Source: Skeletonema tropicum
Taxonomy: Eukaryota > Bacillariophyta > Thalassiosirophyceae > Thalassiosirales > Thalassiosiraceae
Assembly (NCBI GenBank): GCA_037178625.1
Contig: CM074131.1
Span: 3,472,001 to 3,536,000 of the forward strand
Length of the DNA stretch: 64,000 nucleotides
Reading direction: 5' to 3'
Part shown: piece by piece, positions 1 through 64,000 of the stretch
How the letters are laid out: each line of letters starts with the position of its first letter
How positions within the stretch are numbered: position 1 is the first letter of the stretch
Program-made: the position numbers and the translations under genes
The notes under the pieces: generated by a model
The model's input: the letters and a program-made list of their open reading frames with translations, nothing else
What the model was told of the DNA's origin: nothing
Database searches by the model: none

Positions 1-733
1 TGTTGTTCGTGTTATTGGCAAATGCCGTGAAAGGTACACCTGCAGGAACTGACATCTTTTCGGACGTACCAAACGAAACTGATTTGGGCGTGCCAGAGCG
101 TGAGTTTAAATTGCAAGTTAGAGGGGTGCTACTACCACTAGTACCGTTACCGTTGGTAGATCCACCACCGCTGTAGGAAGAAAGATCTGTCATACTGGAT
201 GCCTGAGACAAGGTACTTGAGAAGTTGGACGGATAACTTTTTCTCTCATTCTTGCGTAGCCGACGTCTTTCTCTTTGTATGTGCCATAAGCTCGGTTCCA
301 TTTCTTGTCCCAGCTGACATTGGATCTCATCGTAGGTGCGGTCACTTCTTGATAATGCTGCTGCCGATGAGCCGGTTCTGTCCTCTTCCTGCTGTTGTTG
401 AAGTTGATCATTGCAATTAAACACAAGTTCATCGACACCCGCAAGCTTAATCCAACCAGATTTTCTACCAATTGAGAGGAGCAGCCCACCCGGCTGAATG
501 GCAAGCGATCGCAAATGCCATAGATCGACTTGATCCACAAGTCCGACATCATCGGATTGATCTGAATTGTTATGCCGTGCACCCAATGCAGCGCTTATGA
601 TATCTCCGATAACGCCGTCGACATCGACATTGTCATCTTGATGAAAATGCCGATAACCGAGGCAGCGAACAATTTCGCAGCCCTTGCCTTCTCTGTTGAT
701 CGGGCTGCTGGTGTTATCTTCTGCCGTATTCAT
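1..733 (-). CDS. TBC-domain Rab GTPase-activating protein, N-terminal part (runs off window)
   Basis: An uninterrupted minus-strand frame runs from an ATG at 731-733 to the window edge, about 244 codons. The start is the first ATG after an in-frame stop at 764-766. Residues from about 70 read LWHLRSLAIQPGGLLLSIGR, followed by W-I-K-L-A-G-V-D. This resembles the opening of the TBC domain in TBC1D20/GYP8-type RabGAPs (arrangement L-R-x-L-A-x-x-x-G-G-L-L-x-x-x-x-R-x-x-W-x-x-L). Such proteins stimulate GTP hydrolysis by Rab GTPases on endomembranes. The catalytic Arg-finger (IxxDxxR) and Gln-finger (YxQ) motifs would lie beyond the edge, or after the Ser/Gly/Thr-rich insert seen at about residues 170-244. 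The assignment rests on one motif, so another regulatory protein with a similar N-terminus remains possible. Confidence 0.55.
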   Translation of the reverse strand, partial: MNTAEDNTSSPINREGKGCEIVRCLGYRHFHQDDNVDVDGVIGDIISAALGARHNNSDQSDDVGLVDQVDLWHLRSLAIQPGGLLLSIGRKSGWIKLAGVDELVFNCNDQLQQQQEEDRTGSSAAALSRSDRTYDEIQCQLGQEMEPSLWHIQRERRRLRKNERKSYPSNFSSTLSQASSMTDLSSYSGGGSTNGNGTSGSSTPLTCNLNSRSGTPKSVSFGTSEKMSVPAGVPFTAFANNTNN

Positions 734-1107
734 CTTTGCTTGTGCAGCGTCCTGATTGTCTACTTAGCCAACCATGACGTACTTTAAGATTTCCGTTAAT
801 TTTTTTCGTCCTGATTGTCTACTTATCCATTTGAAGTTCATCGACGGAATTGCAAGAAGAATGCACAAGATTGTCCATCTTTTGCATCGATGACGAGCCG
901 TTCATTTGAATTTGATGTGTGTCGCAGCACCATTGATATGTGAACATGTGTATCCATTCTGATCTGATAGATGGGAGTCCATAAGTAGGGAGTGTGTGAC
1001 TCAGCCCTTCAAGCAAAGCATTCTTGCTTTCAAATCATTCCTTCTTTGACGCGTGCGTTCGCATGAGTTCCATTCTATTCCTTCTCTCAAAATCAGAAGC
1101 CCAGATG
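734..1107. other. Intergenic stretch with a short direct repeat
   Basis: No convincing gene was seen. A 19-bp direct repeat (CGTCCTGATTGTCTACTTA) lies at 748-766 and 807-825, the first copy just upstream of the RabGAP start codon. The right end is where the duplicated 1.7-kb block begins, with AGAT at 1108-1111 being shared with the end of the retroelement repeat. Confidence 0.6.
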
Positions 1108-2817
1108 AGATCGGTACCATAAATAGCTGAAAAAGGCCATCATAATGGGCAAGCGCGCTGCCTGAAACAATACTGAACAATTCCGCAGGTTCATTGTCAT
1201 TGTTCGGTGCGACCATAATATAGACAAAAAAGTGTGTAATACTATCAGTAAAAAATTATTTTTCAGTTTGATCAAGAACAAAGGTGTATGATACATCATG
1301 ATGAAGGCAGAGGACGACGACATGATGAAGATAGCTCATGCTGGTGCAGACAAAGATAAAAACAACGACGACGACAACTCGATCACACCGACTGAAGCTT
1401 CTTCCACAGACACTTCAGATATTGATGAGGACACTGACATTCCGGCCGACACGTCATCTTCTCCTTCGATAGCAAAACCGCCAACAGTAACTGTTCTAGT
1501 TGCTATTCTTGCAGTGCTGGCGGCTACATCAAGCAGAGAACATGCTGTTTCGTTCTTTACGTGGTACCTCGCTACATTAGAAGCAGCTCCATTAACCACA
1601 AAATGTGTAACTGGTGCTGTACTTGCGCTTGTAGGCGATTACTGTGCTCAGTGGTTTGAATGCACAAGTGAAGAACAGCAGCAGAGGCAGGAGCACAACA
1701 TGTTGTATGAATGCAATTCCATACTTCAGAATACCGCCAGTTTACTCTCCATACGCGGCAAGTATGATTACCGTCGGGGTTGGGCAACCGTGTTAGAGAA
1801 CTTTCTCGTATCATGTCCTCTCCAGCACTATGCCTACGATTGCTTTGAATATATTTTGCCGGTAGAAAGTGGAAGCGAACTATATCGTTCCTTTGCGGCG
1901 ATGGTACACGTGCTTTTTGACTGTCTAGCACTAGATGCTGTGTTTGTGGCATCAGGAATCATCATCACGGGGTTATTTGAAGGGCACAGTCTCACCAACT
2001 ATGTACTACCCAATTTGAAGCGTACCTATTTCGCAGCTCTCCGAGCAGCTCTGATAACGAATCTATGTTTCGCTCCCGTGGAGTTTTTGTCATTCAGGTT
2101 CTTGCCACTTTCACTGCGTGTTTTGAGTGTAAATGGTGTAGACTTGGTATGGAATGGAGTTGTCAGTTTTGCCTCCCATGGTGGAGCTGTGGTTGAACAA
2201 GCTGCTGCTTAAATGCTGTTGCTGCCTTGTGAAGTTGTTACAGTGTCTATTTGGATGTAGAATATACGTTGCAGGATGTGCCTAATTTATTAATACATTG
2301 ATGTTCAAAGTCATTACAACACGCTCAACCTGCACAATATCAGATGTTTGCCACAACATCGGAGACGAACATGACTAGCCAAGCTGCTGTCAGCGCTTTC
2401 AAGGCTGGGTTGCAGTCCAATAGAAGCCCGTTAAAGAACACGACTGCCGTGAGGAAGTTCAAGACTGTGCGCCTTGCTTGCTCTTCGTCTCCAGAGTCAA
2501 ATATCCATAGGAATAGAAGCAAAACTACCAGAATAGAAAACAGGAAACGGAATACTGAGATGGCAACACGCAAGACTTCGTTCTCCGCTTTCCATCCTTC
2601 ATCTTTTTGCTTCAGTTTGGCCTGAAGCCTGTGAACCGTCTTCTCTTGTTCTTTCAGTTGGGCAAGGGTGCGAGCTGCATTTGAGCAGGTCTTATCAATT
2701 ACTACATTCTTGTTTCGGATCTGCCTTCCGAGTCGACGAATCTCATGTTTGTGTGAGTTGACATTCTCAGTGGAATACTGCAAGTCAGAACGGAGATCTT
2801 CAATGACTGTTTCCGTT
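1108..2817. repeat. Duplicated flank, copy 1 (about 1.7 kb)
   Basis: This block recurs at 6950-8665. It contains 190 bp of 5' flank, a whole Mpv17-family gene and the 3' part of a convergent RING gene. The differences I found by eye are one substitution about 100 bp from the left end and a 6-bp insertion in copy 2. Copy 1 is joined to unique DNA on its left and to the retroelement on its right. Copy 2 has the opposite arrangement, which is the geometry of a target-site duplication. Confidence 0.95.
1298..2212 (+). CDS. Mpv17/PMP22-family membrane protein, copy 1
   Basis: The predicted protein has 304 residues. An acidic, low-complexity N-terminus (about 60 residues rich in Asp, Ser and Thr) precedes a hydrophobic segment. 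The family landmarks follow: W-Y-L-x-x-L-x-x-x-P-L-T-T-K, then G-D-Y-C-A-Q, then the R-R-G-W...P-L-Q-H-Y-A-Y region, a further membrane segment, and a C-terminal W-N-G-V-V-S-F. Mpv17/PMP22 proteins are four-helix membrane proteins of mitochondria, peroxisomes or plastids, thought to form channels. An insert of about 30 residues after the GDxxxQ motif (E-E-Q-Q-Q-R-Q rich) is longer than usual. The gene is duplicated at 7140-8060; this copy lacks the extra Leu-Arg present there. The start is the first of two adjacent ATGs, and a second Met pair follows closely. Confidence 0.82.
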   Translation: MMKAEDDDMMKIAHAGADKDKNNDDDNSITPTEASSTDTSDIDEDTDIPADTSSSPSIAKPPTVTVLVAILAVLAATSSREHAVSFFTWYLATLEAAPLTTKCVTGAVLALVGDYCAQWFECTSEEQQQRQEHNMLYECNSILQNTASLLSIRGKYDYRRGWATVLENFLVSCPLQHYAYDCFEYILPVESGSELYRSFAAMVHVLFDCLALDAVFVASGIIITGLFEGHSLTNYVLPNLKRTYFAALRAALITNLCFAPVEFLSFRFLPLSLRVLSVNGVDLVWNGVVSFASHGGAVVEQAAA

Positions 2818-2849
2818 GCTCCTCCCGGCAGCTCAGCTCGGGAGAGCAA
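2340..2849 (-). pseudogene. RING/coiled-coil membrane protein, 5'-truncated copy fused to retroelement
   Basis: This is the C-terminal half of the gene that is intact at 8188-9126. It keeps part of the coiled coil and the C-terminal membrane segments but loses the RING finger and about 155 N-terminal residues. Homology stops at 2817, exactly where the Penelope-like element begins. The remaining open frame continues into the element and acquires an ATG at 2847-2849 from its terminal repeat, giving a chimeric frame of 169 residues whose first 11 codons are retroelement sequence. It may be an untranscribed remnant, or it could make a membrane-anchored coiled coil without ligase activity. Confidence 0.85.
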
Positions 2850-3100
2850 AAGCTTCTCCTGTCTGAAAAGACATTGAACCGCGTCTGAAAAAGACGTTCA
2901 CTTCTCCGTTCATTTCATTTTTCTCCGTTCACCATACAAAAGATTCATTAGAACAGCCCGCTCCTGGGGCTGTCTCACGTTGACACTTGCCGATGAAGGT
3001 CTAACCGAAACGAGTTCATTACATACTCTACTCGTTCAAGTAATTAACGTCCTAATCTAAGTTGAAAAATATTGTATCATCACTTTCAAATCATACAGAT
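2825..3100 (+). repeat. Terminal direct repeat (pseudo-LTR) A of the Penelope-like element
   Basis: This 276-bp repeat matches 6682-6953 base for base except for ATAC present here in the loop of the hammerhead-like stem III. It begins with CCGGCAGCTCAGCTCGGG and ends with CATACAGAT. Weak homology may extend left to 2818 (GCTCCTC against GCTGCCTT). ORF1 starts 13 bp past its end, so repeat A is also the likely leader and promoter region of the element. Confidence 0.93.
2977..3050 (+). ncRNA. Hammerhead-ribozyme-like fold in repeat A
   Basis: The layout matches a type I hammerhead. Stem I pairs ACGTT (2977-2981) with AACGT (3046-3050) and ACTTG (2985-2989) with CAAGT (3037-3041), separated by an internal loop GAC/AATT. 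The core is CCGATGA (2990-2996), stem II is GGT-CTA-ACC (2998-3006), GAAA lies at 3007-3010, and stem III pairs CGAG (3011-3014) with CTCG (3031-3034). The expected cleavage site follows TT at 3035-3036. Two departures from consensus are visible: C instead of U at core position 4, and an extra A before stem II. Penelope-like elements are known to carry type I hammerheads in their pseudo-LTRs, which supports the call. Activity may be weak. Confidence 0.55.
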
Positions 3101-3112
3101 TGTATCAACATC

Positions 3113-4579
3113 ATGACAAACAATAGTACAGCGTCCAGGGCCACCAAACGGAGATCCACCAGTAGCGACAGGAGCTCTTCTAAGAAGACCGATAATGGCA
3201 ACCCAGCCGACATCTCCGCCACTGTTGAATCAGCCATGAAAGGCCTCCCACCTGCCATTGCGCAGGCATGTCCAGGCCTTACAAAATCCCTCGAGACGCT
3301 TCCACCTAGATTAATTTCGGTACTCATAGCTCATCTGAAAGCTATGCGCAGCGATACTGATAAAATCAATCAGAAAGCCGCGGCCATCGATGACTTCAAA
3401 AACAAAAAAGTCACTATCGACGGCAAAGAACACCCGTACCAACCTAATTCGATCCAACGTCAACAACCTTTGACCCTCCCTGCCATCCTAAAGAGTAATG
3501 AAGAAGCAACCGGATTGGTAGAGGAAGCAAGAAAATTGCAGCTGGAACTCAACGCTAAACTTGCGGAGAAAGCGCAACGACTTGCCGAATTAGGTCTACA
3601 AGAGTATCGCGAACTACGCCTCCAAAAACTGTTGGAAGCATTGTTTGAGACCTCTTATGTTCTAACTGAGGTTTGGAAATACCTCAATCCAACCTCTACC
3701 CTAAGCACATCTGAGCTAGCCCTCTTAGCCTGCGTCAAGGTCTTTGATGCATCTACCGGAGACTTTAAGGGGGAAGAGCTGAAGGAACTACAACCATCGT
3801 TAACTTTAGCTGATCTGCAAACTAAGCTCACTACCACCGCCAACAACCATCCTTTCCACGACAAAGATGTCATCCTGAACATCAACGGTATTATTAGTAA
3901 TGGCTATTCCATGGACAACGATGACCCATTCACTACCCGTATCAAGGAAACTATTGGGCCGCTCATCTATAATATTTCCATCGGTGCCTGGAAGAACATT
4001 AAGAAAGCGGAGGTGCAGAAAACAAATAATGCCGACATCGATGCTCTTTTCAAAAAGAAAGAGACCGCCAAAGCCAATGAGCGTTTAAGTGAAGCTATGG
4101 ATGTCGATGGTGATGATGAAAAACTAACTGATCGGATTAAGAGGATTGCCCGAGAGGAAATCAAAAGGGGCAAACGCAAAGAAGAAGCTAAAGAAAGAAA
4201 AAAATCTTCGGCTCGAGGCGAGCAAGCCCAGCCTCGAAAAGCCGGAAATGGGCGGAATACAAGCGATCAGTCAAGAAGCAAGAACAAGAACCGCACATCA
4301 TCCAAGAAACAGTCAGGCGGCTCGCGTACCAACTCAACCAAGCAGCAACAGCGCTCCATCCTAAGGAAGGCCAACCTCCGCTGGCAGAAAGAATACTCAG
4401 ACAAGGAAGAAGAGGAGAACTACACCAGCGAAGAAGAGGAGGAAGATTCCGACGACGACAGCCGCAGCAGCAAATCATCCCGACGCTCAAGAAAATCCTA
4501 CCACCGGGATGGAAACCAAAGAAGCCGTCGAGGCGGATCCAACAACGCAGGACGAAGAGGAAGAGGAAGAAGGAATTAG
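3113..4579 (+). CDS. Penelope-like element ORF1 protein
   Basis: From the ATG at 3113 this frame gives 488 residues; a TTG codon 17 positions upstream also lies in frame but is a less likely start. The N-terminus is Ser/Lys/Arg rich. The middle is predicted to be helical, with a heptad-like stretch (V-E-E-A-R-K-L-Q-L-E-L and following) at about residues 140-190. The C-terminal 130 residues are a low-complexity Lys/Arg/Ser/Glu tail that probably binds nucleic acid. I recognise no domain. Its likely role is an RNA-binding structural partner of the RT. The tail overlaps the RT frame, and the frameshift signal at 4198-4253 would divert some ribosomes into RT before the tail is made. Confidence 0.75.
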   Translation: MTNNSTASRATKRRSTSSDRSSSKKTDNGNPADISATVESAMKGLPPAIAQACPGLTKSLETLPPRLISVLIAHLKAMRSDTDKINQKAAAIDDFKNKKVTIDGKEHPYQPNSIQRQQPLTLPAILKSNEEATGLVEEARKLQLELNAKLAEKAQRLAELGLQEYRELRLQKLLEALFETSYVLTEVWKYLNPTSTLSTSELALLACVKVFDASTGDFKGEELKELQPSLTLADLQTKLTTTANNHPFHDKDVILNINGIISNGYSMDNDDPFTTRIKETIGPLIYNISIGAWKNIKKAEVQKTNNADIDALFKKKETAKANERLSEAMDVDGDDEKLTDRIKRIAREEIKRGKRKEEAKERKKSSARGEQAQPRKAGNGRNTSDQSRSKNKNRTSSKKQSGGSRTNSTKQQQRSILRKANLRWQKEYSDKEEEENYTSEEEEEDSDDDSRSSKSSRRSRKSYHRDGNQRSRRGGSNNAGRRGRGRRN

Positions 4580-6642
4580 AAAGAGAGTACCACTTTGAAC
4601 ACTCTCTCCACCACCGTACAATTAATAAAGTAAATCAATTCAGAGAAGAACAAAAAAATCTCTTTGGATTCTGTGCCGACCCAGATAAATCATTGCGGTC
4701 CAACATTGACGACTACATCCAATCCATCACCGTCCATCAATACTTATCTCAACCAATAAACGCTGCCTGCCATATCTACTACGATGGTAATCGCCCACTC
4801 CCCCTTGGACTCAAAAAGTTCTTGGGCTTGGGATTAAAGTTCTGCATCCAACATAAGCAACCAACAAACAACCTAAAACATTCAATCAGTCGCTTTGAGA
4901 ATGATATCCGAAACCGATACGCCTTCCTTGATAAGCCTGAAAGAGAAGGAGACTACATTCCTAAACTCTACATTCCTACCGGTCATGAGTTCAAGCCTGC
5001 AAGTGTTGAAGTTGAAACTGCTTTATCAAACTTCACCAAAGCCGTCACATCTCTTCAACGCCGCTACCGCCGTAAACGCTGTACAAATATGACTCCACTT
5101 CAATGGCGCACGATGGATGCTCTCCAAAAAGATCATCACTTCATCGTAATCGAAGGTGATAAGAATACCGGTGCGTGTCTTCTGCGAAGAGGCTTCTACA
5201 ACAAGAGCGCCTGTACTGATCACCTCAGTAATACGAATGTGTACCAACGAATCAGCCGTCAAGAAGCAATGCAAATGAATAATATCCTCCGCTATAAAAT
5301 TGCCCTCTTCTGTCAAAAACACAAGATGTCAATGTCTAAAGCCGAGCAAGACTACCTTAAGCGCTCGCAATCTGAGAAACTGTTCCCAACAAACAAGTTT
5401 GCTCGATTCCGTATGACGCTGAAAGTGCATAAAAAGAAGCCCTACAAGTTCCGTCCAATTGTATGCTGCGCAGGTACATTCATGAACTGCCTTAGCAAGT
5501 GGGTCGACTACCATCTCCAACAACTGAAACAATTCATCCCATCGTACCTCAAAGATAGTGGCAGCCTACTCGACAGTCTCCAGTCATTCCACCGCCTTCC
5601 CTTCAATGCAAGACTATTTACAGCAGATGCGCAATCTATGTATACTAACATCGACACAGATCATGCGCTCCAAGTCATCAGCAACTGGCTCGATGAATTA
5701 GCCTCCTCCGGTAAACTAGCAAGCAATGGACTCTCCTCCTTTCCTATTGCCGCAATCAAAGAAGCTCTTTCGCTAGTCATGAAAAACAACATCTTCGAAT
5801 TTGGTGATATGTACTTCAAACAACTAACTGGTACAGCAATGGGAACTAGTGCAGCATGTATGTGGGCTACAATCTACTTTGCAATCCATGAAGAATTCCT
5901 CCTTAATAAATATTCCAATGATCTCCTCCTCTACAAGCGTTTCATCGACGATATGAAAGGAATATGGATTGGTACCAACCTACGATATGCACAATTTCAA
6001 TATGATACTGATAACTTCGGATCCCTACGATGGGACTTTGAGCCCCTATCAACATCTGTTAACTTCCTCGATCTCACTATCACCATTGGACCATCGCAAC
6101 AAATTCAAACACGTACATTCCAAAAAGCCTGCAATCTCTACCAATATCTCCCGCCGCATTCAGCACACTCTCCACAAATTATGAAAGGTGTCACCTACAG
6201 TCTATTGCGTCAGTACAAGCGCCAAAACTCCCTTGAATCTGACTACATCAATCAATCTAAATTACTCTTCAAAAGACTAGTACAACGCGGCTGGGACTCA
6301 CACGTCATCAAGCAGTACATCCTACAAGCAGATGCACGCCTACGATCTATCGAATCAAATGCAAACGCAATACAACAACCAACAAAGCCTACTCTTACCA
6401 ACAAAGAATTGGCCATCCTCCACTGGACATTCCATCCAAATGATATCCCTCGTAAACTACTTCGGTGTCTCTACGACACCCACTGCAAAGAAGTCTTCGA
6501 ACAAGATCTACGAATTCAGAAGTTTATTATTGCCTATCATGGAGCCCCAACGATACGATCAGCTGTGACGAAAGCAAAACTGATACAAGAACCCGGCAAA
6601 GAGGCCAGTAAGTATTTTGATGGGGAGCCCGATCCTGACTGA
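4192..6642 (+). CDS. Penelope-like reverse transcriptase, read in the -1 frame of ORF1
   Basis: The frame opens right after a TAA at 4189-4191 and stays open to 6642, so it overlaps ORF1 by 388 bases. Conserved protein starts well before the first in-frame ATG (about 5090): the Penelope-type G-L-K-F motif is at 4831-4842. RT landmarks follow: K-V-H-K-K-K...F-R-P-I-V, the catalytic Asp of motif A at 5626-5628 within F-T-A-D-A-Q-S-M-Y-T-N-I, G-T-A-M-G-T-S in motif B, the F-I-D-D catalytic pair at 5941-5952, and F-L-D-L-T-I. The protein ends shortly after a K-A-K-L motif, where other Penelope proteins continue into GIY-YIG, so no endonuclease is present. With no usable ATG, expression most likely depends on -1 frameshifting from ORF1. 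The product would be an ORF1-RT fusion of about 1,180 residues. Confidence 0.85.
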   Translation, partial: RKKKIFGSRRASPASKSRKWAEYKRSVKKQEQEPHIIQETVRRLAYQLNQAATALHPKEGQPPLAERILRQGRRGELHQRRRGGRFRRRQPQQQIIPTLKKILPPGWKPKKPSRRIQQRRTKRKRKKELEREYHFEHSLHHRTINKVNQFREEQKNLFGFCADPDKSLRSNIDDYIQSITVHQYLSQPINAACHIYYDGNRPLPLGLKKFLGLGLKFCIQHKQPTNNLKHSISRFENDIRNRYAFLDKPEREGDYIPKLYIPTGHEFKPASVEVETALSNFTKAVTSLQRRYRRKRCTNMTPLQWRTMDALQKDHHFIVIEGDKNTGACLLRRGFYNKSACTDHLSNTNVYQRISRQEAMQMNNILRYKIALFCQKHKMSMSKAEQDYLKRSQSEKLFPTNKFARFRMTLKVHKKKPYKFRPIVCCAGTFMNCLSKWVDYHLQQLKQFIPSYLKDSGSLLDSLQSFHRLPFNARLFTADAQSMYTNIDTDHALQVISNWLDELASSGKLASNGLSSFPIAAIKEALSLVMKNNIFEFGDMYFKQLTGTAMGTSAACMWATIYFAIHEEFLLNKYSNDLLLYKRFIDDMKGIWIGTNLRYAQFQYDTDNFGSLRWDFEPLSTSVNFLDLTITIGPSQQIQTRTFQKACNLYQYLPPHSAHSPQIMKGVTYSLLRQYKRQNSLESDYINQSKLLFKRLVQRGWDSHVIKQYILQADARLRSIESNANAIQQPTKPTLTNKELAILHWTFHPNDIPRKLLRCLYDTHCKEVFEQDLRIQKFIIAYHGAPTIRSAVTKAKLIQEPGKEASKYFDGEPDPD
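4198..4253 (+). promoter_or_regulatory. Candidate -1 programmed ribosomal frameshift signal (slippery site plus pseudoknot)
   Basis: A_AAA_AAA lies at 4198-4204 in the correct phase for ORF1 codons. After a 9-nt spacer, CGAGGC (4214-4219) pairs with GCCTCG (4231-4236). The loop segment GCCCA (4226-4230) can pair with TGGGC (4249-4253), giving an H-type pseudoknot with an A-rich third loop (4237-4248). GGCT (4210-4213) with AGCC (4240-4243) offers an alternative extended hairpin. The -1 frame opens at 4192, six bases before the heptamer, and encodes the reverse transcriptase. Confidence 0.75.
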
Positions 6643-6661
6643 TCGAGCTCCCCTCCTTTTA

Positions 6662-6703
6662 CTCTCCCGAGGAGCTGCCTTCCGGCAGCTCAGCTCGGGA
6701 GAG
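6662..6703 (+). other. Strong hairpin at the junction of RT gene and terminal repeat B
   Basis: CTCTCCCGAG (6662-6671) pairs with CTCGGGAGAG (6694-6703) and GAGCTGCC (6672-6679) pairs with GGCAGCTC (6684-6691), leaving a TTCC loop and a 2-nt bulge. It starts 20 bases after the RT stop. In repeat A only the right half is present, so the left end of the inserted element falls near the apex of this hairpin. Confidence 0.85.
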
Positions 6704-6953
6704 CAAAAGCTTCTCCTGTCTGAAAAGACATTGAACCGCGTCTGAAAAAGACGTTCACTTCTCCGTTCATTTCATTTTTCTCCGTTCACCATACAAAAGA
6801 TTCATTAGAACAGCCCGCTCCTGGGGCTGTCTCACGTTGACACTTGCCGATGAAGGTCTAACCGAAACGAGTTCATTACTCTACTCGTTCAAGTAATTAA
6901 CGTCCTAATCTAAGTTGAAAAATATTGTATCATCACTTTCAAATCATACAGAT
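6682..6953 (+). repeat. Terminal direct repeat (pseudo-LTR) B of the Penelope-like element
   Basis: This 272-bp copy of repeat A ends in AGAT, which is shared with the first bases of the duplicated host block. It lies about 190 bp upstream of the second Mpv17-family gene, so any promoter in the repeat could drive that copy. Confidence 0.93.
6834..6903 (+). ncRNA. Hammerhead-ribozyme-like fold in repeat B
   Basis: The architecture is the same as in repeat A, with predicted cleavage after 6889. The only difference is a 4-nt shorter loop on stem III, which leaves every stem and core base unchanged. The same non-consensus C at core position 4 and the extra A before stem II are present. Confidence 0.55.
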
Positions 6954-8665
6954 CGGTACCATAAATAGCTGAAAAAGGCCATCATAATGGGCAAGCGCGC
7001 TGCCTGAAAGAATACTGAACAATTCCGCAGGTTCATTGTCATTGTTCGGTGCGACCATAATATAGACAAAAAAGTGTGTAATACTATCAGTAAAAAATTA
7101 TTTTTCAGTTTGATCAAGAACAAAGGTGTATGATACATCATGATGAAGGCAGAGGACGACGACATGATGAAGATAGCTCATGCTGGTGCAGACAAAGATA
7201 AAAACAACGACGACGACAACTCGATCACACCGACTGAAGCTTCTTCCACAGACACTTCAGATATTGATGAGGACACTGACATTCCGGCCGACACGTCATC
7301 TTCTCCTTCGATAGCAAAACCGCCAACAGTAACTGTTCTAGTTGCTATTCTTGCAGTGCTGGCGGCTACATCAAGCAGAGAACATGCTGTTTCGTTCTTT
7401 ACGTGGTACCTCGCTACATTAGAAGCAGCTCCATTAACCACAAAATGTGTAACTGGTGCTGTACTTGCGCTTGTAGGCGATTACTGTGCTCAGTGGTTTG
7501 AATGCACAAGTGAAGAACAGCAGCAGAGGCAGGAGCACAACATGTTGTATGAATGCAATTCCATACTTCAGAATACCGCCAGTTTACTCTCCATACGCGG
7601 CAAGTATGATTACCGTCGGGGTTGGGCAACCGTGTTAGAGAACTTTCTCGTATCATGTCCTCTCCAGCACTATGCCTACGATTGCTTTGAATATATTTTG
7701 CCGGTAGAAAGTGGAAGCGAACTATATCGTTCCTTTGCGGCGATGGTACACGTGCTTTTTGACTGTCTAGCACTAGATGCTGTGTTTGTGGCATCAGGAA
7801 TCATCATCACGGGGTTATTTGAAGGGCACAGTCTCACCAACTATGTACTACCCAATTTGAAGCGTACCTATTTCGCAGCTCTCCGACTCCGAGCAGCTCT
7901 GATAACGAATCTATGTTTCGCTCCCGTGGAGTTTTTGTCATTCAGGTTCTTGCCACTTTCACTGCGTGTTTTGAGTGTAAATGGTGTAGACTTGGTATGG
8001 AATGGAGTTGTCAGTTTTGCCTCCCATGGTGGAGCTGTGGTTGAACAAGCTGCTGCTTAAATGCTGTTGCTGCCTTGTGAAGTTGTTACAGTGTCTATTT
8101 GGATGTAGAATATACGTTGCAGGATGTGCCTAATTTATTAATACATTGATGTTCAAAGTCATTACAACACGCTCAACCTGCACAATATCAGATGTTTGCC
8201 ACAACATCGGAGACGAACATGACTAGCCAAGCTGCTGTCAGCGCTTTCAAGGCTGGGTTGCAGTCCAATAGAAGCCCGTTAAAGAACACGACTGCCGTGA
8301 GGAAGTTCAAGACTGTGCGCCTTGCTTGCTCTTCGTCTCCAGAGTCAAATATCCATAGGAATAGAAGCAAAACTACCAGAATAGAAAACAGGAAACGGAA
8401 TACTGAGATGGCAACACGCAAGACTTCGTTCTCCGCTTTCCATCCTTCATCTTTTTGCTTCAGTTTGGCCTGAAGCCTGTGAACCGTCTTCTCTTGTTCT
8501 TTCAGTTGGGCAAGGGTGCGAGCTGCATTTGAGCAGGTCTTATCAATTACTACATTCTTGTTTCGGATCTGCCTTCCGAGTCGACGAATCTCATGTTTGT
8601 GTGAGTTGACATTCTCAGTGGAATACTGCAAGTCAGAACGGAGATCTTCAATGACTGTTTCCGTT
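6950..8665. repeat. Duplicated flank, copy 2 (about 1.7 kb)
   Basis: Partner of 1108-2817. It begins at the AGAT microhomology at the end of repeat B and runs without a break into the intact 5' half of the RING gene. A 6-bp tandem duplication (CTCCGA) inside the Mpv17 gene is the only indel seen relative to copy 1. Confidence 0.95.
7140..8060 (+). CDS. Mpv17/PMP22-family membrane protein, copy 2
   Basis: This 306-residue protein is identical to the product of 1298-2212 except for an in-frame Leu-Arg insertion within F-A-A-L-R-L-R-A-A-L-I. The membrane segments and the W-Y-L...P-L-T-T, G-D-Y-C-A-Q and W-N-G-V motifs are unchanged. Only about 190 bp of the original 5' flank remains; beyond that lies the retroelement repeat, so regulation probably differs from copy 1. 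The two bases of evidence for recent duplication are near identity at silent sites and the shared 3' flank. Confidence 0.82.
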   Translation: MMKAEDDDMMKIAHAGADKDKNNDDDNSITPTEASSTDTSDIDEDTDIPADTSSSPSIAKPPTVTVLVAILAVLAATSSREHAVSFFTWYLATLEAAPLTTKCVTGAVLALVGDYCAQWFECTSEEQQQRQEHNMLYECNSILQNTASLLSIRGKYDYRRGWATVLENFLVSCPLQHYAYDCFEYILPVESGSELYRSFAAMVHVLFDCLALDAVFVASGIIITGLFEGHSLTNYVLPNLKRTYFAALRLRAALITNLCFAPVEFLSFRFLPLSLRVLSVNGVDLVWNGVVSFASHGGAVVEQAAA

Positions 8666-9126
8666 TCGGCAACCTTGGCCTGAAGCTCGCGAATTTCACC
8701 ATCACGCCTTGACAACTTGCTGATGAAATATTGTGCGTTAGATGCAGCATCGTTGAGCTCGTCAGTAACACGCTGAACGCGTTCACTCATTGCAGCTAGA
8801 CAGTCTTCATTTCTTTCTAGCTCATCCTTCAGATTGCTGATATCTTCTTCACGAGCTTCCATTTGAGCCAAGTAATGTTCACTCTTTTCCTTAAATTCCA
8901 CCGCAGTTGCCTCAAGTGTTTGGATCTGCACAGGGTCTGCGGCATTAACATCCATGAACACTTTCACAAACCTCATGACATGAGAATTACACACTGGACA
9001 TTGCCTTACTCTGCCGTTGTTGAGTAAGTCGTGCCAGCAATCATCGTGCAACGGATGGCCGCACGGAGAGCAAACTCCCCATGGGCTGGAGATTGGATTG
9101 AGGCAGATAGGACAATCTTGCGCCAT
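8188..9126 (-). CDS. RING-finger, coiled-coil membrane protein (probable E3 ubiquitin ligase)
   Basis: The protein has 312 residues. Residues 5-46 form a RING finger: C-P-I-C, then C-G-H-P-L-H-D-D-C, then C-P-V-C. A long coiled coil follows (about residues 70-225), and two or three hydrophobic segments end the protein (F-R-F-L-F-S-I-L-V-V-L-L-L-F-L and a later pair), placing it in a membrane. By family the RING would recruit an E2 enzyme for ubiquitin transfer; substrate and compartment are unknown. A truncated copy lies at 2340-2849 and a decayed paralog at 17935-18622, so this belongs to a small local gene family. It converges with the Mpv17 gene; the stop codons are about 130 bp apart. Confidence 0.8.
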   Translation of the reverse strand: MAQDCPICLNPISSPWGVCSPCGHPLHDDCWHDLLNNGRVRQCPVCNSHVMRFVKVFMDVNAADPVQIQTLEATAVEFKEKSEHYLAQMEAREEDISNLKDELERNEDCLAAMSERVQRVTDELNDAASNAQYFISKLSRRDGEIRELQAKVAETETVIEDLRSDLQYSTENVNSHKHEIRRLGRQIRNKNVVIDKTCSNAARTLAQLKEQEKTVHRLQAKLKQKDEGWKAENEVLRVAISVFRFLFSILVVLLLFLWIFDSGDEEQARRTVLNFLTAVVFFNGLLLDCNPALKALTAAWLVMFVSDVVANI

Positions 9127-10809
9127 TGTTTGTATAGATGATGTTTTAATGCTCTGCTACAACGTGTATGTTGTGCTCGCAAAAACGGTCGTTGAAAAGA
9201 CGCTGTATGTGTATCGCTCTGCATTGACTCGCGCATGTACTTGGCGTTTAGCACTCCGCCCAATCTAAGACTCTGCTAAATCGACACGACATGTTACCTC
9301 ATCTCCATCCTTTCTTCCTCCTCTCAACTATCTAATGAAATGATATGGATAGCGTGTCTATTTTTTAAGGTCGAACACATACAAGTAAAAAAACGCTAAT
9401 AAAAGTTGGCCGTTTGTTAGGCAAAATGGGCTGGTAGGTCTACAATAGGAATTGGTATATCCTCATGCGAACTCAAAAACGGCCGTTTTAAGTCACGCAC
9501 CACCTCGCCCAACGACTTCGGACTGCACTGTCTCACACTTTTTCACCGCGATAAACGGCCAAATACACAACCACAGCACAACCACCATGATGCCATTGTG
9601 GACTGCCTAGTAGTGCAAAATCGATACTGTACCATAGGGTACTTTTGAAGTTGGAGGCGGAGGAGCCAATTTGTAGATCCCCTTCGAAAAAGTACCCTAT
9701 GGTTCGACAAATCCTAGGAGAAACTATTTTTCCCCGCGACGTAACGGAAATTGGTTGATGCAACTGATGCTGTGGACTACTGCCTTAGGTAATCATCATT
9801 ACCACCATTTACGATGCCACCACGACGCAACAATCGATACTATACATCCATAGGGAGGCATCGGTGTCTTAGTAGCTGCTGCTTCGCCCGATTACGTCGT
9901 CCGGAACGTCGGTTACTTGATGTCAACAAATTTCAAATAATTTTTTACATCAACGCTACTGCGCAGCAAAGAGGGGCAATAAACCATTTCCAAAGGTAAC
10001 CAACCCGATCCCTCGACTCAAATATCATTATAGACGACGGCTTGGCACTCTGGAGCGGAAGGAAAGGCTGTACAACGTTGCCTACGCGGTGCAAAAATAT
10101 ACACAAATTGTCGTTTCCGTCGAAAACAACAATCAACTGACAATTTAATGAAAACGGCGTGGATATCGATTGAAGAAGCATTGATATATCATTATTATGA
10201 TAGTATACATCCATGGAAGCAACATTAATAATGTTTGTTTAGGGGAATAGCATATTTATCAAGTATTACTTATTTAATAATTTACATAAAATACCACAAA
10301 TAATAACACAGTATATCTGATATTAAACTCTACCATGATGCCCCACCAACACATTGAAGTCTTCTGTTGTGGTTATATGAACGTATGGTACAAGGATAAC
10401 CACTCATTTGTTATTATTGGTTCTTTACAAAGTTGATTATTGCATACACTCTCGGTAGAAAAATAGATTGCCTCTCACTGATGAAATGTGCTTGATCATG
10501 TACAAGTTGATGTTTGTGAACAGTTTAGGTAGCAAAAGACGTCCCCCAAGTAATATATATCAATTGAATGCGAGGAAACCCTCTCCTTTGCTGTGTATCA
10601 CCACGTAAACGTCCGTGGGAGGGGTGAAGGGAGGTAAAAGTTGTGGATTTTATGCCGTCGATGGCGACGTTAATTTCTTCATTTTCGATCAACCAACTGA
10701 GTATTGCTGTCGTTCCCACATAGATTATGATGTAAAAGATTGGATAAGCTGAGTATCATAGGTGTATTCATCAGATGTGCAAAACTGTGGCCATAGGAGT
10801 GGAGGACTC
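9127..10809. other. Gene-poor region
   Basis: I see no supported gene. The stretch holds a short foldback (9631-9703) and AT-rich spacer. A 14-base motif, TTAAGGTCGAACAC near 9366, recurs inverted near 12842, outside the hAT-like element, which hints at further degraded repeats. Confidence 0.5.
9631..9703. repeat. Foldback, 20-bp arms
   Basis: ACCATAGGGTACTTTTGAAG (9631-9650) pairs with 9682-9703, with a 2-nt bulge and a 31-nt loop. Every base of the left arm is paired. Confidence 0.8.
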
Positions 10810-12690
10810 CAGGGCACATAAAAGAATGGGCTGCGTATCGATTTGATTAGGTTATCCCCTATTTGATTTTGGTAGAAGAAAAATCTAGATATGCAATGCA
10901 AGAAAGGCTGTTTTGGGTGGTCCCCTAATAGTAAGTTGTTTGTTCTTCAATCACATCACCCATGAGGCCCCCACCTCTGAAAATCCATCAAAATGCCTTC
11001 ACCATGGTGGACTACTAGTAAAAATGAGGTCAATGAATATGCTTCTATTAGGCTAATAATCGACATTCCCCTCCCCTATTGTGGCATAGGATCTCCGAAC
11101 CGCCGTTTATTTTCCTAATTGGGCATCGTCTGTTGTGAAAATGACTATGAACATAACCATCATCGTCGAGTTGGTCGGATGATGCAATTATATTCCCACC
11201 ATGTCAACGACAACACCATCGCCGTCGACGAACACCGAACAACTCCGCCGAACCGACATCAAAAATAATATCCACTATTGGTGAAATATTCTGCTCGATG
11301 ATGCTTGTTATTTATTAATGGCGGCCGTTTTACAGTGACAAGTAATGGTGCAAAAACAATGTGTGGGTGTTGGGATCAATATTATTTCTACAGCCCATGT
11401 TGACGCATCCCAGCAACAACTAATGACTGGTTCTTCATTACTTAGTATTGGAGAGTAGTGAATCTGCGTTGGTGCCTCGAAGAGGGGGGGGGTGTTAATT
11501 GCAGTGGGTATTCCGTAAAACTAATTTTGAACACAAGATACTACTTAGAGAGAGGGTGAGTTCAAGAGTGTACATGACGCAATGCCACTTGTGTTATTGT
11601 AATCACTAACTTGTTTTCAATCTTTTAACATCAATTTGAGCATTGGGGTGTGGTGCTGCTGGTCTCTTCGTATCGTTGCTCGTCTTCGACCCTGCGGGAT
11701 TTGGGGTTGCCTCTCGCTTGGTCTCTCTGCTCTTCTTGTTCTTGTCGACGCCTGCTGGAGCGGGATGCGGTGTTGCTGGTCTCTTATTTTCGTTGCTGAG
11801 CTTCCTCTCAACGCCTGCGGGATGTGGGGTTGCCGGTTGTTTGGTCTCTTTGCTCTTCTTGTTCTTGTCCACGCATGCTTTCAAATTTGATCGCGGAGAC
11901 ATGTCATGCTTTTGACAATGTTGTTCCTTCCACCGACGAAATACAACTGCAAACCTAGAGTGGATCATCTTCCGAAGAATAATTTGGTACACTTCCTCTA
12001 TCGCATCTTGCCGGAAATTCATCGAGGGGGACTGACACAATGATACAAATTTGGAGTGGATGGATGAGTTGTGCATCACAAGATGTTTTCCATCCTTGAA
12101 ACAAGAACGAAGGTTTTGTTTCATACGTTCCTGTGTAAATAATGTTGACGGAAGGTGGTGGTGTCTTTATCATCGGCGGCGGCATCAGTTTGGATAGTGT
12201 TGTTGCTAAAGTAATGACACATTCTTGACCAAATCAGTAACGTTATGTCACCGAAGTGCCCTCTGGCGATATGTAGACAAATCGGTGCTGTTTGTAGGGC
12301 ATAGGAGCACCTACATCTCGACCAAATTCAAAGTGCATATTCCCCGGGGATGCTTCATTTCTGTAAAGTCTCATCACCTCTCTGTCATCCAGACCCCCAT
12401 CGGACATGGCTCGGGTGTGACCGCCATATTGACGCACAGACAGGATTGACGTCGGCGAATTACGTGTGCAGTGTTTGATGCTGGCTCGATGTGTAAGAGC
12501 CGTTGGCATTGTCATAAATGTTTGTACAAAGCAAAAGAGAGTGCGTGCGGCAAGCCTGAATTTTGAATTTTGCTACTAGCTAACTGTACGTACTTCGAAT
12601 CTACTGTACCTCTCGTACATAGAAGAAGAACAAACGGGATGATATGAGTGGTCTGTCTGCGATACGCAGCCCATTCTTTTATGTGCCCTG
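10810..12690. mobile_element. hAT-like terminal-inverted-repeat element with unknown ORF
   Basis: Perfect 31-bp inverted repeats lie at 10810-10840 and 12660-12690, starting CAGGGCACATAAAAGAATGG. The flanks AGGACTC (left) and AGGACATC (right) look like an 8-bp target duplication that has lost one base. The CAGGG start and the 8-bp duplication fit the hAT superfamily. No hAT transposase (RNase-H fold or hATC dimerisation region) is visible inside, so it is non-autonomous or has captured other sequence. Confidence 0.65.
11606..12124 (-). CDS. Hypothetical Lys/Pro-rich repeat protein inside the hAT-like element
   Basis: The open frame has 172 residues. The N-terminal 85 residues look globular, with charged and aromatic residues (F-A-V-V-F-R-R-W-K-E-Q and around). 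The C-terminal half is made of imperfect copies of a Lys-rich unit ending in (P/A)-A-T-P-H-P-A-G, encoded by minisatellite-like DNA. A further minus-strand open stretch at 12243-12515 could be an upstream exon, but I could not fix splice sites. I recognise no family. It may be host sequence carried by the transposon or simply an open frame in repeats. Confidence 0.35.
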   Translation of the reverse strand: MKQNLRSCFKDGKHLVMHNSSIHSKFVSLCQSPSMNFRQDAIEEVYQIILRKMIHSRFAVVFRRWKEQHCQKHDMSPRSNLKACVDKNKKSKETKQPATPHPAGVERKLSNENKRPATPHPAPAGVDKNKKSRETKREATPNPAGSKTSNDTKRPAAPHPNAQIDVKRLKTS

Positions 12691-12914
12691 AGGACATCAT
12701 GGTGAGAGGGTGTAAAAGATGACATTCGGAGGGTGGATTTGAGTGGTACCGTTTAGCGAATTTGATGTTACGATAGGAATCGTCCCTCTAGCTACGGCCA
12801 AAATAGCGATTTGTACGTAGGAATAGTAGTAAGAATTACTTGTGTTCGACCTTAATTTACGCGTGTCACTCAAGACAGTTTGAAGCTCTTACATCTTACA
12901 CCACTTCCGCAAAA

Positions 12915-14085
12915 TAGCTATAGCTGTCTTAAATCAACAAACCTATGAGGTAGATTTTTTTGTGTACGTAGGAATCGTCCAAGAAGCGGTACCAAAGTGG
13001 CGCCAACGATCATCGAGCACATCGTCACCATGGGATTTCCGCCCGATCATCGTACTTTACTAGAGGCATGGTGTTATTATATAAAAGATGTAATGCTCGG
13101 GGTATTTATATGGATATATATGAATGTATGAAGTGACTTGATATGTACCGATTTTTACATTTGATGCAAAATAAAAGCCAATCAGTGCACATGGATGTTT
13201 ATCCTCATCTCCTCCGTGATCAATGAACGATGGTGCTATAACAAATATTTCAGCACTATCGACACCAAACACTGTTAAAATAACGATTATACAGTTATGT
13301 TATGAATGTGTATATCTTTTTGTTGCATAATAATTCGTTTTGAGGCCCACAGATCCCTGTCATTCAACACAAACACTTGTGTTTGAACACCTATCTCCTA
13401 CAAGAGAATACACTTTGTGCATTCCAACGATGTCAGCAGTGACCATATGCAGCTTTATCCGTCAACCATTACTTCATTGAAACCGGAGAATCATAACAAG
13501 TCACTGAAGATTCCACTCCGATCTATTCAGAGCAATGTAGCGCCATAACAACAGCCTTCTTCGGAGACAATATGTGCACTTATTCCACCCTGATTGAACT
13601 TCAAGTCACACAACTATGACCCTGTCTCTCCAATCAAATGCAATAGTTGCTGTGCCTTTGTTGTCGGATGGTGAGGTTGGATTGAACAACGAAACCATTG
13701 CAGTTTGTTCGAGGAATGGCCATGTGTTGGGCTATGGTGATACCAAGGCTGAGTTCGCCGATGGTAGTGTAGTCAGTGAAATCGGATCTCCTTAACAGCT
13801 CCATGGCACAAAGCGATCCTTCCATATTATTGAGAGCTCTCCTGTCGTGTTTAGTTGTCTCGTCATGATCAGAGGTCGGAATAGAGCAATGAAATGGGTG
13901 ACATTTGTGTGTAATCGATGATGTGATGTGCAGCAGCAACATGGTGCCTGACGGAGTGCTATGGCCATATGAAGTCACTAACAATGAATCACACCGACAC
14001 CCAATGTCTATATGTATAAGCGGCGGCGAGGGTTGATGGAGAGAGGCCGATTGTACCATTCATATTGAGTGGAATTGGACGATGA
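12915..14085. repeat. Dispersed repeat, copy with extra 400-bp block
   Basis: It matches 52607-53355 in the opposite orientation at roughly 80% by eye. About 400 bp here (near 13630-14030) is missing from the other copy. One strand near 12990-13070 reads like protein (G-T-K-V-A-P-T-I-I-E-H-I) in both copies, but no long frame survives. It is probably a degraded mobile element or gene family. Confidence 0.75.
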
Positions 14086-14483
14086 TGCTACGATGATGGT
14101 AATTTGCGCTGCTATAGCGGCATTTTGATTTGCGTCTCTGCTCTTTAATAACTAAGTTGGGTAGGCTCGGCTTTGGATTCCTTGTGTTCTAAGCTATTCA
14201 TGGACTACCATACCCAACCACCTGTAGATGTAATGGAGGAGGTGTGGTTTTTTATGTTATGGCACTTTTATGGCGGAAATGGTGCCATGGCGTGGTGGAT
14301 TGTCGCGGTGGTGGAACTTTTTGGTGGTGGCCAAAAACACATTTGGGGGCTCTTCTGACCTTCTCAAGTGCCGGATGGAGCTACATACTATTCCTACGTA
14401 CATACGCTACCCCGTAGGGTCCGTGATTTAAGACAGCTATATTCAAAACAGGCCCCGCCCCCATCTAATTTTTTTCTTCAAAC
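14086..14483. other. Short gene-free stretch
   Basis: Nothing supported was seen here apart from the left 8-bp target duplication CTTCAAAC at 14476-14483 belonging to the adjacent MITE. Confidence 0.5.
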
Positions 14484-15266
14484 TAGGGCTGGGGAAAAAT
14501 ACAAAATGGATATGGCCAAAATACAAAAAAAATATATTCGTGACTGCTCACCTATTCCCACGTTGTCTATGGTATGTTTAGTCACGAGTCACTCATCCCT
14601 TCCACAGCCCTTAAACCTCGCTCGTCGTGCGGGAAGCCGACAATCTGGTAATACTGCGATGACTGTCCCCTCCAATGAAGCGCTGGACACTGCGTTGGAA
14701 AAAGCGAAGAATGATGATGCTGAAAAGGAGAAAGCATACAAAGATGCAGATGCCAGCATACAAGACTTCCTGACTGAGAACTATGTATGTAACTTATGAG
14801 GATTTTATATTTTATGCATATTGGAATGGAAGCAGTGCGATGACAGTGGCGTTGTTACCGCAAGAATTTTTCCTACTTGTCTCTAGTAGCTCGTTTTGTG
14901 GTGGACATCCCAATCACAAGCGCATGAGTCTTCAGCCAAGTCAAGTTTATCATCAAAACAATTGGCGAGAGTGGGCTTCAAGAGACACTCGAGCTTCGTC
15001 TGATGGAAAGTGTGAATAAGAATGATTGATTTGTTGTACTTTAATTACTCTTAATAAGATAAGCTAATGTTTGTATCCATTTGGTCCATTTGAATCATCT
15101 CCTTCAGCTCATGGCAACTTTCTTTTTGTATCATTTTCTACGTCTTTCACGTAGGAACCAATACAAAATCGCTAAACTTTAGCGAGTTTATATTTATTTT
15201 GTATTTTTTGTATTTCTCAAATCTCCAGATGCCCGAAATACAAGATTGTATTTTTCCCCAGGCCTA
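14484..15266. mobile_element. Non-autonomous hAT MITE
   Basis: This 783-bp element starts TAGGGCTGGGGAAAAATACA and ends with its inverse, with one mismatch in the first 21 bases. It is flanked on both sides by the 8-bp direct repeat CTTCAAAC (14476-14483 and 15267-15274). ATACAAA motifs are repeated near both ends, as in hAT subterminal regions. The 8-bp duplication and the TAGGG ends identify the hAT superfamily. An internal open frame from 14659 (about 47 codons, acidic and Lys-rich) is too short to be transposase. Confidence 0.9.
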
Positions 15267-15345
15267 CTTCAAACTCAACAAGCTTGGATCTTGGATCGAA
15301 CTTTTTGAATCAAAGCCGTTCTCTCATAAATACCTACTGTACATA

Positions 15346-15841
15346 CGGCTGGGTTCAAATACATAGCACCATTAAATTGGGGGACCACTTTTCAATATGT
15401 TCTCGACAGAATTTTTTCCTGCTTTTTTTTGGAGGGCACGAGCCATAACCAGTACTATGCCCTCATAACTTATAAAAAGTGTTTTCATGCAATGCTGACT
15501 ATGAAAAGTGGTCCCCCGATTTTTTTTATGCATTTTGAAGCAATTGTGAGGGATTCCCGATTTCAGAAATTAGAGAAGACATATTAAGTACCGGTTTGAC
15601 ATAATATTAACTCCTACGTACAATAGTTTTCTCGAGACAGTTTTCGAGAAAGATCACTCAAAAGGATCTAAACCATGGTGAAATACCCTCTCCTACGGCC
15701 GCCAATAACACCACAACTACTGGTCTTTCAAGCCCAGACGAAGCAGAAATTATATCCTGGTGGTCCATATGATCTCATTGATACCTCATTCGTTGTCTAA
15801 CTCCCAGTACAAGATTCAAAAGTGCTATTTGAACCCAGCCG
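15346..15841. mobile_element. TA-flanked MITE (Tc1/mariner-like) with an inner foldback
   Basis: The 496-bp unit has inverted ends CGGCTGGGTTCAAATA (15346-15361 and the inverse at 15826-15841), bordered by TA on both sides. Inside, GGGGGACCACTTTTCA (15379-15394) is inverted at 15502-15517, possibly a second nested element. No coding capacity was seen. Confidence 0.7.
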
Positions 15842-16125
15842 TACCTCACAGCCTACTCACTCCTCAGAAGTTACCACCCACAACTTTTGTTATGGGTGGT
15901 GACGCTAGAGAAGCGCGCCTAAGTAAAACCTTAAAATGGCTGCTTTTTTGGAAATAGATAAAGTAAGCGAATAGTAACTCTATGATGATACCAAGACTAC
16001 CAATGGAAAGCTTATCTCCTCTAGTTTATGATTCATGTGTTGTTTGTGCGATTTGGTCGACTATGAGACGAGTTGGAATCGTCCGAAGTTTAACGCTTTT
16101 CTGACTTTGGAGCGGCTCTTTCACA

Positions 16126-16224
16126 CTCTGGGGGGTCGTATGCTGCCGTGAAGGCATGCATTCGATTCGTCAGGTGTTCAGGATTCCAGTGCTTGCCTTC
16201 ACGATAGCATTCGACCCCCCAGAG
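16126..16224. repeat. Long hairpin, 31-bp arms
   Basis: The arms 16126-16156 and 16194-16224 pair at 28 of 31 positions around a 37-nt loop; the left arm starts CTCTGGGGGGTCG. No target duplication was seen. It could be a small foldback element or a small-RNA hairpin. Confidence 0.85.
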
Positions 16225-17934
16225 CCATAGAATCGACAACTCCATGAGACATCATTTCAATCCATTTTCAAATTTTTTTCGTTCGTTTTACTAGCGATTT
16301 GCTAGCATTTTTTGAATCGCAGAGACGATCCGACCTCTACCGTCAAGCTGTTCATTCTCGGCAACTAAGCGGTCTATTCAACCCATTCCACTTGCAGAGC
16401 TCTTCTAGCAGACCTATTGGAGCGAGCCGATGGTTGTGCTAGGTTAGAGTAACTCTTTTCGTTGCGTAATACTCCGTCTAAACTGGGCAATGCAATAGAG
16501 AGGTCGCTTCTCACACGTCGGCGATGCATTTGGTTCATATTTGCTACCAATAGCAATATATTCATCCATAAAACCGTGCCGTGTCGATTTATTAGGTAGA
16601 TGCTATTGATAGATTGAGTTGAATCGTAGCAAAGCGTGCCAGATTCCGATGGTGTCATTCCTACAAGTTAAGCAAGCCGTCGTCACTCTGGAGACATCCA
16701 CCTTCTAAATGCAAGAATCCACTCTCGCTTTAGCATTGGCAGTATTGTGAAGCGTGAAACATACGTCGGTAAGAGGCAACTTGAAATCAAGTAGCCCATG
16801 TGGAAGGAATTGCAGCAAGGAAGGGCGTACAGTCAGACCTCATTGGAAGATCAAATCGAAGAAGCTGCAACGCTAAAGACAGCCAATGATTTGGAGTGGA
16901 AGTCAAAAGATACAATTGAGCTTACAAAGTGATTTGGCAAAGTCTTGAAGGAGAGGCATTGGGAAGATGTCGCCCAGAGCAAGCCCTTGGCCCAGAGAAT
17001 CGTTTCTTTGAAGAACTCGAAAAGGTCTTTCCTCGCTTTTACAACCTTGCATTGAGCCATAAGACCAAGTGTTTTGTGATGCGGAGAGCAACTTCAACTT
17101 GCACTGAAACGAATAATCTCCGTAAATTCATTAAGCCTGTTAGAGATTTGCAGATAGAAAGGCTCCAAACACCCTCAGCACCAAGCGTCAGCGTCGGGCA
17201 GGCGAGTTGAAGGCCAAAGCAACCAAGCTGGATATTTGGGCCGAGTTTGCCAAAGTTGAAGACTCTAAATCAGACCACGATACAAAACTGACCCACCCAA
17301 TCCTTATATAACACCAGCGGATGTATCCACTGCACTAGAACGTTCGTAATGTTGTGATATCGACCACGATGGGGTAAGGTACGCGGGAAGATGGCAATTT
17401 TCCACGCCCCATTTCAAATTGCATTACGACCAGTAGACCTATTTCGAGCCAAATAGCGACTGTAGACATTGAATATATAGACAATAAGCTGTACATGGAG
17501 CCTCGTTCGGCCTCCGATGAGGTCCGTAACATGGTGCACGGTGCGGTCGAACATGGTAGTTTTGGTGATGTTTTGTTCTGTGTGATTTTGAGGCCGGATG
17601 GCGAAGCGCGCCAAATCACTTCACCGATTTTCGGCCCCTTGGACGAGGATAGGAGCCGACATGACGCCCCTACGACCACCAACATCGCCAATGAAGACGA
17701 ATCCAACGATACGAATGGCACGAAATGACCCCAATGGACCAATCTTGGCGAGATCGGGCGGTGATTTGACGATTTGATCACTACAGAGACCATAATAAGC
17801 GCAAAAGGGGCATTTAACTAGTGGGTCACTAACAAACTGAATATCTTGATAACTACATCATAACTATTGGAGCAAAAACGGCTCCCTTTGCAGATCATTG
17901 GTCCTAGGGGTATACTGAAGCTGTCTGAGAAGTA
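16225..17934. other. Gene-poor region with possible decayed coding
   Basis: A plus-strand frame around 16800-17050 has protein-like, Glu/Lys-rich composition but is broken by stops. An open minus-strand frame at 17335-17793 has no recognisable motif. I do not call a gene. Confidence 0.4.
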
Positions 17935-18622
17935 TCAAGGCGACCAAGGCACATAACCTGGAGAATGATAAAAAGAATCATAAGACAAGGAAGGAGTGAT
18001 TTCTTTCTCTTCATTCCTGGCATCGGAAGAATTGCTGGATACAGTGGATTGACTGCCCATTGCGGCAACGTCTGCCAAAACTTCTGCCAACAATAATGTA
18101 CAAGAATATTTCCGGGTGAGCGCGTGTTCGTCAGCTTTGGTTTCTGATTCTTCTCCACTGATCCTCTCGTCGACAAAAATCTCTGAGCCAACAGAATGCT
18201 TTTCTTTGGAGGAGGGGCTGTTCAGGATGGTTGTAACAGGCTTCTTTTGGAGTATTCCGGCAACTTCACCCCTAATTTCCTCCTCGAGCTCGCGATTCTT
18301 TTCGTTGCTCGCCTTCAGCTCAAACGAAGTTCCTTGTTCTTCACAAGAATTGTCGCCTTGACGTCGCCCCTAAACTCTTTCAGCTCGGAACAAAGAACAT
18401 GAATTGCTCCCTTGAGGTCACGAATCTCCAGATCCTTCTTCCGGTTATCTCCTTCGACCTGTGTAAGCTGCAAATCTTTGGAACGGACAGCCTCCTTCAG
18501 CTCGCAAATCTCTTTTTCGCGTTCTGTGGTATCGACATCCATAAACACGTTCACAAATGACCCAACTTCAGAATTGCATACAGGGCATCGCCTTCCTCTA
18601 CCACTATACAATCTTGCGTCAT
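17935..18622 (-). pseudogene. Decayed paralog of the RING/coiled-coil gene
   Basis: The first codons (Met-Thr-Gln-Asp-Cys) parallel Met-Ala-Gln-Asp-Cys of the gene at 8188-9126. The sequence then jumps to the end of the RING finger (R-C-P-V-C-N-S), so the first six metal ligands and the intervening 30 residues are deleted and the original ATG is out of frame. The V-F-M-D-V segment and the Glu/Lys-rich coiled coil follow. A single-base frame change occurs near 18320, after N-K-E-L, and the second part runs to a stop at 17935-17937. The membrane tail of the parent is not recognisable. Confidence 0.7.
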
Positions 18623-18912
18623 GATAAAAGTACGATCTTCAAGTTATGTTGCTTGGTTTGTGGGTATGATGATTCTGTTTGCAACAAACATCGGCGATTG
18701 CGATGGTACAGAAAAATCAATCCTGCATGTGCATCGCTCATAGTTGAATCGCACACCTCGTTGCATTCTCTCGATCATCGCCCATCAGCATGATTCTTTT
18801 CGAACATCAGCGATACGATACTCATAAATATCAATCTTGCATGTGCATCCCTCTCAATTGAATGGCGCGCCTCCCTCACAACCTCCTCTCAATCACCTAC
18901 TCCAATCCAACA

Positions 18913-19818
18913 TCACCAACTCTCGGGAGCCACCTCAATCCCCATCCTCTCCCTCAAAACCCCCAAATCCGTCTCCAACTCCTCCTCATAATACGTACAC
19001 ATCAAACCACCCTCCCTCATTTCACTCCCCACCCTAATCGCCCATGGAAAATACACCTCCCACAATACTTGCCTCTCTTGCTCACTCAACATACTATTAT
19101 TCACACCTCCAGTAGCACTGAGTGCAGCAAGGGGTAAACCAGTCTGAATCAACTCTAACCACTTTAATGCCAATTCTCCCAACACTGTGGGTGGAAGGCC
19201 CGTGAGGACGTGCCAATAATCGTGATTTTGACGATATCGTGTCATAACGTAGGAGAGGTGGGGGTTGGAGAGGTACCGGACTTTGGAACGTTCGTTGGGG
19301 TGGAAGTTGTGTTTTTGGAGAAAGGTTGCGTAGGCTGCTCCAAAGGTAATGTTGTTGGGCTGCTGCTGTTGATGTTGTTCTTTCAGATTGACAGAATGCT
19401 GCTCTAGCAACTCAGATGCCCTCTTCGCAACCCGTTCATCCACCACGGGTCTCTCATCCAATATCCGTCTCCCAACAGCATCCTTTTCCATTGCCACGAG
19501 TATTTTCGACAAGGCGTAGGAACCGGTAACCTCTCCCACGGCGGCTACGGCATCGGCACGTGTGGGGTCGTTGAGTGCAGTTAGGGAGGAGTGGAGGAGT
19601 GTGCCGAGACGTTGGAGTGGGGTGAGCGGTGGGATGTAGTGTTGTGGATGCTGGTTGGCAGGGGTGGAGGAACTGTCGTCGTTGATGGTGTATCTTGTGG
19701 ACGGGGGTAGGGGAGCGCCGTAAAATGTAGAGGTGGTGGATAAGGCGGCGCGTGATGATATTGATGAGAGAGGCGCCTGCCTTTTGGTGGAGAGGAGGAT
19801 ACGGAGAGCGGCTGCCAT
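18913..19818 (-). CDS. COQ4: Ubiquinone biosynthesis protein COQ4, mitochondrial
   Basis: The protein has 301 residues. The first 35 are Ala/Ser/Arg rich, as in a mitochondrial targeting peptide. The family signature H-D-Y-W-H-V-L-T-G-L-P lies near residue 200, with the conserved H-D-x-x-H metal-binding arrangement, preceded by R-Y-L-S-N-P...Y-V-M-T-R-Y. COQ4 holds the CoQ-synthesis complex together on the matrix face of the inner membrane, and the human protein has recently been linked to oxidative decarboxylation of the ring at C1. Length fits the family (about 230-330). The ATG at 19818 is followed directly by the targeting peptide. Downstream (18623-18912) I see only a short repeat of TCAATCYTGCATGTGCATC. 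Confidence 0.93.
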   Translation of the reverse strand: MAAALRILLSTKRQAPLSSISSRAALSTTSTFYGAPLPPSTRYTINDDSSSTPANQHPQHYIPPLTPLQRLGTLLHSSLTALNDPTRADAVAAVGEVTGSYALSKILVAMEKDAVGRRILDERPVVDERVAKRASELLEQHSVNLKEQHQQQQPNNITFGAAYATFLQKHNFHPNERSKVRYLSNPHLSYVMTRYRQNHDYWHVLTGLPPTVLGELALKWLELIQTGLPLAALSATGGVNNSMLSEQERQVLWEVYFPWAIRVGSEMREGGLMCTYYEEELETDLGVLRERMGIEVAPESW

Positions 19819-22263
19819 GGTTGTTGAGTTTTGTTTTGACGAAGAAGGAAAAAGTGACTTTTTATGAAAACGGTGTGAGGTTACCTACGTTTAGGAGTAC
19901 TACCTACGTCGATGCCATCACCCAACAATTCTTACTTCTACACATCTAATACACACAGCAAGCTAAGCCAAGAAGAAAGGAAGAAGAGTCAGTTCTTCAT
20001 AGAAAAAGTCAATATGTAAGAATACTTTATCATCGTGGCTAAAAACTTGACATTTAAATCTGATACAGCTCATTACTCTGACATCCAGAGCTAAGAGTAT
20101 ACCAGGCAGGTTAAGTGTGTGCGTATTTATCACTTAATCAGCCTATGGTCTACGATACTTTTCTTCGTCCCGCCAAGTCTCCATTTCAAGTACCACACTT
20201 CGATCGTCGATTCTGGAATTAAGCAGAAAAAACATTCCGTTAGTCCTCACATTTCATGATACACAAACAAACCTGCAAACACGATAGCTCAACCACAAGC
20301 ACACAATCAGGTCGAAGGGAACATATCACACATTGCGTCAGAGAGTACTCAGATCATCGGCACTTTCGTAAAAGTGACTAGCATTTGAGGTGTCAGAAAT
20401 TGGTATTTGTTATTCGTCACACGCAATGTAATGTTCCACGACAGGTGTGCTGCAGTTCAAGACTTTTGGAATGACGACAAGGACGCATTACTTACCCCAA
20501 GTAGGTACCTACAGGTTTGGAGATGAATGTGAGAGGAATACCCCTACACCGCAAACCTGGAGAGGAAAAGTTGATACAATGAAAAGCAAGTTAGCAAGTC
20601 ATCCACGGCATCTCCACAACAAGTATCCAATAACCACCATAACGAAGGGAATGTAATCAGTAAAGGTTATACCATGATCGTTTCACGCTATACACATCCC
20701 GCAATGTGATGTTTCGACCCTTTTGGAAGAGACAACCATTGCTTTTTGGATGGACAGACTCAAATGACCGTCGTGAGAATGTATGGATGTTGTTATCATC
20801 AATTTGCACTCCCTTCGTTGTTTGGGTTGGCTCTCCTGTAGGCAGCTAGATGCAGATAGGCACATGTTTACAACTTACCCGATTGATGATGAGATGAATA
20901 GAGATGCTGTCGTAAACTTTCACATGATGGCGAATCTTGGTTAGGGAGAACATGGTGTGAAGTTAGGTAGACCACATCTGCAGCACCAATGAAAGGATCA
21001 CTCATTGCGATGTCGTGGATATCCTACTATAGCTCGAGCGCAATGATGTTGATGATGGATTCTCCTGCCATCACCAAGGTGATCAAGAATGCGGCAGAGG
21101 TAGACGCGCCAGACTCATCAGCTTGACAGTCGATAAAGCTTGGCCATTATGCCCAACACATTAGCTGGCTGACCCCATCCTCAAAGGCTGATCAGTAGTA
21201 GGTCTGATGGCATATCATGTTGTTTTGATGGCAGGCGGATTGTGTGGTGTTGGATTTTGATGGTCGGCGGTCGGCGCCGGCCGCGCAAACTCTCTTTTTT
21301 GGCGCCATTTTTGGAGGCTCGCGCAAAAAAAAAATGATGACGACGATCATGAACTAACACGTGAACATTAATTCCCACCGTTTTCAACAAAAATAAGTGA
21401 TTAGTTTAGGATGGTATTCAGGAGCTGTTTACTGGGCAAGCTGGATCTGAACTTGCCCATTTTAGGTAATAAGAGGAGTGCAGTCTAGGTATCTCTAGTT
21501 CAGTGGCAAGTCCGCACTCCTCTTGTCACCTGTGCTAGGTGATGGTATGTTCCTCCTCCCTCCTACTCTCAACTGCCTCTCGACAGGTGAGAGTGAGAGT
21601 CCTCACTCAACCTCTGCCACCGCAGGGGTGGGGGAGAGGGGATTACTCCCCACTCCAGGTGTGCCAGTTGGACATCCCCGGCCCATTCTCAATGAGTGGC
21701 CGGATGTAGCCAGCACCTTATATTCCAGCACCTTATATTATTTAGCCTTATTTAGCCCTTTTCTTTATGTCGAATCAGGCATCATTTTTTTCCCGTACTA
21801 GAGAATGTCAGCACATTATATTCAGATTTCCACGTGTCAGGCCCTTATATCATTGGTTTCTTTTTCAACTAGAGAATGTCAGCACCTTATATTCTGAGTT
21901 TCCGGAACTGTTCTTGGGACGAAAGTTAATGGGTATGATTCATAGCTGTAATGGTTAGGATCCATAGCTGTCCGGACGATGACTCCATCATTCATAGAAA
22001 GAAAATTTACCATCTTAGGTCGTACTTAAGATTAGAATGAATTCATCATTGCAAGAGTACAATACTGGTTCAGACTAGTACCAGTGCAATATTATTGTTC
22101 AGTGTAGTGTTACCGTTTTGGTTCATATTTTAACCAGTGTAGTAAGTGAATTAGAATCTAATTGATTCAGAATGGAACCAGTTAGTTCCGGTAGGAAGTG
22201 AATTAGGACAATGACTCTTAATTCCCGTCGTCGCCACGGAAACACATCTAACCTACCATTATC
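19819..22263. other. Long intergenic region
   Basis: No supported gene was found. It contains a GC-rich run of adjacent hairpins (21434-21542) and two copies of a motif TAGAGAATGTCAGCAC-TTATATTC around 21800 and 21870, with further CAGCACCTTATATT copies near 21715 and 21728. Confidence 0.5.
21434..21542. ncRNA. Cluster of three adjacent hairpins (possible structured RNA)
   Basis: GGGCAAG (21434-21440) pairs with CTTGCCC (21452-21458), AAGAGGAGTGC (21471-21481) with GCACTCCTCTT (21514-21524), and TCACCT with AGGTGA at about 21526-21542. More short GC-rich stems follow to about 21690. It resembles no RNA family I can name, and the strand is undetermined. Confidence 0.25.
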
Positions 22264-23010
22264 ATGACTCTCTCGCCACTACCCAATGAAGCCGAGCAGA
22301 CGGCTTACTGCCATCGAACTCAGCGTGACGATAGCAGTGGTGATGTTCTGCAATCGCCTTCTCTATCGACGGACGACAGCTCATCCAGTCCAATAGCTGA
22401 GCGTCGCTCTCAACAAAAAAGAACACTGCCGCCATGGGTGGCTGATCAGATTGAGGAATGGGGTGAGAGGGTATCACTTCCTGAATGGGATGCAGATGAG
22501 AAAATATTATTGTTAGACGAAGGTAATGATGGTGATGACGATTTCTTTTACGACTGTGATGATTATCGACAAAACAACGGGTGGAAAGGAAATGATTTAT
22601 GTCATTCTGCAACTTCACCAGTCCGAATTTCACACTATGCCATCAAGTACATAGACAACAATGGTGGTGGTGGTGTCGGAACGAAACTCACTGGAGTGGC
22701 ACATTTTACACCAAAAGCCGAGTCGCATTCGGGATATTGTCATGGCGGTTCAATGACAAGTGTGATGGATGATGTGATTGGTTGGACGTCCTTTTGTGTT
22801 AGTGGACAATGTGTACCGTGGAGTGGATTCACGGCGCAAGTGAACGTGTCGTTGAGACGCCCAATTCCAGTTGGATCTTATTTGAAGATTGTTGGAGAGA
22901 TAACAAAGACAGAGGGAAGAAAGGTCTGGATATCATCTTGTTTGGTTAGTGGAAATGACGACAATCTTGTGTATTGCACTGCGGAAGGGTTGGCCATTTT
23001 GAAGAAATAA
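22264..23010 (+). CDS. Hotdog-fold acyl-CoA thioesterase (PaaI/THEM4-like)
   Basis: The protein has 248 residues. The C-terminal 120 carry the 4HBT signature: G-Y-C-H-G-G-S-M-T-S-V-M-D-D-V-I-G, then the strand-rich V-N-V-S-L-R-R-P-I-P-V-G-S-Y-L-K-I-V-G-E. The HGG and the following Asp are the usual active-site region that hydrolyses acyl-CoA thioesters. The N-terminal 120 residues are acidic (runs of Asp) with no recognised domain, and an L-P-x-W motif (L-P-E-W-D) resembles the segment preceding the fold in THEM4-like proteins. Substrate and compartment are unclear; no obvious targeting peptide is seen. Confidence 0.85.
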   Translation: MTLSPLPNEAEQTAYCHRTQRDDSSGDVLQSPSLSTDDSSSSPIAERRSQQKRTLPPWVADQIEEWGERVSLPEWDADEKILLLDEGNDGDDDFFYDCDDYRQNNGWKGNDLCHSATSPVRISHYAIKYIDNNGGGGVGTKLTGVAHFTPKAESHSGYCHGGSMTSVMDDVIGWTSFCVSGQCVPWSGFTAQVNVSLRRPIPVGSYLKIVGEITKTEGRKVWISSCLVSGNDDNLVYCTAEGLAILKK

Positions 23011-25651
23011 TGTGAGAATATCATAGATGAACCATGAACCACCGATACTTGCCAGGCTTTCCAAATATTATGAAACTACTTTTATTTGCAACAGGTCAAA
23101 ACACATCTCTGACCGACCGCAAATTTCGTGCAGATCCCAACACTCAACTAGTTGCAAACTCTTCTAACCTACGTCTATGTCTAATCTACGAAAATAGGAA
23201 CCACTCTTTCTCTTTCACAGAAGGACATTTTCACAAGAGGACCACTTCCCTGTCAAAAAAGTTAGCCAACTGCCAAACTCTCTCCAATTTTCGTGAGCGT
23301 GAGCACTAATTCTAATTACTGAAGGATGAATGGCTAATAGGTACTCTGAGTTTTGTTGCAACTAACATGCATAATGTCTATAGCGATAAGTACCTATGGT
23401 AGTTAGCTGAGGTGAGAAAATTTTTAACATTTATTTCAAGGAAGGCTGCAGACCTGGATCTCTCTAGAGAGAGGCCTCGAGAGGCTCTCTAGAGATAAAT
23501 AGAGAGAGCTACAATAGGGTAGAGAGCTAGCATAGAGACTAGTGATTAGGAGTAACTAATAGTCTTAGTAGCGACATGTCTTCTAATAGTATTTGCCCCT
23601 TCAATAGTTGTCCTTGTCTGCGGACTCTCACCACCACCCACGAATCAAAGTGGGACGGCGGACAGACGGTTCATGCATCATCATCCACCTTCTCATTCTT
23701 TTTTTAGAGGGGCAAAATCGACCTAAACCATGGGATTATTGCCGTAGTAATGATACTACACACCTCTAATTCACCCCTCATGTGGACCCCTCTTGATATG
23801 TTCCTCTTCACACTCTTTTGAATCACATATCCAGAGGGGTCCACATGAGGGGTAAATGAGATAGTGATTTATGGCACCACTAAGATGAGAGCTGCCACTT
23901 GCACAGGACCCTCATCCCCACCTTATCCTTATAGATAACAATCTGTTGTGAGTGAACACATGTCAAATAGCCCGTATTCTGCTTCTATCTTACTTTATAA
24001 AACTTTTGACTACCCAATAAGTCTGTGGTTCTTAGTATTCATGCCAAAGGGGTGTATAAGCGGGGCAAAATTCTACATAAAAATTGCCAATTCGCAATGA
24101 TACAGGAGTCTCCTGACATTGTACCAGATTCCACCCCCATCGACTTTGGTTTATCTCATCCTTCATCTAGTTAGTATCACGGCTCATCCGCATTTATCGG
24201 CGAAAAGTCAGCGTAACCCCACATAATGGCGATCAGCATCCCAAAGTATTAGCTCCAATTAGAACTTGTATTGTTGTCTGATCCGGTCTCTATCCAACAA
24301 TATCTCTGATGCGGATCAATCCTCTGCGCTATCGGTTACATATAAGCAATATAGAGGCGACTGGGATGAAATAAATGATGTTTGGATCATGTCATCGCAT
24401 TGTAACACCGTCGTATGAAACGTTATCAAAATTCGATGACACGTCGGTGGTGCATGTCGAACCCAGTGGAGTGTATTCAGAGTTGTCGAGCCGGAAATCA
24501 GCCAAGACGACTCCATTATACTCTTGGATGAAGTTGACGTCGATGAATGGTGTTTGTATGACTTCTCTACATCACTATATCCCCGATCATCGGGACCGGT
24601 GACACGATGATACGCCGATAAAAAGGCCGCTGCCAGGGACTGTATATTATGCACCTATCTCATACTCCAATGTAACTATGTTGTCAATTTATATTTCAAA
24701 GACATAATAGAAGAGATATTCCTCGACGTACAGAAGTGAGGTCGTCGAAGTGGCGATGATTTTGATAGGGCGAAGTGACGGCTATCATCGTGGTGAACTG
24801 TGGTGAACTATATATAGCTAGCTTTGGGTGGAGGTGGAAAAATCTTTCCTCATTTCCTGTCCGACCGCGTTTTATTGGGAAGTAGGAATTCAGTATGTTT
24901 AATTCCTACGTAGCCCATGTAAGGACCTTGTCAAATTTCCACATTTTGGAGGATGGTGCTCTCCTGAGAGAGCAGCTGTATTGTATGTATGTAAAATAAG
25001 ATAGTATCGATATTCAATACATATACTCTCTCTCTAGAGAAGAGGTACCTGGCGTTCGCTATCCGGGAGCTGGGAGCGGGCAGCTGCCAGCACGGAGACG
25101 CAAGACGCAATCTTCATGGGAGTAAAACGGACTGGTACTTCGGAAAACCATATGGGGTACCTAAACCCGATCGCTTTTCTAGAAGAGCTAAACCTTAACT
25201 ATACTTATATATCTATACATACTTGTATGTAATAGAAATTTTAGAAAGCGCAACGAAGAGTTAAACCCTAAATAATATACTATTCGTATAGTCAACTTCA
25301 ACTTTCTACCAACCCCATTCAAACACACACAGTGTAAAACTTCACATGTGCAGAAATCAATCATTTACAACATTTGTTCTCCTTCAAGACTTCTACACTG
25401 TATGCGTGGATCTAAAAGTGCATGCGTGATCGTATAGCTATGCTTACTTCCACGCTCTCTATCACTTTTCTCTATCACTTTTAGATAGAGAAAGTACCTG
25501 AACCCTGAACAAATTCTACCCAGAGATAGCAGATTGAAAATCGCATTCCGATTGCACTTGCCTGGTGGGAGGAATAAGCAAATATACGTGTTACACCGCA
25601 AACCTAACAACTTAACGCAAACGCTGCCAAATTGCCGTGGGTGGGCTAAAG
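23011..25651. other. Intergenic region with palindromic and microsatellite DNA
   Basis: It contains CTCTAGAGAG-type palindromes around 23460-23510 and CT repeats near 25025, plus the foldback at 23769-23857. Open frames near 24320-24650 lack recognisable motifs. Confidence 0.5.
23769..23857. repeat. Near-perfect foldback, 32-bp arms
   Basis: Arms 23769-23800 and 23826-23857 match at 30 of 32 positions around a 25-nt loop (core CCCCTCATGTGGACCCCTCT). Weak pairing may extend outward to about 23761. Confidence 0.9.
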
Positions 25652-28600
25652 ATGGTCACGATGGAACCCATCCCCCTCTCGCAATGGATGCCGAGTAGAT
25701 GGGCAACCATAAAGACTGCCGGAGACGCTGTCAAAGAAAGGGTTTCCACTTGGCCAAGGGAAGTCGCTGATGTCGCCAAGGGAGAGTTTCATATCAACGG
25801 TGATAGCAGCAAAATTGAAGAGTCGTCTGAGAAGATCTATTATCAAAATGCCGTGGTCGTAGCTTACCTCCTCGTGCACCACATCATGTGCGCAGTGTCG
25901 CCGCCGGGGAATGCAAATGGCTCCGTTAAAATTAATGTTGACCCCAATACAATCAAAGTCATGTTTGCGGCCGAGGAAGATTTTGCATCGCAGAAATGCT
26001 CACTGGATCGTGTGAGCGTCGTCCTCGAGCCAAGCACAGGCAATGATAAGCCCAGCTCGATTTTTTATTCACTTGGGGAGGTGCTATTAGAATTATTCAC
26101 CCGGAGCGAAGCGATTTCCCCGCAGTGTCGGACAATTCTCCTATCCCGTCGCGATAGTCTAGATGAACGCCGCGATAATGCAAACTGTGAAGCGGACACT
26201 TTCGATTCCTTTCAGGATACGATGCAGAGGGCTCTTTTGTTTTTAGACTTGGAGGAAGGAGGGGGGGATACAATGATGGATGACTTGTATGAATTGCCCG
26301 AAAAACGAATGTCGATGACACCGAGTGCGTTTTCAACCATATGTGTCAGCTATCCCACTCTCCCTATGGCCATTTGCAGACTCATCGCAGATGTAATGGA
26401 GGGGAAGAATGGGGTTCCTCTGACCAAGACATCATTTACGTCTCTGGAGGAAGTTCTTGACGATTTGAAACGCATGATGTTTGAGCCTGACATATATTTA
26501 TGTAACCCATCCGATCCAAAGATAAACTTTGGAAGTAGACTATACGGTAGAGAAGAAGAAATATCTACGATTCTGTCAGTTGCTGATGGCATCTCTTCGA
26601 GGCAAGGTTCTGGGGCGCTTGAAATTATCAGTGTCCATGGATATTCTGGATCAGGCAAGTCATTTTTGGTCAACCAAATAGGGAGATATCTATCCACAAA
26701 AGGCTGGATCTTTTTGGATGGAAAGTTTGATAGAATGAGACATGGCGATGCTGCCCTCTCTGTGATTATATCCGCATTTGATCAGTATTTTGTCAACATG
26801 GAATCCATCAAGTTTAGGGGGAAAGCCGATGATATAAGTTACTGTAATCAAGTGACTACCAAGATAATGGAAGCACTTGGCTCAGATGGAGTTGATTCTC
26901 TCTCTCGTGTCATTCCCAGCCTTAATAGACTGGTTGGAAATGAAATCACAGAAAAAACCAACATCGTTCGGACGGGAGAAGAATCTACCATGTACGAACA
27001 GCGCATTGGGTATTTACTGTGTGCCTTAGTAGACGCAATCTTGAGTGTGGGCCGTCCAATGTTGCTTCTCTATGATGTCACCACACAATGGTCTGGAGTT
27101 GTACACTCTCAATTCATTGAAAAACTTCTGAAGCACATAGCAGATCGAACATCATCGAGAAAGAATCTCCTTTTCATAGAATGCTGTGGCAAAAAAGGGT
27201 TGGAAGGGTTAGATAATTCCACCATCGCCTCTTATGATTCCATCAACGTTTCAAGAATTGATGTTGGCGAATTTTCGAAGCCATCCTTAAATGATGCAAT
27301 ATCACATGCACTCTGCCTTCCACCTCGTGTTACTGCACCTCTTTCTGAGATTATACACATCAAGACCATGGGAAATATTATGTTTGTCATAGAATTCATG
27401 AAATCTCTGGAGAAGTCAAAGATGTTGACATATAATTTATCTGAGCGACAATGGGTGTGGGATACTGATATCGTTCCGCTTCAAAGAATTTCAGATAGTG
27501 TAGCTGGTCTGTTGATGAGCAAACTTCTCAATTTGGACAAGAATGTCCTCGACTGCTTGATAATGGCTTCGTGTTTCGGGACTCAAGTCAACATGCCGAT
27601 AATGGAGCTTCTCGAAGGGTTGAGAGGAGTCACGAATGTTCGTGCCAACCTCGATATAGGGGTCGAAGAAGGGATTCTCGAGAAAGCTGGACCGCTCTAC
27701 ATGTTCTCCCATAATTCACTTCAACAAACGGTGTATGGGATCACCCCCCAAAACAGCCGAAATCAACTACATCTTGATATCGGATCCACGCTTATATCCA
27801 AAAGTGCTTGCGCGCCCCAAGAAGTCATCGAAGAATTGTTTTCAGTCGCTCTTTCTCACATCAACAGATCTTTGCCCAGTGGTGAAAGCGGCGATTCTAA
27901 TGAGATCAACCTATCACCTTCTCAACGAGGTGTTTTTGCTAAACTGAACCTAAAAGCTGGCCAGAAAGCAATCAGCAACAGTGCAGACTTTGCTCTTGCA
28001 AAATTTCATCTCAATGCGGGAATGGCTTTCCTACCTGAACACTTCTGGCAAAGTCAGTACGATCTTGCGTTCAATTTGCATATTGAGTATGCTAACGCTC
28101 TCCTTGTTCAACGTGAATACGAAGAATTAGATACCCATTGCAAGGCTCTGCTCTTGAAGGCAAGTTGTGTCGAAGACCAAATCAAAATTCACGAGCTTTT
28201 GATTGCATATCTCTTTCGGTCAGGTAAATTTCCGGAAGCTTTGGAACATGTGCGTTCTGTACTAGACACGCTTGGCTTCCCCCTCCCTACCTCCGTAGAC
28301 AAAGATACTGTAAGAGCTGTGCTAGAAGCACTTCGAAATGCAGCAGCAGGCTTCACACCGGAGCAAATGCGTACATTTCCATTGATGACCGAGGATGTGC
28401 CAAAACAAGCAATGAAAATAATGGGCAGCGTCCCTATTCTGCTTACCTTTTCTTCGCCCACCTTTGCAGCAATGATTGCATGTCAGATGACTCAGCTGAC
28501 TATACAGCACGGCCTGTGTGCAGAGTCTGCAGTAGCTTTCGGGAACTTGGGATTTGCCATCAACTCTGTCTTGAAAGATTATCACTGCGGGTATGCAATG

Positions 28601-29844
28601 GGGATGTTGGGGTTGACAATTTTCCAACGATTCAAGTCAAACACGCTCATCCTCAAAACTTACCTACCCGTCTTCGGCTTCCTTAAATCGTGGAAAGTGA
28701 GTTACTTGCATTTATTTACAGTGTATTTTTTTTATTTTGATGTTATTGTTTCCTAATACACACGCACTTGTAGGAGCCATTACAAGCATGCAGCGAAGGT
28801 CTTAGTTATGCTGTTCATGAGGGATCCCTTGCTGGGGATCGTGGATCTGTGTAAGTTTTGCTTCGTTTTGATCAGTCGAAAGTTGACGAATCAAATGTTT
28901 ACCAGCTTGATTGAGCTAACTCTTTTGAACAAACTTTACTGATACTTTTTCGTTCGTTACAGAGCTCTAGCAAAAGCTGTCCTCAACAGACATCTTCTAG
29001 TGAATGGATGCAAATTATCTGAGCTACGCATGAAGCAAGAGAGTCTATGCCGAGAAATGGTGAGATTAGCTCTTCGTATTTGCAATATTATTCTTTAGAT
29101 CAACCACTAATTCAGGCCTATCTCTTTCACTTGAAGATGTATAATAAACAAGAAAAGAAGTTCGGGGCATTTTTCTACCAGTCTCTGGGGGATTTGTATG
29201 TCATCCTAACCTTAATTGGTGAACCTGACGACCGCATTGCTTCCATTTTCATTTCACGCGAAGAATGTGAAAAGGCAATGTTGGAAATTTATTCTTCTAC
29301 AAAAAATGCATCTATTCTTCAGCTTTTCTATTATCACCGCTTTATACAATCTTTCACTGCTAGGGATTTCAATGCAGCACTAAAGTACTGCGAAGAATAC
29401 GACAAACTTGGTAATGGAATAATTTCGAGAATTACTGACGTTCCAGTAGGATTGTTGTCGGGGGTCATTGCTTTTATACTTGCAAGGAAGACGAAGCAAG
29501 ATGGATTGTTTGAAATAGGCGAGCACCGCCGCATGTCATTTCAGATGTGGGCAGATCATGGGAGTAAATGGAACGCTGAGAATAAAGCACTGATACTTCA
29601 GGCGGAAAAGTATTATACCACTGGAAACTTTGACGAAGCCAAAGCATCGTATGAGGCTTCAATCAAGTCAGCAAGAGAGCACAAATTCATCCACGAAGAG
29701 GCGCTGGGGTATGAGCTCTATGGCATCTTCCGCATCGAGACAGGCCACCATGAAAACGGGAAAGAGCTTCTCAAGATGGCACAATCGTTATACGCTGAGT
29801 GGGGTGCATTGAAAAAAGCGTCGGAAGTGTTCCATCTCATGTGA
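25652..29844 (+). CDS. STAND-like P-loop ATPase with kinase-like N-terminus and TPR-like C-terminus
   Basis: I infer four exons: 25652-28696, 28774-28850, 28963-29059 and 29116-29844. The introns are GT-AG, 77, 112 and 56 bp, and the frame is kept throughout (about 1,315 residues from the ATG at 25652). The first 250 residues include Y-S-L-G-E-V-L-L-E-L-F-T, like the C-lobe of a protein kinase but without visible catalytic motifs. A Y-G-R-E-E-E-I motif leads into Walker A (G-Y-S-G-S-G-K-S at about 26639-26662) and a Walker-B-like L-L-L-Y-D-V near 27070. The rest is helical and TPR-like. This order matches AAA/STAND ATPases found in multidomain signalling proteins of bacteria and diatoms. Role inferred: ATP-dependent signalling switch; partners are unknown. 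Confidence 0.8.
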
Positions 29845-30146
29845 TGTAGACATAAAAAAATTATCATAATGTTTGTACCCAGTGTCTGCATAAAACAGAT
29901 TGTTGTAGATGTACCTGAATAACTCAACGCCTTACTAAATGTAGATGATGGGGCGTGCCTATATGTTCAGATTTGAAGAGGATTCCTCTGATTTGACACG
30001 TAAAGTTTTACCCAATACAGTGTGAATAGGACTCCACTATTAGTCCTGCGTCAACTGATAAACTGATTAACTTCATATCATTACAATTTAATTCTATAGC
30101 TAAGATATTCATGACGGGATGCTACTTGTACTTACTAAATCATCTT
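29845..30146. other. Convergent 3' intergenic spacer
   Basis: This 302-bp spacer separates the convergent ATPase gene and the hypothetical gene at 30147-31394. I see nothing beyond AT-rich sequence suitable for two 3' ends. Confidence 0.5.
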
Positions 30147-31394
30147 TCATACATTAGGTATCAGATCGCTCGAGCCCTCGTCACTGACGCTCAAAACTTT
30201 CCTTGACTTTTTCACCACAGAGGCTGGTGCAGGAGCACCAAGAAGTAAAGCTAGTGCGCTCCATGAAAGTGTTGAATCGGCTGCCTCTTTGACACTTATT
30301 TTCTTGTAGACATCTTCACATGTGAGGCCTTGAGCTTCTTCGATGTCAGGGACAATGAAGAGACTATTATCGGAATCATTTAAGTCAGATTCGTCAAACG
30401 ATATTTCATTCAGATCAGGAGCACCTTCGCCTAATGACAATGATGAATCTACAGAAATGCAGTTTCCATTGTCTAAAGGAAGATCCGGAATGTCTTCACA
30501 AACAGCGTCCATTTCCCAAAGATCATTTTGTTTCATCTTGCCACCAGCCTGTCTTGTGACAGGCGATGGAGCTTGGCTGCCCAGCACTGCAGCTAGTGCA
30601 CACCACGCCATGGCAGAGTCGACATCTTTCCTGCTAGTGACTTGTTCCGCACAAAGCAAAGAGTCTGTTTCATCGAGCTCAGCCAAGTCAGAGATGCTGA
30701 GTGAAGCATCTTCATTGGCATTGCTGCTTTCTTCTGTTGTGGACAGACCTCTTTGCTCATTGATGACTTGCTCATGACCCTCATTGCTTGCGGCGGTGCC
30801 TCCACTTAAGCTCTGTGTAGGCGGTAACCCACCAGGACTCTTGACGAAGGCTAAAAAGTGTTTATAGTCAATATCGTCATCGTCTGATGGGCAAGACTTG
30901 TGTTCCTCGACCGCGCGTGTGTGCCGACGCGACTTCCTTGGCTGCCGACGCGACTTGCCTGATGTGATAATGCGGCGATGAGTAACAGCCGACGGCTGCA
31001 CCACTTCAGCAGAAGCCGAGGAGGAGGTCTTGATGGTATTAGACGCAGCAGTTGACGGTGTTTTTCTGTCACATCGAGGTTGTTTAGGAACATACTTCAA
31101 GTTGGCGCCGACATCTTTCCTGCTATCACCACAAGAAGGAGTACCCATCGACAAAAATGCAGAAGGTTTCTTTCTTTCGGATGCATCACGGCAACCAAAG
31201 AGGGTAAGAAACCCATTAAGCCACCCGTCGCATAGGCGGCTTAGGACGTCTTGGTGGGGTCTTCCCATCGTCTTCGATTGATGTGATAAAGGACGTAATT
31301 CGCAGAAGTATTGTTGAAGTATGTAAGTACTGCTAACAAAACCTGCCGTTGCCATGTGCCAGAGCCGAGCACAGCTGTCGAAGGATTGTTTCAA
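30147..31394 (-). CDS. Hypothetical acidic protein with duplicated Ala/Leu-rich module
   Basis: The open frame has 415 residues and no recognised domain. The N-terminal third is basic (a cluster of Arg/Lys near residue 150 could be a nuclear localisation signal, R-R-Q-P-R-K-S-R-R). The rest is Ser/Asp/Glu rich. Two related modules occur: D-S-A-M-A-W-C-A-L-A-A-V-L-G-S-Q-A-P-S-P-V and, about 115 residues later, D-S-T-L-S-W-S-A-L-A-L-L-L-G-A-P-A-P-A-S-V. Each follows an acidic Ser/Leu segment (S-L-S-I-S-D-L and S-L-S-L-G-E). These could be short helical docking motifs. The start is the first Met; later Mets are possible. Confidence 0.55.
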   Translation of the reverse strand: MKQSFDSCARLWHMATAGFVSSTYILQQYFCELRPLSHQSKTMGRPHQDVLSRLCDGWLNGFLTLFGCRDASERKKPSAFLSMGTPSCGDSRKDVGANLKYVPKQPRCDRKTPSTAASNTIKTSSSASAEVVQPSAVTHRRIITSGKSRRQPRKSRRHTRAVEEHKSCPSDDDDIDYKHFLAFVKSPGGLPPTQSLSGGTAASNEGHEQVINEQRGLSTTEESSNANEDASLSISDLAELDETDSLLCAEQVTSRKDVDSAMAWCALAAVLGSQAPSPVTRQAGGKMKQNDLWEMDAVCEDIPDLPLDNGNCISVDSSLSLGEGAPDLNEISFDESDLNDSDNSLFIVPDIEEAQGLTCEDVYKKISVKEAADSTLSWSALALLLGAPAPASVVKKSRKVLSVSDEGSSDLIPNV

Positions 31395-32237
31395 TGTCGA
31401 TGTGCCAACACGTCATATTCACGACGGTTCACGGCGACCATTAACGTCTCTGAGACTTTTTCTTGAAAAAGTCTCAAAAAGTCTCACGATGTGACACGTT
31501 AACTATGACGAACTTGCTGATTATTTGTCTTACGTATTTGTGTCTTTAAGTATTTGTGTCGACTACTATCATGTGATAAAAAAGAAGAAAAATGACGAGA
31601 GACTTTACCGGTCAAAGTACGAGACGGCGACCGTTGTGATGTACCTCTTTATGGAAATTCTGAACCAGATGCCTACGAGCTTCTCCAATAAGCTTCAACT
31701 TATTATCGCTTTAGAGCGTTCTTGTATCTACATTGAGAAAAGAGGAAGGTGGATGGAAATTTGCCCAAGTTTTATGACGTTCCATCCAGCCTGCTTGTGT
31801 ATCTTGTCTCCAAGGCCCAGCAGACGTACGATGTCGAGAGAAGCTGCTGTTCTGAAGCAAGTAACAGTACCATACTATCACGAAAAACATCAAGATGCAG
31901 ACAATCAAGAGAGCTTGCCAAAAACCAATTTCTTTAAAGTAGGTTTAAGTACGCAAAACTGTTATCACATGAATAATTGTCTCATAATGGGTAAAGTAAT
32001 TCAATGGTAATGTGCACCACAGCTCATCAAGAGACGACTGTGGGATGATGAGATGAAAACCTGAGCTGCGGTTCTCCTCATCAGAGCAGGCTGGGTTCTC
32101 TGCTCGTTTCGCTTTTTTGGGGCCAGTGGCCCTATCCTTCCTTGCCATTTATCTATAACGACTGATGAAAGGTGATATCTACTGCAACTACAGATAATGT
32201 TGTCTGACATAGACAAACTCCTACACACTGAGAGTGT
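31395..32237. other. Intergenic region with a 12-bp-arm palindrome
   Basis: TGAGACTTTTTC (31451-31462) is followed after two bases by its exact inverse (31465-31476), about 60 bp upstream of the hypothetical gene. Open frames on both strands at 31525-32010 look non-coding. Confidence 0.6.
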
Positions 32238-33099
32238 TTAGATATCGTACCAGATGTGGTAAGAGAATTGTCCCTCGAAAGGAATCATAGGGTTTCCAGC
32301 GTATGGAATGGCAATATCATTCAATGCAGGGACAGATCCAGGGATCTTGTCGGCACACAAAAAGCCGAAGATACCGAGCTGAGCAAGACGTCCATTGTTG
32401 AGTTCAGCGGTGAGGCGACGTTCTTTGGTTTCTTCCGACATGTTCTTGTTGAAGCCAAAAGGATCATAGAGGTCTGCGAAACCAAGGAAAGATATTTTAG
32501 TTAGAATGAGAACATTTGAAGCATTGGCAATTGGATAGCCTGAAAGACTCGCAAACCACGCAGTACTCACCCAAAACAAAGTGAACATTGTCTCTGAACA
32601 AAGTAAAAGGAGGGTACTTTCCAGCTTGCCTTCCTTTCGTGTAGTGAGGCATGGCTCCTCCACCTCCGCACTCATCCCAAAGCTCGAGCATCGAGATAAC
32701 AGCGAAAATTTGCCACTTGGCCGCCTCAGGAATAGCATCCCATTGAGCCTCAGGGACAAGGTCGGGAGATGGATGAGGTGATCCGTCAAGAGTCTGGGCC
32801 CATGGGAAGACAAAGTTAGATTGAACAATGTACCCTACGAAAGCAAACATGGCAATACGGCCGTGCTTGATTTCACTCTGACGAAGCCAAGCAATGGTAG
32901 CTTCATTGCCCTTTCCCCAGAAGTCTTGATCGGCAAGGTTGAGTGGATCATAGTATTTTATGGTAGGGTTGGCTTTGGTGGCAAGTGCTTCGAGATCAGC
33001 CTTGGTCTCGGAAAGCTGGGAGGTGGGTGCCTTGCCGACTTGGGCGGGGGCAAAGGCTGCAGCTGATGCGGCGAGGGTGGTGAGAACAGCGAGCTTCAT
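32238..33099 (-). CDS. Fucoxanthin-chlorophyll a/c light-harvesting protein
   Basis: There are two exons, 33099-32571 and 32473-32238, with a 97-bp GT-AG intron; the join restores V-L-D-L-Y-D-P-F-G-F and gives 254 residues. The signal peptide ends at A-A-A-F-A-P, the diatom plastid import motif with Phe at the cleavage point. Helix 1 carries E-I-K-H-G-R and helix 3 E-L-N-N-G-R, the Glu/His/Asn/Arg chlorophyll ligands of the LHC fold. The protein harvests blue-green light with fucoxanthin and chlorophyll c in thylakoids. The segment F-P-W-A-Q...Q-W-D-A-I-P-E-A-A-K-W-Q is unlike the main Lhcf antenna; I leave the subfamily (for example Lhcq or Lhcz) open. Confidence 0.95.
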
Positions 33100-33387
33100 G
33101 TTGGATAGTGTGTGTTGTTGTGAAGGGCTATCACAGGGGCAGCGTGGTAGTTTGGGTGTCAAGGTGTTTTTTGCTGAAGATTTGACTTCAAGCTTCAAGC
33201 AAAGCTGGATTTCATGGGCCGTGGGCCGGAGTCATCAAATGTCTATCTCTATCTCTCTAGATAGGACTCCTTCAGAAGTGGGTCAACATCACTGATGGCT
33301 AATGATGGCTGATCGGATTTTGCTCAAAAAAACAGAGAACACTTTCCTTGATTGCTCCACTATTGTACTACTATCCACCACTTGACC

Positions 33388-35174
33388 ATGACGCCAACAC
33401 TGCTACGGCTAGGCTGCCGACCTACTCAAGCCCTTCATCTCAGCGGCTATCTTCGGAAATCTCCCGTGTCGATTTGCAAATCTGGGACCTCAAAATCTCT
33501 AGCGTCTTGCGCACAAATATCACGATGCACCACACGGACATCGACGACGAGACCATTGGCAACTCTGCCATCAACATCATTATGGCAATCAAATCAGACT
33601 TCAAACTACATCATCACAGATCGCCGCTGGTCATCTACATCTACTAGTAGCTCCAATGAACCAAAAATCGACTACATGTCCCTCCCTCACTCCTCACCTG
33701 AAGTACAAAATCTCATCGAACACCATGCACGCAAATCCCAAACCTCCGCATCACTCCAAACACTCATGAAAACCGGTCGAGGTGAATTCTTACACAAACT
33801 GTCCAAACACAATCAAGGCGGGGGATTTTCCAGTGTGACTGCCCGTCCAGAAGATGAATCAGAGGCCACTCCACTGGTTTTGGTACAGGTTGCCTCCTTT
33901 CTACGACGAGAGCTACCCATCCGATTGGCACATCGTATTCATGATCTTAGTCGGGTATCCTACCTGCAAGATATGAAATCGGTACAACAAGTGAAGGACT
34001 TGTACACGACATCGTTTTTGGAGATTTTGTCAGTGGACAAACATCCACCGACACGGGAGGGCTCGGAGGCGTGGGAAGAACAATTTGCAAAAATACTCGA
34101 GAACATTTATGAACGACATTCATCTGTATTGGTTCAAATGGCGCGGGGTGCGTTTGAACTACGAGCGGCGATTCGCAAGGGGGCGTTGTTGGGAGTAGAC
34201 GATGATGGGTGTGATGAGGGACAAAAGACTTCGAGTGATAAAGAGTTGCAAGTAGGACGAGATGCGGTGGAATTTGAGTTGATGGAAAGCACTCATGCGT
34301 TTTTGGATAGGTTTTATATTTCGAGGATTGGTATTCGAGTTTTGATTGGGCAGTATTTGAGTTTGAGGCAGCCTCCTGTTGAGAAGTGAGTGTATGACGT
34401 GTATTGCTGTGTCATGGTTTTGATTTCATTTCATCTGTATTTTGTTTTAACTGTGTTGTTCTTATACTGTTTCCTGACTAATATTGATACGCCTCAGTTA
34501 CGTCGGCATCATTTGCAGTAAAACAAGTCCATATGAGATTGTCAAACGGGCAATTGACGATGCTGCCTTCATGTGTACGAGGAAATATGGCGATGCTCCG
34601 GAAGTGATCATTACAGGAAGATTAGATATGTGAGTTTGCTTTCTTTTGTTTGCGTCGTGCTTAAAGTCTTATACTTTTTGGCCAGTCATTTCTCACTTTA
34701 TCATTCGAAACGCTTTCAATCAGGACGTTTCCATATGTCCCTACCCATCTTCACTATATAATGCTTGAATTGTTGAAAAACTCGATGCGTGCTACTGTTG
34801 AATATCACGGAGTTGACGCAGATTATCCTCCGATAAAGGTTGTGATTGCAGACGGCAGCGATAATGAAGATGTGATCATTAAAGTATCAGATGAAGGCGG
34901 TGGAATTCCTAGGTCGAACATGAAGAGAATTTGGAGTTATTTATTTACAACTGCTGATCCAGAAATACAGGAGGGTATGGTAGCCTTTAACGAGAATGTG
35001 GACCACAGTATTGATTCACCTCTTGCTGGTCTTGGATATGGCTTGCCTATTAGCCGAAGCTATGCCCGTTATTTTGGTGGTGATCTGAGTATCATGTCGA
35101 TGGAAGGCTATGGCACGGATTGCTTCGTGTATTTGACCAGACTTGGTAACACAAGAGAACCTCTCCCAATTTGA
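33388..35174 (+). CDS. Mitochondrial PDK/BCKDK-type protein kinase
   Basis: Three exons are inferred: 33388-34385, 34498-34629 and 34724-35174, with introns of 112 and 94 bp, giving 526 residues. The N-terminal 100 residues are Ser/Thr/Arg rich (mitochondrial targeting). A helical domain follows (P-I-R-L-A-H-R-I-H-D-L, then R-I-G-I-R-V-L-I-G-Q-Y). The GHKL ATP-binding domain has an N-box (E-L-L-K-N-S-M-R-A), a G1 box (D-E-G-G-G-I-P) and a G2 box (G-L-G-Y-G-L-P-I-S-R). These kinases phosphorylate the E1 subunit of pyruvate or branched-chain 2-oxoacid dehydrogenase and switch it off. I cannot separate PDK from BCKDK by eye. The Ser-rich insert before the helical domain is longer than in animal enzymes. 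Confidence 0.92.
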
Positions 35175-35416
35175 TTCGAAGAAGTAATCTTTCATTGTGC
35201 AGTTGGATGTAAAGTAAAAAGAGATCAACGCCACGTTTGTGCATCAGTTCGTCAGTCTCAATAGAGACTCTGAAACCTTTGTATTTTACAAGCACGATCA
35301 ATGAAATACAAGCAGTAGATATTGATAACTTTTTGCTCTATTGAATCGAATTATATGTGCACATGTCATCGTAAACCGAGACAGCTGGTAGTCTCATTAT
35401 TTGTACAATCTATTCC

Positions 35417-38132
<2,716 letters not shown>

Positions 38133-38392
38133 TTTTATTATTGGGTTGTTGTTGTTGATTTTTGCTTAGATTGGAATGGCTGTTGGCAACCAATACTTAG
38201 GAGTAAAAATAATAATGAATTCGAACAATGCGGTTGCGTCGTCGTCGATATTCGTGGTTCGTGGGATTAGTGGGCCTTTTTCGGGGTCTGTCGTGGTCAA
38301 AAAAGATCTCCAGATAATATCCAAAAATCCAAAACACGCGCTATCAATAATAACAGATACTCCTAAGTAGTAGATGGATATACTTATCAACC

Positions 38393-39592
38393 ATGGCAAG
38401 CGACAACGAAGACAACCGGCGGCAGCGTCACGAAGACAAAGAACGGGAAAGGAATCGTCAACGTGTGAAAGAACGCAAGCGTCAATGGGAGGTAGCTTCA
38501 GGTTCGGATGATGATGAGGCTGACGACTCACGTCGATCTAGAAGTAGAGATCGTTCGATTAGTCGACATGATCATCGCGGCAGTAGTAAAAAGAGGAAGC
38601 ATCGTGGTAGTAAAAGTAGGAAACGGAGGCGACGTAGTAGAAGCTATAGTAGTAGTAGCAGTAGCCGCAGTGAAAGAAGTGATGATGACTCCATGATGAG
38701 TAGTACATCTAGCCGCCGCAGCCGGAGTAGATCTAGATCACGAAAGGATCGAAAAAAGAAGAAAAAGCACCACCATAAGAGACGTTCAAAAGATCGACAT
38801 CATAAAGATCGAAAGAAGAGGTATCATAAAGATGGTAAAAGAGATCGAAAGAAGGACAAGAAGAAACGAAAGAAGAGTAGTAGTAGGAAACGCGATGATG
38901 ATCGTAGTCGACACGATGATGACAAACATCATCGTGATGATGATGACTCGGCAGCAGCATCTTACTCCTCCTCCTCTCTCTCAGATAATGAACGTGAAAT
39001 ATTACAACAACATGAATCCAAACGTGCCGCAACAACTTCTACAGGAGGAGGGACCGGTGGCAGTACCACAGCCACATTTGGCAAATATGGCATCATCCAC
39101 ACTTCCGATTTCAACAAGACACAAATCAAGTCATCCTTTGAACGATGGTTAGCCGAAGTCAAGGGTATATCCTCCTTCAATGGACCAAAGCATGAAGTAA
39201 TGGAATTTTACAAAGAGTACATGGAAGATTACAATACGGCAACATTACCCCATGTGAAGTATTATGATTTTCCGAAGTGGGAAATGGACGAATATGCTCG
39301 GAAGAAGAAGGAGGCACATGACAAGGCTACAGCTGCTGCTGCGGGTGGGGGTGAAGACCATGCAGCATTGGACGAATTGCGTCACAAGGAAGAAATGGCC
39401 GAGCGTGCCAAGCAGAAAAAGATTGATGAATTGCGACAGGTTACGGCTGGTATGACTGCGGAGAAACGAGCGGAGATGAAACATCAGGCGCAGTTGAGAC
39501 ATGAGATGGCTGTGGCGTATAAGACGGGGGATGAGGAGACGAGGAAGAGGTTGCAAAGGAGGTTGGAGCCGGAGGAGTTGGCCAAGAGGTAG
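38393..39592 (+). CDS. RS-rich nuclear protein with conserved C-terminal domain
   Basis: The protein has 399 residues. The first 220 are charged and low complexity: R-S-R-S-R dipeptides, Lys/His-rich stretches and Ser runs, typical of nuclear-speckle and splicing proteins. The C-terminal part is non-repetitive: K-Y-G-I-I-H-T-S-D-F, F-x-x-W-L-A-E-V-K-G, E-D-Y-N-T-A-T-L-P-H-V-K-Y-Y-D, and then a Lys/Glu-rich helix. I have seen this C-terminal pattern in uncharacterised plant and fungal nucleic-acid-binding-like proteins but cannot name the family. Role inferred: RNA processing. The start is the first ATG of the frame. Confidence 0.75.
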   Translation: MASDNEDNRRQRHEDKERERNRQRVKERKRQWEVASGSDDDEADDSRRSRSRDRSISRHDHRGSSKKRKHRGSKSRKRRRRSRSYSSSSSSRSERSDDDSMMSSTSSRRSRSRSRSRKDRKKKKKHHHKRRSKDRHHKDRKKRYHKDGKRDRKKDKKKRKKSSSRKRDDDRSRHDDDKHHRDDDDSAAASYSSSSLSDNEREILQQHESKRAATTSTGGGTGGSTTATFGKYGIIHTSDFNKTQIKSSFERWLAEVKGISSFNGPKHEVMEFYKEYMEDYNTATLPHVKYYDFPKWEMDEYARKKKEAHDKATAAAAGGGEDHAALDELRHKEEMAERAKQKKIDELRQVTAGMTAEKRAEMKHQAQLRHEMAVAYKTGDEETRKRLQRRLEPEELAKR

Positions 39593-39799
39593 ATAGTTGG
39601 AGCAAAGAAGCAAGAGATGGAAGTTTTTACACTTCGAGAAATAGTGCATACTATCTTTTGTACTTGCAATTAAAAGCATGGGTACCTTTTAAGCTTCAAG
39701 CCATGCTTCAAGGATGCCAACTCAAGTTTCAGTTGATGCTGGCTTAATTACTTCTTTTCTCTTGCCTCGACTCTTGCTCTTGCGATACATCTCCAGTTA

Positions 39800-40253
39800 T
39801 CAAATTTCTTCATTTATCCTGAGCAGCTTACTTTGGGATATCAAGGGCTCCCAAGACTTCTTTATCAATTCCACTGGTACGACCTTCTCATCCTCACCGA
39901 CATCCAATTCATCAAAGATTGCATCCCTATCCTCCTCAGTCATTTGTTCTTCCGCGCCAATTTGAATCCTTCAACAATGACAATGCCTGATACTCGTCCT
40001 TTGTATCACATTGTCATAATTAGCATTTACCGCATCGAATCGAGCGTTGGTGCACTGACTAAAGTTTTTGGTGTGATAGTCGTTTAGAATGGTGAGCATC
40101 CTTCTGGTTGGAGATGAAGTCATGGTAGACCTGCTGGTTCGCATTCGTGTCAAGGAATCTGTGTGTGGGTTTTGCGACTGGAGTGGCCGCTGCAAAGACA
40201 TTCCGAGCGAGGATGGTACGAGGATATGAAGCAGAGGCAACAGAGTTGAGCAT
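39800..40253 (-). pseudogene. Frameshifted gene remnant, possibly mitochondrial
   Basis: A start at 40253 gives a presequence-like N-terminus (Met-Leu-Asn-Ser-Val, then Arg and Ala rich). Protein-like sequence then continues only by changing frame three times. The last segment (T-E-E-D-R-D-A-I-F-D-E-L-D-V) resembles a degenerate EF-hand and ends at 39800-39802. I do not recognise the parent gene. It could instead be a spliced gene whose introns I failed to find. Confidence 0.35.
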
Positions 40254-40841
40254 CTGTGTTAGATAAGCAGTTGTCTGGGCTAACTACAATACCTTAAGTA
40301 CGTTTGTTGTGGTTCGTTCTTCGAGAGACCCGTATCTTCTCCAATTTTGGAGGTGGCACGCTACGAAGCTGAACGCAACAAGCTATTGAAGGAGGGAACA
40401 CATGACACAACTCGAACTCGCCATTTGGAAGGCCAAGCTTGACGAGAAAGAGGATGAGCCTTGCTCTTGAAATCCAAGACAGCAGTTTGACGTTGAGAGC
40501 ATGAGGAGGAAAAAACGCATCACGTCCGGTGCAAGTATTTTGATCAAGAATGTTCTTCTTTTCCTTGAAATGCGATGAAATGGAATGACAGCGGTATTGG
40601 TCACGTATCACGCTGTGGTGGCACTATTTATCCGTGAATGTGGTGTTTATGTATCACCTACGCCCTAGCGTCGCCTATCTTAGTCAATAAAAATATTGAA
40701 TAGATTAAATCGCTCCTATTAATGTATGATAACAAGATAATTGACTATTTTGGCTCTTATTTCATCTTTCCAGCTCTCCAAGAGCAAGAGCGGAGACGGA
40801 TATATATATATGCTCATGATGTATCTGAGAAACGTCAAAAC

Positions 40842-41080
40842 CTAACTTTGACTATACAATAGCTTCTTCCGTGCTGCCTCTTGCCGTAAGAGCTTCTTTT
40901 GCAAGGCTTTCTCGCCTTCCTTGCCCCTTCCCTTCCTAACATGACTGATACGACCGCTTGACTTTTTTCGTTGTGCAGCTTCTTTGATCATATTATTTCC
41001 TTGTGAATCAATTCGATTCGAATCTCTTTTTTAGGAGTAGTAAAAACGACAGTTTTCTTGCCATCCGGTAATGTTATCAT
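40842..41080 (-). pseudogene. Small Lys/Arg-rich coding remnant with one frame break
   Basis: The first part (M-I-T-L-P-D-G-K-K-T-V-V-F) and the second (E-A-A-Q-R-K-K-S-S-G-R-I-S-H) fit together only with a shift near 41000. The product would be about 78 residues and highly basic. The family is unknown, and it may be the last exon of a larger gene. Confidence 0.3.
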
Positions 41081-41904
41081 GCCATGTCATACCCACGGTC
41101 ACTGTTATTGTAGATTCTTGGTTGGCCGTTGGCCCTTCGCATCTTCAGAACAGACTCAACAGATTTGCTATTTGCTACGTTCGGCCTTGAGATCACTTCT
41201 TTATGATACGTGTGGGGTACGTCTCTCCCAAGACCACACCTGCAGCATGTAAATAGCACTTGTGCTGGAGCTTCCCAAGGCTTGTGTAGTAAGGCTTTCG
41301 GTACATAGCTTGGATAGCTCAGGACAACATTTTTTCTTCGTTATTCGCCGCTGGCATCCTGAGAAGTGGCAACAGGTGACATGATAAAAATCCATTGATC
41401 TATGCCCGATCGACCCGCATTCTGCCACATCATTGAGTTGTAGCCGAGTCGTCATCGACTCCAGAGTGTAATGAAACCACTTTGTTCCTCTCATCCAATT
41501 CACTCTCAGATACTCAACAAACAATGAGGCGACGACCATCCCGGCAGATTGTGTCATCCAGCCGGTGCGCCGCAGGTCTATTTGACAACAAGAAGAGAAA
41601 GAGAACGATTGGAGATTAAAGAAGTGCAATAGTGGATGCACAACGACCTAATGACACACCATACTGCGTGTCTCCGTTACTATTATATGCATGACCAACT
41701 TAAGACTTGTGTTAAAATTCGACAGCGCGCTATCCTATCACCTGTTGCGTACCACCTCAATAGGTGGCCAAACATGCGCATCTCTGTCTCTGTAGGACGA
41801 TCACAAGGAACTACCAATGTTGGTTCATGGCTTCCGCAGAGAGCGGCCACGGTCGAGCACGGTCGGCAGTCGGCCCCATGGTGGCGTTGATTGTGATCTT
41901 TCAA

Positions 41905-42131
41905 GGAAGTTTCGGTCATGTTGCGGTCATGTTACGGTCATGTTACGGTCATGTTACGGTCATGTTACGGTCATGTTGCACTTATATCAAGTTTCGGTCA
42001 TGTTGCGGTCATGTTGCGGTCATGTTACAGTCATGTTACGGTCATGTTACGGTCATGTTGCACGTGTGCAACATGACCGTAAAATAACCGTAACATGACC
42101 GTTACATGACCGTAACATGACCGAAACTTCT
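41905..42131. repeat. 11-bp iteron-like array with an inverted arm
   Basis: GGTCATGTTAC or close variants (TTGC, TTTC, TACAG) repeat about 12 times in one orientation in two sub-blocks, each opening with AAGTTTCGG and closing with GTTGCAC. After the dyad TTGCACGTGTGCAA the motif continues four times inverted and ends CCGAAACTT. The outer ends AGTTTCGGTCATG and CATGACCGAAACT are exact inverses. Confidence 0.9.
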
Positions 42132-42160
42132 TTGAAACATCATGAATGAAATCTGAATCC

Positions 42161-42207
42161 CTGAAACAAACTTCCCTGAAACAAACTTCCCTGAAATGAA
42201 ACCTGAA
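42161..42207. repeat. 15-bp tandem repeat
   Basis: Two exact copies of CTGAAACAAACTTCC are followed by a degraded third. It lies 30 bp right of the iteron-like array and may be part of the same element. Confidence 0.85.
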
Positions 42208-43291
42208 AGTCGCCCGCCACGAAAAGATGAAGAAGTGATAAATGATAAATCTCCAATTAATGATTCCAATTTCCACTTCGTCCCACGCCACGATGCAGAT
42301 TTCGGTGTTGATTGAGGCTCCACACCTCGGAACCCTGATGCTGATGCCGATGCCGATGCCGATGACGATATTATGATACTTTAGTTATGCCCGAGGGTCA
42401 GGATGACAAAGAAAATAATATTTAAGTTTACCGTCGTCGTTGCCATATTGTGAATTTATGACGTAGAGCGTGGCCTTAATGGTACATACATGAATCACGA
42501 CGAGCTTCGCGCTCCAGTGCGGTTTGGTCGGTTGGAGGGTGGCGAGGGAAGTCTTGAGACTGCCTGGGCATGGCTTATCTATTTGAGACAAAAACTCCAT
42601 CGATAAACAAAGAGAATAAGTCCATTGAAAGAAGATATCATATTATTATGGGATGCCCTCAGTTTCCTCTCTAATCCGTCTCAGCAGCAGTTCAAGATTA
42701 TCTTAAGTGATTCTGATTCTCTTATGTCGTAAAAGCGACTGGGGACGGAGAATGAAGGCAATTCTGTAATATTTTGATGACAACACGAGGATATCAAAGG
42801 TTTGCGCAGACCAACCATGCGGTGGTTTACTGTCACCACACAAACACGAGTGACTGTTATTTTGTTAGGTCGAGTAGAGTAGAGAGTGATGTTCACACAA
42901 CAACCCAACAACCACAAGCAACAACGTTTGTATGCAGAACGTCGATAATGCAAGATTATGGATAAGAGTGGCGTTATTACGAGTTTGACAGAGACGAAAA
43001 AGCTGCGTCTTCATGACATGTTTCATCCATCAAAAGAATGTGTTTGGTTTGAGAGTGCAATTGGCAGCGACGATGGAGCGGAGTTTATCACCCTCCTCGG
43101 TAGCAACGTAAGAATGAATATTGTAGGAGTAATGAAAATCTTCTCTCTGTTCGCTTTGTCAATAAAATGATACTGTCCTAATTCGTACGTGTCTACCCAC
43201 GTAGCAAAAAGATCCTCCTCCAAAGCGACGTACAGCAGAGGAGATAAGACGGTATTGACAAAAGGAAGTTGTCTAGTATCAGGGATTAGTG
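42208..43291. other. Intergenic region
   Basis: It contains a GATGCC-type short tandem repeat near 42338-42368. An open plus frame at 42958-43170 could be the degraded start of the leucine-rich-repeat gene to its right, but no motif confirms it. Confidence 0.4.
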
Positions 43292-43648
43292 ATGATGGCG
43301 GTGGCAGCAGATGAGGATGAGATTTTTGTCTACATGGGTGTCGATCAACGAGTGCCTGATGGTGTGAGACGTGCAAGAATTCATAAGTCTGTCACAAAAT
43401 AGTTCCGAAAAGCGCATTCATCTAATCTACGTGTTCATCTAATCTACGTGGAATTTCACGATGATATCGGAATAATCGAGGATGAGGCTTTCCTTGGCAA
43501 CCGTTCATTGATGAGTGTTGGATTGCTGGGCGTCAAGATCGTCAAAGCGTATGCATTCCAAAATTATTACCAACTGACGGATGTAGAAATTTATGACAAG
43601 CTGGAAATAATCGTTTTAAGTTGGCATTCCAACGCTGCCACTAATTGA
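43292..43648 (+). pseudogene. BspA-type leucine-rich-repeat gene fragment
   Basis: The opening F-V-Y-M-G-V-D-Q-R-V-P-D and H-K-S-V-T, then V-E-F-H-D-D-I-G-I-I-E-D-E-A-F and V-K-I-V-K-A-Y-A-F-Q, follow the LRR_5/BspA pattern that is highly expanded in diatoms. The frame is cut by TAG after the first 33 codons (about 43391), continues in another frame from about 43400, and shifts again near 43610 before the third repeat completes. Intact members have many more repeats, so this is a short dead fragment. Confidence 0.75.
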
Positions 43649-44401
43649 AAAATATCAGGATGTTATCTGTGAACAGCATAATAAAAGTGGGCTTTCGTGG
43701 TACCTCAGTAAGGGTTATGTTCGTTCTTCGGACCCGTATCTTCTCCATTTTTGTGTGGCTGACATTCTTGATACTAATTCCGAAGTAGAAGTCTACGCGC
43801 TGAGACGACATAGATAGCTACTGGCGGGAAATAATTGTCACTGTCGCGTCGTGACAGCTCACAATTTTCACACACAAATCACTAACAAAATTGTAATAGT
43901 CTAAATATGGCCATGTTACCCGACGAAAATTCATAGATCAGTTGATAGATAGCATCCCAAACAGTATATGTACACTATCTGATGCGGAAGAGACTATGAT
44001 TCGTCGAGATAGAGCACCTACCGACGAATTTGTGACCAATAACTGCTATTTCGAGCTAGAATGACGCATGCCTACGGCAGATCTGCATGCCTGTACTGCT
44101 GCTGCTATGCGAGTATACTGCATATAACGTTGACCAGTGGTTCTATCGAAAGCTAATAGTCTGTACTATCGTATTATGGTCGACTATTTGTGTTAGGGGT
44201 CGACATGGAGGCACAGAACCTCCATGTAAGGGTGTAGAACTCGTGTTTTTTGTGTTTTGTTAGTGTTTTGTGTGGAGTTTCAGTGACAGTGACAATTTTT
44301 TCCAGTGAAAATTTTTTCCCGCCAGTAGATAGACCTGCTCTCTCCTCCTTTTCCACCTCGTCTTAGAGACGCATTGCAATAATCAATACTTGTCTATCAA
44401 G
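43649..44401. other. Intergenic region
   Basis: It holds the second copy of the dispersed ACCCGTATCTTCTCCA repeat (near 43730) and otherwise nothing I can name. The right end is the 5' flank of the gene at 44402. Confidence 0.45.
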
Positions 44402-45631
44402 ATGGCATCGAAACTCAAACCACTCGTCCTCTACGCCACAGATTTCTACAAGCTGTCCTCCTTGCTGGTAAAGCGCGTGCTCCTATCTAAACCAGTCGGA
44501 AATTTGGCAGCCTACAAAGAAAAGACGAAACAGTTACTCTTGGATCAATCTCGACCGTCGGCGTCTCCCAATGTTGCAGCTGTCAAATTATTGCATTTGG
44601 ATAGAGAATTTGGCTTGTTACAATATTATGGTGTTCAAGAATATGCACGTAGATGGATGAAGTCGAGATCATCAACATCGTCATCTACTGCGCAATCCAT
44701 CACACAAATAACTGAGCAAGTAGGTGGCACTACCAACAAATCAAATGACAATACTAATGTGGCAAGAGTTGCATTCATGATTACTTCTGAGCAGCGTCGA
44801 AAATTATCTGCGGACTTGGGTTACACGCAACAAGATATTCGATCCTTCAAACCAATAGAGGCACTGTTGTTGACTGAAAATAATGTAACGAAAACATCAT
44901 CTGATGGTGAAGCGCAATACAATTTTCGTGATAGATTAAAGGAATTAATTGATGAGAATGAAAAGTTGATGGCACAACAGGCGTTATCATCATCTACTAG
45001 TGCTGTCACTGAAATAATAGAGAAGCCAAAATCAGTTTCACCTGAAGATGCAGAGCATGCCCATGTCAAAGCAGATGTGGCAATGGCATTGTTGTCAGCA
45101 GAGAAGGGAGATAATCGTAAAGTGGAAGGCTTACCAACTGAAAACGAAGAACACACTCCCGAGGACGCTTCTTATGATGAAAAAGAAGTGACTTCTGCAA
45201 TTGCCCTAGAAGATGATGCACATAAACAAGGAAGTGATGACACATCCACCAAAACAGATAAATCAAACATTGAGTCTGCACCAGCAACATCATCTGCACC
45301 ATCCCTAACCGTACAAATTACACCCAATGATTCGACAGAACTTCATATGAAGCCAGATATTGCAGCAGCATTCATTAGTTCACATCTACAAAAAGAAGAG
45401 TCGACTATTGGGGTGAGTGATGTAAGTGATACTGACGAGGGAGATGATGGTCCAGGCTGGTACGAAGTAGTAATGGGTAGCGTGGATGCAGAAGAGAAGG
45501 AAAAGCAAGAAGATGAGGTTGTTGCTCTGTTTGCAACAAAGAAAGAGGCTCTGGAATGTGTCAATATAAAGGAAAAGCTTGCATCGGGGAAAGATAAAAG
45601 GTTTTCAGTACGACGACGATGGAATGTTTGA
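44402..45631 (+). CDS. Hypothetical protein, Ser/Thr/Glu-rich, 409 residues
   Basis: The ATG at 44402 opens a frame of 409 residues. The first 160 look folded: A-S-K-L-K-P-L-V-L-Y-A-T-D-F-Y-K, H-L-D-R-E-F-G-L-L-Q-Y-Y-G-V, then M-I-T-S-E-Q-R-R-K-L-S-A-D-L-G-Y-T-Q-Q-D-I-R. The remainder is acidic and low complexity with a twice-occurring motif, H-V-K-A-D-V-A-M-A-L-L-S and H-M-K-P-D-I-A-A-A-F-I-S. The C-terminal 60 residues contain G-W-Y-E-V-V-M-G-S-V. No membrane segment or known domain was recognised. The intact long frame, codon-level regularity and lack of stops support a real gene. Confidence 0.65.
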   Translation: MASKLKPLVLYATDFYKLSSLLVKRVLLSKPVGNLAAYKEKTKQLLLDQSRPSASPNVAAVKLLHLDREFGLLQYYGVQEYARRWMKSRSSTSSSTAQSITQITEQVGGTTNKSNDNTNVARVAFMITSEQRRKLSADLGYTQQDIRSFKPIEALLLTENNVTKTSSDGEAQYNFRDRLKELIDENEKLMAQQALSSSTSAVTEIIEKPKSVSPEDAEHAHVKADVAMALLSAEKGDNRKVEGLPTENEEHTPEDASYDEKEVTSAIALEDDAHKQGSDDTSTKTDKSNIESAPATSSAPSLTVQITPNDSTELHMKPDIAAAFISSHLQKEESTIGVSDVSDTDEGDDGPGWYEVVMGSVDAEEKEKQEDEVVALFATKKEALECVNIKEKLASGKDKRFSVRRRWNV

Positions 45632-46879
45632 TGTAATAAGCATTAAGGATCTTGATTTTAGTCTTTAGCTGCTGATACAATTCTCTAACTCAAGGTTGTA
45701 GAAGCAGAAGCATCCAATGCATTTGTACAAGTTCAAGATGCTATCCAAAACACATGTGATAGATAAATAGAGGCACGTTAGAAATTTATCGACATTGAAA
45801 GCACCATCCAATCACAAAAGAGTAGAATGGACGAGTCTTGTATACCGAAATTAATATTGGGACCGAAAAAAATTGAACCGTAGCATGGCATCCAGAATAA
45901 TTGGACACTAACGGAACAGAGTGTGGGTCCCAAGTACAATTCATTTGAGGCAGATAATTACGTACCTTGTCGTCTCTTTATTGATCGTTGCTTCCTAACA
46001 CCATCCTCTACCTTCTTCTAGCCTGTAAGTATGGGAGAAAGAGAAACATTCCTGTTCGTTAGTCATGATTCTTCCACACAACAAGAAATTGTGGATCCAC
46101 CCACTATGACACACAGCTATCAATAACATGTCCATCGAAATGAACAATAGGAAAACGGTATCAACTCTCAGGGTTTACCCATCACAGACAAGACGCTCAA
46201 ATGCAACAAGTACTTGAAAACCAAGAATTGTAAAATTGCCATAAAATGGCAACCATGAGGCTTGTATTACTATTCCACGAATGTAACGGGTTGTTCGCCA
46301 TTGTATATAAAAGACGATAATCCTGACATATTCATGGGTTTGATTGGTTGCGGATTGCTTTGTTGTTGATTCTGTAACACTTACCTTTTAGCTTTGGCGT
46401 TGCATTGATGAAATGCTTGTCTATGCACCAACCATCACAAGGAATGGACCTATGAAACAAACACAAAACATAAGTGAGACTTGGTTAGATCCATAATCAA
46501 CACGTATTAGCACGTAATACAAGAATGCACGAGTCTCTGTGACTCTATCCTCCACGAGTACAGAAGGACAAAGTGTCTGAGTACGTTTCTGATAATTAAT
46601 CTGGCGGAATCCACTTTGAGTTATGAAAACAACCACATTTCTGTGGCGATGTAGTCAAAGGTGCAAAAATATCCAAACGAAGTTTGTTTCTATCTCAAGA
46701 TATTTGAGCTGGGACCGCGGGGGCAAGTAGTTCTCAATACATATCAAGTATAACGTTGTTGACATCAGATATGCATACATCAGTCGAGCTGATTTCACAG
46801 CCATTAGATATGCATACATCAATCAAGCCAATTTGTTCATTTCTTACCTTTGACACATCAAACAATCAAAACGCTCACA
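45632..46879. other. Intergenic region
   Basis: Convergent spacer between the hypothetical gene and TatA. Apart from two copies of GATATGCATACATCA near 46768 and 46808, I see nothing supported. Confidence 0.5.
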
Positions 46880-47362
46880 TTAATCCTCCTGATCAACCTT
46901 CTCCATAACCTTAGCCTTCCTACTCCGACTCTCAATCTCCCCCTCCTCCACCCCCTTCTGAAACTCCTCCGGTATATTCTTCAATTCCTTCCACGCCGCT
47001 GCCTCCTTGCCTGCCACCTCACCCGCCGATCGTGTAAATTCGGTGAGTTTCGAGGGACCGATTAAGAAAATTGCGGCAAGCCCAATGATGGCTAGCTCAG
47101 CTGGTCCGAGGCCGAAGAAGGAGTGGAGTTGGGTTGATTTGGATCGGATGGATGATGTGGAGGGATTGGGGATGATGGATAATGGATGGTTTAGAGATGA
47201 TGGCCATGATGTTATTGTGGATGTGGGGCTGGTGGTGATGGATCGTGATGGAGAAAATTGATGACATGATGTAGATGATGGCTGTATTATGAATGCTGTT
47301 GTACTGCTCGCTATGGCAGCGATGAGCAAGAGAAGAGGTGATGCTAACAGAGACTTCGTCAT
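46880..47362 (-). CDS. Plastid Sec-independent translocase TatA/TatB-family protein
   Basis: The protein has 160 residues. A signal peptide (hydrophobic to about residue 23, ending T-A-F-I) precedes a Ser/Thr/Pro-rich transit region, which fits a bipartite plastid presequence. From about residue 82, [25 protein letters not shown] is the Tat transmembrane helix with its F-G-x-x-x-x-E-L and G-P-x-K-L hinge. An amphipathic helix and a charged tail follow. It acts in the thylakoid twin-arginine pathway, exporting folded proteins. TatA (Tha4) and TatB (Hcf106) are not easily separated; the short tail favours TatA. Confidence 0.93.
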
Positions 47363-48169
47363 GGTGATGATGCTTTCATGAATACTAGCCTCGCTGACGC
47401 TCGTCTAGCCGCTGCGCGGGTTTTCTAAATAAGAGAGGAGGCACCGGCTATCTACTACGATATTGATTGTGTCTACTTATATACATAGCAGTATTCAAAT
47501 AGTACGTTATGTAACACTTTAATAATTACTTATGTAATAAAGGTTGTGTCCCCCCCTGAACAATCAAATCTAAGCCAATCAAAGAAAGAGTCAATCGAAA
47601 ATTCTAAAAACGGGGGGGGCAAGGGGTCAAATCAAGCCAATCAAAGAAAGAGTCGATCGAAAATGCCCGTGAAGGCCAAAGGACACGCCAAAGGGCCCGG
47701 ACAGAACGACCGACCGACCGACCGACCGAACGACTTAGCTCCTCTCATTATTTAGATTCCTGCTTCCCTGCCGCATTTCGGTGTGTAGTGGTGGTGAACT
47801 GTATTATTGGACGTAGCGGATTTCTAGAATGAGTACATCTATTTGTTTCTTACTTGCTCTAATGCGCATCATGACGACGCTAGATAGTATACGGCTAAAT
47901 GAGGTGCTGCTGGCCAGCTCGCACCGGACCTCTCAGATCAGCTACGAGGCTGCCGCATCGCTTGTATATGAGCAATCCGTCTGAGCAGTACTAATGAGCT
48001 TGTATAGTATCGCCACCGAGTATAATGGGCCACGAGAAGGTGTGTGTGCGGATATTGATCCTCACTGGACCACTCAGAGTTCGACTGTACTCCACGTAAT
48101 CAAATCGAAATTCCAAAAATCCAAAAAGAAAGGCGAATCAGCTCTCGCAAGGGTAATTCACACCCTCAA
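47363..48169. other. Intergenic region with direct and microsatellite repeats
   Basis: A 37-bp sequence containing GCCAATCAAAGAAAGAGTC occurs at 47565-47602 and 47628-47664, separated by a G run. A GACC/GACCG tract lies at 47709-47731. No gene was seen. Confidence 0.6.
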
Positions 48170-48990
48170 GAATGATCATTTAATGTTTTTAGGTGTTTCT
48201 TCCTCGCGAAGTATGTAGTGTCTCCCCTGAAAGTCAAGTCGTTGCTAGATTTGCGATGTCGTTCAAGGACTTATGTTCGTAGTGATTGCTTCCATTCTAG
48301 TACAACAACCTTCACGCATTAGCGATAACAGATAGCATAAGATTTCTTCTTCAGTCGAGATCTTGGATGAGTAGTATAAGCCAGCAAAGCTTGGTTTGTA
48401 CAGAGAATTCAGCGTTCACCTTCCATCGGGATACCTACTCCTCAGCTTGCAGCGCATGCCTCTGTACTCTTGAAACTGTTTCACCGCAACAAACTCGGAT
48501 CCAAAAGTATTTGTCTCAAACGAGGCTTGGTAGATTTCCAGTAGATAGGAGCTTCATAGAGGTGCACAATAGAACCAGACCTTTATCGTCTTGCAACTTG
48601 ATCGAGAGCATGATCGATTGCCGTCGACATAAGCTGGAAAGATAATGGCTGACCGAATAGAGGGAAATGTCTGGATGAACTTCCTCCTTAATATCCATCC
48701 GTCTTGTAGTTGAGTAGGTCAGTTCCCGATTCAAATCAATGTTCGGCTCTCGGGATCAAATACCAACAGGCATTATGATGCTTCTTGAGATACGATAATA
48801 CATGGAAATCAAACTTGTTCAAGTTGTCCCTCTTGAGGAAGTGTAAGACAAGAATGGCTCCTCCATCGTTAGACATTTTGTCAAGAGCATCTTACCAAGA
48901 GGTAGTTCCAGATTCAGCGTCGAGTTGAATAATTGCAGTCTTTTCTTGGGAACATAGCTGACCTAACACGCAGGCGCATCATCATCATTG
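48170..48990 (-). mobile_element. Decayed Ty1/copia retrotransposon (RT end and RNase H region)
   Basis: Reading the minus strand with frequent frame changes gives, in order, L-P-R...G-Q-L-E-Q-V (about 48840), Y-L-K-K-H-H-N-A (48790), A-P-I-Y-W-K-S-T-K (48550), F-G-S-E-F-V-A-V-K-Q (48500), and near 48210-48310 a motif resembling V-R-E-G followed by N-D-I-A-N-L. This is the order of the RNase H part of diatom Copia polyproteins. Stops and shifts are numerous, and no LTRs or upstream domains could be found. Confidence 0.75.
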
Positions 48991-50145
48991 ATGCCACGTG
49001 CGCTGGTGTATCCAGCCATCGGGGTTGCTTTCCTAAAAAATATCCTTTGGCGGAATCAGCTGTAGGTTTCCGCATATCTCTTCTTCCCTATTAATTAAAG
49101 CGATCCTCCTTTGAAATAGTATCACCGTCCAACTCGTGTTCAGTGATCGTCGTCATCATCTACTTATTCTAAGACGGGCTGGCATAATATTCACTTGTTC
49201 CTCCTTCAAGGAGCCATCGGCAAATTGCACATCAATTAGAGACACATTTGTAATATAACAGAAATGGACTGTAGTTGTGCTTCGTCTAGAACCGGCCATA
49301 TTTCATCGACTAAGCGCGGAGTTACCTTGCCAATATACTTAGCCTGCGCTTCGTTCAGATTTGGTAAGATGACCTTGGCCTCGCATGCAGTGCAATTCAA
49401 GATGCATTTACGTTGCTGCAATTGGGCGAAGGCTTCGTATCAATCTACCGGTCAAGTCAGTACCGTCTGGGAACTGAGAATGCTTGGATAGGAATAATAA
49501 GACCAGGTTCATCTGAGAAGCCTCTCAAACTCAAGCAAACTCCGTTTACATGCAGGAGAATACACTCTTATGTACTTCAGCTTCCATTGACTCTTGAGTC
49601 ACATTCAAAGTAGCAGTCATGATGATGTTGAGTGATTCAGTTCTAAGCCACCCCGAGTAGGGTGAGTTGGATGACGTAGTATGAAGGCAAGGATGGACGC
49701 CATCTTGCTCTCTAGATCGATGAAGTTGCGCACCAATGAGCTGTTTAGAAGTACCAAACACAGTTTCAAGAGAGTAAAAGTAAAAGAAGCATATGATTCG
49801 TTAGAGATAACGTGTTGGTAAATAGATGATTTTCTAACTTATTATCATTATGATCGCAGACAGAATGACAAGATGTTGCCCCCCAAATCAAATCAAACCA
49901 AAGACAAGCTGTAAACATTGTAGGTGGGGATACTTTTCAAAGAGATCGAACGGTAGTTTAACGACGGATTTATGGTCTGGCAAACCCTAAAAGGAACTGT
50001 GCCCATCTTATCCCCTGGGGAGGACGAACACTCTGTTTAAGCCTCTCGACACCTTCAAAGGCAGCCATGACCCACCTTGGAAACCGACCATTACTATCTC
50101 TCTCGGACCCCAAACCGAGTACACCCGAAGGAGTACTGAAAAGCA
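48991..50145. other. Intergenic region, possibly more retrotransposon debris
   Basis: Open stretches at 49236-49421 and 49546-49761 on the minus strand may be further remnants, but I could match them to nothing. Confidence 0.35.
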
Positions 50146-50374
50146 GGGCCAATTTAATTAATCGCCGGCCTTCCTCGGCGATACTGGGCCCATTTGTATA
50201 CCGCCGGCTTTTTCCTCGGCGGTGCTGGGCCGATTTGTATAGCACCGGCTTCCACGGTGCTGGGCCATTATTTGAATCGCCGGCTTTTCCTCAGCGATGA
50301 ATGGGCCGTTATTTGAATCGCCGGCTTTCCTCAGCGATGGGCCAATTTGTATAGCACCGGCTTCCACGGTGCTG
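50146..50374. repeat. Tandem array of six hairpin units with co-varying arms
   Basis: Units of about 38 bp each have a linker GGGCC(A/G)ATTTGTAT or GGGCC-TTATTTGA and then a hairpin. Hairpins are ATCGCCG/CGGCGAT (50161-50182), ACCGCCG/CGGCGGT (50200-50223), AGCACCG/CGGTGCT (50241-50261), ATCGC/GCGAT (50276-50298 and 50317-50338) and AGCACCG/CGGTGCT (50353-50373). Arm sequences differ between units but pairing is kept, while loop (GCTT..TCC) and linker are conserved. Confidence 0.88.
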
Positions 50375-50450
50375 AAGTTGATTGTTGCTTGATCTCATCC
50401 ATCTATCAAAACTGAACAGAGGATGAATCACTGTAATCATCGGCTGCGAC

Positions 50451-50533
50451 GATGCTTGCGGGTAAACGTTGTTAGAAGGCGGCGGTATTCGGCGGCGATG
50501 CTTGCGGGTGAACGTTGTTGGAAGGCGGCGGTA
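50451..50533. repeat. Two-copy tandem repeat, 46-bp period
   Basis: GATGCTTGCGGGTAAACGTT and the next 17 bases (50451-50487) recur at 50497-50533 with two substitutions. It is adjacent to the hairpin array. Confidence 0.85.
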
Positions 50534-52606
50534 GAAGAGGCCGGCGAGCGGAGGTCGGAGGTGGTTGCCATTGCCGACATGGATGATTTGCTAGTAAATG
50601 ATGTTGACAGTTTTCGAAATGAAAAATTATGAGCTCATGAAAGCAGCAGCAAGTCATCTCAACGACTTTTTTTCTCTGCCATCACGAGAAAGCCATCCAT
50701 GATTGAATGAATGGCTGTGAGAGCTCGGACTGCCCGCCATGATTGATTGCTTTTGTGCGCATGAGCTGAGCGAAAAAGTTGTTGGAGATCTGTCGCGCAA
50801 TTCCGAGGACGTAAAAAATCATGTTTTGGATAGTGATGGGAAGGATTCTCCCTTCTTTCATGTTGGATGCCATGAACCATTGGGGACACGCCAATGTGAA
50901 TATTTGTAGGCCGCTAATGCCTTAAATTAAGACGTCATTATTATTCTTTTCTTTTGATTTTGTTGCCTGTCGAAGAGAAGACGAACCGATGATGTGTTGA
51001 TGTGTCGGGAGATCGGGGCAGTAAGTCAGCTTCTGCATTAATGTTATTATCCGTACACATAACATACAACATAGACATCTACTAACTACATAGCATTATG
51101 AAAGAGCAACTCGAGAGAAATACATGAGAGGTAATAGACTTGTCAAGGCATGAAGAATTCAACATTTGGATGTCGAGTGAGAATAAAGATGAAGAAAGAT
51201 GAAAGCTTGGATCTTTTCTGAAGTATCAATTCCACATAAACAAGCTATCGGTAATCATCCAGACACTTGAATACAAGCAACTATTTAAAAAGGAAAGGAA
51301 GGAAGAAGGAGCAAATAGACTTGGTGGATAAGCACAGGTCTGAATATGAAATTCTCAAATTGGAGGCCCGACCCTGAAGTGATCCTACGCTATATAATGT
51401 GCAATATTGGGTATTCTGATAGCATTGATGATGAATGAGGGACATAAGAGTAATCAGTAAGGTGTTATATTCAAAATTGAAGTATGTGGACGATACAAAA
51501 GTGTCTAGGTACAAGGGACTACAAGTGATAGAAATGTATCGGATATTTTTTGAAATATCGGATAAAAAAATATCCGAAAATCCCCCCAAAAGTGCCGAAA
51601 TAGCACGCAGATAAGGGTGGCCATTACGCTAAGCGAGGTCGATTTGACGTAGAGGAGAAAATAATTTAAGAAATCGACTTTTTAAGAAAACAGGTAGCTC
51701 CAGCTCCAGCTGACCAGAAATCGGGGGATTTTGAGGGAATAGGGGTGCAATTCAAGCAGATCAAAGAGCAAAATGCAGTGATACAAACCTGTTGAAAGGT
51801 TTAAAACAAGTTAATACCATTGTAGGACCTCTGCAACACCTTTTGCAATTTCTTTCCTACAGTATCACTACCATTCACATTCTCTAGGATTCGACCATTC
51901 CTGATGTGTAGAATGCATATGCATAATATGTTTGGTCTCACCTCGTCTCAACTCATCCTCCCTCCTCCAGCCACAATTGCTCATGATACTATAATTTTCT
52001 ACATGTTTGTTTGCAAGTAGTTCGACAGTGTTGAGTGGAGTGAAAAGCTCTTAGCCGCTGGTGATAAGTATGAGGGTTGGTCGACAGCATCACATGCATC
52101 GCTCCTACCAAACGAATGCGAACACCTTTTTGTATTTGACTCCTTCGTAGCATCATGTAACGAAGACAAAAATGAATCTCCATCTGCTTTCTTTTTTGTA
52201 TTGTACTGACTCCTTCGTATGTATCACTGTCTTATCTCCTTGACTCCATTGAGTAGATTCCTACTACCTCGTGTACAAGATGTCATCCGGCATTTCAACT
52301 TCGCGCAAAAATACATTTCAAAATTTTCCCGCGTCTTTTGTTCCAACACTTTCAAGCACACAAAACACATAATTCAATATCATGGGGAAATGAACCAAAA
52401 TACCATGATGCCGGCATAGTGAGAAAAATCGTATCTCCTCAACTCTCCAGAAACTTCGTTGGCGCTAGGCCCATCTGAGCAGCTGAGATCACGGAGAAAC
52501 TTTTGATCTACCTGGCCCACTAAGTTACAATAGTCTCGCCCCAAACCTCCAAACCAAAATAAGCCTACGAAATCACGAAAAACAACCTCTGCCGTCCTCC
52601 CATTCC
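50534..52606. other. Gene-free AT-rich region
   Basis: I see no supported gene or clear repeat in this two-kilobase stretch. Short direct copies of TGTATTTGACTCCTTCGTA-like sequence near 52130 and 52200 are the only local repetition noticed. Confidence 0.4.
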
Positions 52607-53355
52607 ACTCAATATGAATGGTACAATCGGTCTCTCTCCATCAATCCTGATGATGTAGGGTCATAGTTGAGTGACTTGAAGTTCGATTGGGTGGAATAGG
52701 TGCACATATTGTCTCCGAAGAAGGCTGTTGTTATGACGCTACATTTTGCGTCTGAATAGATCGGAGTAGGATCTTCAACGACTTTTTAAGGCTCTTAGAT
52801 TTCGATGAATTAATGTTCGAAGGATAAAGCTGCATATTGTCACTGCTGACACCGTTGGAATGCACAAAGAGTATTCTCTCTTATGAGATAGTTGTTTATC
52901 TGCATGCATTTATGTCGAATAACGCGGATCTGTGGGCCTCATAAATTATTATTATGCAACAATAAGATATATCCATCATTTATAAGCGTCTAAAGTTCAT
53001 TATTTCAACAGTGTTTGTTGTCGATAGTGCTGAAATATTTGTTACAACACCATCGTTCATTGCTCCTGAGGAGTTGAGGATACACATTCATGTGCACTAA
53101 TTGGCTTGCATTTTACATCATATGTAAAAAGCGGTACATACCAAGCTGCTCCATACTTTCATAAATATCTCTATAGGCATCACGAGCATTACATCTTTAA
53201 TATAACAGCACAATGCTTAGTAAAGTACGCTGCTTGGGCGGAAATCCCATGGTGGTGATGTGCTCGAAGATCGATGGCGCCACTTTGGTACCGCTTCTTG
53301 GACGATTCCTACGTACAAAAAAAAATCCACTCGATGGAGTCAAGGAGATGAGACA
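52607..53355. repeat. Dispersed repeat, inverted partner of 12915-14085
   Basis: The complementary strand aligns with 12915-13630 and then jumps to 14033-14085, so about 400 bp are missing here or were inserted in the other copy. Shared landmarks include CACCATGGGATTTCCGCCC and ACAACAGCCTTCTTCGGAG. The copies lie about 39 kb apart in opposite orientation. Confidence 0.8.
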
Positions 53356-54195
53356 GCTATATTTAGAAGTACACCTCTCTCTAGAGAGAAAAGATAGAAG
53401 AAGCTCCCCAATGGTATGAATAGACCTGTAGCCAGCCTGTAGCCTGTGATGAAAGATCTACATATGTACTATGTACTTCATTCTACATCAACCAACCTAA
53501 TCGGCCACAATATTTTGGATATCGCATCTTGGTAAGTCTCTCGCGTACATAGGCTTTGTTGCTGATACTCTCTCCTTTCTATTCTGTTTCTGTGCTATTT
53601 TGTGCTATTTTGCGGCCGACCACTTACATTTTTTGCTCCACATCTCCCGATGCCGATGGTCCAATAATGGCCTACGCAAAATGATGAATCATCCATCTCA
53701 TCAAAATAATATGCATATGCCATAAACTGCACAACACTATTCGTCATACGCTCTGGCTCCTTCGATGTTAGCATCTGGCTAAGTGTATGGTCAGCCTAGC
53801 CACTTTTTGCCGATTTGTTCGTTCTCAGCCGCCACAGGGGCTAACCTACCCTTTTATAGGCTTAAAATGCTCCTCTCGTTGAGTAGACTTTGAATCCGTG
53901 GCGTCCCTTCAAAAATAAAAAAATATTTTGTTAGCCCCACTTCTAGAGCAGGATTTAAGGATAACCCCAAATGTAGCCCCTTCTCCCAATTTACCCTGGT
54001 CTTCAGCGACCAAGAACACATTCACTTCACAATGATTCTGAAACAGCTCAGGGACGATGCGGATTTGAACTCCTCTCACTCTCAGCTTTCCATAGCTATG
54101 TTGAACATTTTCTGAGCTCAAATACTCGCTGAGAACTAACATGCTGGCTAGGGTGACCATACACTTAGCCATCTTCAGGACTGAACCATACCAAA
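53356..54195. other. Intergenic region
   Basis: A minus-strand open frame of 87 codons (53909-54172) has protein-like composition and would share a promoter with the FAD oxidase, but it matches no family I know. Otherwise nothing is supported. Confidence 0.4.
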
Positions 54196-56916
54196 ATGAC
54201 TTCCTTCGCCGTCACAACACGACATATCTACCTACCCGCTGCACGTCCCGCTGGGATGTGCAAACATTTCGTCTCCATCTCTTGTTGCCGCTGCATCGGA
54301 TCCAACTCCAACCGGATCATCCGGGTGGCGCAATGATCTCGATTGGGACGGTTTGGCTTCAAAGCTTAGTTCATCGGCATCTCTCATCGACACCTCCTTC
54401 AAAAACTACAGAGATGAATGTCTCCCTGAGTTTTCTGAGACTCGTCCAACAACGCATGCCATGATTGATCAGCCATCAGGGATGTGCTTGAATGCTTATT
54501 TCAGTGGTTGGGAAATGGCTTGGCCACATCCTAGTCCTAGCGATAACAGCCATATGGATGAAACACACGATCAATTCAGTGATGATTCTAGCAAGCCTGA
54601 GCTCATGAAATCCTTTGCGGATGATGAGACCAATCCAAGTCTCGATCTCCCTTCCATGGTCTTGTTTCCCAAAGTTGCATCAGATGTTGTCAAAACTGTT
54701 CAGTTCGCAAAGGAGCACGGTATTGAACTCGTGTCAAGAACAGCGGCCATAGTTATACTGGTTCATCAAGATCAAGCAAGAAGAATACTCTCCTCTTGAA
54801 TATGAACCGATACACCCATTATGCTCCGGACGGAATCACGGACTGTGACGCAGCTCTTTTGAATACAGCTGTAGCTGATGATTTTAGTAATCAGGCATGT
54901 CTTCTAGCATTGGCGAGGGGCAAGTCTAGTCTAATTCGTGTCGGTGGAGGCGAGAACTTTGGTAAGTGTTTGATTAGAATTGGATTTCTTTGTCCCGTGA
55001 CAATTCCTGACAAGAGCTCTCATATCAGCCTAATCCTCTACATACACCATTTCTTGCGCGCCGATCTCCAATGTAATTCCTAATGAAATAGACAAGGTAT
55101 ACCGCGCCGTGGAAGCGGCTAATAAAGCGTTGGATGAGTACAAGTATCACTTAGTAGGTGGCGCAGCTGGTACTGTTTCTCCGAGTGAGTTGCACCTGCA
55201 TTTTTGTTCTTAATAGATTGATAGATGCCGACCTTCTTCTTTCTAACCATTTTCTTAATACTGCAGTGGGATGGTCATGGCTAGGTGGTCACGCAGGTAC
55301 AACAGGAGGCCGAATGTATGGTACGTGTGGCTACGTGTTTCATTTTCAACTTGCTTTCTACTTCCTGTTCCCTCGACGTATCGTGCAAATCATACATGTA
55401 TATTCCTAATTCATATTGATTCAATATTGTATCTCTCTTCTCTCCTTCATCCTTTTTTATCGATCAGGTATGGGCCTAGACCAGGTGCTGCAAGTGGAGA
55501 TGGTGCTGCCCAATGGTTATCATGTCAAATTTGGCCCTACAGCATGGGAGGACGCGAGTGCAGATGGATTCGTGGTTCCTCGCACGACAGTTGTATCAGG
55601 AGTGTGCCGAAGTAACCCTGATGAAGAAGATGAGGAGAAATGGATTTGGGAGGCCTGCCCCGAAGACTTTGATATTAATTTCTATGATCTCTGGTTTGCC
55701 GTCAGAGGTGGTGGAGGAGGAACGTGGGGTGTGGTAACATCTGCGTCTCTGCAGCTTCACGAGTATCTTCCCTTTAACGCTTACCTGCTTTCAACCTTCT
55801 TGGGAGTTGAGGAGTGCTCTCCCTTTGCATCAAAATATAATGAGTTTAGGGCGAACTACCTCATGTCGCCATCGATATTGAATGTGACGAAGGAGAACAG
55901 CAACGCTTGTGGAACTCCATCTGGCGATCCTTCTCTATATTGTTACGGTGACGAAGACGTCGTGGGAGCTTGGACTAGGTTCCTAGATCTGAACAACTTG
56001 CCCTCAACTGCTTCAGAATGTCTTGTAAGGCGCAACCCTGGTGCCAAGAGCTTTGCAGAGACACGCTTGATGGGACAAGATAGCCGATTTCCTGGCAAAG
56101 TTACAGATGGGCCTCTACCTGCATTTACGGTTTCTTCTCCGATTGGTTTCGTGTTAGTCCCACAATCTTGGATCGATGAAAGCGAAGAAAACATCAATAT
56201 TTTGCTCGAGAAGTCGGGTTGGCCATACTATTCCCATGGAGTTAGTTGCTACTGCCGGCTTTTCTAATGAAGCCAATTCACTTTCCCAGTCTCAGCGTGA
56301 TGCTGCTGTAATGGCATTTTTCGACTTGGATGCTCCAGAAGTCAACTTTTGGAGCAAAACTTTCCCGAAGATGTATGACATTTCCGACAAGACCAAGTTC
56401 CCTCCTGTTTTTGCGGCGAACCATGCTGGGCCTATGCTCACTGGGCCCCAGAAAGAAGACTGGACGAAGGCTTGTCCTCGAGAATGGACATTTCAGGAGC
56501 GCAAGGAAAAGTGCATCTCTTCTCAGGAAGCAATCTACGGAACAGAACTACTCAACCGTCTCGAGGCAATCAAGATGGCTGTTGACCCCAATTTCATGTT
56601 CAACTGTCACAACTGCATCGGAAATAATCTCGATCTGGCCAAGGCATCTCACTCTCAGGATGACGAGACGGTTCCTCCTACAACTATGACAGCGGAACCA
56701 TCTGATGAGTCGTCTAGTACAGTTAGTTGCGTCCTTTTACGCAGCTGCAATCTCCGCAACTGTGCTGAATTTGTTTTTCCCCGTCCTATTTTAATAGGCT
56801 GCCGTAACTGTAGCTCGGGCGCAAAGGTAGGTATCCTTGACACGACACAAGCACAAGTTGTTTTGGAAACGATAAGGCACTTCCTTTTCTCTAGCTGCAT
56901 GCAGAGCTTGTTTTAG
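54196..56916 (+). CDS. FAD-linked oxidase, berberine-bridge-enzyme-like (frame broken)
   Basis: Domains follow the PCMH/BBE order. A Ser/Thr-rich leader precedes the FAD-binding region with K-N-S-G-H-S-Y-T-G-S-S (His of this motif is the usual covalent FAD site) and the L-G-G-H...G-G-R-M-Y-G-M-G-L-D segment. R-G-G-G-G-G-T-W-G-V-V-T-S follows, and the C-terminal BBE motif D-P-N-F-M-F-N-C-H-N-C-I-G. Introns are 54962-55091, 55185-55266 and 55321-55467. Single-base breaks occur just before K-N-S-G-H-S (about 54733), near 56245 (between H-G-V and A-T-A-G-F), and probably in the leader. The Cys that forms a second flavin bond in classical BBEs appears replaced. Further introns near 56720-56895 may shorten the tail. 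Substrate is unknown; it is probably secreted or lumenal. Confidence 0.7.
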
Positions 56917-57456
56917 TGTTGTTCTTCATAATAAGTTTGCTGAAGAGTAAGAAAACATTATGATGTGAATGTAAATGATGGAGTATCAACCTATCCTCTC
57001 TGAGCTCTCAGTGAGAAGAAGAAAGGATACGATGCATGAAACCTGAGAGCGAGATAGGTATCTATTTTTATCAGCACTTCATCGAAATCATGCTGAAGCT
57101 GCCTGCTATGCCGGCGCCCGCCCCGCCAGCAGAGCTCGCGACGCGTCATCCGCGTAAACAGGTCATGTTCATGATATGATGTATGTCTTTGCTACCATAC
57201 TTAGACTACCATGCAGTTGTGGTTTGGTAGCTCTTTAGAGATCTCAACATCTAAAACCAGCAACACATCACAGTACCACTTGGTGGTGTTCGCTCCTATT
57301 TTTGTGAAGCAATCCAAAACTCGCGAGTTCTTAAAACTTGCAAAATATTTTGTGTTCGCTTCTCGTTGGCATTGTTTCTTTATGTTGCTTGGTCTCAACT
57401 AACAGAACAACCGCAAGCTCTTGCCATATTATATTTAACAACAAACAACTGCAAAC
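56917..57456. other. Intergenic region
   Basis: This 540-bp spacer between two plus-strand flavoprotein genes shows no gene. Confidence 0.5.
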
Positions 57457-59312
57457 ATGAACAACTATTTTAACAACAACAACAACGCAACATCCACTCT
57501 AATCTTATGCGGCACCACCACAGCCGCATATCTAGCCTACAAACTATACAAATCCGCAACTCTCCGCTGTCCCAACCATCCAACATCCGACAATCCAACC
57601 AAACAGGGCTTCTCCATGAAACAAGTTCCAAAAGATCTAGACGTGATTATTATAGGGAGTGGGATAGGTGGCTTGTCGACCGCCGCTTTATTAGCCAAGC
57701 AAGGCAAGAAAGTGCTAGTGCTGGAACAGCATGATATAGCGGGGGGCAACCTTCACACCTTTACTGAGAAGGGATATGAGTTTGATACCGGATTGCATTA
57801 TGTAGGGGGTCGGGTGGGTGATAAAACCTCGAGTGTTAGGAAACAATTGGATTATATTACCGATGGTGGAGTGGAATGGGAGCCAATGGATGAGGATTAT
57901 GATATTGCGATGCTTTCAGGTGAGGATATTGATAGCGAACGCTTTGGTTTTTGTGGTGGATGGACCAAGTTGAAGGCTAGGCTGAAGGAGTCGTTTCCAG
58001 AGGATGCAGAGGCTATTGACAAGTATTATCAGCTTGTAAACAAGGCGACGATTCTATTCCCACTGTTGCTTGGATTGAAATTCTTGCCGGAACCATTGTA
58101 CAAGCTTGGCAATACGAATGTTACCTGATGTACTAACAAAGACTACCAAAGAAGTGCTCGATTCAATTACAACCAATCGCAAGCTTCAGGGTAGTATTGA
58201 CCTATCATTATGGTGACTATGGAGAACATCCTGAACGAGGCGCATTTGCAATGAATGCTCTGATTGCCTCACATTACAGAAGTGGTGCGTACTACCCACA
58301 GGGAGGTCCACTGGTGATAGCCGAACGTATCATACATGTCATTGAAAAATGGGGTGGAAAGGTATTGGTACGAGCGCCAGTGTCATCTATCTTGATTGAT
58401 GAGAAGAAGAATCGTGCGTATGGTGTTGAAGTCAAGGGGAAGAAGATTCTGGCCAAGACTGTGATTAGCAGTGTTGGAGCTCCTAAGACATTCATGGGAC
58501 TTGTACCATCTTCTCAGTCAGTGTGTTGTTGAGAAATGTACCAAAGCAATGATGGATCCAAATGTAGCATCAAACGTGTCGCTAATGTCAATGTTCGTAG
58601 GAATCAACGACTGAAGATCAATCTCTGCAACTTCCGAAAAGTAACTACTGGATTCACTCGCCTTCGTGGGATCATGACAAGAACATGGCAGATTATAACG
58701 CAGATCATAACAAGATACCTGCACTCTTTATTTCGTTTTCATCGGCAAAGGATCCAACGTATAACACGCGTCATCCTGGCAAACAAGTGGCTCTTGTCGT
58801 TAGGACCAGTGTGCATTTGGCGATGTGGAAGAGTTCAAGGATGATAGAGTTAAGCATCGCAGGAAGGAGTATACTGATTTGAAAGAGAAATGGACACAGA
58901 TTTTCATGGACGGTCTATTGCGACACTTCCCGGAACTGACGGGGAAAATTGACTTTGTCGACTTTCGGATCAGCGTTGACTAATGACTTTTATCTTGGGA
59001 CATATCGTGGTGCAGTGTATGGCTTGGCTCATACTCCACAGCGCTTTCAGCAGCATTGGTTGCAGTGTCAGACGCCGATCAAGAATTTGTTGCTGAGTAA
59101 GTACAATGTGTATTGCACTACATGAAGTTTCGAACGTGTATTGCTCTTTGATTTTCTGTCATCATACTCATCGACGTAATCTCTTCACTCAACTTGATAC
59201 AGCTGGTCAGGACATTTGCAGCTGCGGTGTATGTGGAGCGCTGGTAGGCGGCTATCTATGCGCTTACAAATTATCTTTTCGGTGCTTTTGGAAGACAATG
59301 TTGTACTGGTAA
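57457..59312 (+). pseudogene. RetSat-like (all-trans-retinol 13,14-reductase family) oxidoreductase with many frame breaks
   Basis: The N-terminus has a hydrophobic anchor and an intact dinucleotide-binding fold, V-I-I-I-G-S-G-I-G-G-L-S-T-A-A-L-L-A, then L-E-Q-H-D-I-A-G-G and F-D-T-G-L-H-Y-V-G. Later family blocks are all present: H-Y-R-S-G-A-Y-Y-P-Q-G-G, S-S-A-K-D-P-T-Y-N-T-R-H-P-G-K, Y-R-G-A-V-Y-G-L-A-H, and T-G-Q-D-I after an intron (59097-59202). Reading them needs about seven frame changes, near 58105, 58190, 58515, 58608, 58640, 58810 and 58975. Family members saturate or isomerise carotenoid or retinoid double bonds. Motif conservation with only single-base indels points to sequence error or very recent loss. 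Confidence 0.75.
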
Positions 59313-59359
59313 ATATGTTTATAGTACTGTTTTATAACCTGTAGCCTGCAAATTAGTAT

Positions 59360-61541
59360 TTATAAGTCGACTCTTTCGCTCACATTAGGATCGGATGCAC
59401 TGTAATCAACTGGTTTGACCCCACCACCTGCGGCGAATCGATCTGTCCTCAACTCTGCACTAGGAGTCAATCCCTGTACCAAAGGCTTGTAAACTTGCCC
59501 CATGAAGCCAGCATCCAAAAATTTGTACATAGGATCCAACTTAGATGCCTCTGATAGCATTTGCAAATGGTTGTCTACATGTGTCATAGTGTTGGCAGCG
59601 ATAGCACCGCTTGCGGCAGCACTTGGCGTTCCAATACCAGGGAAGCAAGAATCTCCACATCTCAACAATCCATCCACTGGTGTTTTCAGGTTGGGGAAGG
59701 GGAAAGGTAAGAAATTTCCAAGGACACCCGATTGAGGAGCCGATGAACCTGCTGCCCAAGCCATTCCGTATGTTCCACGATCTCTGCGAAGGAATGCTTC
59801 ATGTGCCAATGGAGATCCAATGATGGAGAATTCAAGACGGTCACGAACATCAGGGATGCATCTTTCAACAGCATTGAAGAGAACTTCGACACGCTCCTTC
59901 TTGTAGGCTTCGTATTCTTCTGTTCCAGGTGTAAGCTTTTCCCAAGGCTCGTATGGTTCTCCTCCAGATGAGTAGACATGAATGACGTGCTTTCCTTCGG
60001 GACAGAGTGTTTTGTCTAGAATGGAAGGAATGAAGAAAGAGCAAAGATTTTGGGAATCTTGGAGAGAGCGATCCCAGTCCTTTTGGTACGAAGAAACGAT
60101 GTGCAATGATGTTGTTTAGCAAGCCATCGAACACAATTTCAAAAGCTGTAACATGACATGAACATCTTGATATACTCACCTGAACAACCAAATGGGCAGG
60201 ATCATCAATGTGACTCAAGTCTAATCCCTCGGCATCAATAGCAAGGAAAAGATGCGAGATGGCTCCGTGTCTGGGCAACTTGCCGATATCATCTCTCCAC
60301 TTGGTCAATCCCTTTGGCTCATCTTCTTGCTTGGGCATCATTTTCACTGTAGTCAAATGGTGTGGCATTCGAGACGACAGCCTTGCGAGCCTTGACAACA
60401 TTACCATTCTTAAGACGAACTCCAACCGCACGTCCATTCTCCACAAGAATCTCGTCAACATGAGCATTCAATTGCAATTTACCACCATACTTCTCCAATC
60501 CACGTTGAAGAGTCTCTCCCAACTCACAAGTTCCACCAATAGGAACACAGAATGCAGCCGAATCCTCGAAGAAACGTTCCAAAATGTATAATAAGTGTGC
60601 CGTCATGGCACCCTTGGCAGGGAATCCACAAAAGATGCACATGGTATCAATAAAGTTCCTCAAGAATGGCACAGTCACAAACTCATCCACAGTCTTGCTC
60701 AAATCATCGAATGTCAATGACAAATCACCAAACACATCCGGATTCTTGAGCACGAATGGCAAGGAATCCAGCCGTAGTAGCCAAAAATCCCGCATCCTGA
60801 CGAAGATTCAACAATGCCACAGCCTGTGTACTCCCACCCAAAGTCTTCAAACGTGCTCTCAAGGCATCCCACTCCCGAATCGCCTTCTCACCATCCTCAC
60901 CACATTGCTCACGTAACAATTCTTCAAATCCCTCTCTTGATCCAATCGGAAACCTCCAATATCCCGAGGGAGTCCAATATCCCAAACCCTTGTACGTCTT
61001 TACCGGCATGGTTTCTTCCAAAATATCAAAAATCATACGGAGTGGATTCAATGATGGACGATCAAGTCCCTCAAAGATGGATGGGCCAACCTCAAAGCTA
61101 TACTTGCCCCCATCGTGCATACGGCTAAAGGTATGTGCCGACCCACCGACCTTGATGTGACTTTCGAGACATAGGACCTTGGAACCGTATTTGGCACTAA
61201 GGGCCGAACAGGCGAGTCCACCCATACCTGATCCAATAACGATAATGTCATATTCAGTCCCGTCCTCACCGCCAGATAGTCCATTTCCTGTTCCTGGATA
61301 GGTTGGTTTTTCATACTTGGGTTCCATGGACATGTCGTAGGAGAAGGTCATGACCTTGTCGCGTGAGGTGTCTTCGGTTTGTGCGACATTGGTGTTTTTG
61401 ACTTCTTCGGCTGGTGGTGCTTCTTCGGTGGTGGAGTGAAGGACGAGTTGTTGCGGATGAAATGGATCGATGAGATGTTGGTGCGATGAATGCTGATGCC
61501 GATGTGGCGCAGAGGAAGAGAAAGGCTGTCGAGAGTTTCAT
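59360..61541 (-). CDS. Carotenoid (prolycopene) isomerase, CRTISO-like, plastid (frame broken)
   Basis: Two exons are inferred: 61541-60180 and 60079-59360, joined as V-V-Q/D-W-D-R. The presequence has A-S-A-F-I-A-P, the diatom plastid motif. I-V-I-G-S-G-M-G-G-L-A-C-S-A is the FAD fold, E-V-G-P-S-I-F and T-P-S-G-Y-W follow, and the C-terminus has G-L-L-R-C-G-D-S-C-F-P-G-I-G-T-P-S-A-A-A-S-G. CRTISO converts cis-lycopene to the all-trans form in carotenoid synthesis. Three single-base frame changes (near 61450, 60770 and 60350) interrupt the frame while all motifs remain. The stop lies 47 bp from that of the convergent RetSat-like gene, so their 3' ends probably overlap. Confidence 0.8.
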
Positions 61542-61979
61542 GATGACAAGTGATGTGTTGTTTGTATTATGATGTACTGTCGCTTGCTGCTGTAGGTCTA
61601 TTTCGTGATATCAACGTAACCAAGCCAATATTACCGCTGTTGAAACCTGCCGCTTCGATTGAAATGCTCTTGAAATGCTCTTGAAGTGCAGTTGAAAGCA
61701 TTGAGTTGTGTCAGCTCATTCTCTCGGCTCGGCGTGAAGTTCAAGATCTGACTTTGCAAGTCGAAGATCTATGCCACGTGAAACTCCCAAAAGATCAGGA
61801 GTCCCATTATTTCAGTACGTGTTCATCTCGATCCTGCCTGCCTTCAACGATGGCGACCTTCTTCGCTTGCAATGCGGCTCGATAACGGTGCCATTATTCA
61901 TGCACTAGAGCCATAAATGACCTCTTACAACCTCGTTGTAATTAGATAGATATCTTACGCTTACAATCAATTCTTTAAA

Positions 61980-62695
61980 ATGTCGGGACAATTCAATCCA
62001 TTCGGAAGTAATATGATGCTTGCTCAGCTGATGCAAGACATGCAGGTGCGTCTTTTGATATAGGCTTCTGTTGGAGGAAAAGTAGGGGTGGTGAATGCGA
62101 GTGTGGATTCATGTGCGGTGCTATCACGCTAGAAGTTTACGTTGACTCAAGTGGAGCTTTCGCGGATATAGAGTTAGCTCGCGCGTGTTGGAACTGGCGT
62201 AGGTCGATGATCTATCGATCTGTTTGCATTTCAATGAATCTACATAACCTTGAACTGAAGGTGATTCTCTTACTCACTCACATTCATTCAACTTGTTTCC
62301 TTGCTCTCAACCCTTCCTCATCGACCACAATCACAAATAACAAATGGCATCATCATCCACACTAACAGGATCCAGAAATGATGCGCGAGGCCCAAAAAAT
62401 GATGAACGACCCAGCATTCCAAGAACGGATGAAGCAACTCACCGACAATCCACAATTCAAACAACACATGGAACAAACAACCGAAACAATGAAGGATCCA
62501 GAAAAGATGAAGGAAATGGAAGAAAAGATGAGGGGTCGTGTTGCACAGGGGCAGAAGGAGTTGGAGGACTTTAAGAAGAAGAGTGCCGAGTTGGAGGCCG
62601 AGGAGCAGAGGAAGAGGGAGAATGCGAAGAAGAAGAAGAATCAGAAGCCGAAGACTAGTTCGAAGAAGAAGGGTGTGAAGAAGGTTTCTTCTTAA
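61980..62695 (+). CDS. Small STI1-domain (DP-repeat) protein
   Basis: Two exons, 61980-62045 and 62369-62695, encode 130 residues; the 323-bp intron is spliced at CAG/GTGCGT and AACAG/GATCC. After a short Met/Gln-rich start the protein has D-P-E-M-M-R-E-A-Q-K-M-M-N-D-P-A-F and D-N-P-Q-F-K-Q-H-M-E, the paired helices of STI1/DP domains as in Hop, Hip and Tic40. A long Lys/Glu helix and a Lys-rich tail follow. STI1 domains bind clients or chaperones of the Hsp70/Hsp90 system. The first exon would be missed by single-ORF methods. No targeting peptide is obvious. Confidence 0.8.
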
Positions 62696-63466
62696 AGTTG
62701 AGTTTTTGTTTTGTTTCTTGGGGTGAATGTGTATGGGTAATTTGGGATAGTGCTGCGTATGAAAACTGGCTTGGCTTGCTCGTGTGGATTGAATGGCTAC
62801 ACTACACGCACTATGGCTACAACTTAAAGCAAGTAATAGAAGTTTATAGAACAATGTTATACATGGGACTCTACGTTTGTTTGTCGAGACAGCTTCTATG
62901 ATACTTTACTGTAAAACTTCATTAGTGAGACACATCTAGATCATCACAATTTCCAATGCATGTAGGCTAGATCTACATTGGTTGATTAGATTCAAGGGTA
63001 CATCTCTGAATAATCAGTAACCAGCCGACTCGCGATGAAGCCACTTAGTGGGTTATGAAGCCGTGGCGTCTCCTCTTTTGACAACTCTTCTTTTCTTTAC
63101 TTTACTTCGCGGATGACGGTGTGAGTGGTCGAGACGCTATCTCGACATAGGAGTACCAACCAAGCAAACGAAGTAGTGCATGAAACAGAAGATATAATCA
63201 CACAGCTAGCTGTGCTTGACGATAGTATTGTACCAAACAAACTGGAGCTGATCGACAATATTGCAGAAGCACGATCGAGCTGGTGTAAAAAAGAATTTAT
63301 GACACTACACCAATACAAGTAAAAGTTGGGAAAAAGGACTGCTCTCCAGTTGAATTACTATTGCGTAATGTACAGATTTATAATATTAGTGCTGCTAATG
63401 AAGTATCTCCAGCACATCTATCTAGAGACAACCAAAAACGTGTATTCTGTGTTGTATTAAGCACAT
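62696..63466. other. Convergent intergenic spacer
   Basis: No gene was seen. A plus-strand open frame at 63125-63322 has no motif and overlaps no splice-consistent neighbour. Confidence 0.5.
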
Positions 63467-64000
63467 TTACAGACGCTTAGCTGACTCAACTGGGTTGGAG
63501 AATTCAGCATCTGGTGTGGCAATAGCATATCCCTTGATGAGACATCCAATGGTCTCTCCAAGAAGCTTAAGATCATCGAGGGGGTTGTTTCCCTGTACCT
63601 TCTTGTAAAGGTAGGAGTCGAATGTAACCTGTTGCACGTACTTGGAGTTACACAATTCAACGAAGGCCTCACGAGCACCGTTGTTGGAGTAGAAAACCTT
63701 CTGGAGGATGTCAAGGACAGTGTAGGTGGGTCCGTAAAGCTTGTCGTAGTCGCTGATGTAAGTGCGCTCAATCTCTTGTTGGGTAGGAAGACGCTTTCCT
63801 CCTTCCATGAGCTTAACAATAGCCTCGGCAGCCATGCGTCCAGACTTGGCAGCGAAGTAAATTCCCTCTCCGGAGCACTTGGTAACATATCCGGCAGCAT
63901 CTCCAACAAGAGCCATACGTCCCTGAACACGACGGGGACGGTAGTGCTCGGGGATAGGGTGAGCCTCAACCTTAATAATCTTTCCTCCGGCAATCTTATC
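63467..64000 (-). CDS. chlP: Geranylgeranyl diphosphate/chlorophyll reductase, C-terminal part
   Basis: The last 177 residues are present; the gene continues past the window edge. The segment P-I-P-E-H-Y-R-P-R-R...A-L-V-G-D-A-A-G-Y-V-T-K-C-S-G-E-G-I-Y-F-A-A-K-S-G is the flavin-binding G-D-A-A-G signature of geranylgeranyl reductases. Y-D-K-L-Y-G-P-T-Y...L-Q-K-V-F-Y and the terminal domain follow the plastid ChlP pattern. The enzyme reduces three double bonds of the geranylgeranyl chain to phytyl with NADPH, for chlorophyll and tocopherol. The frame is intact and uses strongly C-ended, highly expressed-type codons unlike its neighbours. Confidence 0.96.
   Translation of the reverse strand, partial: DKIAGGKIIKVEAHPIPEHYRPRRVQGRMALVGDAAGYVTKCSGEGIYFAAKSGRMAAEAIVKLMEGGKRLPTQQEIERTYISDYDKLYGPTYTVLDILQKVFYSNNGAREAFVELCNSKYVQQVTFDSYLYKKVQGNNPLDDLKLLGETIGCLIKGYAIATPDAEFSNPVESAKRL

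Follow-up and report, generated by a model that had tools for sequence, protein, structure and literature searches.

Introduction

Telomerase is the expected kin of the reverse transcriptases (RTs) of Penelope-like elements. Among these elements, those of the endonuclease-deficient Athena/Coprina type encode an RT without a detected endonuclease (EN), carry further ORFs besides the RT and are telomeric. The element analyzed here, located in a window of 64,000 nucleotides from Skeletonema tropicum with its parts described below on the plus strand, resembles that type in that no EN was detected beside its RT and additional ORFs are present. It differs in position, since neither the window copy nor any of the long copies on large contigs is telomeric, all of them being internal. 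To our knowledge, no -1 frameshift linking ORF1 to the RT has been described for Athena, and we know of no settled account of how the ratio between the RT and the other protein of Penelope-like elements is controlled. Slippery heptamers for -1 frameshifting follow the rule X_XXY_YYZ, read in the phase of the zero frame.

With canonical Penelope/Poseidon elements, such as the Poseidon of Anolis, the window element shares the telomerase-like RT, the pLTRs, tandem copies (seen in its relative L077) and candidate hammerhead-like motifs. Unlike those elements, which have a GIY-YIG endonuclease and a single ORF, it has two overlapping ORFs and a putative -1 shift, and no GIY-YIG was found (PMC11167929). 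The layout of the window element is also that of retroviral and LTR-retrotransposon gag-pol, namely an upstream ORF, an RT in the -1 frame, a slippery heptamer and a 3' pseudoknot at 8-9 nt, and 5-9 nt are the heptamer-to-structure spacers most often studied (PMC5009743). The differences from gag-pol are that the RT is of the Penelope/telomerase type, that protease, RNase H and integrase found no match in Pfam, and that ORF1 has no detectable capsid fold, as judged from a low-confidence model (AF2; pLDDT 58, best PDB match with E 0.69). Given this low confidence, the fold suggested by this model was rejected.

Among the papers listed for the literature covered here, we recognized none with an account of frameshifting between the ORFs of a Penelope-like element. 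One report whose abstract mentions both Penelope-like elements and a frameshift (PMC4465651) is not a precedent, as its text concerns frameshift mutations. What is proposed below would be a known mechanism in a class of elements for which we know of no case, and we claim no priority.

The Element and Its Reverse Transcriptase

The element is bounded by pLTR-like terminal direct repeats of the Penelope-like type, the left one at 2821..3100 and its partner at 6678..6953, the two matching over blocks of 202 and 77 nt with 100% identity. Its sequence is that of a recently active-looking Penelope-like retroelement, and the relative L077 consists of two tandem copies. Within its own genome (78 Mb, 125 contigs) the element has 46 DNA matches, several of them fragments of single insertions; 36 of the 46 stop within 6 nt of the 3' end of the query and their start points vary, which is the pattern expected of 5'-truncated, target-primed copies. 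The window copy lies internally, at 3.475 of 4.72 Mb on its contig, as do the copies on contigs C16, C4 and C8; contig C76, of 30 kb, is uninformative on telomeric versus internal position.

ORF1 extends over 3113..4579 (ATG at 3113, stop at 4577-4579) and encodes 488 amino acids, predicted to form long helices followed by a low-confidence tail, rich in Lys, Arg, Ser and Gly, from about residue 365. It has no Pfam or NCBIfam match above cut-off. The RT occupies an open frame of 816 codons at 4192..6642, in -1 relative to ORF1. No match was found when its sequence was compared with the PDB, but the 12 best PDB matches of its structural model (pLDDT 87) are all telomerases, with E values from 1.8e-8 to 4.9e-7, although with low TM-scores (0.34-0.42 by query) and with other polymerases close behind. 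These matches of the predicted fold speak for the Penelope-like identity assigned earlier from the sequence. Moreover, D333, D441 and the motif GTAMG are invariant, and D440 nearly so, among 40 RT sequences. RVT_1 found no match in the window RT and matched one of 20 aligned members, RT relatives carry precomputed PF28514/PF26215 annotations, and the GIY-YIG endonuclease had no Pfam match in ORF1, in the RT or in the 20 aligned RTs.

A Dual-Coding Overlap with a Constant -1 Offset

The two frames overlap at 4192..4579, a stretch of 388 nt in which both are open and the -1 frame holds neither a stop nor an ATG. The RT frame begins at 4192, immediately past a TAA at 4189-4191, runs to 6642, and has its earliest methionine at residue 300, deep within the RT, in agreement with the earlier statement that no ATG precedes the conserved N-terminal motif. 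To evaluate whether such openness is remarkable, ORF1 was shuffled synonymously, i.e., the protein was kept and synonymous codons were redrawn from the same ORF1. Across the last 80 codons of ORF1, the -1 frame has 0 stops against 6.6 expected (P 0.0003), while the +1 frame was unremarkable in the same test, as expected. When the procedure was calibrated, P fell below 0.05 in 1 of 26 upstream ORF1 blocks (in L079, adjoining its overlap) and in 3 of 63 RT-only blocks.

The same arrangement was found in every family with a readable overlap. Family B (L062), from the same genome as the family of the window element (family A), has its ORF1 at 1395-2816 and its RT at 2492-4876, in -1, with A_AAA_AAA at 2549. 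A and B are far apart: their RTs are 33-35% identical (33% past the overlap by BLASTP), and BLASTP between their ORF1 proteins, with low-complexity segments masked, gave nothing significant (E 0.19). An unmasked local alignment does span both ORF1s with a score of 190, so that the two proteins may be distant kin. A scan of prokaryote genome contigs provided five more elements on contigs of metagenome-assembled genomes (MAGs) and a sixth from one of those MAGs, contigs that are probably eukaryotic contamination. No relatives were found in viral contigs or in phage records.

Eight families were counted in total (A, B, L077, L078, L079, L080, L081 and L082), the ORF1 of L080 and L082 running off the contig. 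No ORF1-RT junction is left in L055, L061, L063 and L064, which were dropped: L063 and L064 are 5'-truncated members of a broken third family, L061 is a decayed ORF1 fragment without the slip region, and L055 is truncated. Families D and E of the same genome lie outside the count. The RT frame is -1 in all eight families (nine of nine elements with the tandem copy of L077), with an ORF1 overlap of 83-165 codons. RT identities across the eight families are 25-44%. The -1 frame is open across the last 80 ORF1 codons in all nine elements, and the product of the P values over the eight families is 10^-22.5, with one family at 0/4000 entered as 0.5/4000. An ATG in the -1 frame is absent from all nine overlaps, although a scarcity of Cys and Trp in the ORF1 tails favors this absence anyway. 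In addition, a basic RT-frame motif common to families A and B, WK.KKPSRR.QR, sits upstream of the ORF1 stop.

Judged from these sequences, selection is keeping the -1 frame open in the overlap. The constrained open frame, the lack of ATG and the presence of an RT motif before the ORF1 stop together count against an origin of the overlap by chance in these elements, and against translation of their RT by termination-reinitiation or AUG initiation. The best-supported reading, and in our judgment a very probable one, is that programmed -1 ribosomal frameshifting generates an ORF1-RT fusion, probably with stimulation by a pseudoknot in family A. The RT would be made solely as this fusion: most ribosomes would read ORF1 to its stop at 4577-4579, while for a minority a slip of one base backwards on A_AAA_AAA (4198-4204) would lead into the RT frame, which they would then read to 6642. 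The outcome would be many ORF1 proteins, with an RNA-binding or structural part to play, and few ORF1-RT proteins, similar to the ratio of Gag to Gag-Pol. That the shift takes place on the ribosome and at 4198-4204, that the pseudoknot stimulates it, and what ORF1 does are all inferences.

The Putative Slip Site

The heptamer A_AAA_AAA at 4198..4204, in ORF1 phase (codons AGA|AAA|AAA, 4196-4204), is the sole in-phase X_XXY_YYZ anywhere in ORF1. By itself, the presence of a heptamer says little, since in-phase heptamers occur by chance in the overlap in a fraction of 0.53 (X_XXY_YYZ, Y=A/T) or 0.41 (A6N) of codon shuffles. An in-phase A_AAA_AAN is found in the overlaps of six of the eight families (A, B, L078, L079, L080 and L082), as A_AAA_AAC in L079 and L080. 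In L077, a weak C_CCA_AAA is present in one copy and lost in the tandem copy, A_AAG_GGC being present in both, and the L081 overlap has no heptamer. The count of families with a strong heptamer (7 of 8, P 0.05) was rejected as evidence, as it is expected from the Lys-rich composition. Also set aside was the substitution pattern between the two L077 copies, in which the changes are too few to place the shift.

The surrounding word is conserved between families A and B. A 15-nt word at 4197..4211, GAAAAAAATCTTCGG, occurs at both slip sites and is the longest word common to the 3.5-kb A and B elements, which outside it share no 14-mer. The word AAAAAAATCTTCGG has 29 matches in the genome, against 0 for the reversed control: 6 are in family A, 21 in family B (11 of these read, 10 assigned by their position 338 nt ahead of a family-B RT match) and 2 are unrelated. 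At the protein level, EAKERKKSSAR (ORF1 residues 358-368), in which KK represents the heptamer codons, is the most conserved 11-column window among four aligned proteins, with 9 of 11 columns invariant and an equally good result in 120 of 20,000 shuffles. The alignment comprised the window protein and P0121-P0123, P0122 and P0123 being without the first 77 residues; P0124, which also has RKKS, was not counted as independent because its sequence repeats the end of P0122. In the -1 frame, the 35-40 residues that follow KKIFG give no significant alignment between A and B (P 0.10), whereas the later part of the overlap does align (P 0.0005). The exact site of the shift is likely to be 4198-4204.

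The heptamer is also unchanged in all six family-A copies that cover the region, but these copies (99% similar) are too alike to be taken as evidence of conservation. One of the six, on C8, has ORF1 and RT fused through a 1-nt indel near 4273-4284. The sequence-only reading had held that related elements with ORF1 and RT in one continuous frame would speak against a frameshift; this copy is such a case, but it also has a TAA in the RT, and it is missing about 180 nt at the start of the query. For family B, where 65 of 192 candidates were scored, the copies listed have open frames of at most 855 codons, so that none of them is fused. In one C76 copy, a single nucleotide is inserted at 4471. Within the AAG-rich part of the overlap, the window copy has six extra bases (4279-4284) that are absent from the other copies read and leave both frames unaffected; the C8 copy lacks five of these six columns.

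RNA Structure Downstream of the Heptamer

The sequence past the heptamer can form an H-type pseudoknot. Stem 1 pairs 4213-4219 with 4231-4237 (spacer of 8-9 nt); its core pairs CGAGGC (4214-4219) with GCCTCG (4231-4236), leaving a 9-nt spacer at 4205-4213. Stem 2 pairs GCCCA (4226-4230) with TGGGC (4249-4253), and the A-rich loop 3 is AAAAGCCGGAAA. Heptamer, 9-nt spacer, both stems and A-rich loop had been described before, and direct reading of the sequence places them where they had been placed, to the base. In a simple stacking model, H-type pseudoknots of equal or greater strength number 6 in 64 kb on both strands, the one at 4213-4253 included; the probability that one lies by chance within the 7 spacings allowed for any one heptamer is approximately 3e-4 in this simplified model. 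Of 291 positions tested along the element, 1 reached the score of the pseudoknot at the heptamer.

The minimum free energy (MFE) fold is a different one, in which an outer stem that competes with the pseudoknot (4207-4212 with 4241-4246) extends the hairpin. Among 575 windows across ORF1 plus 200 nt, the 60 nt past the heptamer rank second in stability, behind only the same fold shifted by one base, yet their stability relative to local shuffles is modest (z -1.1 to -1.3). A shift stimulated by this extended 13-bp hairpin (4207-4246), or by local context, with the pseudoknot incidental, is a variant that is compatible with frameshifting as such. Besides the MFE fold, it is favored by the comparison of families, as the strict pseudoknot was not found in B, L077, L078, L079, L080 or L082; a pseudoknot common to all families was sought and not found, and a structure at 5-9 nt from the heptamer in the form of a pseudoknot is present in family A only. 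L078 (stability rank 489/564) and L082 (261/312) have no stable fold past the heptamer. In the others, the folds differ: B has a two-part hairpin from 5 nt past the heptamer (z -1.4 to -1.9, rank 198/541), L080 a stem from 6 nt (z -0.6 to -1.2, rank 5/380), the first L077 copy (L077a) ranks 11/458, and L079 ranks 41/549 with z of about 0. Nevertheless, the hairpin in family A begins 2 nt past the heptamer, below the 5-9 nt most often studied (PMC5009743), and the variant leaves a pseudoknot of this strength at the right spacing as a rare coincidence. We regard it as possible but the less favored of the two, and a pseudoknot stimulator in family A as plausible. The pause of the ribosome in this family would then most likely be set by the pseudoknot 8-9 nt downstream, with the competing outer stem already melted by the ribosome itself.

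Overall, the conservation of heptamer, spacer and stems in related elements, which had been suggested as a check, gives a mixed picture: the slip word is kept between A and B, but neither B nor the distant families yielded the pseudoknot, and the heptamer is absent from L081. The frameshift joining ORF1 to RT that had been proposed gains support from the -1 layout and the coding constraint in eight families, as well as from the A/B slip word.

Other Possible Routes to the Reverse Transcriptase

Alternatively, within the overlap, the RT could have its own start, at a non-AUG codon or by internal entry. In favor of this, the -1 frame stays open under constraint in that stretch, and non-AUG starts are compatible with the sequence. 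Moreover, the RT frame of five database relatives carries its own upstream ATG, as known here from their protein sequences: P0008, P0062, P0099, P0107 and P0118, of 120 listed, have a Met start 99-405 residues ahead of the conserved GF motif, a motif present in 42 of the 120. However, the overlaps of the nine elements have no ATG, and an independent start would leave unexplained both why the offset is -1, and never +1, in eight of eight families, and why the heptamer word is conserved between A and B. Such a start appears improbable.

Even less expected is slippage of a polymerase on the A run, by which a base would be added to some transcripts. Families A and B do have A7, and four others have runs of at least six A, but in L079 and L080 the run is A6C. 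Among the 27 slip-word matches in families A and B, A8 occurs once, and as the RT frame of that copy is still 794 codons long, a substituted rather than an inserted base probably accounts for this A8. In addition, three genome matches with A6 fall in none of the element matches listed. Finally, a spliced transcript joining ORF1 and RT, for which a GT..AG pair could in principle serve, is the least probable route, since splicing needs no dual-coding overlap, yet the overlap is kept open under constraint in eight families, and none of the six family-A copies over it has an intron-like deletion.

Scope and Implications of the Frameshift Reading

We cautiously lean towards the view that linking ORF1 to a telomerase-like RT through a -1 ribosomal frameshift may be an old strategy, shared by a whole branch of protist Penelope-like elements, which would bring Gag/Gag-Pol-like stoichiometry, ancestral or reinvented, to the third class of eukaryotic retroelements. 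Our reserve is mainly due to the five relatives whose RT frame has its own ATG upstream. The organisms named among the 120 listed RT relatives are two diatoms, Skeletonema menzelii and Thalassiosira exigua. A further RT family is present in the genome of the window element (G000 C7:596155-598248, C7:265416-267506 and C22:719332-721065); it lies outside the A and B matches and includes the best match to the L077 RT.

If the shift is real, Penelope-like elements of this kind apply the solution of retroviruses to a telomerase-type RT, and ORF1 would be a candidate for a Gag-like partner that is supplied as a fusion. The slip site would also be a simple aid to annotation, as an annotated RT may otherwise begin at a false internal site; P0002, P0003 and P0006, which begin downstream of the conserved GF motif, are possible examples.

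Terminal Motifs and Host Surroundings

Both terminal repeats contain a site of hammerhead-ribozyme-like topology, identified with a script search, at 2984..3042 (left) and 6841..6895 (right). Their core is the non-consensus CCGATGA, compared with CTGATGA (C at core position 4), and 20 shuffled windows gave 0 such sites. Rfam reported no hammerhead match at 2984-3042 or 6841-6895, and one match with E 3.1 elsewhere in the repeat, far under gathering. Near the junction of the tandem elements of L077 (~3730-3835), a hammerhead-like CTGACGA...GAAA site with a 54-nt loop was observed, likewise with no Rfam hammerhead match.

The element is flanked on both sides by a 1.7-kb host segment (1108-2817 and 6950-8665; 99.6% identity), which carries an Mpv17-like gene together with a partial RING-finger gene, the left RING copy being truncated by the element. 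This arrangement resembles a target-site duplication of unusual length, or a duplication that arose with the insertion. At the 3' end of the RT frame, a strong hairpin, GGGGAGCCCGATC...GATCGAGCTCCCC, lies across the RT stop codon at 6622-6653, where it may perhaps serve as a 3' recognition element.
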